The position numbers and the translations under genes are program-made. Positions 1 to 64,000 of a stretch of 64,000 nucleotides of DNA are shown piece by piece; within the stretch, counting starts at the first letter, position 1; each line of letters starts with the position of its first letter. Below the pieces are notes generated by a model. That model did not search any database. It had not been told where the DNA came from and saw nothing but the letters and a program-made list of their open reading frames with translations. The DNA lies in the NCBI RefSeq assembly GCF_027941835.1, contig NZ_CP116005.1, positions 3,487,501 through 3,551,500 of the forward strand, read 5' to 3'. The DNA is from Sphingosinicella microcystinivorans. Lineage in GTDB: Bacteria; Pseudomonadota; Alphaproteobacteria; Sphingomonadales; Sphingomonadaceae.

Positions 1-546
1 GCCCTCGACCGTTTCGGCGCCGACCATCCGGTCGAAAAAGGCGCTCCGCTCGGCGTCGGCCATCGCCGCGAGCCTTGTCGAGTCCGCGGCAGGCAGTTCG
101 ACGAGCCGCCAGCCCTTGATGAGCAGGCAGGACCGGCGATTGGCGCGGCGCTGCTCGCCTTCCACGATGGCGCTGCCGATCAGCCCGCCGAGGCCCGCCC
201 CGATGCCCGCGGCCATCGGCGAGACGTAGGCCGGGTTGTAGACGTAGGTCGCCGTTCCCGACGGCGTGCGCGAGCCGCGCGCGATCAGGCGGCAGGTCTG
301 CCAGTCGGCGTCGTACTCGGCGCGTGTCGCGCCCGGCTTGTTGTAGAAGCGCGTGTCCTTGAGATCGCGCGCGGCGTCCTTCGCGATCTCCTCGGGCGTG
401 TCCTCCGGATCGGCCGGGGGCTGCTGCGCGACCGGCGGACCGCCCGTGCCCCCGATCGGCACCGGCATCACCTGATACTGCGCATATGCCGCCTGCTGCG
501 CAGCGCCTGCGAGCAGAACCACGCCGACCGCGGCCCGTAAATGCAT
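1..546 (-). CDS. Secreted glycine-zipper-like protein, 3' end cut by the window edge
   Basis: The frame is open from an ATG at 546 to the window edge (182 codons), so the C-terminus is missing. The start is preceded by a G-rich ribosome site (GGGGGGA). The N-terminus looks like a signal peptide with a cleavage site after AYA (about residue 22). A Gly/Pro/Gln-rich stretch follows, then an alternating Gly/Ala segment (AAGIGAGLGGLIGSAIVEG, about residues 102-120) that resembles a glycine-zipper membrane hairpin. Function is unknown; an envelope or periplasmic role is likely. It lies downstream of pgk on the same strand but about 100 bp away. Confidence 0.7.
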   Translation of the reverse strand, partial: MHLRAAVGVVLLAGAAQQAAYAQYQVMPVPIGGTGGPPVAQQPPADPEDTPEEIAKDAARDLKDTRFYNKPGATRAEYDADWQTCRLIARGSRTPSGTATYVYNPAYVSPMAAGIGAGLGGLIGSAIVEGEQRRANRRSCLLIKGWRLVELPAADSTRLAAMADAERSAFFDRMVGAETVEG

Positions 547-646
547 GAATCCCCCCAAGTTCACGACGCCCGGAACGGGCGGCGCAAACATGGTTATTAT
601 CTGCCGTTACGCACCTGTAAAGACTGGCTTATGCGCCCGGTCGGAA

Positions 647-1840
647 TTACGCCCGCAGCGCCTCGACGCCCGGCAGCACCTTGCCTTCCATCCATTCGAG
701 GAAGGCCCCGCCCGCGGTCGAGACGAAGCTGAAGCTGTCCGCCACGCCGGCGTGGTTGAGCGCCGCGACCGTGTCGCCGCCGCCTGCCACCGAGACGAGG
801 CTTCCCGCCTCGGTGAGCGCCGCCGCCGTGCGGGCGAGCGCGACGGTCGCGGCGTCGAACGGCTCAAGCTCGAACGCACCGAGAGGGCCGTTCCACACCA
901 ATGTGCGGCAGGTCTTGAGCGCGTCCGACAGCGCCTCGACGGCGGCGGGGCCGATGTCGAGGATCATCTCGTCCGCACCGACCTCGTGGACGTTGACGGT
1001 GCGGTTCGCGGCGTTCGCCTTGAACTCCTTCGCCACCACCACGTCGTAGGGCAGATGCACGGTGCAGCGCGCCGCGTCGGCCTTCGCGAGGATGCCGAGC
1101 GCCACGTCCCTCAGGTCGTGCTCGCAGAGCGACTTGCCCACGTCCACGCCGCGCGCGGCGAGGAAGGTGTTCGCCATGCCGCCGCCGATGATGAGGTGAT
1201 CGACCTTACCGACGAGGTTGTTGAGCACGTCGAGCTTCGACGACACTTTCGCACCGCCGACAACCGCCGCGACGGGACGCTCGGGATCGCCGAGCGCGGC
1301 TTCCAGATGTTCAAGCTCCGCCTGCATCGAGCGCCCCGCATAGGCCGGAAGCACGTGCGCCAGCCCCTCGGTCGAAGCGTGCGCGCGGTGCGCGGCGGAG
1401 AAGGCGTCGTTGACGTAGAGATCGCCGAGCTTCGCGATCTCGGCGACGAGCGCCGGATCGTTCTTCTCCTCGCCCGCCTCGAAACGGGTGTTTTCGAGAA
1501 CGGCGATCTCGCCGGGCGCCATCAGGCCCACCGCCTGCTCGGCGGGCGGGCCCTTGCACTCGGTGACGAAGCCGACCGTGCGGCCGAGCACCTTGGCGAG
1601 CGCGCTGGAGATCGGCGACAGGCTGAACTCCGCGCTTTCGCCCTTCGGACGCCCGAAGTGCGAGAGCACCAGCACGATCGCGCCCTTGTCGGCGAGCTCG
1701 GCGATGGTCGGCTGCGCGGCGCGCAGGCGGGTGTCGTCGCTGACCTTCCCCGCCTGCATCGGCACGTTGAGATCGGCGCGGACGAGGACGCGCTTGCCGG
1801 CTACGTCCCCGATGTCGTCGAGCGTCCGGAATTTCGCCAT
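647..1840 (-). CDS. pgk: Phosphoglycerate kinase
   Basis: It transfers phosphate between 1,3-bisphosphoglycerate and ADP in glycolysis/gluconeogenesis, in the cytoplasm. The 397-residue length is typical of bacterial PGK. The family signature [11 protein letters not shown] is at residues 17-27, SHFGRPKG near 60, and the nucleotide-binding GGGDTVAAL near the C-terminus. The ATG at 1840 follows the gap stop (1843) by 2 bp, so it is co-transcribed with gap and tkt. The frame is open further upstream, but only as an alternate reading of gap. Confidence 0.98.
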
Positions 1841-1842
1841 GA

Positions 1843-2850
1843 TCAGAGGAACGCCGCGATGGCTTTCGCGGTGTCGACCATGCGGTTCGAGAAGCCCCAC
1901 TCGTTGTCGTACCAGGAAACGACGCGCACGAGCTTGCCTTCGAGCACGGCGGTTTCGAGGCTGTCGATGGTAGAAGACGCCGGCGTGTGCTGGTAGTCGA
2001 TCGAAACCAGCGGCTCGTCGGAATAGCAGAGGATGCCCTTCAGCGGGCCGCTTTCGGACGCCGCCTTGAGGATGGCGTTCACCTCGTCCTTCGTCGTGTC
2101 GCGCTTCGGCGTGAAGGTGAGGTCGACGAGGCTGACGTCCGGCGTCGGCACGCGGATCGCCGAACCATCGAGCTTGCCCTTCAGTTCGGGAAGCACCTCG
2201 CCCACGGCGCGGGCGGCGCCGGTCGTCGTCGGGATCATCGACATGGCGGCGGCGCGGGCGCGGCGCAGGTCGTCGTGGATCTGGTCGAGGATCTTCTGGT
2301 CGTTGGTGTAGGCGTGAACGGTGGTCATCAGGCCGCGCTCGATGCCGAGCGCGTCGTTCAGCACCTTGGCGACCGGCGCGAGGCAGTTCGTCGTGCAGCT
2401 CGCGTTCGAGATGATCGTGTGCCCGGCCTCGATCTTGTCGTGGTTCACGCCGAAGACGACGGTGAGGTCGACGTTCTTGCCCGGCGCCGAGATCAGCACC
2501 TTCTTCGCGCCCGCCGCGATGTGCTTCTCGGCCGACGCGCGGTCCGTGAAGAAGCCGGTGCACTCGAGCGCGATGTCGACGCCGTTCGCAGCGTGCGGCA
2601 GGTTCGCCGGGTCGCGCTCGGCCGAGACCTTGATGCGCTTGCCGTCGATGATGAGATCGTTGCCGTCCACCTCGACGGTGCCCGGATAGGTGCCGTGCAC
2701 GGAATCGCGCTTGAACAGCAGGGCGTTCGACTTCGCGCTCGAAAGGTCGTTGATCGAGACCAGTTCCAGCCCGCTTTCCGAGCGCTCCAGAATGGCCCGC
2801 GCCACAAGACGCCCGATGCGGCCGAATCCGTTGATCGAAACCTTCGCCAT
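1843..2850 (-). CDS. gap: Glyceraldehyde-3-phosphate dehydrogenase, type I
   Basis: It oxidises glyceraldehyde 3-phosphate to 1,3-bisphosphoglycerate with NAD(P). It is 335 aa, the usual length. The N-terminal dinucleotide fold motif GFGRIGR is at residues 8-14 and the active-site signature SNASCTTN at 148-155, with Cys152 as the nucleophile. It sits between tkt (24 bp upstream) and pgk (2 bp downstream) on the same strand, forming a tkt-gap-pgk operon as in many sphingomonads. Whether it also serves gluconeogenesis with NADPH cannot be told from the sequence. Confidence 0.98.
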
Positions 2851-2874
2851 GTCTCTCGTACTCCTGTTCCTGTT

Positions 2875-4845
2875 TTAAGCGAGCCTTCCCCGGACCGTCT
2901 TCGCGATGGCGTCGGCGGTCAATCCGAACTTCTCGAACAAGGCTTCGGCGGGCGCGGACGCGCCGAAGCGGTCGATGCCGAGCCTGAGGCCCTTGCGGCC
3001 CGTATAGCGTTCCCAGCCGATCGTGGTCCCCGCCTCGACCGAGACGATGAGCGCGTCTTCGGGCAGGATCCCGGCCTGATAATCAGCGCCTTGCAGATCG
3101 AAGAGTTCCCAGCACGGCATAGACACGACGTCGCAGCCGATGCCGTCCGCTTCCAGCAGATCGGCGGCGGCGAGCGCGGCCTGCACCTCGGAACCGGTGG
3201 CGAGGAACACGACCTTGCGCGCGGCGGATGCGGCACGCAGGCGGTAGGCGCCCTTCGCCGAGAGGTTCTCGCTCGCCTCGCTGCGGACCTGCGGCAGGTT
3301 CTGGCGGGAGAGCGCGAGCACCGTCGGGCCGCTGTCGTTTTCGAGCGCGAGCGCCCAGCACTCCGCCGTTTCCACGACGTCCGCCGGGCGCATGACGAGC
3401 ACGTTCGGCATCACGCGCAGGCTCATCACGTGCTCGATCGGCTGGTGCGTCGGGCCGTCCTCGCCGAGGCCGATGGAATCGTGCGTCATCACGTAGATCG
3501 CCTGCGCGCGCTGGAGCGCGCTGAGGCGGATCGCCGGGCGGCAATAGTCGGTGAAGACGAGGAAAGTGCCGCCATAGGGCACGATGCCGCCGTGCAGCGC
3601 CATGCCGTTCATCGCGGCGGCCATGCCGAATTCGCGGATGCCGTAATAGACGTAGCGCCCGCCGTAGTTCGCGGCGTCGAGCGTGCCGAGGCCCTTGGTG
3701 AGCGTGTTGTTGGAGCCGGTGAGGTCGGCCGAGCCGCCGATCGTGTTCGGCACGGCGGCGTTGATGGCGCCGAGCGCAAGCTCGCTCGCCTTGCGCGTCG
3801 CCACCGTCTGCGGCGCGGCGATCAGCGCGTCGATGTGCGCCTTCAGCGCCGGTCCCGCAGCCTTCAGCGCGGAGCCGTCCAGCCACGTCAGGAATTCGGC
3901 GTAACCCTCTGCTTTTGCAGCGTTCGCTTTCCAGTCGGCGCTCGTTTTCGCGCCGCGCGCGCCGGAGGCGCGCCACGCCCCCAGAATATCCGCGGGGATT
4001 TCGAACGGCGCGTGGTTCCAGCCGAGCGTCTCGCGCGCCGCCGCCACTTCCGCAGCGCCGAGCGGCGAACCGTGCGTCGCCGCCGTGCCCTGCTTGTTCG
4101 GCGCGCCGTAGCCGATGATGGTGCGGCAGGCGATCAGCGACGGGCGCGGATCGGCCTTGGCGGCGCGCAGCGCCGCGTCGATGCTCGCGGGATCGTGGCC
4201 GTCGCACGGGACGACATGCCAGCCCGCCGCCTCGTAGCGCGCCTTTACATCCTCGGACGTCGACATGGAGGTCGCGCCGTCGATGGTGATGCGGTTGTCG
4301 TCCCAGATCACGTTGAGGCGGCCGAGCTTCAGGTGCCCGGCAAGGCCGATCGCCTCGTGGTTGATGCCTTCCATCAGGCAGCCGTCGCCCGCGATCACCC
4401 ACGTGTGATGATCCTGCACGGCGTCGCCGAAGCGCGCGTTGAGGTGCCGCTCCGCGATCGCCATGCCGACGGCGGTGGCGAGGCCCTGCCCGAGCGGGCC
4501 GGTCGTCGTCTCGACGCCGGGAAGCTCGAAATTCTCCGGGTGCCCCGCGCACGGGCTGCCGAGCTGGCGGAAGTTCCTGATCTGGTCGAGCGTCGGCTTC
4601 TCGTAGCCGGTCAGCCAGAGCAGCGCATAGATCAGCATCGAGCCGTGGCCGGCGGAAAGCACGAAGCGGTCGCGGTCCGGCCATTCAGGCCACTGCGGAT
4701 CGTACTTCAGATGCTGCGTGAAGAGAACCGTGGCGGCATCCGCCATGCCCATCGGCATTCCGGGGTGGCCGGAATTCGCGGCCTGAACGGCATCCATCGC
4801 CAGCGCGCGGACGGCGTTGGCGAGATCGGCGTGCGTAACAGTCAT
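2875..4845 (-). CDS. tkt: Transketolase
   Basis: It is a thiamine-diphosphate enzyme moving two-carbon ketol units between sugar phosphates in the pentose phosphate pathway. At 656 aa it is the normal transketolase size. The N-terminal [11 protein letters not shown] motif, the TPP/metal-binding GDGCLMEG motif and a central pyrimidine-binding domain are present. It is first in the tkt-gap-pgk operon and divergent from the zapA gene pair, with a 233-bp intergenic region (4846-5078) that must hold both promoters; no clear regulator site was seen there. It needs TPP, and a TPP-riboswitch-controlled thiC is also in this window. Confidence 0.97.
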
Positions 4846-5078
4846 CTTCGGCTTGGTTCCCCAATATTTCGGCCGGGCGGCGAATCGGCGCGCACAATGG
4901 AGAGGGGCTTATGCCGCGTCAACGCCATGTCAAGGCATGGCGGCCATGCGCGCGCGAAACGGGCGGGAATCCATCGGAATCGCGAGAAATCGGTGAACCG
5001 TCCGGCGCTTGCCTTGACCGTCATTCGGATTCGTTCTTATGTTCCTCGCCCAAACTGCTGATTTCGGGACTTTTCGGC

Positions 5079-5285
5079 ATGGATCAGATGACCGGTTTCG
5101 CGTCGGCGCTGACTCGCCTCGAAGGCGCGCTGGACAGACTCGAGCGCGCCGCGGCGGGTATCGGCGATGCGGACGGCGCGTCCGCCGAACTGGAAGCGCT
5201 GCGCCGCAAGCACCGCCGCCTGCGGGACTCCGCCGAGCGCGCCGTCGCCGATCTCGACGTGCTGATCGCGTCGGCGCGGGGTTAG
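5079..5285 (+). CDS. Small coiled-coil protein upstream of zapA (DUF4164-like)
   Basis: A 68-aa, Ala/Arg/Glu-rich, entirely helical protein with heptad-like leucine spacing, probably a short coiled coil. An in-frame ATG at 5079 was chosen over longer upstream starts because it gives a compact protein and follows a purine-rich stretch. It ends 4 bp before zapA. Small coiled-coil proteins in this position are common in alphaproteobacteria and are often labelled DUF4164; a link with Z-ring assembly is inferred from position only. Confidence 0.7.
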   Translation: MDQMTGFASALTRLEGALDRLERAAAGIGDADGASAELEALRRKHRRLRDSAERAVADLDVLIASARG

Positions 5286-5289
5286 CCGG

Positions 5290-5601
5290 GTGGGGCAGAT
5301 CAACGTCACCATCGGCGGCCGCTCCTACCCCCTCGCCTGCCGCGACGGCGAGGAAGACCGCCTGAACCGCCTCGCCGCGCATGTCGACGCCAAGGCCGCC
5401 GACCTGCAGGGCGCGCTCGGCCAGATGAGCGAGCCGCGCCTGCTGCTGATGTCGGCCATCCTCATCGCCGACGAGCTTTTCGACCTGAAGGAACGCGACC
5501 CGTCGCTCGGCGACACGATCGCAACGAATGCGCTCGAAAAGGCGGCCGAGCGGGTGGAAGCCATTGTCGCAGCCCTTGAGAAGCGCCGCGCCAGCGCCTA
5601 G
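5290..5601 (+). CDS. zapA: Cell division protein ZapA
   Basis: It binds and bundles FtsZ at the division ring. The 103-aa protein starts MGQINVTIGGRSYPLAC, the typical ZapA beta-strand head, followed by EEDRLNRLAAHVDAK and a long C-terminal helix that would form the dimer/tetramer coiled coil. The start codon is GTG, 4 bp after the preceding gene. It lies immediately upstream of the 6S RNA locus, the conserved zapA-ssrS-fau arrangement of proteobacteria. Confidence 0.93.
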   Translation: MGQINVTIGGRSYPLACRDGEEDRLNRLAAHVDAKAADLQGALGQMSEPRLLLMSAILIADELFDLKERDPSLGDTIATNALEKAAERVEAIVAALEKRRASA

Positions 5602-5604
5602 ATT

Positions 5605-5770
5605 GGTATACGGCGGATACTGCCTGGTGCGCGCGATGCGAACATCCCTGAGGCGATATCGACATCCAAGGGTGCTGTCCCTGTGCGGATCCTGGTCCGA
5701 CCACACGGTGCCCACCTGACGTTACTGGCGTCAGAGGATATTCCGGCAAACGGCCGAGGCGGTTCCGCCA
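5605..5770 (+). ncRNA. ssrS: 6S RNA (SsrS), approximate ends
   Basis: The 202-bp gap between zapA and the formyl-THF cyclo-ligase gene has no coding frame. In proteobacteria this position nearly always holds 6S RNA, which binds the sigma70 RNA polymerase holoenzyme. The sequence contains several short complementary arms (for example GATATCGACATCC and GACGTTACTGGCGTCAGAGG) compatible with a long interrupted hairpin. The call rests mainly on synteny; ends are estimated and a covariance search was not run. Confidence 0.75.
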
Positions 5771-5803
5771 CCTGAGTTCTGACCTCGTTTTTCGGATTCC
5801 CGT

Positions 5804-6379
5804 TTGTCCACTGCCTCCCTTTCCGACAAGGACGCCCTGCGCCGCGATGCGCGGGCGGCGCGGGCCGCGTTCGTGCGCGGCCTCTCCCCGGCAGAGCGGC
5901 AGGCGCTGGAAACGGCGCTCGCCGAACGGGTCCGCCCTTTCCTCGCCGGCGCGCGCACGATCGGCAGCTATGTGCCGATGGGTCACGAGATCGATCCCGC
6001 CGCCTGCCTCCCGCACCTGCCCGCGGGCGCGCAGGTGCTGCTGCCGTGGTTCGGGGGCCGCGACGACGCCATGCGCTTCCGCGTCGCAGGCGGCCTGCTG
6101 GAGCCCGGCCCGTTCGGCACGATGCAGCCGCTTTCCGAGGCCGCAGAGGCGGTTCCCGACACGCTTCTCGTGCCGCTCGTCGCGGCCGACACGCACGGCA
6201 ACCGCATCGGCCAGGGCAAGGGCCACTTCGACCGCGCGCTCGCCGCGCTGCGGGCCGTGCGCCCCACCGTCGCCATCGGCCTCGCGTGGGACGTGCAGAT
6301 CATGGATGCGCTGCCCGCGGACAGCTGGGACCAGCGGCTCGACGCGGTGGTGACGCCGACACGGACGCTCGCGGCATGA
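5804..6379 (+). CDS. fau: 5-formyltetrahydrofolate cyclo-ligase
   Basis: It converts 5-formyl-THF to 5,10-methenyl-THF with ATP, recycling folate. The 191-aa protein has the family features: an N-terminal basic RRDARAARAAF helix, GSYVPMGHEIDP in the middle, and the C-terminal phosphate-binding GQGKGHFDRAL motif. The best start is a TTG at 5804; no in-frame ATG lies nearby. It follows the 6S RNA and overlaps the next gene by 4 bp (ATGA), so a fau-DUF2842-chorismate mutase unit is likely. Confidence 0.93.
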   Translation: MSTASLSDKDALRRDARAARAAFVRGLSPAERQALETALAERVRPFLAGARTIGSYVPMGHEIDPAACLPHLPAGAQVLLPWFGGRDDAMRFRVAGGLLEPGPFGTMQPLSEAAEAVPDTLLVPLVAADTHGNRIGQGKGHFDRALAALRAVRPTVAIGLAWDVQIMDALPADSWDQRLDAVVTPTRTLAA

Positions 6380-6594
6380 CCGATCCGAAACCGAGCCTCA
6401 GGAAGCCCTTCGGCGTGCTGCTGCTGATCCTGCTGATCGCGCTCTATGCGCTCGCCGCCGTCGCGGTGGCGGAGCCGGTCACGCGCCTTCCCGCGCTCGT
6501 CCAGCTTCCCGTCTGGGTCGCGCTCGGCATCGCCTGGGTCTTCCCGGCCCGTCCCCTCGTTCGCTGGATAGAAACCGGACGCTTTCGCAAATGA
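6376..6594 (+). CDS. DUF2842 small membrane protein
   Basis: A 72-aa protein with two hydrophobic segments (about residues 12-33 and 41-58) and a basic tail (RWIETGRFRK), matching the alphaproteobacterial DUF2842 family of unknown function. It overlaps the upstream cyclo-ligase and the downstream chorismate mutase by 4 bp each, so translation is probably coupled. Inner-membrane location is inferred from the hydrophobic segments. Confidence 0.85.
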   Translation: MTDPKPSLRKPFGVLLLILLIALYALAAVAVAEPVTRLPALVQLPVWVALGIAWVFPARPLVRWIETGRFRK

Positions 6595-6899
6595 CCGACA
6601 TCATCGCCCCGGACGACTGCACCACCATGACCGAGATCCGCGCCGCCATCGACGCGCTCGACCGCGAGATCGTCGCGCTGCTCGCAAGACGGATGCGCTA
6701 CATTGAGGCGGCGGCGCGCGTGAAGACCGCGCGCGGCGCGGTGCGCGACGAGGCGCGGAAGGCGGAGGTGATCGCAAGGGCCTGCGACGCCGGGGAGGCG
6801 CACGGCCTGCCCCGCGAGCACGTGGCGGCGATCTACGACCTGCTCGTGGAGCGCTCGATCGCGCACGAGTTCAGGGTCTTCGACGGTATCGAAGGCTGA
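6591..6899 (+). CDS. Chorismate mutase, AroQ class
   Basis: It rearranges chorismate to prephenate for phenylalanine and tyrosine synthesis. The 102-aa all-helical protein carries the AroQ N-terminal helix pattern EIRAAIDALDREIVALLARR, the conserved RM-Y and RVK active-site region, and a C-terminal helix, and is the usual size of monofunctional AroQ domains. It has no secretion signal, so it is cytoplasmic. It is last in the fau-DUF2842-aroQ unit and convergent with tRNA-Asp. Confidence 0.93.
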   Translation: MTDIIAPDDCTTMTEIRAAIDALDREIVALLARRMRYIEAAARVKTARGAVRDEARKAEVIARACDAGEAHGLPREHVAAIYDLLVERSIAHEFRVFDGIEG

Positions 6900-6918
6900 T
6901 TTCGTTTCCTGCGGGAAA

Positions 6919-6947
6919 GCGCCATTTCCGGCTGTGAGAAATGGCGC
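6919..6947 (-). terminator. Hairpin terminator of tRNA-Asp
   Basis: A perfect 10-bp inverted repeat (GCGCCATTTC / GAAATGGCGC, 9-base loop). Read on the minus strand it directly follows tRNA-Asp and continues into TTTCCC, so it can act as a factor-independent terminator. One arm includes the last bases of the tRNA with its CCA, so termination and 3' processing overlap. Confidence 0.6.
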
Positions 6948-7018
6948 GAGTGACGGGGCTCGAACCCGCGACCTCCGGCGTGACAGGCCGGCACTCTAAC
7001 CAACTGAGCTACACCCGC
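6942..7018 (-). tRNA. tRNA-Asp (GTC anticodon)
   Basis: Folds as a standard cloverleaf: acceptor GCGGGTG pairs with CACTCGC, D-loop AGCTCAGTTGGTTAGA, anticodon loop CTGTCAC with GTC, T-arm GCGGGTTCGAGCCCCGT, discriminator G and encoded CCA. Length is 77 nt with CCA. Confidence 0.98.
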
Positions 7019-7164
7019 GCGTTGCTTCGTATTTCGAAAGCCGGGCGTACCTATGGGCGGGACCCGGCGCTGTCAAGACGCATCTGGCGGATTCTGCCGC
7101 AAGTGACGCGGAACTGCGAAGCGCTTTGCTGAAAGCCGCCGAAACGCATAAATTTTGCCGGGCA

Positions 7165-7191
7165 TGTCACACCCCGCGCGCCTGCCTCGTC
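7165..7191 (+). promoter_or_regulatory. ECF41-type promoter
   Basis: TGTCACA (7165-7171), a 16-base spacer, then CGTC (7188-7191), 40 bp before the carboxymuconolactone-decarboxylase-like start. This equals the published ECF41 consensus (TGTCACA at -35, CGTC at -10), and the next gene but one encodes an ECF41 sigma factor, so autoregulation is expected. Confidence 0.85.
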
Positions 7192-7231
7192 ATGTCTGCA
7201 AGCGCGCATGGTGCGCGCAAGGAGACGAGAC

Positions 7232-7693
7232 ATGACAACCCGCCTGAACAATGCCCACAGCTACGCGCCTGAAGCGATCAAGGCGATGACGGCGCTCGAG
7301 GAGAGCTTCAAGGCGAGCGGCCTTGAACAGAACCTGATGGAACTGGTGCGGCTGCGCGCCTCGCAGATCAACGGCTGCGCCTTCTGCATCCACATGCACG
7401 CCACCGACCTGCGCCGCGCGGGCGAGGACGAGATGCGGCTCTACATGCTGAACGCGTGGCGCAGATCGACGCTCTACAGCCCCCGCGAACGCGCCGCGCT
7501 CGGCTGGACGGAGGCGCTGACCCGCCTTGCGGAAACCGGCGCTCCGGACGCCGACTACGAAGCATTGAAGGCCGAGTTCAGCGAGGCCGAGCAGGTCAAC
7601 CTCACGCTGCTCATCGGCGCGATCAACACGTGGAACCGCTTGCAGGTCGGCTTCCGCGCCCCGCATCCGGCCCTCCGCCGTGCCGCGGCCTGA
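7232..7693 (+). CDS. Carboxymuconolactone decarboxylase/AhpD-like protein
   Basis: A 153-aa helical protein of the AhpD/CMD superfamily. It carries the redox-type motif INGCAFCIHMHATDLR (Cys49 and Cys52, His56), which in AhpD relatives gives peroxidase-linked disulfide chemistry. The start at 7232 is preceded by AAGGAGA; an upstream in-frame GTG is less likely. It overlaps the ECF sigma gene by 14 bp. CMD-like proteins are one of the typical gene partners of ECF41 sigma factors, so the pair is a stress-response or detoxification module; the substrate is unknown. Confidence 0.9.
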   Translation: MTTRLNNAHSYAPEAIKAMTALEESFKASGLEQNLMELVRLRASQINGCAFCIHMHATDLRRAGEDEMRLYMLNAWRRSTLYSPRERAALGWTEALTRLAETGAPDADYEALKAEFSEAEQVNLTLLIGAINTWNRLQVGFRAPHPALRRAAA

Positions 7694-8558
7694 AAACACG
7701 CCCCTGTTCGAGGCGCAGCGGCCCCGGCTGCTGCGCCTCGCCTACCGGATGCTCGGCTCGGTCGCCGAGGCCGAGGACGTGGTGCAGGACGCGTGGCTGC
7801 GCTGGTCGGAGGCCTCCGGCATCGATTCGCCGCCCGCGTGGCTGACGCGCGTGGTGACGCGGCTCTGCCTCGACCGGATGAAGTCGGCGCGGGCGCGGCG
7901 CGAGGCCTATTTCGGCACGTGGCTCCCCGAACCGCTGCTCGGCACCGAAGAACCGGAATCCATCGCCGACGACGTCACGCTGACGCTGATGCTCGCGCTC
8001 GAACGCCTCTCGCCGCTCGAACGCGCCGCGTTCCTGCTCCACGACGTGTTCGAGGTGAGCCTCGGCGACGTCGCGGCGGCGCTCGGCCGGGACGCCGCGG
8101 CTGTGCGCCAACTGGCGGTGCGCGCGCGGCGGCACGTGCAGGAGGCGAAGCCGCGCTATGCGGTGGAGGACGCCGAGGCCGAACGCATCGCGCAGGCCTT
8201 CTTCAACGCGGCACGCGACGGCGACACGGCCGCGCTGCAAGACCTGCTCGCCGAGGACGTGGTGATCCATTCCGACGGCGGCGGGCGCGTGCTTGCGTTC
8301 CGCAACCCCATCCGCGGCATCGCCCGCGTGCTCCGGCTCTACGCCGGCCTCCGCCGCAAGTTCGGCAATGTCGCCACGCTGCTCCGCCCGCTGCGGATCG
8401 ACGGCCTGCCCGGCTTCGTCAGCATCGACCGCGGCGTGCTGCAAACGACCGCGCTCTCGATCGAGGACGGCCGCATCACGGCGATCTATATCGTGCGGAA
8501 CCCCGACAAGCTGGGTCACGTCGTGAGCGCGCTGCCGGAAGGCGCCACGATCAACTGA
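7680..8558 (+). CDS. ECF41-family RNA polymerase sigma factor with SnoaL-like C-terminal domain
   Basis: A 292-aa extracytoplasmic-function sigma factor. Region 2 (about residues 10-70, EAEDVVQDAWLRW) and region 4 (about 105-160) are followed by a SnoaL-like domain absent from ordinary ECFs. The ECF41 hallmarks are visible: WLPEPL at 81-86, DGGG near residue 200, and NPDK close to the C-terminus, the motif known to modulate activity in this group. No anti-sigma gene is next to it, as expected because the C-terminal extension takes that role. The start codon is GTG at 7680. Confidence 0.93.
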   Translation: MPRPENTPLFEAQRPRLLRLAYRMLGSVAEAEDVVQDAWLRWSEASGIDSPPAWLTRVVTRLCLDRMKSARARREAYFGTWLPEPLLGTEEPESIADDVTLTLMLALERLSPLERAAFLLHDVFEVSLGDVAAALGRDAAAVRQLAVRARRHVQEAKPRYAVEDAEAERIAQAFFNAARDGDTAALQDLLAEDVVIHSDGGGRVLAFRNPIRGIARVLRLYAGLRRKFGNVATLLRPLRIDGLPGFVSIDRGVLQTTALSIEDGRITAIYIVRNPDKLGHVVSALPEGATIN

Positions 8559-8585
8559 CGTGGTGGAAAGGCTGTGCGCCCTTGC

Positions 8586-8981
8586 TCAGCGCGGCTTTAC
8601 CGCGAACGCCTGAATCTCGACCTTGGCGCGGTCCTCGACGAGCGCCGCCACCTGCACGAGCGCCATCGCCGGGAAGTTCTTGCCCATGACGTCGCGATAG
8701 GCGGCACCGACGCCTTTCAGGTTGGCGAGATACTCGGCCTTGTCGGTCACGTACCACGTCATCGACGCCACGTGCTCCGGCCCTGCCCCGCCCGCCGCCA
8801 GCACGGCGACGACGTTTTCGAGGCATTGCCGCGTCTGCGCGGCGAAATCGTCCGTCTCGAACTCGGCGTTCGCGTTCCAGCCGATCTGGCCGCCGACGAA
8901 GATCAGCGTGCCTTCCGCGGCGATGCCGTTCGCATAGCCGAGGGGCTTCACCCAGCCTTCGGGTTGCAGGGTTTCAAACAT
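8586..8981 (-). CDS. Rid (YjgF/YER057c/UK114) family protein, last gene of the tryptophan operon
   Basis: 131 aa, the standard Rid fold length, with FVGGQIGW and a C-terminal KVEIQAFAV strand. Archetypal RidA hydrolyses reactive enamines/imines using an arginine in a FPAR motif; here the aligned motif is FPAM (Met106), so it is probably not a standard RidA. It overlaps the thioesterase gene by 8 bp. In this operon, the ring amino group of anthraniloyl-CoA must leave through an imine or enamine, so a role in deamination or in damping such intermediates is an attractive inference. Confidence 0.88.
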   Translation of the reverse strand: MFETLQPEGWVKPLGYANGIAAEGTLIFVGGQIGWNANAEFETDDFAAQTRQCLENVVAVLAAGGAGPEHVASMTWYVTDKAEYLANLKGVGAAYRDVMGKNFPAMALVQVAALVEDRAKVEIQAFAVKPR

Positions 8982-9390
8982 TGGACGCCTCCAGATGATG
9001 TTCGAGCGCGGCGCGCAGGTCGTCCGGCCACGGACGCGCGCGGTGTGTATCGGTATCGGTGGCGACGACCCGCTGCTCCGCCGACCAGAGCAGCGTGCCG
9101 CCGCAGGTGATGCGGTGCAGGAAATCGAGCGAGCTTCCGCCGACGCGCTTCACGTCGACCCGGAATTCCAGCAGGTCGCCGTGAACGCCGGGATGGCTGA
9201 AGGTGATGTCGAGGCGCACGGTGGGCACCGAAATGCGGCGTTCGCCCATCATCACCGGCCAAGGGGAGCCGATCGAGGCGAAGAACTCCTCCATCACCCC
9301 GACGAGCAGGTTGAGATAGGACGGGAAATAGGCGATCCCCGAAGGATCGCAGTCCCCGAACCTGAGGGGGCGAGCGGTCGTGAACGCCAC
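8974..9390 (-). CDS. Acyl-CoA thioesterase, 4-hydroxybenzoyl-CoA thioesterase-like hotdog fold
   Basis: A 138-aa hotdog protein with the 4HBT signature GDCDPSGIAYFPSY near the N-terminus, whose aspartate is the catalytic residue in this family. The GTG at 9390 was chosen; a CTG three codons upstream would overlap the gcdH stop and is also possible. It probably hydrolyses an aromatic or alicyclic CoA ester, either to release trapped CoA or as a pathway step. It lies 8 bp after gcdH in the tryptophan/anthranilate operon. Confidence 0.88.
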   Translation of the reverse strand: MAFTTARPLRFGDCDPSGIAYFPSYLNLLVGVMEEFFASIGSPWPVMMGERRISVPTVRLDITFSHPGVHGDLLEFRVDVKRVGGSSLDFLHRITCGGTLLWSAEQRVVATDTDTHRARPWPDDLRAALEHHLEASNV

Positions 9391-9398
9391 GGCGGGCT

Positions 9399-10574
9399 TC
9401 AGTTCGCGAAGGCCGCGATGCCGGTGATCGCGCGGCCGATGATGAGCGCGTGGACATCGTGCGTGCCCTCGTAGGTGTTGACCACCTCGAGGTTCACGAG
9501 ATGCCGCGCCACGCCGAACTCGTCGGAAATGCCGTTGCCGCCGAGCATGTCGCGCGCCGTGCGGGCGATCTCCAGCGCCTTGCCGCAGGAATTGCGCTTC
9601 AGGATCGAGGTCAGCTCCACCGGCGGATGCCCCGCCTCCTTCATGCGGCCGAGACGCAGGCAGCCCTGGAAGCCGAGCGCGATGTCCGTCGCCATGTCGG
9701 CCAGCTTCTTCTGGATGAGCTGGTTCGCGGCAAGCGGCCGCCCGAACTGCTTGCGGTCGAGCACGTACTGCCGCGCCGTCCTGTAGCACGACTCCGCCGC
9801 GCCGAGCGCACCCCACGCGATGCCGAAGCGCGCCGAGTTGAGGCAGGTGAACGGCCCCTTGAGGCCGCGCACCTCGGGGAACATCGCTTCCTCGGGCACG
9901 AACACCTCGTCCATCAGGATCTGGCCGGTGATCGAGGCGCGCAGGCCGACCTTGCCGTCGATGGCGGGCGCCGAAAGCCCCTCCATGCCCTTTTCGAGCA
10001 CGAAGCCGCGGATGGCGCCGTCATCGGTCTTCGCCCACACGACGAACACGTCCGCGATCGGCGCGTTGGTGATCCACGTCTTGGCGCCCGAGAGGCTGTA
10101 GCCGCCGGGCACGCTCTTCGCGCGCGTCGCCATCGACCCCGGGTCGGAGCCGTGGTCCGGCTCGGTGAGGCCGAAGCAGCCGATCCACTCGCCGCTCGCG
10201 AGCTTCGGCAGGTATTTCCGCTTCTGCGCCTCCGAACCGAACGTCTCGATCGGCACCATGACGAGCGAGGACTGCACGCTCATCATCGAGCGGTAGCCGC
10301 TGTCGACCGCCTCCACCTCGCGCGCGATGAGGCCGTAGGCGACATAGCCGAGCCCCGCGCCGCCGTATTCCGGTGAGATCGTCGCGCCGAGCAGGCCCAG
10401 CTCGCCCATCTCGCGGAAGATCGCCGGATCGGTCTTCTCGTGCCGGAAGGCCTCGGTGACGCGCGATGCCAGCCGGTCCTCGGCATAGCGGCGCGCGGTT
10501 TCGGAGATCATCTGCTCCTCTTCGGTCAGCTGCTGCGCGAGGCCGAAGGGGTCGAAGGGATCGAAGGGGTCCAA
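9399..10574 (-). CDS. gcdH: Glutaryl-CoA dehydrogenase
   Basis: An FAD enzyme that oxidises and decarboxylates glutaryl-CoA to crotonyl-CoA. It is 391 aa. The features are those of GCDH rather than a generic acyl-CoA dehydrogenase: [13 protein letters not shown] with the substrate arginine, [12 protein letters not shown], and [10 protein letters not shown] with the catalytic glutamate. The start is [11 protein letters not shown], an unusual DPF triplicate encoded by near-perfect 9-bp repeats. It follows kynA by 18 bp and would connect the ring-degradation steps of this operon to central metabolism. Confidence 0.94.
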
Positions 10575-10592
10575 GGTCGTGCTCCTGAAGAA

Positions 10593-11438
10593 CTAGAGTT
10601 CGGTGCGTACTTTCCAGAGTTCGGGGAACAATTCCACCTCCAGCATCTTGCGGAGGTAGGCGACCCCGGAGGTGCCGCCGGTGCCGCGCTTGAGGCCGAT
10701 GATGCGTTCCACCGTCGTCACGTGGTTGAAGCGCCAGCGCCGGAAATAATCCTCGAAATCGACGAGCTTCTCGGCAAGCTCGTAAAGTGCCCAGTGCTTC
10801 TCGGGCGCGCGGTAGACGGTCTTCCACGCCTCGACGACGTCCTGGCTTTCCGCGCGCGGCTTGCGCCAGTCGGTGCGCTCCGCATCGGCCGCCCCGATCG
10901 GGATGCCGCTGCGCTGGAGCAGCAGCAGCGCCTCGTCGTAAAGGCTCGGCTTTGCGAGAATGTCCTCGAGCTTCGCCACGATCTCGGGCCGGTGCGCGTG
11001 CGGACGCAGCATGGCCTCGTTGCGGTTCCCGGCAAGGAACTCGATGGCGCGGTACTGGTAGGACTGGAAGCCCGAGGACTGGCCGAGCGCGTCGCGGAAC
11101 TCGGTGTATTCGCTCGGCGTCATCGTCCTCAGCACGTCCCACGCGCTGTTGAGCTGCTCGAAGATGCGCGCGACGCGGGTCAGCATCTTGAAGGCGTTTT
11201 CCACGCGGTCCTCGCGCACCGCGTTCATCGCGGCCCGCACCTCGTGAATGGCGAGCTTCATCCACAGCTCCGAGGTCTGGTGCTGGATGATGAACAGCAT
11301 CTCGTCGTGCGCGGCCGAGAGCGGATTCTGCGCGCTCAGAATGGGATCGAGCGACAGGTAGTCGCTGTAGGACATGCGTTCCCGGAACGACATCTGCGCG
11401 CCGTCTTTGGCCGGGTCATAGGGCTGCTGGCTGGTCAC
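10593..11438 (-). CDS. kynA: Tryptophan 2,3-dioxygenase
   Basis: A heme enzyme that opens the indole ring of L-tryptophan to N-formylkynurenine, the first step of the kynurenine pathway. The 281-aa protein has the family motifs [34 protein letters not shown] and [16 protein letters not shown] (the His of FNH is the heme ligand in this family). The GTG at 11438 overlaps the kynU stop (GTGA), which argues for this start and for translational coupling. Confidence 0.96.
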
Positions 11439-12628
11439 GTGACAAGTCCTCTTCTGTGATATTCGGGTTTGTCCCAGCTCCTTGTCCTCAGCACGTCTTC
11501 CATGATGGAGACCGCGCCGAGTACCTCCTCCTCGCCGATATAGAGCGGCGTGAAACCGAACCTGAGCGCGTCGGGCGCGCGGAAATCGCCGATCACGCCG
11601 CGCGCGATCAGCGCCTGCATGACCGCGTAGCCCTGCGGGTGGCGGAACGACACCTGACTGCCGCGCGCGGCGCTGTCGCGCGGTGAGGCGAGCACGAGGC
11701 CGGGGCAGCGCGCCTCGACCTCGCGGATGAAGAGTTCCGACAGTTCGACCGACTTTCGGCGCACGTCGGCCATGTCGACGGCCTCCCACGCATCGAGCGC
11801 CGCGTCGAGCACGGCGAGCGCGATGATCGGCGGCGTGCCGACGCGCATCCGCTCGATGCCGGAACCGGGGCGATAGTCCTGATCGAAGGCGAAGGGCGCT
11901 TCATGCCCCATCCAGCCGGAGAGCGCCGGGCGAGCGACATCGGCGTGCTCGGCCGCGACATAGATGAACGCGGGCGCACCGGGGCCGCCGTTCAGGTACT
12001 TGTAGGTGCAGCCGACCGCGAAGTCGGCGCCCGCGCCCTTCACGTCGACGGGAATCGCGCCCGCCGAGTGCGCGAGGTCCCAGATCGTCAGCGCGCGCGC
12101 CGCGTGCGCCTTCGCCGTCAGCTTCGCCATGTCGTGCAGGCGGCCGGTGCGGTAGTCGACCTCGGTGATCATCAGCACGGCGACGCTCTCGTCGATCGCG
12201 TCTTCCACGGCTTCGGGCTCGACGACCTTCAGCTCATGCCCCTGCCCCAGCGAGCGGATCAGGCCCTGCGCCATGTAGAGGTCGGTGGGGAAATTGCCGC
12301 TGTCCGACACGATGACGCGCCGGTCGGGGCGCATTTCCAGCGCCGAGGCGAGCGCCTGGTAGACCTTGATCGACAGCGTGTCGCCCATCACGACGCTGCC
12401 CTCGGGCGCGCCGATGAGCCGGGCGACGCGGTCGCCGATCTTGCGGGGCTGCACCATCCAGCCGGCAGTGTTCCAGCCCCTGATGAGCTCGCCGCCCCAT
12501 TCCTCCCCGATCACCTTCGCCGCGCGCGCCTTCGCGGCGAGCGGCAGCGGCCCGAGCGAGTTGCCGTCGAGGTAGATGACGCCTTCGGGAATATGGAACT
12601 TCGCGCGCGTCGCGCTGAAATCGGTCAT
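11435..12628 (-). CDS. kynU: Kynureninase
   Basis: A PLP enzyme that cleaves kynurenine to anthranilate and alanine. The 397-aa length is normal. [12 protein letters not shown] is at residues 18-29, and the PLP lysine lies in [11 protein letters not shown] (Lys210). The ATG at 12628 overlaps the stop of the upstream ligase gene (ATGA). Its product anthranilate is the substrate of that CoA ligase, so the gene order matches the pathway. Confidence 0.96.
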
Positions 12629-14253
12629 GCCTGTCTTTCCGCCTTCAATCGGAACCGCTGGATCTTGCCGCTCTCGGTCTTCGGAAGCGCCGCCGTGAAC
12701 CGCACGGAGCGGGGGTATTTGTAGGGCGCAATGGTCGCCTTCACGTGGTCCTGCAACACTTTGACGACGCCGTCGTCCGCCGCGACGCCCTCGACGAGCA
12801 CGACATGCGCCTCGACGATCTGGCCGCGCGCCTCGTCGGCGATGCCGATCACGGCGCATTCGAGCACGTGCGGGTGCTTCAGCAGCGCCGCCTCCACCTC
12901 CGGCCCGGCGATGTTGTAGCCCGCCGAGATGATCATGTCGTCGGAACGCGCGGCGAAGTGGAAGCGGCCCTCGGCATCCTGCGTGAAGGAATCGCCGGTG
13001 AGGTTCCAGCCGCCCTTCACGTAGTTCGTCTGGCGCTTGTCGGCGAGGTAGCGGCAACCCACGGGGCCGCGCACGGCGAGCCGCCCGACCTCGCCGCGCG
13101 GCAGCTCGTTCATGTTCTCGTCGACGATCTTCGCCTCGTAGCCGGTGAGCGGCCGCCCGGTGCAGGCCGGGTGCATGTCGTCGAGGCGGTTCGAGATGAA
13201 GATGTGCAGCAGTTCGGTCGCGCCGATGCCGTCGAGGATCGGCTTGCCGGTCTTCCTCACCCAGTCCTCGAACACCGGCGCGGGCAGCGTCTCGCCCGCC
13301 GACACGGCGATGCGGAGCGAGGAGAGGTCCGCGCCCTCGTCGAACGCCGCCAGCATCATGCGGTAGGCGGTCGGCGCGGTGAAGCTGATCGTCGCCCTGT
13401 AGGTCTCGATGATCTCGATCATGCTCTGCGGCGAGGCGTGCTCCAGCAGCGTCGCCGCCGCGCCGAAGCGCAGCGGGAAGATCGCGAGACCGCCGAGGCC
13501 GAAGGTGAAGGCGAGCGGCGGCGAGCCGACGAAAATGTCGTCGGGGCGCACGCCCAGCACTTCCTTCGCATAGGCGTCCGCGATGATGAGCAGGTCGCGG
13601 TGGAAGTGCATCGTCGCCTTGGGCTCGCCCGTGGTGCCCGAGGTGAAGCCGAGCAGCGCCACGTCGTCGCGGCCCGTCTTCACCGCCTCGAACGTCACCG
13701 GCTTGTCGAGCGCGGCGCGGTCGAGCTCGGCATCGTGGTTGGCGGTGCCGTCGAAGCCGACGACAGCCTTCAGGAAGCGGCTGTCCCTCGCGCACAGCGC
13801 CATCTCGTCCATCAGCCGCATGTCGCAGAGCGCGAGGCCGATCTCCGCCTTGTCGACGATCTTCGAAAGCTCGCCCGCGCGCAGCATCGGCATGGTGTTG
13901 ACGACGACCGCGCCCGCCTTCGTCGCGGCGAGCCAGCACGCGACCATCGCGGGGTTGTTCGCGGAGCGGATCAGCACGCGGTTGCCGGGCTTCACGCCGT
14001 AGTCCTCGACGAGCGCGTGCGCGATACGGTTCGACCAGTCGGCGAGTTCCTTGTAGGTGCGCCGCCGCCCGTTGCCGATGAGCGCGGTGTGGTCGCCGAA
14101 GCCCCTGGCGACCATCGCGTCGGTGAGTTCGACGCCAGCGTTCAGATAGTCGGGATATTGGAAGCCACCCAGCAGCAGGTCCGGCCATTCCTCGAACGGC
14201 GGCAGATTGTCCCGCGTGAACGTATCGACGTGTGCCGACGGCCCCAAAATCAT
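12625..14253 (-). CDS. Anthranilate (2-aminobenzoate)-CoA ligase, AMP-binding
   Basis: It activates an aromatic acid with ATP and CoA. The 542-aa adenylate-forming enzyme has the P-loop-like [15 protein letters not shown], the A5 region [11 protein letters not shown], and the C-terminal catalytic lysine in [10 protein letters not shown]. It resembles the benzoate-CoA ligase/AbmG type. Substrate assignment to anthranilate is by context: it lies between kynureninase and an anthraniloyl-CoA monooxygenase gene, all in one overlapping operon. It overlaps both neighbours by 4 bp. Confidence 0.9.
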
Positions 14254-15401
14254 GCCCCACCTCCCATCACCTGACGCGCGATCACCACCTTCTGCACGTC
14301 CGACGCCCCTTCGTAGATGCGGAGCGCGCGGATTTCCCGGTACAGGCTTTCGACGATGTGGCCGTGGCGCACCCCGTCCCCGCCATGAAGCTGCACCGCC
14401 TTGTCGATCACCGCTTGCGCGCGGTCGGTGGCGTAGAGCTTCGCCATCGCCGCCTCGCGCGTCACGCGCGGCGCGCCCATGTCCTTGGTCCACGCGGCGC
14501 GGTAGACGAGCAGCGCGGCGGCATCGACGTCGAGCGCCATGTCCGCGATGTGGCCCTGCACCATCTGGAGATCGAACAGCGGCGCACCGAACAACGTGCG
14601 CTCGCCCGTGCGGCGGATGCTCTCTTCGAGCGCGCGCCGCGCGAAGCCGAGCGCGGCCGCGCCCACGGTCGAACGGAACACGTCGAGCACCGACATGGCG
14701 ATGCGGAAGCCCTCGCCCGGTTTCCCGACCATCGCCGAGGCGGGCACGCGCACGTCGTCGAAGCGCAGCCGCGCGAGCGGGTGCGGCGCGATCACGTCGA
14801 TCCGCTCGGCGATCTCCAGCCCCAGCACGTCGGCGGGAACGACGAACGCGGAGATGCCCTTCGCGCCCGGCGCCTCGCCGGTGCGCGCGAACACCGTGTA
14901 GACGTCCGCGATACCGCCGTTCGAAATCCACGTCTTCTCGCCGGAGAGCACGTAGTCGCCGCCGTCGCGGCGCGCGCTCATGTCCATGTTGGCGACGTCC
15001 GACCCCGAGCGCGGCTCGGAGAGCGCGAAGGCGGAGAGCGCCTTTCCGGTGCGCGTCTTCCGCAGCCATTCGCGGTGGCCCTCGTCGCCGAACAGGCTGA
15101 TCGTGCCTGTGCCGAGGCCCTGCATGGCGAAGGCGAAATCGGCGAGGCCGTCATGCCGCGCCAGCGTCTCGCGCGTGATGCAGAGCGTGCGCACGTCGAG
15201 CGGCGCGGGCGTGTCGGGATCGACCGTCGTCGGCAGCAGCCAGCCGCCCTCGCCGAGCATGACGACGAGGCGGCGGCAGGCGGCGTCGACGTCGCCGTGA
15301 TCGACGGGCAGGTGCGCGCGGCACCACGCCTCCAGCCGCTCGGCATGGCCGCGGTGGCGGTCTTCGAAGAACGGCCAATCCAAAAAGCTGCGGTCCGCCA
15401 T
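14250..15401 (-). CDS. Acyl-CoA dehydrogenase of the anthraniloyl-CoA pathway
   Basis: A 383-aa flavoprotein with [30 protein letters not shown] and the catalytic-glutamate motif [11 protein letters not shown] near the C-terminus. It presumably introduces a double bond into an alicyclic acyl-CoA formed from 2-amino-5-oxocyclohexene-carboxyl-CoA; the exact substrate is inferred from the operon. It overlaps the ligase gene by 4 bp and the enoyl-CoA hydratase gene by 1 bp (TGATG). Confidence 0.9.
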
Positions 15402-16219
15402 CAGTCGCCCTCGAACACCGGCGTCTGCTTCGCCACGAACGCGCGGTAGGCGCGCTCGAAGTCGCGCGTCTGCATACAGATCGCCTGCGCCTGCGCCTCG
15501 GACTCGATGGCCTGATCGAGGCTCATCGACCATTCCTGGTTGAGCTGCGTCTTGGTGATGCCGTGCGCGAAGGTCGGCCCGGAAACGATGCGCCGCGCGA
15601 TCTCCAGCGCATCCGCCTCCAGCGCGTCGGCCGCGACCAGCCGGTTGTAGTAGCCCCAGCGCTCGCCTTCCTCGGCGCTCATCGTGCGGCCGGTGTAAAG
15701 CAGCTCCGCCGCCCTGCCCTGCCCGATGATGCGCGGCAGCACCGCGCACGCGCCCATGTCGCAGCCCGCAAGGCCGACGCGAGTGAACAGGAACGCCGTC
15801 TTTGCCCCAGGCGTCGCGATGCGGATGTCCGACGCCATCGTGATGATCGCGCCCGCGCCCACCGCGACGCCGTCCACCGCCGCGATGATCGGCTTGCCGC
15901 AATGGATCATCGCCTTCACGAGATCGCCGGTCATGCGCGTGAAGGCGAGAAGCTGCTTCATGTCCATCGCGACCAGCGGCCCGATGATGTCGTGCACGTC
16001 ACCGCCCGAGCAGAAATTGCCGCCGTTCGGCAGGAACGCCACCGCGTCGACGTCATCGGCGTAGACGAGCGCGCGGAACGTGTCGCGCAGTTCGGCATAG
16101 GAGTCGAACGTCAGCGGGTTCTTGCGCTCGGGCCGGTCGAGCCGGACGCGCGCGATGCGGTCCTCGACCTCCCACAGGAAATGCGCCGGCTTCAATCCGG
16201 CCATTGTTTTTCCGGCCAT
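15401..16219 (-). CDS. Enoyl-CoA hydratase/isomerase family protein
   Basis: A 272-aa crotonase-fold protein with the oxyanion-hole segments [12 protein letters not shown] and [18 protein letters not shown]. Hydration of the double bond, or hydrolytic ring opening as in benzoyl-CoA-type pathways, are both possible reactions. Three starts are possible (GTG 16243, ATG 16219, ATG 16204); ATG 16219, just after the stop of the MarR gene, was preferred. It lies downstream of the MarR regulator in the same operon. Confidence 0.88.
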
Positions 16220-16224
16220 CTGCG

Positions 16225-16686
16225 TCAATGTCCGCCCTCCCACTTGCTCTGGAATGTCCTGAGTGTGCCCGCCAGATGCGCGTCCTCGTCCGGATCGACA
16301 TCGGCGAGCAGCGCGTCGATCCAGCGCTCGTGCGCCGCCGCCATCGCCTTGAACTGCGCGGCGCCCGCCTCCGTCAGCCTGACGATGAAGGCGCGGCGGT
16401 CGCCGTCCCGCGCCGCGCGCGCGACGAGGCCGTCCGACACCAGCCGGTCGACGATGCCGGTGACGTTGCCGTTGGAAACCAGCAGGAAGCGCGAAATCTC
16501 GCCCATCATCATGCCGTCCGGCGCGCGGTACAGCGCCGCCATGACGTCAAAGCGCGGCAGCGTCGTGTCGAACTCGGCCTTCAGCCGCTCGCGCAGCTCC
16601 GCCTCGATGAGCCGTGTCGCGCGGAGCAGGCGCAGCCACAGGCGCAGCCGCCCCTTGCCGTCCGCGGACGTGATCGGCGCGCTCAC
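16225..16686 (-). CDS. MarR-family transcriptional regulator
   Basis: About 153 aa, with the MarR winged helix: [21 protein letters not shown] as recognition region and the wing [15 protein letters not shown]. MarR-type regulators of aromatic-CoA operons (BadR-like) respond to aromatic CoA esters or acids, so this is the likely local repressor. The GTG at 16686 overlaps the SDR stop (GTGA); another GTG directly upstream at 16689 is equally readable. A candidate operator lies in front of the operon at 19767-19798. Confidence 0.92.
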
Positions 16687-17429
16687 CACGTCTCGCCGCC
16701 CGAAACCGAGATGGCCTGCCCGGTGATCGACGCCGCGCCCTCGCTCGCGAGCCAGAGCACGGTCGCGGCGATCTCGTCCGGCGTGATGAAGCGGCCCTGC
16801 GGGTTCGTCGCGGCGAGGCTGGCGCGCGCCTCTTCATGGGTCCGCCCGGTCGTCGCCATGATGCGCGCGATCGACTCTTCGAGGAGATCGGTCTCCGTGA
16901 AGCCGGGGCACACGGCGTTGACCGTGACGCCCGACTTCGCCGTCTCGGCGGCGAGCGCGCGCATCAGTCCGACGACGCCGTGCTTCGCCGCCACGTAGGG
17001 CGCAACATAGGCATAGCCCTTGAGGCCCGCCGTCGAGGCGATGAAGATGATCCGCCCGGCGCGGCGCTTCACCATCGCTGCAAGCGCGGGCTGCACGGTG
17101 AGGAAGGCGCCGGTGAGGTTCACGGCGAGCGCCGCCTGCCAGGCCGCCGGCGTCACCTTGTGCGCGGGCGCGCTCTCGGCAGCGCCGGCATTCGCCACGA
17201 CGATGTCGAACGACCCGTGCGTCTCATAAAGCGCGCACATCGCAGCCTCGTCGGTCACGTCCGCCTGCACGGCGGAAATGCGGTCGCTTTCCGCCGCCAC
17301 GGCTTCCAACGGCGCGAGGCGACGGCCGCAAATGACGACGTCGACGCCTTGCCCCGCAAGCGCAAGCGCAATGGCCCGGCCCGCGCCGGTGCCGCCGCCC
17401 GTGACGAGCGCGGTGCGCCCAGCGATCAT
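16683..17429 (-). CDS. Short-chain dehydrogenase/reductase
   Basis: A 248-aa SDR with cofactor motif [15 protein letters not shown], and active-site Ser plus YVAAK (YxxxK). The C-terminal SGGETW is typical of the 3-hydroxyacyl-CoA dehydrogenase-like branch. It probably oxidises the hydroxyacyl-CoA formed after the hydratase. It overlaps the monooxygenase/reductase gene and the MarR gene by 4 bp each. Confidence 0.92.
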
Positions 17430-19717
17430 ACCTTGCCCGTCATCTGCTCGGGCCCCCGCTCGGCGAGGCGGAACGCCTGATCGCGCCCGGCGAGGTAGGG
17501 ATCGGGCCACGGCGTCTCCTTGTCGCCGAGCGCCGCCGCCGCGTGCAGCGTCCAGTAGGGATCGCTGAGGTGCGGACGCGCAAGGCAGACGAGATCGGCG
17601 CGGCCCGCCATCAGGATCGAGTTGGCGTGGTCGGGCTCGTAGATGTTGCCCACCGTCATCGTCGCCATGCCGGTCTCGTTGCGGATGCGGTCGGAAAACG
17701 GCGTCTGGAACATGCGGCCGTAGACGGGCCGCGCGCGGATCGAGGTCTGCCCGGCGGAGACGTCGCAAATGTCGACGCCCGCGTCCTTCAGGATTTCCGC
17801 GATGCGCACGGCCTCTTCCGGGGTCACGCCCTCGTCGCCGACCCAGTCGTTCGCCGAGATGCGCACCGAGATCGGCTTTTCATCGGGCCATGCGGCGCGA
17901 ACGGCCCGGAACACTTCCAGCGGATAGCGCATCCGGTTTTCGAGGCTGCCGCCGTACTCGTCCTCGCGGGTGTTGGTGAGCGGGCTGATGAAGGACGAGA
18001 GCAGGTAGCCGTGCGCGGCATGGATCTCGATCATGTCGAAGCCCGCGCGGTTCGCCATCTCGGCCGCCGCGACGAACTGGTCGCGAACCCGGTCCATGTC
18101 GGCGCGGTCCATCGGCTTCGGCACGGCGTTCCGGTCCGACCACGGCACGGCCGACGCGGCGAGCAGCGGCCAGTTTCCGGCGGGCAGCGGCGCGTCCATT
18201 TCCTCCCAGCCGATCTGCGTCGAACCCTTGGGGCCGGAATGGCCGAGCTGCGCGCAGATTTTCGCGGGCGTTTCGGCGTGGACGAAATCGACGAGCCGCT
18301 TCCATGCCGCCTCGTGCTCCGGCGCATAGAGGCCGGGGCAGCCGGGCGTGATGCGCCCTTCGGCGCTGACGCAGGTCATCTCGATGAACACGAGGCCGGC
18401 GCCGCCCTTGGCGCGCTCGGCATAGTGCACGAAGTGCCAGTCGGTCGGGCAGCCGTCGACGGCCTTGTACTGCGCCATCGGCGAGACGACGATGCGGTTC
18501 CGGAGCGTCATGCCGCGCAGGCTCAAAGGCGCGAACATCGGCGCGCGGCGGGCCTTGCCTGCGCCCGCCTGCTCCTGGAACCAGATTTCGGCGCTGTCCA
18601 GCCACGCGCGGTCGCGCAGGCGCAGATTCTCGTGCGAGATGCGCTGCGAGCGCGTGAGCAGGGCATAGTTGAACTGCACGGGATCGAGATCGAGGTAGCG
18701 CTCCACCTCCTCGAACCATTCCATCGAGTTGCGCGCCGCCGATTGCAGGCGCAGCACCTCCACGCGGCGCGCGTCCTCATACTTCCGGAACGCGTCCGCC
18801 AGCGTCGGCTCGCTGTGGATGTAGTCGGCGAGCGCCACGGCGCTTTCCATCGCGAGCTTGCTGCCCGAACCGATCGAGAAATGCGCCGTCGCCGCCGCGT
18901 CGCCGAGCAGCGCGACGTTCTCGTAGGACCAGCGCTCGCAGAGCACGCGCGGAAAGTTGATCCACGCCGAACCGCGGATGTGCGCGGCGTTCGACATCAG
19001 GCTGTGCCCGCCGAGGTGCTTGGCGAAGATGCGCTCGCACGTCGCGATCGACTCTTCCTTGGTCATCTCGCCGAAGCCGAAAGCGGCCCACGTCTCCTCC
19101 GTGCATTCGACGATGAACGTCGCGGTGTCGGCGTCGAACTGGTAGGCGTGCGCCCACACCCAGCCGTGCTCGGTCTTCTCGAAGATGAAGGTGAAGGCGT
19201 CGTCGAACTTCTGGTGCGTGCCGAGCCAGACGAACTTGCACTTGCGCACGTCGATGTTCGGCTGGAAATGGTCTGCAAACTCCGTGCGCGTGCGGGAATT
19301 GAGCCCGTCCGCGGCAACGACGAGATCGTACTTGTCCATGTAGTGGCGCGTCGGCTCGGCCTCGGTCTCGAAGCGGATCTCGACGCCGAGCTCCAGCGCC
19401 CGCGCCTGAAGCAGCAGCAGCAGTTGCTTGCGCCCGATGCCGCAGAAGCCGTGCCCGGTGGAGACCGTCCGCACGCCGTTGTGGACGACGGCGATGTCGT
19501 CCCAATAGGCGAAGTGCTCGCGGATCGCTGCGGCGCTGACGGGATCGTTGGCGGCAAGGTTGTCGAGGGTCTCGTCGGAAAGCACCACGCCCCAGCCGAA
19601 GGTATCGTCCGGGCGGTTGCGCTCGATCACGGTGATGCAGTGCCCCGGATCGCGCAGCTTCATGCAGATGGCGAAATAGAGGCCCGCAGGCCCGCCGCCG
19701 AGTACAGCCACATCCAT
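17426..19717 (-). CDS. abmA: Anthraniloyl-CoA monooxygenase/reductase (bifunctional)
   Basis: A 763-aa fusion of two flavoenzymes. Residues 1-385 are an aromatic-ring FAD monooxygenase (GGGPAG at 7-12, GD at 272-273); residues 393-755 are an old-yellow-enzyme-type reductase. This domain order is the hallmark of 2-aminobenzoyl-CoA monooxygenase/reductase, which hydroxylates and then reduces anthraniloyl-CoA to a 2-amino-5-oxocyclohexene-carboxyl-CoA. The related salicylyl-CoA 5-hydroxylase has a similar layout and cannot be fully excluded, but kynU and the aryl-CoA ligase in the same operon favour anthraniloyl-CoA. It is first in the operon. Confidence 0.92.
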
Positions 19718-19766
19718 CGCATGACCTCCCTTGTCGATGAGTCGGAGGCTGACATGGCGGCCTTAT

Positions 19767-19798
19767 TATTTCAAGCTTAAAGTTTCAGGGTTGAAATA
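19767..19798. promoter_or_regulatory. Candidate operator between abmA and the formamidase
   Basis: An AT-rich inverted repeat, TATTTCAA (19767-19774) and TTGAAATA (19791-19798), with a 16-base spacer that itself holds TTTCAGGG. It stands out in GC-rich DNA and lies between the divergent abmA operon and formamidase gene, so it could let the operon's MarR regulator control both. Binding is inferred. Confidence 0.5.
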
Positions 19799-19842
19799 TT
19801 TCTGCATTGACGCATGCTGAAGGACAATGGACGGGAGCGGAC

Positions 19843-20667
19843 ATGGACCTTCGCGCGATCACGGACTGGGACGACGCCTACGCCAACGCCGCGCACATCG
19901 CGGGCGGCGACCGCTGGCCGGACGCATGGGTGGCGCCCGCCCGGCGCTGGCGCGAGGCGTGCGGCGCGCGCGCGATGCTCGACCTTCCCTACGGAGACGC
20001 CCCGCGCAACCGATACGACCTGTTTCTGCCCGAAGGCAGCCCGCGCGGTCTCGTCGTCTTCATCCACGGCGGCTACTGGCTCGCCCTCGACAAGAGCTAC
20101 TGGTCGCACCTGTCGCGCGGGCCGCTCGCCCGCGGGTTCGCCGTGGCGATGCCGTCCTACACGCTCTGCCCGGAAACCCGCATCGGCGGCATCGCGCGCG
20201 AAATCGGCGCCGCGATCGCTGCCGCCGCCGCGCGCATCGACGGCCCCATCTTCATCACCGGCCACTCGGCGGGCGGGCACCTCGCCGCACGCATGGTCGC
20301 CGCGCCCTCGCCGCTGCCGCCGGAGGTCGCGGCCCGCGTCGCGCACACCGTACCGATCTCGGTACTCGCCGACCTGCGCCCGCTGATGCGCACGGCAATG
20401 AACGCCACGCTCCGCATCGACGACGCCGAGGCCGCCGCCGAAAGCCCCGCTTTGCTCGCCCCGCTGCCCGGCACGCGCGTCACCTGCTGGGTCGGTGCCG
20501 ACGAACGCCCTGAGTTCCGCCGCCAGTCGGCGCTTCTCGCCAACATCTGGACCGGCCTCGGCGCCGCGACGGCGATCGTCGAAGAACAGGGACGCCATCA
20601 CTTCAACGTCATCGACGGGCTCGAAGACCCCGATCACCCGCTGACGCGCGCGCTCCTCGGCGAATAG
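19843..20667 (+). CDS. Kynurenine formamidase-like alpha/beta hydrolase (arylformamidase)
   Basis: A 274-aa alpha/beta hydrolase with the oxyanion motif HGGYW (75-79) and nucleophile elbow GHSAGG (Ser142). HGGxW is characteristic of eukaryotic-type (BNA7-like) formamidases, unlike the metal-dependent bacterial KynB. It would hydrolyse N-formylkynurenine to kynurenine and formate, the one step missing from the divergent operon, which has kynA and kynU. The ATG at 19843 follows GGGAGCGG; a TTG start 36 bp upstream is less likely. Confidence 0.82.
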   Translation: MDLRAITDWDDAYANAAHIAGGDRWPDAWVAPARRWREACGARAMLDLPYGDAPRNRYDLFLPEGSPRGLVVFIHGGYWLALDKSYWSHLSRGPLARGFAVAMPSYTLCPETRIGGIAREIGAAIAAAAARIDGPIFITGHSAGGHLAARMVAAPSPLPPEVAARVAHTVPISVLADLRPLMRTAMNATLRIDDAEAAAESPALLAPLPGTRVTCWVGADERPEFRRQSALLANIWTGLGAATAIVEEQGRHHFNVIDGLEDPDHPLTRALLGE

Positions 20668-20668
20668 C

Positions 20669-22669
20669 TCAGTCGGCCTTCAGCCAGCGGTCGTACCAGT
20701 CGATGTTGGCGCGGATGCGGTGCGCGAGGTAGCTCGGCACGGTGAGGCCGTGGTTCTCGCCGGGATAGACGATCAGCTTCGTCGGCACGCCCCGCGTCTT
20801 CAGCGTCAGGTACATCTGCTCGGCGCCGACGCACGGCACGTTGTCGTCGGCGTCCGCGCACTGGAACAGCGTCGGCGCGGTGATGCGCTCGGGCTCGAGG
20901 AACGGATAGGCGAGCTTCTTCCACGTGTCGAAGCTCTCCCACGGCGTGCCGAGTTCGAGGATGTACTCGCGCTGGTACATGTCGACGCCCCACGTCGCGA
21001 GGATGTTGGAGACGCCCGCGCCCGCCACCGCCGCCCTGATGCGCTTGTCGTGGGCGATCATGTAGCCGGTGAGGATGCCGCCGTAGCTCCACCCACCGAC
21101 GCCGATGCGGTCCGGATCGGCGATACCGTTCTCGATGGCGTTGGTGATCCCGGCGCTGATGTCATCGGCGTCGAGGTTGCCCCAGTCGGCATAGATCGCG
21201 CGCGAGAAATCGAAGCCGCGCCCCGACGAGCCGCGCGGGTTCACCTTCAGCACCACGTAGCCCGCCGCCGCGAGCGCGCGCGCGTCGAGATCGAACTCGT
21301 GGCTGTGCTGGTACACCGGCCCGCCGTGGATGTCCGCGACCAGCGGATAGCGCTTCGCCGGGTCATAATCCGGCGGGAACGTGTAGAAACCGTGGATTTC
21401 GGCGTCGCCGCTCCTGAAGCTGACGTCACGAACTTCGCCGAGCGTGCGGTCGTTCAGCCACGGATTATGATCGGTGAGTTGCCGCACGCCCGATTTTTCG
21501 AGCGCGAAAAGCTCTGACGGCTTTTCGTTCGTGGTTTCGAGGATGGCGATGCGCCCATCCTTCGCCACGGCATAGTCGTAGGCGAAGCGGGCGCCCTTCG
21601 TCAGATAGGTGATCTTGCCGCTCTTCGCGTCCACGCGCGCCAGCCACGTGTCGCGGTCGCCCTCGATCTGCGCGAGGATCGACCCGTCCGGCGCGAAACG
21701 CGGGTAGTAGAACCAGAGGTCGAGCTTGGCGGGCCGCGTCACCGCACCCGTCGCGACGTCCGCGACGGCGAGGTGCGGCGTGCCGTAGTAGAGCCACTTG
21801 TCCTCCATGCCTTCGAGCCAGACGATGCGCTTCGAATCCGGAGACCATGAAACGCCCGCGCCCCAGTCCGGGTCGTTGTCGGCGTTCGCGGTGGGGCTGA
21901 TCTTGCGCGGCTCGCCGCCGGAGGGCGGCAGCACGTAGATTTCGGTATTGAGCGTCTTGTCGGTCTCGCCGTGGTCTTTCGCTGTGTAGGCGATGAGCTT
22001 GCCGTCCGGCGACCACACGGGCTTCCAGTGGTCGCGCGCGCCGCTCGTCAGCTGCCGCGCCGCGCCCGTCTCGAGGTCGACGATGAACAGCTGCTGCGTG
22101 CGGTCGTCGAGGTAGCCGCGCCCGTCCTGCTTGAAATAGAAGCGCTCGGTCTCGACCGGCGGCGGGGTCTTCGCCTTGCTGCCGACCGCCTTGCCGACCT
22201 CCGCGACGACGACGGCGGACCTGCCGTCCGGCGACAGGTCGTAGTCGCTGATCCCGCCGGGGATGGCAGTGATGCGCGTGCCCGCCCCACCCGCCGCAGG
22301 TATCCGCCAGAGCTGGGCGCTGTCGTCCTCCTCGTCCTCGCCGTCCTTCTTCTCGCCCGCATCGCTGAGGTACACGATGCTCTTGCCGTCCGGCGCATAG
22401 CGCGGGCTGTATTCGCTCACCTCCGGCGTACGCGTGAGCGGCGCGGGCGCGCCGCCCTTCCACGGCACGGTCCAGAGGTCGGAGGTCTTTTCATCGCGCT
22501 CCCGGTCCGGCGCGGTGACGGTGTAGACGATCGCAGCGCCGTCCGGCGAGAAGCGCGGCTCGCTGACGTCGATGAGCCGATAGTGGTCCTCCGGCACCAC
22601 CGCCGAGGGCGCCGCGGAGGCAAGGCCGGACGACGCCAGCAGCATGAAACCGCCCAGAATCCGGTACAT
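20669..22669 (-). CDS. Secreted S9-family serine peptidase (prolyl oligopeptidase-like)
   Basis: A 666-aa protein with a signal peptide (cleavage near SAA at about residue 20), a beta-propeller region with repeated FSPDG/WSPDG segments (about 30-400), and a C-terminal alpha/beta hydrolase domain. The catalytic triad is readable: Ser528 in GWSYGG, Asp near 608 (ADADDN) and His640 in GENHG. It is likely periplasmic, acting as a dipeptidyl/acylaminoacyl peptidase. It lies 29 bp downstream of a TonB-dependent receptor gene on the same strand and is convergent with the formamidase (1 bp apart). Confidence 0.92.
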   Translation of the reverse strand: MYRILGGFMLLASSGLASAAPSAVVPEDHYRLIDVSEPRFSPDGAAIVYTVTAPDRERDEKTSDLWTVPWKGGAPAPLTRTPEVSEYSPRYAPDGKSIVYLSDAGEKKDGEDEEDDSAQLWRIPAAGGAGTRITAIPGGISDYDLSPDGRSAVVVAEVGKAVGSKAKTPPPVETERFYFKQDGRGYLDDRTQQLFIVDLETGAARQLTSGARDHWKPVWSPDGKLIAYTAKDHGETDKTLNTEIYVLPPSGGEPRKISPTANADNDPDWGAGVSWSPDSKRIVWLEGMEDKWLYYGTPHLAVADVATGAVTRPAKLDLWFYYPRFAPDGSILAQIEGDRDTWLARVDAKSGKITYLTKGARFAYDYAVAKDGRIAILETTNEKPSELFALEKSGVRQLTDHNPWLNDRTLGEVRDVSFRSGDAEIHGFYTFPPDYDPAKRYPLVADIHGGPVYQHSHEFDLDARALAAAGYVVLKVNPRGSSGRGFDFSRAIYADWGNLDADDISAGITNAIENGIADPDRIGVGGWSYGGILTGYMIAHDKRIRAAVAGAGVSNILATWGVDMYQREYILELGTPWESFDTWKKLAYPFLEPERITAPTLFQCADADDNVPCVGAEQMYLTLKTRGVPTKLIVYPGENHGLTVPSYLAHRIRANIDWYDRWLKAD

Positions 22670-22698
22670 AAATCCTGCCCCCTTGTGCTGTCCTGCCC

Positions 22699-25602
22699 TC
22701 AGAACGAAACCGTCGCGCCCATGTAGAAATAGCGGCCCATCGCGGAGACCGGATAGGAGGTGTAGTTGAACGCCGGCTTCTCATCGAACAGGTTATTGAC
22801 GCCGCCGTAGAGGCGGAAGCGCTCGCCGACATCGTAGCTCACCTGCACCTCGTGCTCCCATTTCTCCTTGATCCACAGGTATTTGGGATCGACGATGTCG
22901 GGGTCGCCGCGCACGTCCTCGATCGTGAAGCGCCGGGTCTTGTCGAACCAGCTGATGCCGTAGGCGATGGTGAGCGGTCCCTTTTCCCACACGAGATCGA
23001 GCGTCGCCGAATAGCGCGGCGCATAGGCCTCGTCGCGGTCCACGTCGATCTCGGCGCCCGGAGTCGCCACAAACTCCAGCCGGTCGAGGTAGTTGCCGGA
23101 GAGCGACAGGCTGAACGTCCCCGCCGTATCGGTCGGGATCCGGTAGGCGAGCGTCACGTCGAGGCCCGCGGTGCGGAACTGCGCCACGTTGTCGGGCCGC
23201 GACGTGAAGCCGGTGATGAAACCGGTGGCGGGGTCGCGCGTGATCGCGGGGCAGTAGGGATTGTCGATCGTCGGCTGGTCGACGCAAACCTCGGCGAGTT
23301 CCTCGGCCTGCGGCGTGTTGATCGCGTCCTTGATCTTGATGTCGTACCAGTCGGCCGTGAGGCTGAAGCCGGGCAGGAAACGGGGACGCAGCACGACGCC
23401 CGCCGTCCAGGTTTTTGCGGTTTCTTCCCGAAGGTCGGGATTTCCGCCGCTCAGCCCTTCCGTATAGAGCGATGAGCTGGGATCGCTCGACGGGCTGAAG
23501 GTTTCCGGGTCCACGCCGAGCGGCTCGAGGATCGCCGCGCAGTTCGCCGCGCGCGTCGAGGCGCCGCGGTTGAGTTCCTGCGTGTCGCACGGATCGACGA
23601 TGAAGTTGAAGGACGAGCTTTCGGGCGCGAACAGCTCGGCGATGTTGGGCGCGCGCACCGCCTGCGAATAGGTCGCGCGGAACGAGACGTCGCGGACCGG
23701 CGCATAGACGCCATCCACCTTCCATGTCGTCGTCGATCCGACCGTGCTGTAGTCGGAAAGCCGGATCGCACCGCCGAACGACAGCAGGTGGGCGCCCGGC
23801 ACGTCCTTCAGCAGCGGCACGTTGATCTCGGCGAACACCTCCTTCACGTCGAAGCTGCCGCGCGACGGCTGGATCGCGCCGTACCACGTGAGCCCGTCCC
23901 TGATGATCGGATCGGGATCGAACGTGCTCTTTTCCTTGCGGTATTCCGCGCCCACCGCGAAGCCGACCGGGCCGCCGGGCAGTTCGAGGAACGTGCCCGT
24001 GTCGCCGGAGATCGAGCCGGAAACGACATGCTGCGTCACCGTGGCGCGGCTGAGGCTGTCCGCGGTCACGAAGCCGATCGCGGCCGGGTCGCTCAGATAC
24101 TCGCCGAAGATGTTGAAGGGCACGCAGTTCGGGAACGGATTTTCGGGGTCGAGCATCGTCCGGCAGATCGGCGCGCCCGTCTCCGGATCGCTCACCACGT
24201 CGATGGCCGCCTGCCATTCCGCCTCCAGCCGGTTGCCCTGGCTGTACGTGCGGGTCTTGGTCTGGCCGTAAACGTAGGACACCTCGTACTTCAGGTGCTC
24301 GCTGAACTTACCGCTGGCGCCGAGCACGCCGCGCAGCGTCTCGCGCCGGTTCTCCTCGAAATTGATGCCGAGGTCGAAGTTGTCGCGCGTTACCCACACG
24401 CCGTCCGGCATCTCGGAGTCCTCATAGGCCTCCGCCGCCGCGCCGGGGATGATCGCGTCGCGGATCGACTGCGGCATGAACGGGTTCTCGTCCGTCTGGA
24501 ACAGGTAGAAATCGAAGGTGGGCTGCTGCTGCGTCCACGCCTTGGTGCGGACGTACTTGCCTTCCGCGAACAGCGTGAACGCCTCGCTGAATTCGTAGCG
24601 GCCGAGCACGTTGACGAGGTGCCGTTCGAGGCCGGGGAACAGGTCGCCCTGATAGCCGTCGATGGGCGTGCTCGATCCGCCCTGCGTGTAGCCGCCCGAT
24701 TCCTCCAGCACGAAGCCCCGGTCGTAGACGCGGCCGTTGCCCTCGAAGTCCGCCGCGAAGTCGAAGTCGACATCCACCGCGCCCATGCGCGCGCTGTCGG
24801 CATAGCGCGCGTCGTTATAGGGCACGTAGTCGGGGATGTTGGGGTCGTCCGGAATGTCATCCTGATTGCGGAACAGCCATGTCGCACGCGGATTCGTGAG
24901 CCGGGACCGCTGCAACTCGTTCAGCCGGTCGTCCCTGTTGTACTCATAGGCGGCGGCGATGTTGCCGCGGCCTTCCGCGAAGTTCTTGCCCGCCGTGATC
25001 GCGCCGTAGCGGTTGCCGCCGTCGCCGCGCTGCGAGATGCCGATCTGGCCGCGCGCCGTGATGCCTTCGAAATCGCGCTTCAGGCGGAAATTGACGACGC
25101 CGGAGACACCGTCCGCACCGTAGATCGCCGAGGCGCCGCCGGTCAGCACGTCGACGGCCTCGATGAGGTCGGTGGGAATGGTATTGATGTCCACCGCCGC
25201 CGAGCCCGCGAGCGCGGAAACATGGCGCCGCCCGTCCACCAACACCAGCGTGCGGTCGGTACCGAGGTTCCTGAGATCGAGAAGATTGAGTCCCGCCTCG
25301 CCGAATTCCGTCTCGGAGCCGCCCGTCAGGCTGCCCGTCTGCGAGCCCAGCAGCGCCGGGCTTTGTGCGAGGAAATCGGCGATGTTGGTCTTACCGGACT
25401 GCGCGATGGCCTCCGACGACAGCGTCGTCACCGGGTTGGCGAAATCGAGTTCGGGGCGGCTGATGCGCGTGCCGGTGATGACGATGGTTTCGCCGACCTC
25501 TTCCGCGGCGACATCCGCCTGTTCGCCTGCCTGCTGCGCCAGCGCCTGCGCGGTCCATGCGGCCGTCGCCATCAGCGCTGCGAATGCGGTGATCGTCCTC
25601 AT
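22699..25602 (-). CDS. TonB-dependent outer membrane receptor
   Basis: A 967-aa outer-membrane transporter. It has a signal peptide (AQALAQQ region), a TonB-box-like ETIVITGTRI near residue 37, a plug domain with NIADFLAQSPALL and VDVLTGGASAIYGADGVSGVVNF, and a long beta-barrel ending in aromatic GATVSF. ATG 25602 was chosen because GGGAG lies 8 bp upstream. The ligand is unknown; pairing with an S9 peptidase suggests peptides. Such receptors are abundant in sphingomonads. Confidence 0.94.
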   Translation of the reverse strand: MRTITAFAALMATAAWTAQALAQQAGEQADVAAEEVGETIVITGTRISRPELDFANPVTTLSSEAIAQSGKTNIADFLAQSPALLGSQTGSLTGGSETEFGEAGLNLLDLRNLGTDRTLVLVDGRRHVSALAGSAAVDINTIPTDLIEAVDVLTGGASAIYGADGVSGVVNFRLKRDFEGITARGQIGISQRGDGGNRYGAITAGKNFAEGRGNIAAAYEYNRDDRLNELQRSRLTNPRATWLFRNQDDIPDDPNIPDYVPYNDARYADSARMGAVDVDFDFAADFEGNGRVYDRGFVLEESGGYTQGGSSTPIDGYQGDLFPGLERHLVNVLGRYEFSEAFTLFAEGKYVRTKAWTQQQPTFDFYLFQTDENPFMPQSIRDAIIPGAAAEAYEDSEMPDGVWVTRDNFDLGINFEENRRETLRGVLGASGKFSEHLKYEVSYVYGQTKTRTYSQGNRLEAEWQAAIDVVSDPETGAPICRTMLDPENPFPNCVPFNIFGEYLSDPAAIGFVTADSLSRATVTQHVVSGSISGDTGTFLELPGGPVGFAVGAEYRKEKSTFDPDPIIRDGLTWYGAIQPSRGSFDVKEVFAEINVPLLKDVPGAHLLSFGGAIRLSDYSTVGSTTTWKVDGVYAPVRDVSFRATYSQAVRAPNIAELFAPESSSFNFIVDPCDTQELNRGASTRAANCAAILEPLGVDPETFSPSSDPSSSLYTEGLSGGNPDLREETAKTWTAGVVLRPRFLPGFSLTADWYDIKIKDAINTPQAEELAEVCVDQPTIDNPYCPAITRDPATGFITGFTSRPDNVAQFRTAGLDVTLAYRIPTDTAGTFSLSLSGNYLDRLEFVATPGAEIDVDRDEAYAPRYSATLDLVWEKGPLTIAYGISWFDKTRRFTIEDVRGDPDIVDPKYLWIKEKWEHEVQVSYDVGERFRLYGGVNNLFDEKPAFNYTSYPVSAMGRYFYMGATVSF

Positions 25603-25763
25603 TGCTGCTGCTCCCACCCTTTTGCCGGTTTCCGGCGTTCTTTACGAACTTTCCCGGAACGGAGGATGTCGCAGCCTCAGTAGTTAGTCAATTGTCCAAT
25701 CGGCAGACGCACGAGCGCCGCCCCCGGCGGGAACGGGAGCGGCGCGGGCGGACGAACGTGTGT

Positions 25764-26009
25764 TCAGCAGGAGCCGAGCGGATTGCGCGCGCGGTTCCAG
25801 CCGAGCGCCGCGAGCCGTTCCGAGCGTTCGAAACGGCGGCGCTCGATGATGCCGTTCAGCTTCATCGCGAGGCCGATCGCAATGAAGGCCCACACCGCCT
25901 GCATGTAGTTCTGCAGCGCGAAGCTGGCGGTGCCGACGACGGCGCAAATGATGATGATGGCGGGAAAGACGCGGGCGTACACCGCGTCGGCGAGTTCAAC
26001 CTTGTCCAT
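25764..26009 (-). CDS. Small membrane protein of unknown function
   Basis: An 81-aa protein with two hydrophobic segments (about residues 13-32 and 37-53), then a basic cytoplasmic-looking tail ending in GSC. I do not recognise the family. The ATG at 26009 gives a compact protein. The intergenic stretch 25618-25763 towards the TonB receptor start holds no clear gene. Confidence 0.65.
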   Translation of the reverse strand: MDKVELADAVYARVFPAIIIICAVVGTASFALQNYMQAVWAFIAIGLAMKLNGIIERRRFERSERLAALGWNRARNPLGSC

Positions 26010-26164
26010 GGCCCCTAGACTCCCGAGCTGTACTTTCTTGACCCGAGGCCCATTAGCGGCCGGAATAGCTAACGAGGTCTTGCCGGACGCGGTTAACGCC
26101 GAAACTTTGATGGTTAACCTTACGGCCCTGTTATCAATTCCGCCCCGAAGACCCTGATCCCGGT

Positions 26165-26704
26165 CTATTTGCTGCCCGCGATCAGGCTTGCGGACGTGCC
26201 GCCGCCTTCCTTCGCGGAGGCGTGGACCTGCAGGCTGCGCCCGGTCGCCTCGTCCTGCGCAGTGACCATGCGCATGTCGGGCGTCGTCATTTCGCCCGCC
26301 ACCTTGAGGCCGGCCTTCTGGGCTTCGGCCTTGTACCACGCGACGATCTTTTCGGGCGCGTCGCCGGTCTCGAAGTTGACCATGCCGCCCTTGCCCGTGG
26401 CGGAATCGCCGCCCGCGCCGCCGACGACCTTGGCACCCGGATAGAGCGGCGCGAAATCGGGGAGGAAGTTCGCAGCGCCTTCGCCGCTCATGAACTTGCC
26501 GGTCTGGCCGTCCGGGCCCGTGACGGTGAACGTCGTGGTGTCGCCGTCCTCGCGGACGCTGTACTGCGCCTCGCCGTCCCCGGTCTCGACGCTGCCCCTG
26601 GCGACTTCCCTGCCCTCGCCCTTCGAGGCCTCGCTGGCATCGTTGCCGCCGCACGCCGCGAGCGCGAGGAAAGCCGCGCCCGCCACAAGTCCCTGTTTCA
26701 TCAT
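26165..26704 (-). CDS. Lipoprotein of unknown function
   Basis: A 179-aa protein with a clear lipobox (FLALAACGG, Cys about residue 18), so it is lipid-anchored. The mature part is acidic and Gly-rich, with a segment from about residue 72 (GKFMSGEGAANFLPDFAPLYPGA) resembling proteins that score estimated surface or cargo position; no catalytic motif was recognised. It is preceded by GGAGGC. Function unknown. Confidence 0.8.
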   Translation of the reverse strand: MMKQGLVAGAAFLALAACGGNDASEASKGEGREVARGSVETGDGEAQYSVREDGDTTTFTVTGPDGQTGKFMSGEGAANFLPDFAPLYPGAKVVGGAGGDSATGKGGMVNFETGDAPEKIVAWYKAEAQKAGLKVAGEMTTPDMRMVTAQDEATGRSLQVHASAKEGGGTSASLIAGSK

Positions 26705-26777
26705 GATGATGCCTCCTGTCCGGCCGCCACCCTAACAAAAGCGGATGCCGGACAGGAAGCCTTGTTATTCCGTCAGC

Positions 26778-27146
26778 TCAGCGGCACTTGACGCCGTCGT
26801 CGAGGCTCTTGCCGACAAGGCCGCCCGCGACCGCGCCCAGCACGGCGCCAACGGTCTTGGAGCCGCCCGGCGCGATCTCGTGGCCGAGCACGCCGCCCGC
26901 GACGCCGCCGACGATGAGGCCGGTCGTGCCGTCCTTGCGCTTGCAGTAGTAGCGCCCGTCGCGGCCGCGGTAGATCTGCTCGTCGCGGCCGAGGCGGCGT
27001 TCGCGGTAGTTGCCCTTGCGGTAGTGATCGTCCGGATACCACCGGTCATGCTTGCGATGCGGCGGGTCGGCGAGCGCCGGGGCCGAGGGCACGGCGGCAA
27101 GCGGGATGAGCGAAGCCGCGACAGCAGCAAGAACGACCTTTTTCAT
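26778..27146 (-). CDS. Glycine-zipper 2TM domain secreted protein
   Basis: A 122-aa protein with a signal peptide (cleavage near ALA at about residue 26), a charged Arg/Tyr-rich middle with RcnB-like RKGNYRERR, and a C-terminal pair of Gly-zipper helices (IVGGVAGGVLGHEIAPGG and VGAVLGAVAGGLVGKSL) like Rickettsia 17 kDa/SlyB-type envelope proteins. An in-frame extension upstream lacks a signal and was rejected. The role is likely in outer-membrane integrity. Confidence 0.85.
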   Translation of the reverse strand: MKKVVLAAVAASLIPLAAVPSAPALADPPHRKHDRWYPDDHYRKGNYRERRLGRDEQIYRGRDGRYYCKRKDGTTGLIVGGVAGGVLGHEIAPGGSKTVGAVLGAVAGGLVGKSLDDGVKCR

Positions 27147-27313
27147 AAAACTCTCCACATGATTCACCGGAAGCGACGGCTTCGGCTGCCGAACGCAGGA
27201 ACGCCGGAACGGCTCCCCTGCCGTCGCTTCCCCGCCAAGGTCGCGGCGGGACGCTGACTCGTTCCTGAACGGCCCGTGGCAACGCACCGGCCCGCGCGCT
27301 ATGACGTGCTTCC

Positions 27314-27655
27314 ATGCAGACGATCGTGCTTCTCACCTTCTCGAACATCCTGATGACCTTCGCGTGGTACTGGCACCTGAAAGGCAGCGTCGCCGCCGCG
27401 AAGCCGATGTTCGTGATCATCCTCATCAGCTGGGGCATCGCCTTCTTCGAATACGCGCTTGCCGTGCCCGCGAACCGCATCGGCGTCGCGGCCGGGTGGA
27501 CGCCGGGGCAGCTCAAGATCGCGCAGGAGGCGATCGCGCTCACCGTGTTCGGCGTGTTCATGGTCACGTACCTCGGCGAGCCGCTGCACTGGCGGCACCT
27601 CGCCGCCTTTGCCTGCATCATGGCCGCGACCGGCTTCCTGTTCGTCGGGCGCTGA
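27314..27655 (+). CDS. DMT-type small membrane protein (DUF486)
   Basis: A 113-aa protein with four hydrophobic segments, starting MQTIVLLTFSNILMTFAWYWHLK and containing the family segment ISWGIAFFEYALAVPANRIG. DUF486 proteins are small drug/metabolite-transporter-like membrane proteins of unknown substrate. It is followed 3 bp later by the DUF167 gene, so the two are probably co-transcribed. Confidence 0.9.
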   Translation: MQTIVLLTFSNILMTFAWYWHLKGSVAAAKPMFVIILISWGIAFFEYALAVPANRIGVAAGWTPGQLKIAQEAIALTVFGVFMVTYLGEPLHWRHLAAFACIMAATGFLFVGR

Positions 27656-27658
27656 AAT

Positions 27659-27928
27659 ATGGACACCGCCCTCGCCGCGCTCGTCTCGCCCGAAGGCACG
27701 CTCGCCGTGCGCGTGACGCCGAAGGCGCGCGGCGGCGAGCGCATCCTCGTGGAGGACACGCCCGAGGGTCCGCGCGCCCGCGTCTGGGTCTCCGCCCCGC
27801 CGGAGGACGGCAAGGCGAACGCCGCCGTCTGCCGCCTCGTCGCGAAGGCGCTCGGCCTGCCGAAATCCGCCGTCAGCGTGTCGCGCGGCGACACCTCGCG
27901 CGAGAAGCTGCTGCGCGTCGTGCGCTGA
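27659..27928 (+). CDS. DUF167 (YggU) family protein
   Basis: An 89-aa protein with the YggU pattern: LAVRVTPKARGGERIL, then APPEDGKANAAVCRLVAKALGLPKSAV and SRGDTSREKLLRV. Structures exist but the function is unknown. It starts 3 bp after the DUF486 stop with ATG. Confidence 0.93.
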   Translation: MDTALAALVSPEGTLAVRVTPKARGGERILVEDTPEGPRARVWVSAPPEDGKANAAVCRLVAKALGLPKSAVSVSRGDTSREKLLRVVR

Positions 27929-28066
27929 TCTGTGCGGTTTTGATGCATCGCAAGGCAACCCGACTCGGGACTGGTGCATAGTGCATCCGTGGCACAAGGC
28001 CCCTGCCCCTTCCGTGTGCGCCGGCGCCGACCTTCTGCCCGAATCTGTTCACAAAGGAAGCATGAC

Positions 28067-28561
28067 ATGGCATTGAAATCGCTTGCACCGTTCGGCTCCT
28101 CCGGTTCGCCCGCGCGGGGCGCCGACCCCTTCGGCAACCTGCGCCACGACATCGAGCGCCTGTTCGAGGACGTGACGCGCGGCTGGCAGCTTCCCGCCGC
28201 CTTCCGCGGCGATGGCCTGCTCAATCCGCGCGTCGACATCGCCGAGACCGATCAGGGACTCGAGCTGACGGCGGAACTCCCCGGCATCGACGAGAAGGAC
28301 ATCGACCTCTCGCTCGACGACGACGTGCTGACGCTGAAGGCCGAGCACAAGGCGGAGAAGGAAGAGGAGGACAAGAAGAAGCGCTACCACCTCGTCGAGC
28401 GCTCGCACGGCACCTACCTGCGCCGCTTCCAGATTCCCTTCACGCCCGCCGCCGCGAAGGTGAGCGCGAGCTTCGACAAGGGTGTGCTGAAGGTGAGCGT
28501 GCCGCGCGCCGCCGCCGAGGATTCGAAGGCACGCAAGATCGCCATCGGCAAGGCCGCCTGA
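28067..28561 (+). CDS. Small heat shock protein, Hsp20/alpha-crystallin family
   Basis: An ATP-independent holdase chaperone of 164 aa. N-terminal flexible region with DPFGNLRHDIERLFEDV, alpha-crystallin domain from about 53 to 148 (PRVDIAETDQGLELTAELPGIDEKDIDLSL, HGTYLRRFQIP, FDKGVLKVSVP). Chosen start ATG 28067, with AAGGAAG just upstream; a longer in-frame start is not needed. A strong terminator follows at 28627-28660. No clear sigma32 promoter was seen upstream. Confidence 0.96.
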   Translation: MALKSLAPFGSSGSPARGADPFGNLRHDIERLFEDVTRGWQLPAAFRGDGLLNPRVDIAETDQGLELTAELPGIDEKDIDLSLDDDVLTLKAEHKAEKEEEDKKKRYHLVERSHGTYLRRFQIPFTPAAAKVSASFDKGVLKVSVPRAAAEDSKARKIAIGKAA

Positions 28562-28626
28562 CCCGCCGCAAAGGCTGCCGCATCGGCCGCTGCACGGGCC
28601 CGCGGCGCGTGCGGCCCCGCACAGCA

Positions 28627-28660
28627 GGGCGCCTCCCCACGGAGGCGCCCTTCTTTTTTT
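28627..28660 (+). terminator. Rho-independent terminator of hsp20
   Basis: A perfect 10-bp stem (GGGCGCCTCC / GGAGGCGCCC) with a 4-base loop, followed by TTCTTTTTTT. It lies 66 bp after the hsp20 stop. Confidence 0.95.
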
Positions 28661-28688
28661 CGCGCGGAGGGCTCAGGGAGATGCGAGT

Positions 28689-28702
28689 TTGACTCAGATC
28701 AA
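28689..28702. promoter_or_regulatory. FNR/FixK-like binding site
   Basis: TTGACTCAGATCAA matches TTGA-N6-TCAA and differs by one base from the FNR consensus TTGAT-N4-ATCAA. It is just after the hsp20 terminator. A transcript starting about 41 bp downstream of its centre (about 28737) would be the sRNA candidate. TACCAC at 28724 could be a weak -10. Confidence 0.6.
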
Positions 28703-28735
28703 AGTGGGAACGCGCCGAGGGCTTACCACCAGAAG

Positions 28736-28855
28736 GGAGGTTCCGCCGGCGACTATCGTCCCACCACCCTCCGCAAGGGGCCGGCGGATCCTCCCCGCAG
28801 TAAAACACCTCCTCCTCGGGGGACAGCGCGCTCCTGCTGTCCCCCAATTTCTTTC
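28736..28855 (+). ncRNA. Candidate trans-acting sRNA with CCUCC (anti-Shine-Dalgarno) motifs
   Basis: No convincing coding frame fits here. The stretch forms a long stem (28739-28750 GGTTCCGCCGGC with 28780-28791 GCCGGCGGATCC, one mismatch) whose loop exposes CCACCACCCTCC, then a single-stranded linker with CCTCCTCCTC (28808-28817), and ends in a terminator hairpin (28818-28845). CCUCC motifs in loops are typical of alphaproteobacterial sRNAs of the alpha-r14/CcsR type, which pair with ribosome sites. The 5' end is estimated from the FNR-like box. Identity with a named family is not claimed. Confidence 0.6.
28818..28854 (+). terminator. Terminator hairpin ending the sRNA candidate
   Basis: Perfect 10-bp stem GGGGGACAGC / GCTGTCCCCC with an 8-base loop, followed by AATTTCTTT. 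It lacks a T-run when read on the other strand, so it works for plus-strand transcripts. Confidence 0.8.
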
Positions 28856-28942
28856 CCCATCCTTTTGAAGACCTTGCGCCGCCGCCCGCGCCTCACCACG
28901 ATCCGCGGCGAACGGGACGGATGCGAACGGGGAGGACCGACC

Positions 28943-29305
28943 ATGACCGCTGATTTCGTGCACGCCGATTTCGTTCGGAGGGCCGCGGCCGCGCTGATGC
29001 TGCTGACGGGCGCCGGACACGCCGCATTGCTCGCCGTGCGTCCGATGAGCCTGGAACTCGCCGTCACCGCCGCGTTCGGAGTCGCCTATTTCCTGATCGG
29101 CGTCTTCCTGTGGCGCGGCACACCCACGGCAAGCCGGGCCGCCCTCTGGGCCGGCCTCATCCTCCCCGCCATCGGCGCCGCGCTCTCCTTCGCCGCAGAT
29201 CCGCCCGCGAAAGGCGGCTGGACGCCGATCGGCACGGCGTTCGTCGTGATCGACATCGTCGTGGTGCTCGCCTGCCTGTGGCTGCTGATGCGGCGGAGGG
29301 GCTGA
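28943..29305 (+). CDS. Small four-helix membrane protein, unknown function
   Basis: A 120-aa protein with four hydrophobic stretches (about 12-30, 35-55, 65-85 and 97-117) and a basic C-terminus (RRRG). ATG 28943 is preceded by GGGGAGGA. I do not recognise the family. It lies 88 bp after the sRNA terminator. The segment 29306-29394 before the next gene shows nothing notable. Confidence 0.75.
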   Translation: MTADFVHADFVRRAAAALMLLTGAGHAALLAVRPMSLELAVTAAFGVAYFLIGVFLWRGTPTASRAALWAGLILPAIGAALSFAADPPAKGGWTPIGTAFVVIDIVVVLACLWLLMRRRG

Positions 29306-29394
29306 GGTCGTTCTGTAGCCTATGATCTTTGAGCAGATTCTCAAGCGAAGCGTCGACCGGGTCGGCAGCAACGTGGCGTTACAACGGGTCCGCT

Positions 29395-29652
29395 TCAGGC
29401 CGCTTGCGTGCGCGGCGTCAGACTCCGGTCTCCTCGGCCCGCCAGAAGGCCCGCGATCGAGATATCCTCGTCGAGGTCGTCCCAGTGAAGACCGCTGGGG
29501 CTGATCGTCACGCGGGCGCGCTCGGCCGGCGTCCCCCTGAAAAGGCGCGGGAACCAAGCGAGCGGGATGCCCAGCGTGCGCCCGTCGTCGAGTTCGACCC
29601 ACATCTGATCGTCATCGAAACGAACCGCTGTCGCCCTAGGCGAAATGCTCAT
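29395..29652 (-). CDS. DUF2442 protein
   Basis: An about 85-aa protein with the DUF2442 pattern: ATAVRFDDDQMWVELDDGRTLGIPLAWFPRL, then LHWDDLDEDISIAGLLAG. DUF2442 and DUF4160 genes frequently occur as a pair, thought to be toxin-antitoxin-like, with unproven function. ATG 29652 was chosen over the longer start at 29694; the stop of the preceding DUF4160 frame overlaps it. Confidence 0.85.
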   Translation of the reverse strand: MSISPRATAVRFDDDQMWVELDDGRTLGIPLAWFPRLFRGTPAERARVTISPSGLHWDDLDEDISIAGLLAGRGDRSLTPRTQAA

Positions 29653-29877
29653 GCCACGCCCTTTCGATCTCTTCGCGCCGATCAGCGATGACAAGGCTCA
29701 ACATGGCCAATGCGCGCGCGTTGAAGCCCGCATTGTACGCCACGTTGACATCGGATGAAGCCGGAACCTGGCGTCTGCACCGTCGCGCGTCACGTGGATG
29801 TGCACAGGTTCCCGCGGATTGCCTTCGTTCGAGAAGAAATGAAAGCGATAACCCTGATGCCGAAAGACGACGGGCAC
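29636..29877 (-). pseudogene. DUF4160 gene split by a frameshift
   Basis: From GTG 29877, 9 bp after nrdB, one frame reads VPVVFRHQGYRFHFFSNEG and EPVHIHVTRDGADARFRLH, exactly a DUF4160 N-terminus. The C-terminal half continues in another frame with DVNVAYNAGFNARALAMLS to the stop at 29636. The total is 242 bp, one base short of an 81-codon gene, so a 1-bp deletion around 29750-29760 breaks the gene. It may be a true pseudogene or a sequencing error; reads would settle it. Confidence 0.8.
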
Positions 29878-29886
29878 GGATGCCCT

Positions 29887-30927
29887 CTACTCCGCCACCC
29901 CCAACAGCCCCTGCTCGTCGCCCGCCTCGTTCGCGGCGGCGGCGAGCTTCGCCGACTTGCGCTTGTCGAAGGCGTCCCACACGTCGGTCCATGAGCCCTT
30001 GGTGGCGGCCTTCGAATATTCGGTGGCGCGGGTTTCGAAGAAGTTGGCGTGCTCGACGCCGTTGAGGAGCGGCGTCAGCCACGGCAGCGGGTGCTCGTCG
30101 ATCATGTAGATCGGCTTCAGGCCAAGCTGGCCGAGCCGCCAGTCGGCGATGTAGCGCACGTATTTCTTGATGTCCTTGGGCGTCATGCCCGCCACCGGGC
30201 CCATCTCGAACACGAGGTCGATGAACGCGTCCTCGATGCGCACCGTCTTCTGGCACATGTCCATGATGTCGTCCTTGACGGACGCGGTGAGGCAGTCGCG
30301 TTCCTTCACGAAGGTGTGGAACAGCTTGATGATGCCCTCGCAGTGCAGCGACTCGTCGCGCACGCTCCACGAGACGATCTGGCCCATGCCCTTCATCTTG
30401 TTGAAGCGCGGGAAGTTCATCAGCATGGCGAAGCTGGCGAAGAGCTGAAGCCCCTCGGTGAAGCCGCCGAACATGGCGAGCGTCTTGGCGATGTCCTCGT
30501 CGGTATCGACGCCGAAGGTGGCGAGATAGTCGTGCTTGTCCTTCATCTCCTTGTACTGGAGGAAGGCCGAATATTCGCTTTCGGGCATACCGATGGTGTC
30601 GAGCAGGTGACTGTAGGCCGCGATGTGCACCGTCTCCATGTTGCTGAACGCGGTCAGCATCATCTTGATCTCGGTCGGCTTGAAGACGCGGCCGTATTTC
30701 TCGTGGTAGCAGTCCTGCACCTCCACGTCCGCCTGCGTGAAGAAGCGGAAGATCTGCGTGAGCAGGTTGCGCTCGTGGTCGGAGAGCTTCTGCGCCCAGT
30801 CGCGGCAGTCCTCGCCGAGCGGCACTTCCTCGGGCAGCCAGTGCAGCTGCTGCTGGCGCTTCCAGTAATCGTAAGCCCACGGATACTCGAAGGGCTTGTA
30901 CTGCTTGGAGGCTTGCAGAAGAGGCAT
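29887..30927 (-). CDS. nrdB: Ribonucleoside-diphosphate reductase, beta subunit (class I)
   Basis: It holds the diiron-tyrosyl radical cofactor that drives ribonucleotide reduction. It is 346 aa. The metal-ligand motifs ETVHIAAYSHLL (ExxH, with the radical Tyr four residues after the His, as in E. coli NrdB Tyr122) and RDESLHCEG are present, plus the C-terminal tail for docking into NrdA. It lies 93 bp downstream of nrdA on the same strand. Confidence 0.97.
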   Translation of the reverse strand: MPLLQASKQYKPFEYPWAYDYWKRQQQLHWLPEEVPLGEDCRDWAQKLSDHERNLLTQIFRFFTQADVEVQDCYHEKYGRVFKPTEIKMMLTAFSNMETVHIAAYSHLLDTIGMPESEYSAFLQYKEMKDKHDYLATFGVDTDEDIAKTLAMFGGFTEGLQLFASFAMLMNFPRFNKMKGMGQIVSWSVRDESLHCEGIIKLFHTFVKERDCLTASVKDDIMDMCQKTVRIEDAFIDLVFEMGPVAGMTPKDIKKYVRYIADWRLGQLGLKPIYMIDEHPLPWLTPLLNGVEHANFFETRATEYSKAATKGSWTDVWDAFDKRKSAKLAAAANEAGDEQGLLGVAE

Positions 30928-30991
30928 CGCCGTTACTTTCTTGCTCGTGTGAACCGACGAGGAACCGGTTCGAATTCTACATGATTTCCCG

Positions 30992-31014
30992 CGATCAAAG
31001 TACCGCTTTGATCG
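30992..31014. repeat. 9-bp inverted repeat between nrdA and nrdB
   Basis: CGATCAAAG / CTTTGATCG, perfect with a 5-base loop, starting 6 bp after the nrdA stop. No T-run follows on the minus strand, so it is more likely an mRNA-stabilising or partial attenuator hairpin that sets the nrdA:nrdB ratio. Confidence 0.6.
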
Positions 31015-31020
31015 AAGCGA

Positions 31021-32886
31021 TTACTGGCAGGCCAGACACTCGTCGTAGTCCTTCACCTCGACCTCGATCTGCTTGAGGTCGATGGTGTTGTCCGCCTCCA
31101 CGCCGCCCGCGAAGCCAGCGCGCTGGATGGACTTCGAGCGGCAGTAGTAGAGCGACTTGATGCCCAGCTCCCACGCCCGGTAGTGCATCATCAGAAGGTC
31201 CCACTTCTCGATGTCCGCCGGCAGGAACAGGTTCAGGCTCTGCGCCTGGTCGATATAGGGCGTGCGGTCGCCGGCGAGCTCGAGCAGCCAGCGCTGGTCG
31301 ATCTCGAACGCGGTGCGGAACGTCGCTTTCTCGTCCGTCGTGAGGAAATCGAGGTGCTGCACGGAGCCGCCGCGCTCGAGGATCGAGCTCCATACCTTGT
31401 CGCTGTTCTTCGCCTTCTCGTCGAGCACCCTTTCAAGGTGCGGGTTCTTCACGGTGAAGCTGCCCGACAGCGTCTTGTGCGTGTAGATGTTCGCCGGGAT
31501 CGGCTCGATGCACGCGGAGGTGCCGCCGCAGATGATGCTGATCGAGGCCGTCGGCGCGATCGCCATCTTGCAGGAGAAGCGCTCCATCACGCCCATGTCC
31601 TCGGCGTCCGGGCAGGCGCCGCGCTCGGTGGCGAGCAGCATCGAGGCCTCGTCCACCTGCGCGCGGATGTGGCGGAAGATCTTGAGGTTCCACGATTTCG
31701 CCATCGCGCTTTCGAACGGGATCGAGCGCGCCTGCAGGAAGCTGTGGAAGCCCATGACGCCGAGGCCCACCGAGCGCTCGCGCATCGCCGAATACTTGGC
31801 GCGCGCCATCTCGTCCGGCGCCCGCTCGATATAGTCGCCGAGCACGTTGTCGAGGAAGCGCATCACGTCCTCGATGAACGCCTTGTCCTTCGACCACTCG
31901 TCCCACGTTTCGAGGTTGAGGCTGGAGAGGCAGCAGACGGCCGTGCGGTCGTTGCCGTGCTGGTCGACGCCGGTCGGCAGCGTGATCTCCGAGCACAGGT
32001 TCGACGTCGTGACCTTGAGGCCCACGTCGCGCTGGTGCTTCGGCATCGCGTTGTTCACGTGATCGATGAAGATGATGTACGGCTCGCCCGTCGCCAGCCG
32101 GGTCTCGACCAGCTTCTGGAACAGCGCGCGCGCATCCACCTGCCCCCGCCTGGAACCGTCCTTCGGGCTGACGAGATCGAAGGGAAGGCCATCTCGCACC
32201 GCCTCCATGAAGGCGTCGGTGACGAGGACGCCGTGATGCAGGTTCAAGGCCTTGCGGTTGAAATCGCCGGAAGGCTTGCGGATTTCGAGGAATTCCTCGA
32301 TTTCCGGGTGCGAGATGTCGAGGTAGCAGGCTGCGGATCCCCGCCTCAGCGATCCCTGGCTTATCGCCAGTGTCAGTGAATCCATGACGCGCACGAACGG
32401 GACGATGCCCGACGTCTTGCCGTTGAGGCCCACGGGCTCGCCGATGCCGCGCACATGGCCCCAGTAGGTGCCGATGCCGCCGCCCTTGGAGGCGAGCCAG
32501 ACGTTCTCGTTCCACGTGCCGACGATGCCCTCGAGGCTGTCGGACACGCTGTTGAGGTAGCAGGAGATGGGAAGCCCGCGCCCGGTGCCGCCGTTCGAGA
32601 GCACCGGCGTCGCCGGCATGAACCACAGGCGCGAGATATAGTCGTACAGGCGCTGCGCGTGGGCGTCGCCGTCGGCATAGGCCGCCGCGACGCGGGCGAA
32701 CAGGTCCTGCGGCTTCTCGCCCGGCAGCAAATAGCGATCCTCGAGCGTCTCCCGGCCGAAATCGGTGAGGAGCGCGTCGCGGCCGTGGTCGATCTCGACG
32801 GTGTGCGCCTTCGCGCCGCGGGGGCGAACCGCCGCTGCAACGTCGTCGCCGTCAAGGGTCGCCGTATCCACGCCACTGAAATCCAT
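31021..32886 (-). CDS. nrdA: Ribonucleoside-diphosphate reductase, alpha subunit (class I)
   Basis: The catalytic subunit, 621 aa. The active-site motif NLCSEITLP (N-x-C-x-E), the redox Cys segments LPISCYLNSV and AVCCLSSLNL and the C-terminal CLACQ tail are visible. No N-terminal ATP-cone is apparent; the protein begins close to the ten-stranded barrel, so dATP inhibition through an N-terminal cone is not expected. The ATG at 32886 was chosen over an unrelated extension. LexA- and NrdR-like sites lie upstream. Confidence 0.96.
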   Translation of the reverse strand: MDFSGVDTATLDGDDVAAAVRPRGAKAHTVEIDHGRDALLTDFGRETLEDRYLLPGEKPQDLFARVAAAYADGDAHAQRLYDYISRLWFMPATPVLSNGGTGRGLPISCYLNSVSDSLEGIVGTWNENVWLASKGGGIGTYWGHVRGIGEPVGLNGKTSGIVPFVRVMDSLTLAISQGSLRRGSAACYLDISHPEIEEFLEIRKPSGDFNRKALNLHHGVLVTDAFMEAVRDGLPFDLVSPKDGSRRGQVDARALFQKLVETRLATGEPYIIFIDHVNNAMPKHQRDVGLKVTTSNLCSEITLPTGVDQHGNDRTAVCCLSSLNLETWDEWSKDKAFIEDVMRFLDNVLGDYIERAPDEMARAKYSAMRERSVGLGVMGFHSFLQARSIPFESAMAKSWNLKIFRHIRAQVDEASMLLATERGACPDAEDMGVMERFSCKMAIAPTASISIICGGTSACIEPIPANIYTHKTLSGSFTVKNPHLERVLDEKAKNSDKVWSSILERGGSVQHLDFLTTDEKATFRTAFEIDQRWLLELAGDRTPYIDQAQSLNLFLPADIEKWDLLMMHYRAWELGIKSLYYCRSKSIQRAGFAGGVEADNTIDLKQIEVEVKDYDECLACQ

Positions 32887-32904
32887 CTGAGCCGACTCCC
32901 CTAT

Positions 32905-32919
32905 GTTCCTGCTTCGTTC
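32905..32919. promoter_or_regulatory. LexA-like (SOS) box upstream of nrdA
   Basis: GTTCCTGCTTCGTTC is an exact GTTC-N7-GTTC, the alphaproteobacterial SOS box, 18 bp before the nrdA start. Chance matches of this pattern are expected about once or twice in a window this size, so it is suggestive, not certain. Confidence 0.5.
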
Positions 32920-33090
32920 CAAATCCGTCAAGGGGTACTGCAGATATGGGGTAGCGGGTGTTTTCCGCAACGGATACGGGCGTTGTCGCGCCGTCCCCGA
33001 TATCCTCGCAATCCACAGGCCCCGGCGATGTCTCGCCGGACCCGAGGGGACAAACCGACCCTGCCCCGGGAAGCCATCGTTTCCCGTGTG

Positions 33091-33138
33091 ACACAAGCTG
33101 TTGTGGTGACCCCCCGGTCCCAGAACCAGACTTTGTGG
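33091..33138. promoter_or_regulatory. Tandem NrdR-like boxes upstream of nrdA
   Basis: ACACAAGCTGTTGTGG (33091-33106) matches most of the 16-bp NrdR palindrome ACACWATATCTWGTGT; a weaker copy follows at about 33123-33138, 32 bp on. NrdR boxes usually occur as pairs 31-32 bp apart in front of nrd genes. Confidence 0.5.
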
Positions 33139-33305
33139 TGAAGCTGCGACTAACGCAAGGGGGTTTTTACACTATTTAAGTTTTTGTGACGAGATCAGGC
33201 ACTTAGCTGAATCGCTTGAAGAATCCGTGCAAGACACTGGTGGACGAAGGCGTCCGGGCTGGCTAATCACCGCCCCCAAATCGGTCTTTTCGAGAGGGCT
33301 TTTGC

Positions 33306-34826
33306 ATGGCGGTGATCCGCGAAGAAGACGTCATCGAGTCGGTCGCCGACGCGCTCCAGTACATCAGCTACTACCACCCCATGGACTATATCCGCGCGCT
33401 CGGCCGCGCGTATGAATTGGAGCAGGGACCGGCCGCGAAGGACGCGATCGCGCAGATTCTCACCAACAGCCGCATGTGCGCCGAAGGCCACCGCCCGATC
33501 TGCCAGGACACGGGCATCGTCACCGCCTTCGTGAAGATTGGTATGAACGTCCAGTGGCAAGCTACGAGAACTGTTCAGGAAATGGTCGATGAAGGCGTGC
33601 GCCGCGCTTATCTCCACCCGGAGAACCGCCTGCGCGCCTCGATCGTTTCGGACCCGGCGTTCTCGCGCAGGAACACGAAGGACAACACGCCTGCGGTCGT
33701 CCATATCGAGATGGTGCCCGGCGACACGGTGGAGATCACCGTCGCGGCGAAGGGCGGCGGCAGCGAGAACAAGTCCAAGTTCAAGATGCTGAACCCGAGC
33801 GACTCCATCGTCGACTGGGTGCTGGAGATGGTGCCGCAGATGGGCGCCGGCTGGTGCCCGCCCGGTATGCTCGGCATCGGCATCGGCGGCACGGCGGAAA
33901 AGGCCATGACGCTCGCCAAGGAATCGCTGATGGAAGCGATCGACATGGCGGAGCTGAAGGCGCGCGGACCGCAGAATGAGCTGGAGGAACTGCGTATCGA
34001 GATCCACGACAAGGTGAACGCGCTCGGCATCGGCGCGCAGGGCCTCGGTGGGCTCGCCACCGTGCTCGACGTCAAGATCTACGACTGCCCGACGCACGCC
34101 GCCTCGAAGCCGATCGCGATGATCCCGAACTGCGCCGCGACGCGCCACGCGCACTTCGTGCTCGACGGCTCCGGCCCCGCCTATCTCGAAGCGCCGAACC
34201 TCGCCGACTGGCCGAAGGTGGAATGGGCGCCGTCCAAGGAAGCGATCCGGGTGGACCTCGACACGCTGACGCCCGGGATCGTCGCAAGCTGGAAGCCGGG
34301 CGACCGCCTGCTCCTCAATGGCAAGATGCTCACCGGCCGCGACGCCGCGCACAAGCGCATCCAGGACATGCTGGCGAAGGGCGAGCCGCTTCCGGTCGAT
34401 TTCAGGGGCCGCGTGATCTACTACGTCGGCCCGGTCGATGCGGTGCGCGACGAGGCGGTCGGCCCCGCCGGCCCCACCACCGCGACGCGCATGGACAAGT
34501 TCACGCGGATGATGCTGGAGCAGGGCCTGATCGCGATGGTCGGCAAGGCCGAGCGCGGCCCCACGGCGATCGACGCGATCCGCGACCACAAGGCCGCCTA
34601 CCTGATGGCGGTCGGCGGCGCGGCCTATCTCGTCTCCAAGGCGATCAAGTCCGCGAAGGTCCTCGCGTTCGAGGACCTCGGCATGGAGGCGATCTACGAG
34701 TTCGAGGTGCGCGACATGCCCGTCACCGTCGCCGTCGATGCGGCGGGCGAGAGCGTGCACCACCTCGCGCCGCTCGTCTGGCGCGAGAAGATCGCGAAGG
34801 AACGGCTGCTGGAGCCCGCCGAATAG
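33306..34826 (+). CDS. Fumarate hydratase, class I (iron-sulfur)
   Basis: It converts fumarate to malate in the TCA cycle with an oxygen-sensitive [4Fe-4S] cluster. At 506 aa it is class I (FumA/FumB type), with CQDTGIV, GWCPPGMLGIGIGG and CPTHAASKPIAMIPNC supplying candidate cluster cysteines. The 118-bp stretch before it also contains the nrdA upstream sites on the other strand. Whether a class II fumarase also exists cannot be judged here. Confidence 0.95.
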   Translation: MAVIREEDVIESVADALQYISYYHPMDYIRALGRAYELEQGPAAKDAIAQILTNSRMCAEGHRPICQDTGIVTAFVKIGMNVQWQATRTVQEMVDEGVRRAYLHPENRLRASIVSDPAFSRRNTKDNTPAVVHIEMVPGDTVEITVAAKGGGSENKSKFKMLNPSDSIVDWVLEMVPQMGAGWCPPGMLGIGIGGTAEKAMTLAKESLMEAIDMAELKARGPQNELEELRIEIHDKVNALGIGAQGLGGLATVLDVKIYDCPTHAASKPIAMIPNCAATRHAHFVLDGSGPAYLEAPNLADWPKVEWAPSKEAIRVDLDTLTPGIVASWKPGDRLLLNGKMLTGRDAAHKRIQDMLAKGEPLPVDFRGRVIYYVGPVDAVRDEAVGPAGPTTATRMDKFTRMMLEQGLIAMVGKAERGPTAIDAIRDHKAAYLMAVGGAAYLVSKAIKSAKVLAFEDLGMEAIYEFEVRDMPVTVAVDAAGESVHHLAPLVWREKIAKERLLEPAE

Positions 34827-34914
34827 CGCCGCGCGCACGCCGAACCGCTTTCGTATTGAGGAACCGACAAAACGCAGCGATCGTTTCGCCCGTGTCCACA
34901 AGAAGGAGACAGCC

Positions 34915-35184
34915 ATGTTCCGGCAGATCGCCACGGGAATCGGCGCGGCAGCGCTCATCGGCATTTCCGCGCCCGCCTTTGCGGATCGGGGTGCGACCGC
35001 GACGGAAATCGAAAAGATCATCCCCGTGCTGAAAGCCGCGGGCTACGTCAGCTGGGAAGAGATCGAACTCGACGACGACGGCCCGCACTTCGAGGTCGAC
35101 GACGCGCGCAAGGCGGACGGCTCGAAGTGGGATGTGAAGCTCAGCACGACCGACTTCCAGATCGTGCGGGAGAAGAAGGACTGA
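34915..35184 (+). CDS. Secreted PepSY-like domain protein
   Basis: An 89-aa protein with a signal peptide (cleavage near AFA at about residue 22), then one compact domain with ATEIEKIIPVLKAAGYVSWEEIELDDDGPHFEVDDARKADGSKWDVKL, which fits the PepSY pattern. ATG 34915 is preceded by AAGGAGACAGCC. A periplasmic role, perhaps peptidase inhibition or sensing, is inferred from the family. Confidence 0.8.
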   Translation: MFRQIATGIGAAALIGISAPAFADRGATATEIEKIIPVLKAAGYVSWEEIELDDDGPHFEVDDARKADGSKWDVKLSTTDFQIVREKKD

Positions 35185-35212
35185 TGCGAACCGGCCTCCG
35201 GGAAGTTTGCGT

Positions 35213-36358
35213 TTGAGCGGCGTATCCGTTGATCCGGGCCGCGTGAGACGGCCTGCGGGCGAACCGCTCTCGCCGCGCCTTTCCGACACGATCGCCGTCA
35301 CGCGCGTGCTGTGCGTGCTCGGCATCGTCTATGTGCACGCGTGGACCGGCCTCGGCGGCGCCGAACTCGCCGCGGCGGCCGCCACCGGGCAGGGGATGCT
35401 CCGTCTCGTGCTGATGGAGGTGTTCGGCCGCAGCGCCGTGCCGCTGCTCGGCATGATCTCGGGCTATCTCGTCGCGGGCGCCGCGATCCGCTCGTGGCGC
35501 GCGTTCCTTTCGCGCAAGGCACGCACGATCCTGCTGCCGATGGCGCTCTGGAACGCGCTCGCCATCCTGCTCGTCTCGGGCACGGCATGGCTCGGCTTCC
35601 TGAAAGCGCCCGTCCCGGAAAGCCTCTGGTGGCTGATCGACGAGCTGCTCTCGATCCTGACCCCCAATCACATCAACGTGCAGACGCCATTCCTGCGCGA
35701 CCTCTTCGTCTGCATGGCGATAGCGCCGCTGCTGCTCCGGCTGCGCGGACCGTGGCTGACGGGCGCGATCCTGCTCGTCGCCGCGTGGAGCGTGTCGAAC
35801 TGGTTCTTTCCGCTGATGCTGCGGTCGCAGATCCTGCTGTTCTTCCTGCTCGGTATCGCCGCGCGCCGCCACGATCTCGGCGCGCGTATCGCCGGGGTGC
35901 CGTTCGCCGCGGCGCTCGCACCGTTCGTCGCCGTCGCCGCGATCAAGCTGATCGTCAGCGTGCCCGTGCCCGGCGGCACGGCGATGTCGCCGCAGATCAT
36001 GCCCCTCTTCGACCTCGGACTCCGCCTCACCGCCGCGCTCGCCTTCGCGCGCGTCGCCTGGGCGCTCGCGGCGCGGCCCGCGATGTTCCGCTGGCTCGAA
36101 CCCTATGCCTTCTTCCTGTTCTGCTCGCACATGGTGCTGATCTGGCTGTCGACGCCGCTGTTCCTGGCGCTGACCGGCCCGCTCGGATCGCCCGCCTACC
36201 CGCTTCTCCTCGTCGTGCATCCGCTGCTCGCGCTCGGTTTCGCACTCGGGCTCGGCCAGCTCCTCATGCTGTTCGCGCCGCGCGCGGCGGAGATTCTGAG
36301 CGGCGGGCGGCTGAAGGCGGACCCCGCCGACATGCCCGCGACCCGTTCGGTATCCTGA
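35213..36358 (+). CDS. Acyltransferase-3 family membrane protein
   Basis: A 381-aa protein with about ten membrane segments, similar to O-acetyltransferases of polysaccharides and lipids (acyltransferase 3: RVLCVLGIVYVHAW with the catalytic-type His, then SAVPLLGMISGYLVAG). Two TTG codons can start it (35207, 35213); 35213 has the better spacing to GGGAAG. The acceptor is unknown. It lies 28 bp after the PepSY gene. Confidence 0.85.
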   Translation: MSGVSVDPGRVRRPAGEPLSPRLSDTIAVTRVLCVLGIVYVHAWTGLGGAELAAAAATGQGMLRLVLMEVFGRSAVPLLGMISGYLVAGAAIRSWRAFLSRKARTILLPMALWNALAILLVSGTAWLGFLKAPVPESLWWLIDELLSILTPNHINVQTPFLRDLFVCMAIAPLLLRLRGPWLTGAILLVAAWSVSNWFFPLMLRSQILLFFLLGIAARRHDLGARIAGVPFAAALAPFVAVAAIKLIVSVPVPGGTAMSPQIMPLFDLGLRLTAALAFARVAWALAARPAMFRWLEPYAFFLFCSHMVLIWLSTPLFLALTGPLGSPAYPLLLVVHPLLALGFALGLGQLLMLFAPRAAEILSGGRLKADPADMPATRSVS

Positions 36359-36460
36359 AGACGCCGCAATCGCGAACAATTCTTGCCGAAGTACGGTGAC
36401 GAGCGAGCCCCGGCCTGTATAAGATCAGGCAAACTCATTCGAAATCGAAATGCGAGGCGC

Positions 36461-37660
36461 GTGCACCACGACAACCTGATCCTCATCCTCGTCGGCGGCT
36501 TCGTGCTCGCCTTTCTGTTCGGAATGCTGGCGAACCGGCTGAGACTTTCGCCGATCGTCGGCTATCTTCTTGCCGGTGTCGCCGTCGGCCCCTTCACGCC
36601 CGGCTGGGTCGCCGACCTCTCGCTCGCGCCGCAGCTCGCCGAAATCGGCGTCATCCTGCTGATGTTCGGCGTCGGGCTGCATTTCTCCCCGAAGGAACTG
36701 GTCCGCGTCCAGTCCATCGCGCTTCCCGGTGCCATCGCGCAGATCGCGGTCGCCACCGCGCTCGGCTGGGGCGTCGGGATGCTGATGGGCATGTCGGGGC
36801 CGGAAGCCGCCATCTTCGGCTTCTCGCTCTCCGTCGCATCGACCGTGGTGCTGCTGCGCGCCATCGAAAGCCGCGGCCAGCTCAAGACGAGCATCGGCCA
36901 GATCGCGGTCGGCTGGCTGCTCGTCGAGGACATGGTGATCATCGTCGCGCTCGTGCTGCTGCCCTTGCTGGTCAACATGGGCGCGCACGACAGCGGCGCG
37001 GCGATCGCGCGGGAGATCATGTGGACGTTCGCGAAGATCGCCGCGTTCCTCGCGCTGATGTTCGTCGTCGGCGTGCGCGCCATGCCGACGATTCTCGTGT
37101 GGATCGCGCACACGCGCTCGCGCGAGCTGTTCACGCTCGGCGTCCTCTCCATCGCGCTCGGCATCGCGTGGCTCGCCTACGCGGTGTTCGGCGCCTCGTT
37201 CGCGCTCGGCGCCTTCGTGGCGGGTCTCGTGCTCAACAGCACGCCGCTCGGCCACAACGCCGCGGAACGCTCGCTGCCGCTGCGCGACGCCTTCGCGGTG
37301 CTGTTCTTCGTGTCGGTCGGGATGCTGTTCGATCCGGCGACGCTGGTCCGCGAGCCTATCGGCGTCTTCGCGACGCTGGCCATCATCCTCGTCGGCAAGT
37401 CGCTCGCGGCGATCGCCGTGACCAACCTGTTCGGCCGCAACCGGCGCGAGGGCCTCACCATCGCCGCCAGCCTCGCGCAGATCGGCGAGTTCTCGTTCAT
37501 CCTCGCCGGCCTCGGCGTGACGCTCGAGCTGATCTCGCACGAGACGAACAACCTGATCCTCGCCGCTGCGCTGCTCTCGATCGCGCTCAACCCGTTCATG
37601 TTCAAGCTGGCGGACCGGCTGACGCGGGACATGGAATCGCCGCCCGAACCCGCGACCTGA
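36461..37660 (+). CDS. Cation/proton antiporter, CPA2 (KefB/YbaL) type, without C-terminal domain
   Basis: A 399-aa membrane protein with about 12 segments. It resembles YbaL/KefB K+/H+ antiporters (HHDNLILILVGGFVLAFLFG, LGWGVGMLMG, HFSPKELV, NAAERSLPLRDAFAVLFFVSVGMLF). Relatives normally carry a TrkA-N (RCK) domain; this one stops at residue 399 after the last helices, so the regulatory domain is missing. GTG 36461 aligns with the usual family start. Confidence 0.85.
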   Translation: MHHDNLILILVGGFVLAFLFGMLANRLRLSPIVGYLLAGVAVGPFTPGWVADLSLAPQLAEIGVILLMFGVGLHFSPKELVRVQSIALPGAIAQIAVATALGWGVGMLMGMSGPEAAIFGFSLSVASTVVLLRAIESRGQLKTSIGQIAVGWLLVEDMVIIVALVLLPLLVNMGAHDSGAAIAREIMWTFAKIAAFLALMFVVGVRAMPTILVWIAHTRSRELFTLGVLSIALGIAWLAYAVFGASFALGAFVAGLVLNSTPLGHNAAERSLPLRDAFAVLFFVSVGMLFDPATLVREPIGVFATLAIILVGKSLAAIAVTNLFGRNRREGLTIAASLAQIGEFSFILAGLGVTLELISHETNNLILAAALLSIALNPFMFKLADRLTRDMESPPEPAT

Positions 37661-38965
37661 TCATTTCGCGCGCATCAGGTGCTCGGCGAGCGCCTGGTAG
37701 GCGGGCAACGAGGTCGGGTCGAAGTTCGCGTTCGCCGCCATCGGATGCGAGGCGAACCGGGCGATGACCATTTCGGCCTTCGGGTCGATGTAGATCGCCT
37801 GCCCGTGGATGCCGCGCGCGGTGTAGGCGCCGTGCGCGTTGTGGCTCACCCACCACTGGTTGCGGTAGCTCCAGCCCGGCAGCGTCGCATAGCCGGCCTT
37901 GGCGAAGTCTTCCTTGCGGGCGCCGCGCACGATGTCCGCGATCGCCGCCGCAGGCACGATCTGCTTCCCGCCCATGCGCCCGCCGCGCCGCATCAGCTCG
38001 CCGAAGCGCGCGAGGTCGCGCAGCCGCGCGTTGAAGCCGCCGCCCGCGAACGGCGTACCGACCGGGTCGATCTGGAAATAGCCGTCGGCTTCCGCGCCCA
38101 TCGGCGCCCAGATCCGCTCCGAAAGCTGTTCGGTGAAGGGCTTGCCGTCGACGCGCGAGACGATCCAGCCGAGCACGTCGGTGTTGACCGTGCGATAGGT
38201 GAACGCCTCGCCGTGGGCGCCCGCCTTCGCCACCGTGGCGAGATAGGCGTAGTCGCCGTCCGGCCCCGCGTAGTCCGCCGGGCGCGGCCCCGCGCCGAGC
38301 GCCGCGACGTAGCCCGCGAACGGGGAATCGGGATCGCCGTACTTCTCGGTGAAGTCGAGCCCCGTCGTCATGTCCATCACCTGCCGGACGGTGGCGTCGC
38401 CGAAACCGCTGTCCTTCAGTTCGGGAATGTAGGATGCGACCGTCCGCCCGGTGTCGAGCTTCCCTTCCGCGACGAGCATGGAGGCCAGCGTGCCGACGAA
38501 CGACTTGGTTACGGAAAAGGCGATGTGCTCGCCCTCGGGCTTCAGTGCGCCGAAGTAGCGCTCATAGACGATCCGCCCCTTGTGGAGCACGACGATGCCG
38601 TCCGTGTAGTTGGCGGCGAGCGAGTCCGCCCACGTCATGGGCTTCGTGCCGCCCATCGGCATGAACGTCACCGCGTCGATGTCGCCGCGCTCGGCGCGCG
38701 GCAGCGCGCTCACCGGCCCCGCCCCGCGCGAAACGCCTACCGTCGGCATCAGCTCGCGCCAGTGCGAGAAGCTCCAGCGCCACTGCGGGAAGGTGAAGAA
38801 GCTGTAGTCGCCGAACGCGATGCGCCTGTCCGGCGGCGGCGGCGACCCCTGCATCCAGCCGAGCGCCGCGGGATCGCTGGCGGCGGCATCGGGAAACGCG
38901 GGCTCCGCACGCGCGGATACGGCAAGGACCGCCGCAGCAAGGGCGATGCCGGTCATGGCTTTCAT
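37661..38965 (-). CDS. Serine hydrolase, beta-lactamase/esterase family (class C-like)
   Basis: A 434-aa secreted protein with signal peptide (AVSARA). The penicillin-binding-like motifs are visible: SVTKSF (SxxK) with the nucleophile, and a YRTVNT (YxN) segment, then HGQAIYI near the C-terminus (a KTG-equivalent). It is closest to the 6-aminohexanoate-dimer hydrolase/carboxylesterase branch; the substrate is unknown. Its stop is 1 bp from the antiporter stop (convergent). Confidence 0.9.
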   Translation of the reverse strand: MKAMTGIALAAAVLAVSARAEPAFPDAAASDPAALGWMQGSPPPPDRRIAFGDYSFFTFPQWRWSFSHWRELMPTVGVSRGAGPVSALPRAERGDIDAVTFMPMGGTKPMTWADSLAANYTDGIVVLHKGRIVYERYFGALKPEGEHIAFSVTKSFVGTLASMLVAEGKLDTGRTVASYIPELKDSGFGDATVRQVMDMTTGLDFTEKYGDPDSPFAGYVAALGAGPRPADYAGPDGDYAYLATVAKAGAHGEAFTYRTVNTDVLGWIVSRVDGKPFTEQLSERIWAPMGAEADGYFQIDPVGTPFAGGGFNARLRDLARFGELMRRGGRMGGKQIVPAAAIADIVRGARKEDFAKAGYATLPGWSYRNQWWVSHNAHGAYTARGIHGQAIYIDPKAEMVIARFASHPMAANANFDPTSLPAYQALAEHLMRAK

Positions 38966-39078
38966 GGTGTGTCCTCCCCAAGGTCGGGCGAAAGCTATGG
39001 GGCGGTGAAAGGCCCGACAAGCGATGAGCTTTGAGAGGCTTTGATGGTATCGGGCCGGCAGGACGCGCCCCGGCGTTG

Positions 39079-39531
39079 CTAGCAGGCGCCCGTGCGCTTG
39101 CCGCTGATCTTCGACGTCATCCGCATGTTGCCGCGCGGCCCCTCGACGACCATGACGTTGGTCGATTCATAGCTCGTCGCGCTGTAGGTGCCGAGCATCG
39201 TCATCGTCATCCTGCCCTGCGGCCCCTTGCACTGCATCGCCGCGTTGAGCTTGCCGCCAGCCATGCTGAACTTCGTGTACTCGCATTCGCCGTTGTCGCC
39301 CTTGAACATCTGGCGCGGGTCTTTCTCGGCCTGTTCCGGCGTCAGGCAATAGCTGTGGCTGATCGGGCGCTTCTTCATCATCGCCAGCGCCTCGGGCGGC
39401 ATTCCGGGCATGTCGACGGACGTGACCGTGCCGGTCGACGCCCATTTGCCGGGCGTGAGGACATTTCCGGCGAAGGCGGCCAGAGGCACCGCCGCTGTCG
39501 CTGCAAGCAGGAGCCTGGACCCGGCGCGCAT
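39079..39531 (-). CDS. DUF3617 family secreted protein
   Basis: A 150-aa protein with signal peptide (AFAGN), then TPGKWASTGTVTSVDMPGMPPE and Cys residues in ISHSYCLTPEQA and GECEYTKF, the DUF3617 pattern of paired cysteines. It ends ISGKRTGAC. A related protein lies at 41429-41905. Function unknown, periplasmic or outer-membrane-associated. Confidence 0.88.
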   Translation of the reverse strand: MRAGSRLLLAATAAVPLAAFAGNVLTPGKWASTGTVTSVDMPGMPPEALAMMKKRPISHSYCLTPEQAEKDPRQMFKGDNGECEYTKFSMAGGKLNAAMQCKGPQGRMTMTMLGTYSATSYESTNVMVVEGPRGNMRMTSKISGKRTGAC

Positions 39532-39622
39532 GAGGGAAGCCCTTTGTGCCTGAATTACGCCCGCGATTATACTGCGGGCGCAATCAGGGTAAAGATAACA
39601 GGCCGTTAACCATAAAATATCG

Positions 39623-40954
39623 TCAGCGCGGCTTCAGCAGTTCGAGCGCGGCCGTCACCATCGCCTCGGCACCGAGCGTCACCGAGGGTTCCGGCGCGAC
39701 CTTGAACAGCGGCGAGTGGTGCGACGGCACCGGCGGCCCGCCCGCCTTCGCCGCGTCGAACGCCGCCTGCGGCGTGCCGCCGACCGCGAAGTAATAGCCG
39801 GGCACCTTGAGTTCGGGCTGAACGAAGAAGGCGAAGTCCTCCGCCCCCATCGTTTCCTGCACGAACGGCACCATCACGTCCGGCCCCAGATCGCGCGCGA
39901 ACGCCGCGTTCATGCGCCGGGCGAGCGCCGTGTCGTTGATCGTCGTCGGCGTCCCCTCGCTGACCTTCACCTCGGGCAGCCTGTCCTCGGCGACGCCGTT
40001 CGCCCGCGCGACGTTCTTCGCCACGCGCTCGATCGCGGCGATGAGCTGCGCGCGCGTCGCCTCGTCGTTGGCGCGCACGGTGAGCTGGAGGTCGGCGCGG
40101 TCGGAGATGATGTTGTGCTTGTGCCCGGCATGGAACGCGCCGACCGTGATCACCGCGGGCGACAGCGGGCCGACCTCCCGGCTCACGATGGATTGCAGCG
40201 CCACGACGATGACGGAGGCGATGTAGACCGGGTCCTTGCCGGTATGCGCCGCGGCGCCGTGCGCGCCGACGCCGTGCACCGTGATGTCGACGCTGTCGGC
40301 CGACGAATATTGCAGCCCTTCGGACGCGCTGATCCTGTCCGTCGGCAGGTTCGAGGCGACGTGGAAGGCGACCGCGTAGTCGGGCTTCGGAAAGCGCGTG
40401 TAGAGCCCGTCCGCCAGCATCGCCTTGGCGCCGCCCACGCGCTCCTCGGCGGGCTGCACGACGAACAGGATCGTGCCCTTCCATTTGTCCTTCATCGCGG
40501 CAAGACGGCGCGCGGCGCCCACCATCGCCGTGATGTGCGTATCGTGGCCGCAGGCGTGCATCACCGGATAGACCTGCCCGTCGAGGCCCTTCTGCTTTGC
40601 CTTCGAGGCGTAGGCGAGCCCGGACTTCTCCTCGACCGGAAGCCCGTCCATGTCGGCGCGCAGCAGCAGCACGGGTCCGTCGCCGTTCTTCATCACGCCG
40701 ACGACGCCGGTGCCGCCGACGCCGGTGGTGATCGCCGCCCCCGTCTTCTTCAGCTCGGCCGCCATGCGCTTCGCCGTCTCGGTTTCGAGATAGGAAAGCT
40801 CCGGGGTCTGGTGAAAGTGCGTGAACAGCGGGCCGAGATAGGCGTCGTAGTCGGTCTTGATCGCCGATTTCAGCGCCGGATCGGCGGCGGCGGGGCCGGC
40901 AAAGGGGGCAGCGAGGGCCACGGCCGCCGCGGCGGCGAGCAGAAAGCGCTTCAT
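39623..40954 (-). CDS. M20-family amidohydrolase (secreted)
   Basis: A 443-aa metallopeptidase-fold enzyme with a signal peptide (AAPFAGPAAADP), the metal-binding ACGHDTHIT, and QETMGAEDFAFF near the C-terminus, as in N-acyl-amino-acid amidohydrolases/hippurate hydrolases. The mature enzyme is likely periplasmic. The ATG at 40954 is preferred over 40981 because it begins the signal peptide. It overlaps the following VOC gene's stop by 4 bp. Confidence 0.92.
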   Translation of the reverse strand: MKRFLLAAAAAVALAAPFAGPAAADPALKSAIKTDYDAYLGPLFTHFHQTPELSYLETETAKRMAAELKKTGAAITTGVGGTGVVGVMKNGDGPVLLLRADMDGLPVEEKSGLAYASKAKQKGLDGQVYPVMHACGHDTHITAMVGAARRLAAMKDKWKGTILFVVQPAEERVGGAKAMLADGLYTRFPKPDYAVAFHVASNLPTDRISASEGLQYSSADSVDITVHGVGAHGAAAHTGKDPVYIASVIVVALQSIVSREVGPLSPAVITVGAFHAGHKHNIISDRADLQLTVRANDEATRAQLIAAIERVAKNVARANGVAEDRLPEVKVSEGTPTTINDTALARRMNAAFARDLGPDVMVPFVQETMGAEDFAFFVQPELKVPGYYFAVGGTPQAAFDAAKAGGPPVPSHHSPLFKVAPEPSVTLGAEAMVTAALELLKPR

Positions 40955-41343
40955 TCGGCGCCTCCGATGCGGAACGCACACAGCTTGTTGCCGTCGAGGT
41001 CGCGGAAATAGGCGCCGTAGAACGCCTGCGGCCCTTCCTCTCCGCGAATGCCGGGCGCGCCTTCGTCGGCGCCGCCGAGTGCGCGGGCTTTCGCGTAAAC
41101 CTCGTCGACCTGCCCGCGGCTTCCCGCCGCGAGCGCGATCATCGTGCCGTTGCCCACGGTCGCGGCCTTGCCGTCGTAGGGCGGCGTCACGGCGAGCATC
41201 GGCGCGTCATAGCCGGTGCCGTACATGGTGAAGCCGTTGTCGAACGCCATCAGGCGCTTCGCGCCGAACGTGCCGAGCAGCGCGTCGTAGAAACCGCGCG
41301 CCTTTTCGATGTCGTTGGTGCCGACGGTTGCATAGCCGAGCAT
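40951..41343 (-). CDS. VOC/glyoxalase-like protein
   Basis: A 130-aa vicinal-oxygen-chelate protein with the family layout: MLGYATVGTNDIEKARGFYDALL, and the C-terminal YFRDLDGNKLCAFRI. Metal-coordinating residues cannot be confirmed by eye. It is translationally coupled to the downstream M20 gene. Substrate unknown. Confidence 0.9.
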   Translation of the reverse strand: MLGYATVGTNDIEKARGFYDALLGTFGAKRLMAFDNGFTMYGTGYDAPMLAVTPPYDGKAATVGNGTMIALAAGSRGQVDEVYAKARALGGADEGAPGIRGEEGPQAFYGAYFRDLDGNKLCAFRIGGAE

Positions 41344-41428
41344 GAGTGCCTCCCGTTTCCAAAGGATTCGAGAGGCGAGGCTAGCAATGCGCGGGGCGGA
41401 CCGCCAGCCGGTCCGCCCCGAAAAAGCA

Positions 41429-41905
41429 TCAGCAGTTGCCGCTGATCTTCCCGCTGATCACCGACTTCACGTAGACTTGGCCCTTGCTCCCGGCGAAAAT
41501 CGCCGAGGTCGAGCCCGAATAGGTCGTCGCGCCGCGCGAACCGAGGAAGTCCGCCGTCATCGGGCCATAGGCGCCGTTGCACTGCATCACGGCGCGGATC
41601 GTGCTCGCCGCGAGACCGAACTTCGAGAAGGTGCACGACCCGAACGTATTGCCGATCGCGGTCTGGATGTCGGCGGCCGAAGGCTCGCGCGCCATGCAGG
41701 TGCTGCCGGAAAGCTTCCGGTTCTTGATCGTCTTGATGTCGGCGGCGCTGAGGCCGGTTCCCGAAACGCTGACGACCGAACCCGTCGTCACCCAAAGCGT
41801 CTTGGCGGGCGCGGCCGTCTTCGTTGTGGTTGTCGTCGTCTTCGGCGCCGCGACCGCGGACGTCGCGATCAGCGCAATACAGGCGCCGGCCAGCACACGT
41901 TTCAT
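41429..41905 (-). CDS. DUF3617-like secreted protein (paralogue of 39079-39531)
   Basis: A 158-aa protein with signal peptide (SAVAAPK), a Thr/Lys-rich linker, then Cys-containing segments KLSGSTCMAREPSAADIQ and FGSCTFSKFG, ending ISGKISGNC. It matches the layout of the DUF3617 gene 2 kb away (cysteine pairs, same ending ISGK-x2-G-x-C). The pair flanks the M20/VOC genes. Confidence 0.8.
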   Translation of the reverse strand: MKRVLAGACIALIATSAVAAPKTTTTTTKTAAPAKTLWVTTGSVVSVSGTGLSAADIKTIKNRKLSGSTCMAREPSAADIQTAIGNTFGSCTFSKFGLAASTIRAVMQCNGAYGPMTADFLGSRGATTYSGSTSAIFAGSKGQVYVKSVISGKISGNC

Positions 41906-42007
41906 CTCTTGAGACCCCTTTGTCGTTCACCAGACGGCCACCGCCACCGGTCGAGGACCCAGGGCGCCCATCTGGCATTCCGCCCCTACTCCCCCCATAG
42001 TTAAACA

Positions 42008-44197
<2,190 letters not shown>

Positions 44198-44234
44198 AAT
44201 TCAGGCCGTGAACTCATAAGAGTCATCTACGCTG

Positions 44235-44846
44235 TCAACGCTGCGACTCGTACAGAAAACTCATCATCGGTGTTTCGTACCAGCCCAAGGTGTTCGTGGT
44301 ACCGAAAGCCGGATTGAGTTTTTGAGCCGCCGCCATCGCTAACGCAGCCTCAGCCTGCGCCTCCTCCTTTCGGTCAAAATAGTGAAGCAGTAAGGCCCGT
44401 GCTCCGTGTGCCCGAAAACGGTCGACGGGGAACATGGGACGCTCACTGTGGGTATTCAGGATTTCAAGCGCGCGAGCGTACAGAGACTCTCTTTTGGCTT
44501 CGAGCACTAAGCATGGAAAATCCAGGTAAGCCTGTGTTTTGATCGACGGTCGTTGGCACTCTTGCTCAAGAGCTGCCTCATATGAGGCAAAGGCACCATC
44601 GAAATCGTTGAGAGCAACAAGTGCTTGCGCTCTTTGTACATAAGCTTGCGATATATCGACGTTTTCACCCAAGCTAAAATATTGCTCAAGCAAGCCAAGT
44701 GCTACTTTGGGGTGGGTCTCCGTCAAATACCATGCCTGTATCCTCAAATATTGGAATTTTTGGCGTGCTCGGCGCAGCTTCTGCTCAAAGTTCGCCTCTA
44801 TTTCCGCATTCCAGGTCGTGTTGCGGAACCAATCATTCCGAGCCAT
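44235..44846 (-). CDS. TPR-like helical protein of unknown function, lower GC
   Basis: A 203-aa protein with a MARNDWFRNTTWNAEIEANFEQKLRRAR start and helical segments that read like TPR pairs (QAYVQRAQALVALNDFDGAFASYEAAL, about 90-116). The GC content (about 50 %) is well below its neighbours and codons are less GC-rich, suggesting a recent arrival. ATG 44846 was chosen over a longer in-frame start. No catalytic motif was recognised; the family is not known to me. Confidence 0.75.
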   Translation of the reverse strand: MARNDWFRNTTWNAEIEANFEQKLRRARQKFQYLRIQAWYLTETHPKVALGLLEQYFSLGENVDISQAYVQRAQALVALNDFDGAFASYEAALEQECQRPSIKTQAYLDFPCLVLEAKRESLYARALEILNTHSERPMFPVDRFRAHGARALLLHYFDRKEEAQAEAALAMAAAQKLNPAFGTTNTLGWYETPMMSFLYESQR

Positions 44847-44896
44847 GCGCCCTCCCGCCAACAACTCTCATGGCTATCGAAAACGGCTTGGGTTGA

Positions 44897-45232
44897 CTAC
44901 TCCCCTTCCACCAGCAGCTTGAGACGCGCCAGACGCTGACGCCACGCTGCTTTCAGGCGTTCGAACTCCGCCTCCGCTGAAGCGAGTCCATCGGCGTCGA
45001 GCACCCAGACGTGCTCGCGGCCGCGGATCGTGCCCTGAACCAGCCCGGCGCCTTCCAACACCTTGAGATGCCGCGTCACGGCCTGACGCGTGACGCCCGC
45101 GCCGCTGCTGAGGTCGCTGATGGAGGCTTCGCCGCGCTCTGCCAGCGTTTCCACGAGGCGGAGGCGCTGTGGGTCGCCGAGGGCGGCGAATTGTGCGGCG
45201 CGATCGGGTGCGCGTTCAGCCTGCGCTTTCAA
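44897..45232 (-). CDS. ArsR-family transcriptional regulator
   Basis: A 111-aa winged-helix repressor: QFAALGDPQRLRLVETLAERGEASISDLS, recognition helix TRQAVTRHLKVLEGAGLV, and wing TIRGREHVW. No metal-binding Cys motif is visible, so it is not a classic metal sensor. It overlaps the SRPBCC gene by 17 bp, a common partnership where the ArsR regulates the operon. Confidence 0.93.
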   Translation of the reverse strand: MKAQAERAPDRAAQFAALGDPQRLRLVETLAERGEASISDLSSGAGVTRQAVTRHLKVLEGAGLVQGTIRGREHVWVLDADGLASAEAEFERLKAAWRQRLARLKLLVEGE

Positions 45233-45659
45233 TGTATTTCCTCAGCGATGCGGCCTGTTCGAGCCAGCCGTTGACGTTGTCGCGGAACACCGAGGGCCGC
45301 CGCGCCGCGTTGATCGCATCGAAGCCTGTTTCGGTGACGGTGAGCATCGTACCCTCCGCGTGCAGCACGAGATCGAAGGCGGTCGTCGTCTTCGGCTCCT
45401 TCGCATAATCGAGGCTGTGGTCGACCCAGCCCGGATGCCAGCGCCAGACGAGGCGGCGGGGCGGTGTCATCTCCACGATATCGACCGCGAAGCGCTCGCC
45501 GAGGCAGGTCATCGAGACCGTGCGCCCTTCCGCGAACGGCGCGTCCAGGTCGCTCGCGAACCATGCGCCGAACTCCGCCGCATCCGTCAGCGCGCGCCAT
45601 ACGCGTTCGGGTGTCGCGGCCAGATAGACGCGCTGTTCGATCCTGTCGGTGCCGGTCAT
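45216..45659 (-). CDS. SRPBCC (AHSA1-type) domain protein
   Basis: A 147-aa protein with the AHSA1/START fold pattern: RVYLAATPERVWRALTDAAEFGAWF, then RLVWRWHPGWVDHS and TVTETGFDAI. Ligand-binding is likely but unknown. ATG 45659 follows AAAAGGAGG. It is first in a two-gene operon with ArsR. Confidence 0.92.
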   Translation of the reverse strand: MTGTDRIEQRVYLAATPERVWRALTDAAEFGAWFASDLDAPFAEGRTVSMTCLGERFAVDIVEMTPPRRLVWRWHPGWVDHSLDYAKEPKTTTAFDLVLHAEGTMLTVTETGFDAINAARRPSVFRDNVNGWLEQAASLRKYIESAG

Positions 45660-45674
45660 GTCTGCCTCCTTTTC

Positions 45675-45725
45675 ATGCAATCATTATGTTGCATTTAGCC
45701 GTTCATCACGCAACCGATTTGTTGC
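45675..45725. promoter_or_regulatory. Two palindromic sites upstream of the SRPBCC-arsR operon
   Basis: ATGCAA-N8-TTGCAT (45675-45694) and GCAAC-N6-GTTGC (45710-45725), both within the divergent gap to the DUF2855 gene. Imperfect palindromes with TGCAA/TTGCA arms are typical of ArsR binding, so autoregulation is likely. Confidence 0.55.
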
Positions 45726-45789
45726 ACGAAATCGTCAGCTGCCCATGCAGGGTGCGTTTCGATAGGATCGCACGCGGGGAGGACGGATC

Positions 45790-46863
45790 ATGACAGAGAC
45801 GGTTTTCGGGAAGCGGATACTCATCACGCGCGGAGCCATCGCCGTGACCACGCGCGACAGCAAGCCGCTGCCGGAGGTGGGCGACAGCGACGTGCTCTTC
45901 GCCGTCCACCGCATCGCGCTGACGGCGAACAACGTCACCTATGCGGCGGCGGGCGAGATGCTCGGCTACTGGCGTTTCTTTCCGGGCCCCGAGGGCAAAG
46001 GCATCCTTCCCGTTTGGGGTTTCGGCGAGGTGGTGGAGAGCCGCGCGCCGGAGTTTGCTGTGGGCGACCGCTTCTACGGATACTGGCCGCTTGCCACGCA
46101 TCTTCTGGTGCGGGCTCCCGCCTCTGCTCCCGGCGGCTTTACCGATGCCGCGTCGCACCGGCAGGGCCTTGCCGACATCTATAACCGCTATCAGCGCGTA
46201 GAGCCGCGCCTTGCGGGCGAGGAAGCGCTCGATGCGCTGTTCCGGCCGCTGTTCATGACCGGGTGGCTGATCGACAGCTTTCTGGAGGGCGCGGGCGATT
46301 TCGGGGCTGAACAGGTGATCCTGTCGAGCGCCTCGTCGAAAACCGCGATGGCGGCCGCGTTCAACCTCTCGAAGCGCGGCGCGGTGCAGGTCGTCGGCCT
46401 GACGTCGGCGGTGAACCGCGCCTTCACCGAAAGCCTCGGGCAGTACGACCGCGTGCTCACCTACGACGAAGTGGGCGCGCTGGAACAGCGCCCCTCGGTC
46501 TTCGTGGACTTCGCCGGCGACCGCGCGCTCACGCACGCCGTGCACCGGCGGCTCGGCGATGCGCTCAGGCACAGCGCCATCGTCGGCATGACCCATTGGA
46601 CGGAGGGCGGCGACACGCCCCTCCCCGGCCCCGCGCCGACGCTGTTCTTCGCCCCCGCCGTCGCCGAAGCCACGGTCGCCCGCCTCGGCCCCGCCGGTTT
46701 CGCGGACGTCACCGGGCGGGCATGGGCGAAGTTCGTGCCCGCCGTGCGCGACAAGCTGGCGGTCGAAACCCTGCACGGCCTCGAAGCCGCCGAAACCGCC
46801 TACCGCGACCTCGCGGCGGGCAGGATCGGCGGCGCGGCGGCGATCGTCGTGGAGCTGGATTGA
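45790..46863 (+). CDS. DUF2855 family protein
   Basis: A 357-aa protein, matching DUF2855, medium-chain dehydrogenase-like (ALTANNVTYAAAGEMLGYWRFFP at 43-66, GFGEVVES). It resembles NAD(P)-binding quinone reductases, but the dinucleotide motif is weakly conserved. Divergent from the ArsR operon. Activity unknown. Confidence 0.85.
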   Translation: MTETVFGKRILITRGAIAVTTRDSKPLPEVGDSDVLFAVHRIALTANNVTYAAAGEMLGYWRFFPGPEGKGILPVWGFGEVVESRAPEFAVGDRFYGYWPLATHLLVRAPASAPGGFTDAASHRQGLADIYNRYQRVEPRLAGEEALDALFRPLFMTGWLIDSFLEGAGDFGAEQVILSSASSKTAMAAAFNLSKRGAVQVVGLTSAVNRAFTESLGQYDRVLTYDEVGALEQRPSVFVDFAGDRALTHAVHRRLGDALRHSAIVGMTHWTEGGDTPLPGPAPTLFFAPAVAEATVARLGPAGFADVTGRAWAKFVPAVRDKLAVETLHGLEAAETAYRDLAAGRIGGAAAIVVELD

Positions 46864-46910
46864 CCGCCTGCGGCCGGTATCGGACAGCCCGGAAAACCAA
46901 CAGGCTGACA

Positions 46911-46948
46911 GAAAAAGGCCCGGCTCAGCATGAATGCTGAGCCGGGCC
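46911..46948 (-). terminator. Strong terminator for the PEP-CTERM gene
   Basis: A perfect 15-bp inverted repeat (GGCCCGGCTCAGCAT / ATGCTGAGCCGGGCC, 2-base loop nominally). On the minus strand it is followed by TTTTT, so it ends the PEP-CTERM transcript; the plus side lacks a T-run but the hairpin may also help the convergent DUF2855 gene. Confidence 0.85.
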
Positions 46949-46994
46949 GTATGTGTAACGAAGGTTCTTTCGAACCGCCGCCGTTATGACTGGG

Positions 46995-47516
46995 TTACGC
47001 GGCCTTGCGGCGACGCGTCATACCGAGGCCGGCAAGGCCGAGACCGAACAGCGCGAGGGCAGCGGGTTCCGGAACCGCCGTACCGGGCGTGACCGCCGAG
47101 AACGACCAGGATGCACCACCCGGAAGGGCGCCCGGGAACGGCGCAAGCGCCGTAACTACGACCTGAAACAGATTCTCACCGCCAGCCAGAAGTACGTCGC
47201 TGAACAGGTAGGCGAAAGGAGAGCTCACACCGCCGGAAACCGAAGTCGGAGAAATCTGCGAACCGTCCAAATACAGTTCGAACTGATCTCCGATAAGGCA
47301 GCAGTCGGTCAGGGTGATCGTAACGCTGTCACCCGCGTTCGCAGTCAACGAAAAGACCGTCTCCGAGGTGCCGTTGATATTGTCGATCGGGCCAATGCCA
47401 TCCGACCACCCGAAGCTTCCCGAAGCTCCGGCCGGATTCACTATAAAAGCCGCTACCGCTGGCGTAGCAGTTGCAGCAGATACCATCACCGCCGTGGCCA
47501 AGAGTTTCCAGTTCAT
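46995..47516 (-). CDS. PEP-CTERM sorting-domain protein
   Basis: A 173-aa protein with a signal peptide (ATPAVAA), a secreted domain rich in Gly/Ser/Thr with CC in TLTDCCLIGD, and a C-terminal PEP-CTERM tail: VPEP, a hydrophobic helix (AALALFGLGLAGLGM), then RRRK. Such proteins are processed by exosortase/archaeosortase-type EpsH and often tied to exopolysaccharide. No exosortase gene lies in this window. ATG 47516 chosen. Confidence 0.9.
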   Translation of the reverse strand: MNWKLLATAVMVSAATATPAVAAFIVNPAGASGSFGWSDGIGPIDNINGTSETVFSLTANAGDSVTITLTDCCLIGDQFELYLDGSQISPTSVSGGVSSPFAYLFSDVLLAGGENLFQVVVTALAPFPGALPGGASWSFSAVTPGTAVPEPAALALFGLGLAGLGMTRRRKAA

Positions 47517-47698
47517 GACATACCCCCTTCGCAGAATACCGGCAGACTTACGCAAGAATCGGACCACCTTCGCTTTTCCGATGTTTTTGAATTGTCCCTC
47601 GATACAACTGTAAAGAATCCAAGACACTATACAGCCTTGTAAGGCTACCCGCCCCACCTCTTGGATTGCAGTTTTTGCAGACCGGACCGGTTGATCCT

Positions 47699-48364
47699 TT
47701 ATTCGCGCTCTACCCTTGAAACCGCCGCCACCTGCCGGGTCTGCTGCCAGTCCCTGAGTTCGGCCTGAAACGCCTCGATCTTGCGGAAATGGTCCTGGTA
47801 GTCCTGCTCGATGTCGGCGAGCGCGCCGAGCGACCACGCTTCCAGTTCCTTCGAGGGCAGCGCGTTCGCCGCCGCGAGGTAGCGCGCCGTCTTGGCGCAG
47901 AACGCGGCCTTGATGGGCGGATAGGCGTAGTGGTTGTAGAGCTTCGTCATCCGGGTGTCGCGGATGCGCAGGCCGTCGCTGCCGTGCTCGCGCCGGTACT
48001 TGGCGTCGATCGCCTTGTTGGCGTTCGCCAGCACCGTCTTGTGGGTCTTCAGGAACTGGTTGTAGCCGTCGCGCTGCACCGTGTTCGAGGCCGTCACGCA
48101 GCTCAGCGCCGCGACGTTGAGCGCGGAGCGGACGTTGAACATCGTCTCGAGCGGCCCGAGCCCGACGTTGGGCGTGAGGAAACGTCCCTCGCTGTCCTTC
48201 GCGGGCAGCACGTAGGCAGGGTCGACACCGGCGGGCGGCTGCGGAGGCCGCAGGACCTGCGGCGGAGGCGGCGGCGCGGGGGACGGTGGCGGCGGTGCGG
48301 GCGGCGCGGCGCAGGCCGCAACGCCGAGCGTCAGCGCGAACACCTTCCATTTGCCCCGGCGCAT
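47699..48364 (-). CDS. Proline-rich lipoprotein of unknown function
   Basis: A 221-aa protein with a lipobox (TLGVAACAA, Cys about residue 18), then a Pro-rich stretch (PPAPPPPSPAPPPPPQV) and a globular domain with few conserved motifs (FLTPNVGLGPLETMFNVRSALNVAALSC). ATG 48364 begins the signal; a longer in-frame start is not needed. The function is unknown. Confidence 0.8.
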   Translation of the reverse strand: MRRGKWKVFALTLGVAACAAPPAPPPPSPAPPPPPQVLRPPQPPAGVDPAYVLPAKDSEGRFLTPNVGLGPLETMFNVRSALNVAALSCVTASNTVQRDGYNQFLKTHKTVLANANKAIDAKYRREHGSDGLRIRDTRMTKLYNHYAYPPIKAAFCAKTARYLAAANALPSKELEAWSLGALADIEQDYQDHFRKIEAFQAELRDWQQTRQVAAVSRVERE

Positions 48365-48595
48365 ACGTCCCCGCCCCTTTGATCCCGCCTGTTGTGTCAC
48401 AGCCCGAATCTCCGTGTCCAGCACCCGCGCGACGAATCGAGTCAAAGACACGTCATACGCACGTCACATGCCTGTAACCCCGGTCTGGTTTAGCCTCGGC
48501 GCATCGAAACCGGGGACTGAACACGATGGAACGCGGACCCTGCGCCTACAAGCTGCTGATGCTGTGGGCCTGCCGAGCCCAGAAACCGCCGCGTA

Positions 48596-49015
48596 TCAGC
48601 TGGCGGCAACGCCTGTCCGACGCGGTGACGCTCCGCCTCGCGAGAGCGTAGTCGGGGCGTAGTTTCGGGGCGCAACCCCGGCCACGCGCTCGCCGCCGAG
48701 CAGCGCGCAGCCCATTCCGGCGCGCATCAGCGTGGAGACGAGGTGCGTGTCGCCGAGCCGGGTGAGCTTGTCGCCGATCTCGCCGATGGTCATGTCGCGC
48801 CATTCGTCGGGCGTCCGCATCGTGTCCCCGGCCACCTCGGCGATCAGCAGCCAGTCGCGCTCCCGGAGCCTGCCGCCGAGCTCGCGCGCCACGCACGCCG
48901 ATTCCGGTTTGCCGAAGCCACGCGACAACAGCGCGCTCTCGATCTCCGCGCTCGACGGGTTGCACGCCGCGAGCAGGCCGAGCGCGGGCAGGATCAGCAG
49001 CGCGCGGCGTTTCAT
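48596..49015 (-). CDS. Lipoprotein, tandem paralogue A
   Basis: A 139-aa lipoprotein (lipobox LGLLAAC, Cys18). It shares with the next upstream gene a motif near the end (RAGMGCALLGG versus RAGLGCALMGA) and a similar Cys-containing ACVARELGGRL/GCMADQMVDRL segment, so the two are tandem paralogues. It has a unique C-terminal extension of about 30 residues. Function unknown. Confidence 0.8.
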   Translation of the reverse strand: MKRRALLILPALGLLAACNPSSAEIESALLSRGFGKPESACVARELGGRLRERDWLLIAEVAGDTMRTPDEWRDMTIGEIGDKLTRLGDTHLVSTLMRAGMGCALLGGERVAGVAPRNYAPTTLSRGGASPRRTGVAAS

Positions 49016-49016
49016 C

Positions 49017-49334
49017 CTATGCCCCCATCAGCGCGCAGCCGAGCCCGGCGCGCGTCACCACCTCGACGATCTCGGGATCGCCGATCGCCTGGAACCGCTT
49101 CTGGATCTCGCGCAGGCTCATGCGCTCCACCTCGCGCCGGTCGACGCCCTTGGCGAAGCGCGCGAGGCGCTTGAGCTGCGCGGTCGAGAGCCGGTCCACC
49201 ATCTGGTCCGCCATGCAGCCCGCCACGGGCCGCGAAACGCCCGCGCTCGTCAGGCTGCGCTCGATACGGCTTTCATAGCTCGCACAGCCTGCAAGCAGCG
49301 CGGCGGCGGTAACGACAATCGACAACGGCTTCAT
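49017..49334 (-). CDS. Lipoprotein, tandem paralogue B
   Basis: A 105-aa lipoprotein (lipobox ALLAGC, Cys17). It lies 1 bp upstream of paralogue A on the same strand, so the two are an operon. It contains GCMADQMVDRLSTAQLKRLARFAKG and ends RAGLGCALMGA. The conserved pair of cysteines could form a disulfide. Function unknown. Confidence 0.82.
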   Translation of the reverse strand: MKPLSIVVTAAALLAGCASYESRIERSLTSAGVSRPVAGCMADQMVDRLSTAQLKRLARFAKGVDRREVERMSLREIQKRFQAIGDPEIVEVVTRAGLGCALMGA

Positions 49335-49416
49335 GCTCGGACTCTCCGCTTCGGGACGGGCTTCATCGCTCTGCCCGCCTTAACCCAAGCTGACCCCGGT
49401 GCTATAGCACGGCGGC

Positions 49417-49914
49417 ATGAGCCTCTGGACCGGTATCCTCGTCGCGCTCGCCGCGACGCTCGCGATGGAAGGCGTCGCCTACGCGGCGCACCGCTGGGTG
49501 ATGCACGGCGTCCTCTGGTCGCTGCACAAGTCGCACCACGAGCCGCGCGCCGGGCTTTTCGAGAAGAACGACTGGTTCGCCGTCATGTTCGCCCTGCCCT
49601 CGATCGCCTGCATCTGGCTCGGCGTCGAAGCGGGCTGGCATCCGGCGTGGATGTGGGTGGGCATCGGCATCGCGGGTTACGGCGCGATCTATTTCGGCTT
49701 CCATGACGTCATCGTCCATCGCCGCATCGCGCACGGCTACGTGCCGAAAAGCGCCTACATGAAGCGCATCGTGCAGGCGCACCGGCTGCACCACGCGGTC
49801 AGCAGCAAGCACGGCACCGTGTCGTTCGGCTTCCTGTGGGCGCCGCCCGTCCGCAGGCTGAAGGCCGAACTCGAGCGCGCCGGCGGCGACATCCGGATGC
49901 CGACGGGCGCGTGA
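49417..49914 (+). CDS. crtZ: Beta-carotene hydroxylase
   Basis: A 165-aa non-heme diiron membrane hydroxylase that adds 3-hydroxyl groups to beta-carotene, giving zeaxanthin. The His clusters (HRWVMH, HKSHH, HDVIVHRR, HRLHH) characteristic of CrtZ are all present and would bind iron. It is convergent with crtB and belongs to the carotenoid block. Confidence 0.95.
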   Translation: MSLWTGILVALAATLAMEGVAYAAHRWVMHGVLWSLHKSHHEPRAGLFEKNDWFAVMFALPSIACIWLGVEAGWHPAWMWVGIGIAGYGAIYFGFHDVIVHRRIAHGYVPKSAYMKRIVQAHRLHHAVSSKHGTVSFGFLWAPPVRRLKAELERAGGDIRMPTGA

Positions 49915-49958
49915 GCGCCGCCATGTCGGCCACCGCTACCGCCTCGCCGACTTCGGCC

Positions 49959-50915
49959 TCACGCCGGAAGCAGCGGCGATGGCGGCGTCCAGTCCGGCGT
50001 GTCGCCTTTCTTCCACAGCGCCGGCCGGGGCGGCAGCGGCGATGTGAGGCGCGGCGTCAGGAAGGCGCGCGCCACGAAGCGCAGCTTTTCGGGAACCGAG
50101 GTGCTTTGCCGGTGGTCCCACGCCGCCGTTCCGCCCGCGCGCACCTTCGCGCCGATCGCGGCGTAGATGTCCGCGGCGGCGACCACCGCCCGGCCCGCGC
50201 GCCGGGGCAGGCGCCGGGCGCCTTCCCGCGCGGAGGCATAGTAGGCATCCGCGAGATCGAGCAGCCGCGCCACGATCGCAACGAGCGCGCCGCGATGCTC
50301 GGGCCGAACATGGTCGCCCGGCGGTATCCCGGCATCGGCCAGCCAGTCCTCCGGCAGATAGCAGCGCCCGAGCGCCGCGTCGTCGAACACGTCGCGCGCG
50401 ATGTTGGTGAGCTGGAAGGCGATGCCGAGGTCGGCGGCGCGCAGCAGCAGGTCGCGGTCGCCCGGCGAAACGCCCATGATCGCCGCCATCATCTCCCCGA
50501 CGACGCCCGCGACATGGTGGCAGTAGTCGAGCGTGTCCTCGATATGGCGGAAGCGGCGCTCGTACACGTCCATCGCGTAGCCGGCGAGGTGAGCCAGCGG
50601 ACAGGCTTCCGGTATTCGCGTTTCACGCACAACCGAAGCAAGCGCCCCGAAGGCGTTGATTTTCTGTTCCTCTCCGGCAAACACCGCCCGCGTCCGCCGG
50701 GCGAGGTCAGCCAGCCGCGCCTCGGCCGACGCGTCTGTCGCCACGCGGCCCTGCCCGCCCTCCTGCCCGTCGATGGTATCGTCGCAGTGACGGCACCACG
50801 CGTAGAGCAGCCACGCGCGGCGGCGGGTCGTGGGGTCGAACAGCCGCGAGGCGAGCGCGAAGCTGCGCGACCCCCGCGCGATGCTGCGCTTCGCCCAGCG
50901 GGTCAGCTCATCCAT
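49959..50915 (-). CDS. crtB: Phytoene synthase
   Basis: Head-to-head condensation of two GGPP to phytoene. It is 318 aa from the ATG at 50915. The Asp-rich motif CDDTID near residue 45 and the second signature AFQLTNIARDVFDDAALGRCYLP are present. It overlaps the crtI stop by 8 bp, so translation is coupled. Confidence 0.96.
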   Translation of the reverse strand: MDELTRWAKRSIARGSRSFALASRLFDPTTRRRAWLLYAWCRHCDDTIDGQEGGQGRVATDASAEARLADLARRTRAVFAGEEQKINAFGALASVVRETRIPEACPLAHLAGYAMDVYERRFRHIEDTLDYCHHVAGVVGEMMAAIMGVSPGDRDLLLRAADLGIAFQLTNIARDVFDDAALGRCYLPEDWLADAGIPPGDHVRPEHRGALVAIVARLLDLADAYYASAREGARRLPRRAGRAVVAAADIYAAIGAKVRAGGTAAWDHRQSTSVPEKLRFVARAFLTPRLTSPLPPRPALWKKGDTPDWTPPSPLLPA

Positions 50916-52389
50916 CGGCAAGATCGTCCAGCATCAGCCGCGCCGTCGCCTTCGCAGAGCCGACGACGCCCGGAATCCCGGCGCCGGGATGCGTGCCCGC
51001 GCCGACGAAATAGAGGTTGGGGATCACGTCGTCCCGGTTGTGGACGCGGAACCACGCGCTCTGCCAGAGCACGGGTTCGAGGCTGAACGCCGAGCCGAGA
51101 TGCGCCTTAAGCTCCGTTCTGAAGTCGCTTGGCGTAAACCACCGCTTCACTTCGATATTTTCGAGAAGGCCGGGAAGCAGATGCGCGTCCAGCGACCGGA
51201 GGATGCGCTCGGCGTATTCAGGCGCGACACGTTCCCAATCGCCATCGTATTTGCCGAGATGCGGCACCGGCGACAGCGCGTAGAAGCTGCTGCACCCCGG
51301 CGGCGACAGGCCGGGATCGGACGCGGTCGGGTGATGCAGGTAGAGCGAGAAATCGTCGGCGAGAACGCCGTTGCCGTAAATGTCGTCGAGGAGTGCACGG
51401 TAGCGCGGCCCGAACAGGATGTTGTGGTGCGGCACCTCGGGCCACGTCCCCCGCGCGCCGAAATGGACGACGAACAGCGAAGGCGAAAACCGCTTGCGTT
51501 CCAGCGCCTTCGCCGCCGCCTTCCCGCGCGCCGTCGCGCCCAGAAGATCGGCGTAGGTGTGCACGACGTCGCCGTTCGAGGCGACGGCATCGAAGGCGCG
51601 GCGCTCACCGCCCGCGACGAGGCCGGTCACGCGGTTTCCGGCGGTTTCGATGGCCGTCACCGGCGTGCCGAGCCGCACGGTGCCGCCAAGATCCTCGAAC
51701 AGCCGCACAAGGCCCCGCACCAGCGCGTGCGTGCCGCCGCGCGGGAACCACACGCCCCATTTCTTCTCCAGCGCATGAATAAGCGCGTATATCGAACTGG
51801 TCTTGAAGGGGTTTCCGCCGACGAGGAGCGTGTGGAAGCTGAACGCCTCGCGCAGCTTCGGGTGGCGGATGTGGCGCGCCACCACCGAATGGACGGAGCG
51901 CCACGCGCCGTAGCGCATCAGCCGCGGCGAGGCCGCCAGCATCGAGCGGAAATCGAGGAACGCCTCGTGCCCGAGCGCCTCGTAGCCTTCGCGCAGCACG
52001 CCCTCGGAATAGGCGGAGAAGCGCCGGTATCCCTCCACGTCCGCGGGCGACAGCGCGGCGATCCCCGCGGAGAGCCGCGCCTCGTCGCCCGTGTAGTCGA
52101 AGGTCGTGCCGTCCGGCCAGTGCAGGCGGTAGAACGGCTCGACCGGCATCAGGTCGACATAATCGGCAAGGCGCCTGCCGGAGAGCGCGAACAGCGCCTC
52201 AAGGCAGGTCGGATCGGTGACGACCGTGGGTCCGGCGTCGAAGGTATAGCCCTTGTCCTCGTAGACGTAGGCCCGCCCGCCCGGCTTGTCGCGCGTCTCG
52301 AACAGCGTGACGTCATGCCCCGCGGATTGCAGGCGCACCGCGAGCGCGAGGCCGCCGAAGCCGCTGCCGATCACTGCGATTGCGGCCAT
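50908..52389 (-). CDS. crtI: Phytoene desaturase
   Basis: A 493-aa FAD enzyme desaturating phytoene to lycopene. It has an N-terminal Rossmann motif (GSGFGGLALAVRLQSAGHDV) and the C-terminal CrtI signature GAGTHPGAGIPGVVGSAKATARL. It lies between crtY and crtB on the same strand. Confidence 0.97.
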   Translation of the reverse strand: MAAIAVIGSGFGGLALAVRLQSAGHDVTLFETRDKPGGRAYVYEDKGYTFDAGPTVVTDPTCLEALFALSGRRLADYVDLMPVEPFYRLHWPDGTTFDYTGDEARLSAGIAALSPADVEGYRRFSAYSEGVLREGYEALGHEAFLDFRSMLAASPRLMRYGAWRSVHSVVARHIRHPKLREAFSFHTLLVGGNPFKTSSIYALIHALEKKWGVWFPRGGTHALVRGLVRLFEDLGGTVRLGTPVTAIETAGNRVTGLVAGGERRAFDAVASNGDVVHTYADLLGATARGKAAAKALERKRFSPSLFVVHFGARGTWPEVPHHNILFGPRYRALLDDIYGNGVLADDFSLYLHHPTASDPGLSPPGCSSFYALSPVPHLGKYDGDWERVAPEYAERILRSLDAHLLPGLLENIEVKRWFTPSDFRTELKAHLGSAFSLEPVLWQSAWFRVHNRDDVIPNLYFVGAGTHPGAGIPGVVGSAKATARLMLDDLADG

Positions 52390-52398
52390 CGCCTGCGC

Positions 52399-53547
52399 CT
52401 AATCGACCCCGAGCATCACCGCGAGCGCACGCCCCACGGGCACCGGCGGGCGGCCCGCGAGGATGCGCAGCTTGTCGGTGCGCGTCGAAGCGCCCGCGTA
52501 GAAGCGCGCGACGATCGCGTCCGGCAGCCGGTAGAAATGCTGGAGCACGCGGTAGCGCGCCGAGGGCGCGGCGGCGCGGAACAGCATCCGCGCCAGCGTG
52601 CGGTAGTAGCGCCGCCCGTGCCACGTGCGTGTCGCGTGCGCACGCACGGCGCTGTAGACGAGATCGGGATCGAAGCGCGGCAGGTCGGCGAGGAGATCGG
52701 CCGTGCGCACGGCGTCCGGGAAGCTGTAGCCGGTGAGCGGATGAAACAGCCCCGCGCGCATCCCGAGCCGGGCGACCCCGGGCGCGCCTGCCTCCCAGAG
52801 CGCCTCGATGTTGCCGGCAAGCGCCAGCGGCAGAACGCCGCGCTCGGCCCCGACGACGCCGTGCGGACCCAGCCCCGCGCCCAGCGCCCACGCCTCGATG
52901 CGCGCCTTCACGGCCTCGACGTCGAGGCCGGGATCGTCGCTGTAGCAGGTGTCCTCGATCAGCAGGCGCCGCTCGTCCCACGGCAGCACGTAGACGAAGC
53001 GGTAGCCGTCCGCCTGATCGACGCGCGCATCCATGATGAGCGGCATGGCGAGGCCGTGCGGCCGCAGCGTCTCGATCTCGAGGCCGACGAATTTCTGCCA
53101 CGCCAGTTCGAGCGCCGTCGTCGGCGCATGGCCGCGTCCGTCGATCACCACGCGCGCGCCGAGCCGCTCGCCGGTCTCCAGCGTCACGCCCGCCGCGTCG
53201 AGGCCGCGCACCTTGCGGCCGAGCAGCAGGCGGTCCGCCGGCATCGCGGCGCGCACGGCGGCGTCGAGCAGCGCCGAGCGGGCGCTCGCATAGCCGTGCG
53301 GCAACGTGCGCGTGAAGGCGGGGAAGCGGACATCGTAGCGCGGCCAGCGCGCGGCATAGAGCGGTGCCGTCCAGTCCCGCTGCGCGGGCGTCATGTCCGT
53401 GTCGAAGGAGGACCAGATGTGGTCGCCGCCGATGCGCTCGCCGGCCTCGACGATCGCGACGCGAAGCTCCGGCCGCCGCGCGGCGAGCCTCAGCCCCGCC
53501 AGCCCCGATGCCAAACCCCCGCCCACCAGGATCAGGTCGAAATCCAT
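52399..53547 (-). CDS. crtY: Lycopene beta-cyclase
   Basis: A 382-aa flavoprotein cyclising lycopene to beta-carotene. The N-terminal VGGGLASGLAGLRLAARRP FAD motif and the typical CrtY segments DHIWSSF, LPWDERRLLIEDTCYSD and GLFHPLTGYS are present. It is first in crtY-crtI-crtB, 9 bp from crtI. Confidence 0.95.
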   Translation of the reverse strand: MDFDLILVGGGLASGLAGLRLAARRPELRVAIVEAGERIGGDHIWSSFDTDMTPAQRDWTAPLYAARWPRYDVRFPAFTRTLPHGYASARSALLDAAVRAAMPADRLLLGRKVRGLDAAGVTLETGERLGARVVIDGRGHAPTTALELAWQKFVGLEIETLRPHGLAMPLIMDARVDQADGYRFVYVLPWDERRLLIEDTCYSDDPGLDVEAVKARIEAWALGAGLGPHGVVGAERGVLPLALAGNIEALWEAGAPGVARLGMRAGLFHPLTGYSFPDAVRTADLLADLPRFDPDLVYSAVRAHATRTWHGRRYYRTLARMLFRAAAPSARYRVLQHFYRLPDAIVARFYAGASTRTDKLRILAGRPPVPVGRALAVMLGVD

Positions 53548-53629
53548 GCCCGCCTAGCTGTACCAGCCCGGCGCGCAAAAGCCACCGGATTTGCATGACC
53601 GCCGCCCGCCCGCCTGTTAGAAGGCGCGC

Positions 53630-54445
53630 GTGGCCGAAGCCGTGTTCACCGTCGCCGCGATGGTCGTCATCGTCGCCCTCCGCTACCTCGCGGTTTCGGG
53701 CGCGTTCGCGTGGCTTTCGGCGCGCGTGCGGCCCGGCATCCACGCCGGCCGCATGGCGCGGCAGATCCGCGGCGAGATCCGCTGGTCGCTGATCGCCGCC
53801 GCCATCTATGCGGTTCCGGCGGGCCTCGTGCTCCATGCGTGGCAGGCGCACGGATGGACGCGCATCTACACCGATCCGGGCGTATACGGCTGGTGGTGGC
53901 TGCCGGGGAGCGTGCTCGCCTGCCTCCTCGTCCACGACACGTATTTCTACTGGACGCACCGCTGGATGCACGCGCCCCGCCTGTTCGCGCGCATCCACAA
54001 GGTGCATCACGACAGCCGCCCGCCCACGCCATGGGCGGCGATGAGCTTCCACCCGTGGGAATCGCTGATCGGCGCGGCGCTGATCCCGGCGCTCACCTTC
54101 GTCATCCCCGTCCATGTCGCGGCGCTCGGGCTGGTGCTGGCGCTGATGACCGTTTTCGGCGTCACCAACCACATGGGCTGGGAGCTGTTCCCGCGCGCCC
54201 TGCTTGACGGGCCGTTCGGGAAGCTGGTGATAACCGCCTCGCATCACCACCGGCATCATCAGGACTATCGCTGCAATTATGGGCTCTATTTCCGGCACTG
54301 GGACCGGCTCTGCGGAACGGACAGGGGTCTGGAAGACTGGGGCCTTGGAGACTTCGATGCTGAAACGAGCGGCCATCGCGGCGGCGTTCCTGCCGCTTCT
54401 CGGCGCGGCGCCTTCGGGCGAGGCCTCGCTGCACCTGACGTTTGA
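53630..54445 (+). CDS. Sterol desaturase/fatty acid hydroxylase superfamily protein
   Basis: A 271-aa membrane protein with the His motifs HDTYFYWTHRWMH, HKVHHDS and HHHRHH, i.e. non-heme diiron hydroxylase/desaturase. The GTG at 53630 was chosen. Being next to crt genes, it may act on carotenoids or another membrane lipid; the substrate is unknown. Its last ~30 residues overlap the next gene by 89 bp, so the natural C-terminus may be shorter. Confidence 0.85.
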   Translation: MAEAVFTVAAMVVIVALRYLAVSGAFAWLSARVRPGIHAGRMARQIRGEIRWSLIAAAIYAVPAGLVLHAWQAHGWTRIYTDPGVYGWWWLPGSVLACLLVHDTYFYWTHRWMHAPRLFARIHKVHHDSRPPTPWAAMSFHPWESLIGAALIPALTFVIPVHVAALGLVLALMTVFGVTNHMGWELFPRALLDGPFGKLVITASHHHRHHQDYRCNYGLYFRHWDRLCGTDRGLEDWGLGDFDAETSGHRGGVPAASRRGAFGRGLAAPDV

Positions 54446-54788
54446 GGGGCTGCGCTCCCAGAAGGGCAGCATCCGCCTGTGCCTGTGGCGCGACTCCGAC
54501 GGCTATCCGGACTGCACCCGCAGCACCTCCGCGACGAAGGAGACCGTGCCCGCCTCTAGCCCCATGCTCGACATCGCCGGGCTCCAGCCGGGCGACTACG
54601 CCGTCTCGGCGATCCACGACGAGAACGACAACAGGAAGCTCGACAAGAGCTTCATCGGCCTGCCCACGGAGGGCGTCGCCTTCTCGAACAACGCCAGAAT
54701 CGCCTTCGGCCCGCCGAAGTTCGAGAAGGTCCGCTTCCATGTCGCGGGCGAAACCGCGCAAACGCTGCACATGCGCTATTTCCTTTGA
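54357..54788 (+). CDS. DUF2141 secreted protein
   Basis: A 143-aa protein with signal peptide (LLGAAPSGEA) and the DUF2141 pattern: GSIRLCLWRDSDGYPD, GDYAVSAIHDENDNRKLD, GLPTEGVAFSNNA. It is a beta-sandwich protein of unknown function. It overlaps the sterol desaturase-like gene by 89 bp, an unusually large overlap. Confidence 0.88.
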   Translation: MLKRAAIAAAFLPLLGAAPSGEASLHLTFEGLRSQKGSIRLCLWRDSDGYPDCTRSTSATKETVPASSPMLDIAGLQPGDYAVSAIHDENDNRKLDKSFIGLPTEGVAFSNNARIAFGPPKFEKVRFHVAGETAQTLHMRYFL

Positions 54789-54813
54789 AACACGAAGAGC
54801 CTAGTCCGCGCCC

Positions 54814-56337
54814 ATGAAATTCGAACGCAGCGACAAGAACGTCGGCAGCCGTGTTTTCAAGGGGGCGCTCTTCATGACGGGCGCCCGCTTCATCCTGCGC
54901 CTGTTCAGCCTCATCAACCTGATGGTGCTCGGACGCCTGCTCGACCCTTCGGACTACGGCATCGCCTCCTACGCCATCGCCATCATCGCGTTGACGCAGG
55001 TGTTCTCCGACATCCGCGTCAACAGCGCCCTGATCTCGATACGCGAGGTGAACCAGACGCATCTGGACACCGGGTTCACGATCAACCTGCTGCGCGGCTT
55101 CATCGTTGCCGGGCTGCTGTTCGCTTTCGCCGGACCGATCGCCGACTATGCGAACGAACCCGCTCTCGTCGATGTGCTGCGCGTCCTCGCCGTGGTGCTG
55201 ATCTTCGACGGGCTGAAAAACCCGGCCATGTTGATGTTCCGCCGGAACATCGACTTCTCGCGGGAATTCAAGCGCGTCGCGCTTTCGACCGTGCTCGGCT
55301 CGCTGGCCGCGATCACGGTTGCGATTCTTACCGAAAGCTATTGGGCGATCGTCGCGGGCACGCTGGTGGGGCGCTTTGCGGAAAGCGCGTTCAGCTATTG
55401 GCGCATCCCCTACATGCCGAAGCTCGGCTTTCGGGAAAGCGGCGTTTTCCTGCGTTTCGGAAGCTGGATGACGATCGACGCCATCCTGGACTACGTGACC
55501 TCCGCCGCGCCCACGATGCTGCTCGGGCGCTACGCGGGCACGCACGCGCTCGGTTTCTACACGGTCGGCAAGGATATATCGCAGCTCGCCACGCGCGAAC
55601 TCACCGGCCCGCTGATGCAGGCGCTGTTCCCCGGACTTGCAGCGCTCGCGCACGATACGCCGCGCCTGCGCGTCGCCTACCGCAAGGCACAGGCGACCGT
55701 GCTCGGCATCGCGCTCCCGATCGGTTTCGGCTCCGCGCTGCTCGCGCCCGAGATGGTCGCGCTCATCGTCGGCCAGAAATGGCTGGCGGAAGCGCCGCAG
55801 GTGATACAGGTTTTCGGGCCCGTGTTCGCCATTTCGATGGTCGGCGCCTCCACGAACGGCCTCGCGATGGCGAAGCTGGCGCTTCCGCAGATGGTCATGC
55901 GGGCAGCGTTCCTCGCGGTCTTCTGCCTGCCGATCTTCTGGTATGCGGTAAGCCAGCACGGCGTGTCCGGCATGATCTATGCCGTGGCCTTCTACCACCT
56001 GCTGCGCGCCTCCGTGAACATGTTCTTCGCCAAGACCCTGCTCAAGGATTCGTTCTTCTCGGCCTTCCTGATGGGCTGGCGCAGCTTCGTGGCCGTTGCC
56101 GTCATGTCGGGCGCCGTGCTGCTGATGCCGTCCGTTTCTCCGGGGGGCATGTCCGAAATCGCCGTGTTTCTTTCGGTGCTGCCGCGCATCGCGGTTGCCG
56201 CCGTCGTCTATATCGCCGCCCACATCGTGCTGTGGCAGCTGTCGGGCAAGCCCGACGGCTTCGAAAGCAAGGTGCTCGAAATCCTCGGCAAGGCGCTCGA
56301 GCGTTTCCGGGAACGGCGGGCCCGGCACGCGGGGTAG
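54814..56337 (+). CDS. Polysaccharide flippase (Wzx/RfbX-like, MOP superfamily)
   Basis: A 507-aa membrane protein with about 12-14 helices, starting VFKGALFMTGARFILRLFSLINLMVLGRLLDPSDYGIASYA, typical of oligosaccharide flippases. It likely moves a lipid-linked sugar across the inner membrane. It is 25 bp after the DUF2141 gene and convergent with a sugar aminotransferase-like gene. Confidence 0.88.
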   Translation: MKFERSDKNVGSRVFKGALFMTGARFILRLFSLINLMVLGRLLDPSDYGIASYAIAIIALTQVFSDIRVNSALISIREVNQTHLDTGFTINLLRGFIVAGLLFAFAGPIADYANEPALVDVLRVLAVVLIFDGLKNPAMLMFRRNIDFSREFKRVALSTVLGSLAAITVAILTESYWAIVAGTLVGRFAESAFSYWRIPYMPKLGFRESGVFLRFGSWMTIDAILDYVTSAAPTMLLGRYAGTHALGFYTVGKDISQLATRELTGPLMQALFPGLAALAHDTPRLRVAYRKAQATVLGIALPIGFGSALLAPEMVALIVGQKWLAEAPQVIQVFGPVFAISMVGASTNGLAMAKLALPQMVMRAAFLAVFCLPIFWYAVSQHGVSGMIYAVAFYHLLRASVNMFFAKTLLKDSFFSAFLMGWRSFVAVAVMSGAVLLMPSVSPGGMSEIAVFLSVLPRIAVAAVVYIAAHIVLWQLSGKPDGFESKVLEILGKALERFRERRARHAG

Positions 56338-56339
56338 GT

Positions 56340-57464
56340 TCAGGCGATCGCGCGCGCCAGTTCCGCCGCGATGCGCCGCACGTCGGCCTCGCGCAGCCTG
56401 ATGTTGCCGGGCAGCTCGATCATCCGGTCCAGCTGGCTGCCGAGCATTGCCGCCGCGTCGTCCGACCAGGCGCGATAGGGTGCGCGTACCGATATGCCCG
56501 CACCGATCAGCCGCTCTTGCACGTCCTTCGTCGTCGCGCCCCCGTCCCACGTCACGATCATGCGTGTCCGATAGGCGCCGGGGGCGTACTGGGGCATACG
56601 CGCACCGTTCGGCAGCGCGTCGGCATACCAGCCGCAAATTCGGGTGCGCGCGGCGCGAATGTCCCCGAGCCGTTCGAGTTGCGCGAGCAAGGCGGCGGCG
56701 GCAGTGTCCGGAATATGCGAACGCTTGTTATTCCGCGCCTCGCACCAGCGCGCCACCGGCCTGACGAAGCGCGCGCCATAGTTCGGCAGAAAACGCGGCA
56801 AGGGATCGAGAACGAAACCGTAGGCGAACCACGCGTGATGACGCCTGCGTAAAGGCGCGTCCGGCAAAGCCTCCCATGCCGATGTCACGGCGGGCCGGAA
56901 TTCCGGCGCGTTCACCAGCAGCGCGCCGCCGCCGTTGGGCATACCGCCCGTCAGCGTTTTCGACTGGTCGAAGCTGAGCAGCCCGAAGTCGCCGCGCGTT
57001 CCCATGCTGTCGCCGAGCACATGCGCCGCATCGTCCACCACGCGGATCCCGTGCGGGCGCGCGAGCCCCGCGACGGCGTCCACATCCAACCGCGCGCCGT
57101 ACATGTGGACCGCGACAACGGCGAGAACGTCACGCGCCAGCCACCCCGGCAATGCAGCGAGATCGAGATTGAGATCGTCGCCGACCGGAACGGACACCGG
57201 GTCGAGACCCGCCTCCCGCACCGCGTGCGGCACGGCCGGGCAGCAATAGGCGGGCACCAGCACCTTCCTGCGCTCCGGCGCCGCCGCCTTCATCACCTGA
57301 AACGCGAGGACCAGCCCGGTCTTGCCGCGATTGACGAGCCGCACGTCGCCGTAGCCGAGCGCTGCAAGCCGCTGCGTCAAGCGCTCCGGCGCATCCGCCG
57401 CGCGGCCTGTCCAGCCGGAAAGCACCGCGCGGAATTCGGCGGCGCCCCAGTGGCAATAGCCCAT
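56340..57464 (-). CDS. DegT/DnrJ/EryC1-type sugar aminotransferase-like protein
   Basis: A 374-aa PLP-fold protein with VLVPAYCCPAVPHAV, VVDDAAHVLGD and the lysine segment SFDQSKTLTGG (Lys169 from this start), which in DegT enzymes forms the Schiff base. Start ATG 57464 was preferred; an extra five residues are possible. It may add an amino group to a nucleotide sugar; the adjacent flippase fits polysaccharide synthesis. Reaction not certain. Confidence 0.82.
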   Translation of the reverse strand: MGYCHWGAAEFRAVLSGWTGRAADAPERLTQRLAALGYGDVRLVNRGKTGLVLAFQVMKAAAPERRKVLVPAYCCPAVPHAVREAGLDPVSVPVGDDLNLDLAALPGWLARDVLAVVAVHMYGARLDVDAVAGLARPHGIRVVDDAAHVLGDSMGTRGDFGLLSFDQSKTLTGGMPNGGGALLVNAPEFRPAVTSAWEALPDAPLRRRHHAWFAYGFVLDPLPRFLPNYGARFVRPVARWCEARNNKRSHIPDTAAAALLAQLERLGDIRAARTRICGWYADALPNGARMPQYAPGAYRTRMIVTWDGGATTKDVQERLIGAGISVRAPYRAWSDDAAAMLGSQLDRMIELPGNIRLREADVRRIAAELARAIA

Positions 57465-57609
57465 ACGTGCGCGCCGCAAGACCCTCTCCTTCTACCGACC
57501 GGGCAGCCCGCCGCTGCCCCCGGCGCATTCACCACCCCCTTGCCGGCCCGTCAAGCGCACGGCGAATTGACAGGCGCGGGCAAAGCCCCCAGAGTCCGCC
57601 GCAGCATTC

Positions 57610-59633
<2,024 letters not shown>

Positions 59634-59634
59634 A

Positions 59635-60246
59635 ATGGCGCGAAGGCGAGCAAAGGACGAAAGTTTAAGGCGCTTCCGCACGGAGGAAGACGCATCAAGT
59701 TTTGTGCTTCCAGAACTGAGAAAGCATTTCGATGTTTATGAGGAGGTTTGCACGGTCGGGCCTCCTCCTGAGAATGAACGCTACAGATTGGACGCCGTAT
59801 CGATCTGTAAAGAGAGCGGGTATGTCCTTGGCTGGGAATTCAAGCGTTCGCATTTGTACAAAAAAGATTTCGTCGACCATCTTCGGCAGGCCATCTACTA
59901 TCGTATGGCCTACATTGATGATGACCGTCTTCCTCAACTCCGCGGCCAGCGGCCCAACGCATGTATAGCTTTTCCTGGGTGGGACGGCTTACATGATGAT
60001 GGGAGCCACTGCTATGCAGGCGAGGCGCGTGGTATGCAATTGCTCGCCTCTCATTTCAGGGTTGGAGTCGTCACCTTTCCTGAGAAGCGAGAGGGATTTA
60101 GCATTGTTATCGGAGAAAGCGCCGTCTGGCATTCGTGGCAAGGCTGGACTGGTAACGCCGCAGGTGTCCTGAAAGAGAAACGACCTCTTGCTTCCCAGCG
60201 TAGACACGATCAGATTTTACATATGATCAAAAATACCACTCAATAA
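59635..60246 (+). CDS. PD-(D/E)XK nuclease-like protein of unknown function, lower GC
   Basis: A 203-aa protein whose ATG overlaps the thiC stop by a single A-run (TAAAATG). Asp53 (RLDAV) followed by Glu68-x-Lys70 (GWEFK) is compatible with a PD-(D/E)XK nuclease core. GC is about 48-50 %, well below the flanking genes, suggesting recent transfer. A relation to restriction or DNA-processing enzymes is inferred; no other family motif recognised. Confidence 0.55.
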   Translation: MARRRAKDESLRRFRTEEDASSFVLPELRKHFDVYEEVCTVGPPPENERYRLDAVSICKESGYVLGWEFKRSHLYKKDFVDHLRQAIYYRMAYIDDDRLPQLRGQRPNACIAFPGWDGLHDDGSHCYAGEARGMQLLASHFRVGVVTFPEKREGFSIVIGESAVWHSWQGWTGNAAGVLKEKRPLASQRRHDQILHMIKNTTQ

Positions 60247-60279
60247 TCGTGGGCAACGACAGCACCCCAGCGCTACTGT

Positions 60280-60654
60280 CTACCCTGCCTTCCTCGGCCT
60301 CCCGCCCTTCGCCTCATTCGCCCGCGCCGCGGCAGCCTTCGCCGCCATCCACTTCGCCGTTCCGAACACGCCGTTCACAAGACCCGGCACCGTATAGTCA
60401 AGGTCCAGCGTCTCCCAACGCAGGCCGAAGCCCCGGCCGATGACCTCCACCTCGGCGATTTCGGCGGGGCTCGCGTCGTGCAGCCCTTCCACCAGTCGGG
60501 GCGAGAAGGCGAAGGTCGCGCCGTTGGTGAGGTCCACGATCACGCGGTCCGTCTTCGCATCATAGCGCGCCGCCGCCACGTGCGGCTGCGTTTCGCGGAT
60601 GATGCGTCCGCGCTCGTTCGCGGCCTTGATCGTTTCGCGCGTCAGTTCAGCCAT
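60280..60654 (-). CDS. DUF2442 protein
   Basis: A 124-aa protein with the DUF2442 core ARYDAKTDRVIVDLTNGATFAFSPRLVEGL, DLDYTVPGLVNGVFGTAKWM, and a Lys/Arg tail GRPRKAG. The longer N-terminus differs from the DUF2442 at 29395. No DUF4160 gene is next to it. The N-terminal MAELTRETIKAANERG may pair with a partner. Confidence 0.8.
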   Translation of the reverse strand: MAELTRETIKAANERGRIIRETQPHVAAARYDAKTDRVIVDLTNGATFAFSPRLVEGLHDASPAEIAEVEVIGRGFGLRWETLDLDYTVPGLVNGVFGTAKWMAAKAAAARANEAKGGRPRKAG

Positions 60655-60777
60655 GTTTCTCACTTCATGCCTTCAGCATATTTACCTGTCGCACCCTCAC
60701 GCAATCCATAACCCATTCAGAAAGGTTCCAAGGCGCCTCGCCATCACTTGCGACCGCCTTTCGTTGACCCTCATCGT

Positions 60778-60800
60778 ATATGCGCATATGGTTTGCGCAT
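60778..60800. promoter_or_regulatory. Candidate ccdAB operator
   Basis: A perfect 12-bp palindrome ATATGCGCATAT (60778-60789), with TGCGCAT repeated at 60794-60800, directly before the ccdA start. CcdAB complexes autoregulate by binding upstream palindromes. Confidence 0.6.
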
Positions 60801-60819
60801 TCATGATAAGGAATTGGCG

Positions 60820-61071
60820 ATGAACGCGTCTGCCCGCCGCACCGCATCGGCGTTGAAAAAGGCGACCAACATCTCCCTGAGCGTCGACCTCATCGCCGAG
60901 GCGAAAGCGCTCGGCATCAATATTTCGCAGGCTTGCGAGCGCGGCCTTGCTGCTGAACTCGCCGAGGTGCGCAGCACACGCTGGCGCGCGGAGAATGCAA
61001 AGGCCATCGGCGCGTGGAACGACTTCGTCGAGCAGGAAGGGCTGCCGCTCGCCCGCCACCGTCAATTCTGA
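60820..61071 (+). CDS. ccdA: CcdA-family antitoxin
   Basis: An 83-aa protein with an N-terminal RHH-like region and a C-terminal acidic helix, ending EQEGLPLARHRQF. It neutralises the CcdB toxin. The ATG at 60820 follows AAGGAATTGGCG. It overlaps ccdB by 1 bp (TGATG). Confidence 0.9.
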   Translation: MNASARRTASALKKATNISLSVDLIAEAKALGINISQACERGLAAELAEVRSTRWRAENAKAIGAWNDFVEQEGLPLARHRQF

Positions 61072-61367
61072 TGGCGCGCTTCGACGTCTATCGGCTTGCC
61101 GAAGGCACGCACGCACTCGACGTTCAGGCCGAACTGCTCAGCGATTTCAGGACCCGGGCCGTCGTTCCGCTGCTCCCCGCAAGAACCACGCCCCGCTCGC
61201 TCGAACGCCTGCACCCCGTGTTCGCGGTGGGCGGCGACGATCACGTCATGGCCACGCACCTGATCGCCGCCGTGCCGCTGCGCGAACTCGGTGCACCCGT
61301 TGCCTCGCTCGCGGATCGCCATGAAGCGATCATGGCGGCAATCGACATGCTGGTGACGGGATATTGA
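61071..61367 (+). CDS. ccdB: CcdB-family toxin
   Basis: A 98-aa gyrase-poison family protein: ARFDVYRLAEGTHALDVQAELLSDF and VVPLLPA, and a C-terminal IDMLVTGY helix, as usual for CcdB. Gyrase-poisoning activity is from the family; the C-terminal residues differ from F-plasmid CcdB, so potency is uncertain. It overlaps the next gene by 4 bp (TTGA). Confidence 0.9.
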   Translation: MARFDVYRLAEGTHALDVQAELLSDFRTRAVVPLLPARTTPRSLERLHPVFAVGGDDHVMATHLIAAVPLRELGAPVASLADRHEAIMAAIDMLVTGY

Positions 61368-61879
61368 GCGGGAATGGCATAACGCCCCGCCGCGACCACG
61401 CCTTCCCGCCCGTGGCGGACGCACGGACGCGGGTGCTCATTCTCGGCAGCCTGCCGGGGCGGGCCTCGCTCGCGGCGCGGGAATATTATGCCAATCCGGG
61501 GAACGGCTTCTGGCGGCTGATGGGCGCGGTGACGGGTGTCGACCTGCCCGCCCTTCCCTATGCGGCGCGGCTGGAGGCGCTGCTGGCGCGCGACGTCGGC
61601 CTTTGGGACGTGATCGCCCATGCCGAGCGGCAGGGCAGCCTCGACAGCGCGATCCGCGCGCCCGCCGCGCGCGACCTCGCCGCGATGGCGGACACGCTCC
61701 CGGCGCTCCGCGCCATCGCCTTCAACGGCCGCACCGCCGAGCGCATCGGCCTTCGCCGGCTCGGGGAGCGCGCGGGCGAATGGCGGACGCTCACGCTCCT
61801 TTCCAGCAGCGGCGCCTGCGCCGTTCCCGCCGACGCGAAGCGGGAGAACTGGATGCGGCTTCGTGCGTTCCTGCAATGA
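61364..61879 (+). CDS. Hypoxanthine-DNA/uracil-DNA glycosylase-like protein (UDG family 6)
   Basis: A 171-aa protein with LILGSLPGRASLAAREYYANPGNGFW, the motif-1 pattern of hypoxanthine-DNA glycosylases (UDG superfamily family 6). It would remove hypoxanthine (deaminated adenine) from DNA. Start TTG 61364 overlaps the ccdB stop. A distant reading of the catalytic motif as E. coli Mug-type is also possible. Confidence 0.8.
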   Translation: MSGNGITPRRDHAFPPVADARTRVLILGSLPGRASLAAREYYANPGNGFWRLMGAVTGVDLPALPYAARLEALLARDVGLWDVIAHAERQGSLDSAIRAPAARDLAAMADTLPALRAIAFNGRTAERIGLRRLGERAGEWRTLTLLSSSGACAVPADAKRENWMRLRAFLQ

Positions 61880-61902
61880 GCGGTTGACGGAGGCTTGCGA
61901 AT

Positions 61903-61937
61903 GTTCCTTTTTTGTTCTAAATGAACGAACAGGGAAC
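61903..61937. promoter_or_regulatory. Double, inverted LexA (SOS) box
   Basis: GTTC-N7-GTTC (61903-61917) immediately followed by GAAC-N7-GAAC (61923-61937), so two SOS boxes in inverted orientation 5 bp apart. A weak -35/-10 (TTGCGA 17 bp TAAATG) overlaps both. The downstream start is 61954. Confidence 0.85.
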
Positions 61938-61953
61938 GAAAGAGGCGTGAACC

Positions 61954-62538
61954 ATGCAGAACGTCGTTTTCCATTGCTACTTCCTCGCGCTGCGTCCGCC
62001 CACGCTGCTCGCGACCACGCTCGCCATGATGGGCTCCGTGTACCGTCTGGCGGGCACGCGGCTTCCCGCCGACCGGCTGCACATCACGCTCGCGATGATC
62101 GGCGGCCATTACGAGGCACCGCAGCCCAAGCTTGTCGAGCGCGTCGGCGAGGTGCTGCACGACGTGCCCCTCCCCGCCCAGCGCCCGGTGTTCAACCAGC
62201 TCGTGCGCGCGAACGACCGCGCGCTGCTCACCGCCTCGGAGCCGCTGACCTTCATCGAGAGCTTCCGCCACGATCTCGTCCGCCGTCTCGGCGCGGCGGG
62301 CCTTGCAGCGGACGTGCCGCCCTCGCCGCCGCACGTCACGCTCGCGCACGGCCACCAGTGGCGCACGGGCACGGAACGCATCGACCCGATCAGCTGGCGC
62401 GCCGACGAGCTGGTGCTGGTCGAAAGCCATGTCGGCGCGGGCCGCCACACCCTGCGCGCGCACTGGCCGCTCGGTGGAGTGACGGAAACGGTGCAACTCC
62501 CGCTGCCGCTCGCCCTTCCTGAAAAGATGGCCGCATAG
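61954..62538 (+). CDS. 2'-5' RNA ligase-like (LigT/ThpR-type) protein
   Basis: A 194-aa 2H phosphoesterase-superfamily protein with two H-x-T motifs (HIT at 43-45, HVT at 127-129), the catalytic signature. It may join or open 2'-5' or cyclic RNA/nucleotide ends. It is directly behind the double LexA box, so DNA-damage induction is likely. It is followed 4 bp on by a DUF72 gene. Confidence 0.85.
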   Translation: MQNVVFHCYFLALRPPTLLATTLAMMGSVYRLAGTRLPADRLHITLAMIGGHYEAPQPKLVERVGEVLHDVPLPAQRPVFNQLVRANDRALLTASEPLTFIESFRHDLVRRLGAAGLAADVPPSPPHVTLAHGHQWRTGTERIDPISWRADELVLVESHVGAGRHTLRAHWPLGGVTETVQLPLPLALPEKMAA

Positions 62539-62542
62539 GTCC

Positions 62543-63301
62543 GTGGCGGCGGGGCGGATTCGCGTCGGGATCGGTGGTTGGACCTACGAACCGTGGCGCG
62601 GCAGCTTCTATCCGCAAGGTCTCACGCAGGCGCGGGAGCTTGAATATGCCGCCGCGCGCCTCGGCGCCATCGAGATCAACGGCACCTTCTACAGCAGCTT
62701 CAAGCCCGCGAGCTTCGCCAAGTGGGCGGCCTCCGCGCCGGAGGGCTTCGTCTTCACCGTGAAGGCCTCGCGCTTCACTACCGTGCGCAAAAAACTTGCC
62801 GAGGGCGCGGAATCGGTTGCGAAGTTCCTCGGGCAAGGCCTCGAAGCGCTCGAAGACAAGCTCGGCCCCATCCTCTGGCAGTTCCCGCACACCAAGGCGT
62901 TCGATGCGCAGGACTTCGCGGGCTTCCTGAAGCTCCTTCCCGACAGGATCGGCAGCCGTCCCCTCCGCCACGCATTGGAGGTCCGCCACGCCAGCTTCGA
63001 GGACGCCGCCTTCGTGAAGCTCGCCAAGGATGCAGGCGCGGCGATCGTCTATGCCGACAAGCCCGGCTATCCGACCATCGACGAGGCCACCGCCGATTTC
63101 GCCTACGCCCGCCTCCAGCGCGCCGAGGAGGACGTGCCCACGGGCTACGCGCCGAAGGCGCTGGACGACTGGGCCGCGAAGGCGCGCGGTTGGGCGGAAG
63201 GCGGCCGCGACGCCTTCGTTTTCATGATCAACGGCGCCAAGGTCCGCGCGCCCGCGGCAGCCGCCGCGCTGATCGAACGCCTCCCCGCGCACGCGCCGTA
63301 G
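62543..63301 (+). CDS. DUF72 family protein
   Basis: A 252-aa TIM-barrel-like protein with the DUF72 signatures RVGIGGWTYEPWRGSFYP, TFYSSFKPASFAKWA and PGPILWQFP-type LGPILWQFPHT. GTG 62543 start. It lies 4 bp downstream of the ligase-like gene, so the two form an SOS-type operon. Function unknown. Confidence 0.88.
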   Translation: MAAGRIRVGIGGWTYEPWRGSFYPQGLTQARELEYAAARLGAIEINGTFYSSFKPASFAKWAASAPEGFVFTVKASRFTTVRKKLAEGAESVAKFLGQGLEALEDKLGPILWQFPHTKAFDAQDFAGFLKLLPDRIGSRPLRHALEVRHASFEDAAFVKLAKDAGAAIVYADKPGYPTIDEATADFAYARLQRAEEDVPTGYAPKALDDWAAKARGWAEGGRDAFVFMINGAKVRAPAAAAALIERLPAHAP

Positions 63302-63968
63302 CGCAGTCCGCCGCCAGCGGGCACAGGCCGCAGAGCGGTTCGGCGTCGCGGCAGAGCGTCTGCCCCAGCCGCTTCACCGCCACGTGGAACAGCGTGAACG
63401 TCTCGCCGTCCCAATCCGGCATGGATTCGGTCACGAACATGCTCACGTCGCGCGCCGCCGCGTTCGCGGGCACGACGCCCGTGCGCCGCATCACGCGCCA
63501 CACGTGCGTGTCGACGATGTAGACGGGCAGCCGCAGCGTGCTCGCGTTCAGCGTCGATGCCGCCACCTTGCGCCCGACGCCCGGCAGGCGCTCCAGCCAT
63601 TCGAGCCGCGCCTCCGGCGGCATCCCGGAGAGACGGCTCAGGTCGTAGTCCGGCCATGCCTGCCCCACCCGCCTCGCGGCGTCGACGACATGCGCCGCCT
63701 TCACCTCCGGAAAGGTCACGCGCGCGATCAGCCGCTCCACGTCGCCCGGCGCGGCCCCGGCAAGCGACGCGCCGGTCGGGAACCGCGCGCGCAGGCGCAG
63801 GTATGACCGGGCCGAAACGGCGTCCTTCGTGCGCCCGCTGATCATCGACTTGACGAGCTGGTCGAACGGCAGGCGGCGCGGCAGCGTCCGGGCGCCCTCG
63901 ACGAGGCCGGAGAGCGCAGCGCGCCACGGCTCGAAATCGAAGCGCGCGAAATCGAAACGGAACTGCAT
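63228..63968 (-). CDS. Endonuclease III-like DNA glycosylase (HhH-GPD, 4Fe-4S)
   Basis: A 246-aa base-excision repair enzyme with the helix-hairpin-helix LPGVGRK (catalytic Lys) and DTHVWR (catalytic Asp), and a 4Fe-4S loop C-x6-C-x2-C-x5-C (CRDAEPLCGLCPLAADC). It overlaps DUF72 by 74 bp convergently. It is shorter at the N-terminus than classic Nth, so it may be a relative. Confidence 0.9.
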   Translation of the reverse strand: MQFRFDFARFDFEPWRAALSGLVEGARTLPRRLPFDQLVKSMISGRTKDAVSARSYLRLRARFPTGASLAGAAPGDVERLIARVTFPEVKAAHVVDAARRVGQAWPDYDLSRLSGMPPEARLEWLERLPGVGRKVAASTLNASTLRLPVYIVDTHVWRVMRRTGVVPANAAARDVSMFVTESMPDWDGETFTLFHVAVKRLGQTLCRDAEPLCGLCPLAADCATARARGGVRSARRLPRARGPWRR

Positions 63969-64000
63969 GGCGCAAGGGTCCGGTGAAGATTGTTCTTCTT

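Follow-up and report, generated by a model that had tools for sequence, protein, structure and literature searches.

A candidate FNR-linked small RNA with an open anti-Shine-Dalgarno linker in Sphingosinicella microcystinivorans

The window analysed here is a stretch of 64,000 nucleotides (G000:C1:3487501-3551500, GC 67%) from C1, the single 4.53-Mb contig of the genome under study (G000, the own genome below). Between hsp20 and a gene for a small membrane protein, on the + strand at about 28737-28856, there most likely lies a free-standing sRNA gene, as judged from the features collected in Table 1. It is preceded by a palindrome of the type TTTGAC-N4-RTCAAA, and 33 bases separate this palindrome, TTTGACTCAGATCAAA, from a conserved block that starts GAGGTTCCGCCGG. 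The membrane protein of 120 aa gave no Pfam match at E values up to 0.001. Elsewhere in the window we observed a TPP riboswitch (57606-57720, + strand; 62.3 bits against a gathering score of 54.3) and a DUF2442 protein (29398-29877, - strand) that adjoins a 59-aa frame; the latter looks like DUF4160, and we take the two to be a common pair of unknown function.

Table 1 Features at the sRNA locus, in window coordinates
Feature	Position	Strand	Basis or remark
hsp20 (PF00011)	28067..28561	+	Upstream neighbour in the own genome and G002 only
hsp20 terminator, 11-pair hairpin (28626-28651) and T-run	28626..28660	+	Terminator scan; separates hsp20 from the sRNA gene
FNR/FixK-type palindrome TTTGACTCAGATCAAA, 16-nt form	28688..28703	+	Centred at 28695.5; near-perfect
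FNR-type box, TTGACTCAGATCAA form	28689-28702	+	Read from the sequence
Candidate -10 element TACCAC	28724..28729	+	Putative; weak match to TATAAT; TAC at the same offset in 4/4 genomes
sRNA, about 120 nt	28737..28856	+	Predicted start; end from the terminator tail
Long stem	28737..28793	+	Pairs 28737-28740/28790-28793 and 28742-28750/28780-28788
Inner hairpin GAC-UAUC-GUC	28751-28760	+	Inside the long stem
Inner hairpin CCCU-CCGCA-AGGG	28767-28779	+	Inside the long stem
Open linker CCCGCAGTAAAACACCTCCTCCTC with CACCUCCUCCUC (anti-Shine-Dalgarno)	28794..28817	+	Folding ensemble
Intrinsic terminator, 11-pair hairpin (28818-28845) and tail AATTTCTTTCC	28818..28856	+	Terminator scan, fold
Promoter-like TTGCGC-N17-CACGAT	28874..28902	+	Hexamers and spacing identical in 4/4 genomes, spacer varies; inspection, post hoc
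Small membrane-protein gene, 120 aa	28943..29305	+	Downstream neighbour in 4/4 genomes

A reading of the letters and open reading frames of this DNA (the sequence-only reading) had proposed an unannotated sRNA gene at this place. Our analysis supports this proposal: an Rfam covariance search found no family that fits the RNA, with none at its gathering score and permissive matches, BjrC80 among them, that all fall well short of it, and an FNR-type site lies directly upstream. Within the 120-nt RNA of the own genome, ATG, GTG and TTG are absent, while the RNA of the other three genomes compared here (G001, G002 and G004) contains one TTG late in its sequence and that of G004 also one GTG. The only + strand frame of at least 40 aa over the element has 59 aa and begins at a TTG inside the box, ahead of the predicted RNA start; it is open in all four genomes, and its reading changes after a one-base indel in the linker that separates the own genome from the others. 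Three - strand frames cross the element and contain the same indel site. A protein-coding small ORF was rejected, since the own-genome RNA has no start codon and the reading is not kept past the indel.

The RNA (28732-28856) folds at -62.9 kcal/mol, compared with -42.1 +/- 3.6 kcal/mol for 200 shuffles, none of which folded as well (z -5.8); z values across the four genomes were -5.6, -4.3, -3.6 and -2.8. Together with the located parts, these values bear out the earlier description of a non-coding stretch of about 120 nt composed of a long stem, a linker and a terminator. Two details of that description needed adjustment. The terminator had been called perfect, which is too generous because the U-run of its tail is interrupted; the minimum free energy and centroid structures agree on the terminator fold. 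The loop motif CCACCACCCTCC is indeed present in the long stem, but it is partly paired, CCCU with AGGG, in the small inner hairpin. Accessibility differs among the CCUCC words, with mean unpaired probabilities of 0.42 in the loop and 0.21 in the 3' arm of the stem, against 0.95 and 0.98 for the two in the linker, where every base from 28795 to 28817 has a value of at least 0.84 in the own genome. Four CCTCC words in one RNA exceed the mean of 1.0 in 300 dinucleotide shuffles, a count reached in 2 of the 300; the G001 RNA has only two such words, which 16% of shuffles reach.

The box, the 48-nt spacing and the RNA are kept in four of six genus genomes (G000, G001, G002 and G004), which are all four of high completeness; a DNA search gave no match in G003 (83% complete) or in G098 (same species, 78% complete, 680 contigs). 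This 48-nt interval between the box and the first conserved base of the RNA does not differ among the four. Invariant columns make up 13/16 of the box (81%), 10/33 of the spacer (30%) and 97/120 of the RNA (81%), with 46/101 in the stretch from the RNA to the next ATG and 247/377 in the next coding sequence. Just 5' of the box only 6/82 columns are invariant, a figure that provides no neutral yardstick because the upstream neighbour varies between genomes (hsp20 or yggU). In the linker, the part outside the anti-Shine-Dalgarno motif, GCAGUAAAC, is invariant apart from one extra A in the own genome, while the motif itself is less perfect in G001 (CGCCUCCGCC), whose terminator has also lost one G and one C, one per arm. 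None of 31 base pairs covaries: no pair has changed on both sides, and three vary with a compatible change. Although 99% of cells pair, against 40-57% with a slid partner, 500 of 500 shuffles match the pairing and covariation values; the four sequences are too alike for covariation to test the structure.

Among the genomes searched, the sequence of the sRNA was found only in one genus. A DNA search of 98 genomes, the own one included, returned only the own genome and three genus genomes at E <1e-40; the other 16 genomes with a match had short ones at E 0.002 or worse, which were not individually inspected. A covariance model, R1, run on 298 family genomes (from a larger group) gave 38 match rows, of which four, all from the genus, are real at E <1e-27. 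None of the 26 weak rows inspected has an intact box (8 rows without a locus were left out); one of these weak matches (L123), with a box one mismatch off and at the wrong spacing, was rejected.

The position of the RNA behind hsp20 had raised the option of read-through stress expression, and the RNA could accordingly be a heat-shock read-through product or a fragment of the hsp20 3' UTR. A same-strand hsp20 does lie upstream in the own genome and in G002. However, hsp20 has its own terminator 5' of the sRNA, the FNR box sits between the two, and G001 and G004 keep the sRNA with yggU upstream instead and no hsp20 in the stretch examined at the locus. Because two of the four genomes have yggU rather than hsp20 upstream, we consider read-through highly improbable, and the sRNA appears from the sequence to be no part of hsp20. 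The gene yggU was identified by a PF02594 match in the window, and the G004 and G001 copies were read from translation. In G004 it ends 43 nt before the box; in G001 it runs as far as the box, within which its stop codon is found, and an apparent frameshift in the gene may reflect an assembly error or decay (L004). As a side observation, hsp20 is 93% identical to that of Sphingosinicella sp. isolate MCMED-G19. Outside the genus, the highest-ranking of the best 80 loci (out of 205) come from Alphaproteobacteria, including Afifella and Pleomorphomonas, with up to 64% identity; no further named sphingomonad is among these 80, a hint that hsp20 was gained horizontally.

The FNR-like box noticed earlier could be confirmed as a palindrome directly 5' of the RNA, kept in all four aligned genomes. 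In class II FNR promoters the box is centred at -41.5, and here its centre lies about 41.5 nt 5' of the first conserved RNA base. We infer the RNA start from this position together with the beginning of the conserved block, so that the 5' end most likely lies near 28737. Palindromes of the 16-nt form number two in the own genome, one in G001, three in G002 and two in G004, compared with 0, 1, 0 and 0 for the reversed pattern and an expectation, estimated by hand from base composition, of fewer than 0.1 per genome; the sole palindrome of G001 is the sRNA site. A second perfect 16-nt palindrome (L175, G000:C1:4522075; L133, G004:C1:1043594; L135, G002:C5:6750) is seemingly conserved in three genomes, where its neighbours are a UrcA-like gene and a small ORF (...HLRRADEHWRLARAAVSPEKRAMHSRIADAYIRIAEKF...), the latter a candidate for an FNR-linked small protein without a name.

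The own genome has 11 sites of the 14-nt form, compared with none for the reversed pattern and about 2.5 expected by hand from composition. Apart from the sRNA site itself (L172), the sites adjoin hemN-like and formate dehydrogenase subunit-like genes (L167), a ccoN-like gene (L168), dnr/narK-like genes (L169, L170), truncated haemoglobin-like (L171) and dps-like (L173) genes and the small ORF next to the UrcA-like gene (L175), while the neighbours of L165, L166 and L174 have no obvious meaning. The gene names were read from flanking translations, not from a family search, and as such the neighbours suit an FNR regulon. Two FNR-type boxes at G000:C1:2805916-2806022, between a Dnr-like regulator gene and a NarK-like transporter gene, suggest nitrogen-oxide use.

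HTH_Crp_2 proteins above 50 bits number five in the own genome, one each in G001 and G002 and three in G004. All four genomes share an FNR that carries CEDCVVRDRSLC close to its N terminus and another conserved Cys; its recognition helix contains ETVSR, and its best solved relative is an FNR-type regulator (E 4e-18). An FNR with the Cys cluster of an oxygen sensor is present in each of the four genomes, and in each the FNR site stands at the activating position with identical spacing, as counted from the predicted RNA start. FNR, Dnr and FixK-type regulators are not distinguishable from the box alone, and the signal for the same sRNA could be nitrate or nitric oxide, sensed by a regulator of the Dnr or FixK type that recognises this box; in keeping with this, Dnr-like proteins (by reading) occur in G000 and G004 (L153, L150), and the own genome has the two boxes between the Dnr-like and narK-like genes. 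In G001 and G002, however, the cysteine-bearing FNR is the sole HTH_Crp_2 protein above 50 bits, and both box and sRNA are kept there. Because these two genomes list no other such protein, FNR is favoured over Dnr, whose involvement we consider unlikely. As far as sequence can tell, the on-switch of the sRNA is very probably the oxygen sensor FNR.

A promoter scan of the sequence found no sigma-70 promoter, and the candidate -10 elements of the sRNA are weak (3-4/6 matches). Since the tail of the terminator is interrupted, some read-through is possible, and the membrane-protein gene begins 97-112 nt 3' of the stem in all four genomes. The RNA might accordingly be an FNR-driven leader of this gene, with the hairpin at 28818-28845 as an attenuator. 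This arrangement is called into question by the promoter-like TTGCGC-N17-CACGAT, which was noticed post hoc between the terminator and the gene in all four genomes and is a possible separate promoter of the downstream gene, and by the agreement of the two structure predictions on the terminator fold. The RNA is also better kept than the next coding sequence in pairs that include the own genome (83-91% against 72-74% identity), a weak argument against a leader because the values among the other three genomes are about equal or slightly higher for the RNA (88-99% against 87%). On balance, we judge a leader to be improbable and retain the free-standing sRNA.

The linker and the 16S tail have CACCUCCU in common, and by its sequence CACCUCCUCCUC may imitate part of the anti-Shine-Dalgarno tail of 16S rRNA; anti-Shine-Dalgarno action is plausible but unproven. 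The sequence-only reading had likened the RNA to sRNAs that block ribosome sites. In favour of this, the linker is open and conserved, but target searches came back empty. A search of four genomes for 17-mers complementary to the linker, with at most 2 mismatches, gave 38 rows, four of which are the sRNA itself, leaving 34 non-self rows against 28 for the reversed pattern. All 26 that were inspected (8 others were left out) lie within frames of at least 80 aa on either strand, and none lies at a start site. The start regions of 63 predicted genes in the window pair at -11.8 kcal/mol, compared with -10.7 kcal/mol for coding DNA (sd 3.8), with no clear signal. Apart from the extra A, the invariance of GCAGUAAAC, the part of the linker outside the anti-Shine-Dalgarno motif, suggests a more specific partner. 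According to the available part of PMC12559287, SisA uses short seeds on many mRNAs, a mode that would fit the empty searches without being shown by them.

The same empty searches could point to a sponge or decoy of another sRNA, of Hfq or of ribosomes rather than to a direct mRNA repressor; as CrfA of Caulobacter shows, an sRNA that was initially believed to target mRNAs can turn out to be a sponge (PMC12559287, accessible text). A sponge of CCUCC-type sRNAs would, however, be expected to have a G/A-rich loop, as in CrfA (same text), whereas the RNA described here lacks GGAGG and its exposed segments are C/U-rich, as in the regulator type. We therefore regard a sponge as quite improbable.

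Taken as a whole, we propose, with a probability of roughly 0.72, that the locus encodes an FNR-activated, trans-acting base-pairing sRNA of about 120 nt whose anti-Shine-Dalgarno linker acts on mRNAs. As oxygen falls, [4Fe-4S] FNR would bind the palindrome and activate transcription from about 28737 in class II geometry, with the box centre near -41.5, to yield an RNA that would end at 28845-28856. The open linker CACCUCCUCCUC, perhaps together with the hairpin loop, may pair with the ribosome-binding sites of mRNAs, and the translation of mRNAs unneeded at low oxygen would be lowered by this pairing. The gene, box, geometry, fold, terminator and presence of FNR are supported by sequence and conservation, whereas we infer activation itself, help from Hfq, repression and the identity of the targets. 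If the proposal is correct, the RNA is located downstream of one of the own genome's two best FNR sites and offers a direct, testable link from an oxygen sensor to translation control in sphingomonads. These are described as aerobic bacteria (PMC6472365, in the part available), and our literature searches found little on their adjustment to falling oxygen. It would also show the speed of sRNA turnover, with a promoter logic and design that are known and a sequence that is present in one genus only among the genomes searched.

To look beyond the genus, we searched the 298 family genomes for the box followed by 40-70 nt, CCTCC, 15-45 nt and a second CCTCC. Nine genomes contain this arrangement, compared with none for the reversed pattern; four belong to the genus and five do not. 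Two of the outside loci were rejected, L214 as it lies within a reading frame and L215 because a ccoN-like gene on the opposite strand accounts for it. L216 (G101) and L213 (G206) lie between genes and the weaker L212 (G179) at a gene end; each has a terminator-like hairpin and a possible -10 element near the right spacing (3/6, 4/6 and 4/6 matches, respectively). Their CCTCC words are no evidence because CCTCC was part of the query, and further promoters with a box in the own genome have similar -10 scores (1-4/6). L216 has one relative, in G040, which matches it at 78% over 54 bases and lacks a box, L213 has none in 97 other genomes, and Rfam gave no match at E values up to 1 for L213, L216 or L224. 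The last of these (G040:C1:1004092-1004144) shares the hairpin GCGGGCTATC..CTCCCCGCCCGC with L216, has no FNR box and may be a separate anti-Shine-Dalgarno RNA. A reading in which unrelated FNR-driven CCUCC sRNAs recur across sphingomonads, with different genera having separately coupled a class II FNR promoter to an anti-Shine-Dalgarno sRNA, is based on the three candidate loci and we hold it to be doubtful; if true, a low-oxygen brake on translation would be conserved as a function, not as a gene.

Among known RNA families, the nearest is BjrC80 (RF02354), with which the sRNA shares a GC-rich first hairpin and a terminator in a weak full-length match (28.1 bits, E 0.0014 for 401 bases). Membership was rejected at a score far below the gathering score of 80, and among 385 class genomes only one BjrC80 match exceeds the cut-off (130 bits), with no FNR box in the preceding 200 nt (best 2 mismatches). 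A sub-threshold BjrC80 match in another class member (L178, G640:C69:6281-6421) consists of a hairpin with CACCCTCC, a linker and a terminator whose tail is likewise AATTTCTTTCC. CcsR1-4 of Rhodobacter are conserved CCUCCUCCC-motif RNAs whose C/U-rich anti-Shine-Dalgarno motif resembles that of the sRNA. The CcsRs are cut from a transcript shared with ccaF1 under stress sigma factors (PMC8307010, available part), whereas the sRNA has its own FNR box, hsp20 or yggU as upstream neighbour and no small ccaF1-type gene, and membership in the CcsR or Cuckoo RNAs was rejected. The alphaR8 RNAs (MmgR, SisA-D; RF00519 suhB) likewise have an open CCUCC stretch by a hairpin and an intrinsic terminator; their core UUUCCUCCCU, as given in the accessible text of PMC12559287, is missing from the sRNA, and the only RF00519 match, at 28591-28665, lies outside the RNA and scores 17.1 bits against 41, so that this membership was rejected as well. 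Our literature searches, which had most subscription journals outside their reach, found no recognisable description of the sRNA, and the available parts of PMC5082802 and PMC6472365 contain nothing on it.

In its probable control the sRNA resembles FnrS of Escherichia coli, like which it would work without homology: the fnrS Rfam model gave no match at E values up to 10, the host class differs, and the anti-Shine-Dalgarno linker sets the sRNA described here apart. The role expected to be shared is the turning off of functions unneeded without oxygen, as described for FnrS in the available part of PMC8139620. The sequence-only reading had taken oxygen-linked control of such an RNA to be new, an impression that the literature on Alphaproteobacteria corrects, including that on Zymomonas, another sphingomonad. 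There, sRNAs respond to oxygen or ethanol (PMC6970203, in the part available). In Rhodobacter sphaeroides, FnrL binds the putative promoter regions of two sRNAs according to the accessible text of PMC4263372, and the FnrL-bound RSs0019 and RSs2461 (PMC4263372) and PcrZ (PMC8139620) resemble the sRNA described here in being tied to FnrL. PcrZ depends on PrrA, under whose direct control it is thought to stand, and perhaps only indirectly on FnrL (PMC8139620, available part). Because FNR-linked sRNAs exist in Alphaproteobacteria, this type of regulator is already known; what is new is the previously unnamed sRNA gene, which would join the known low-oxygen regulator RNAs of the FNR type.
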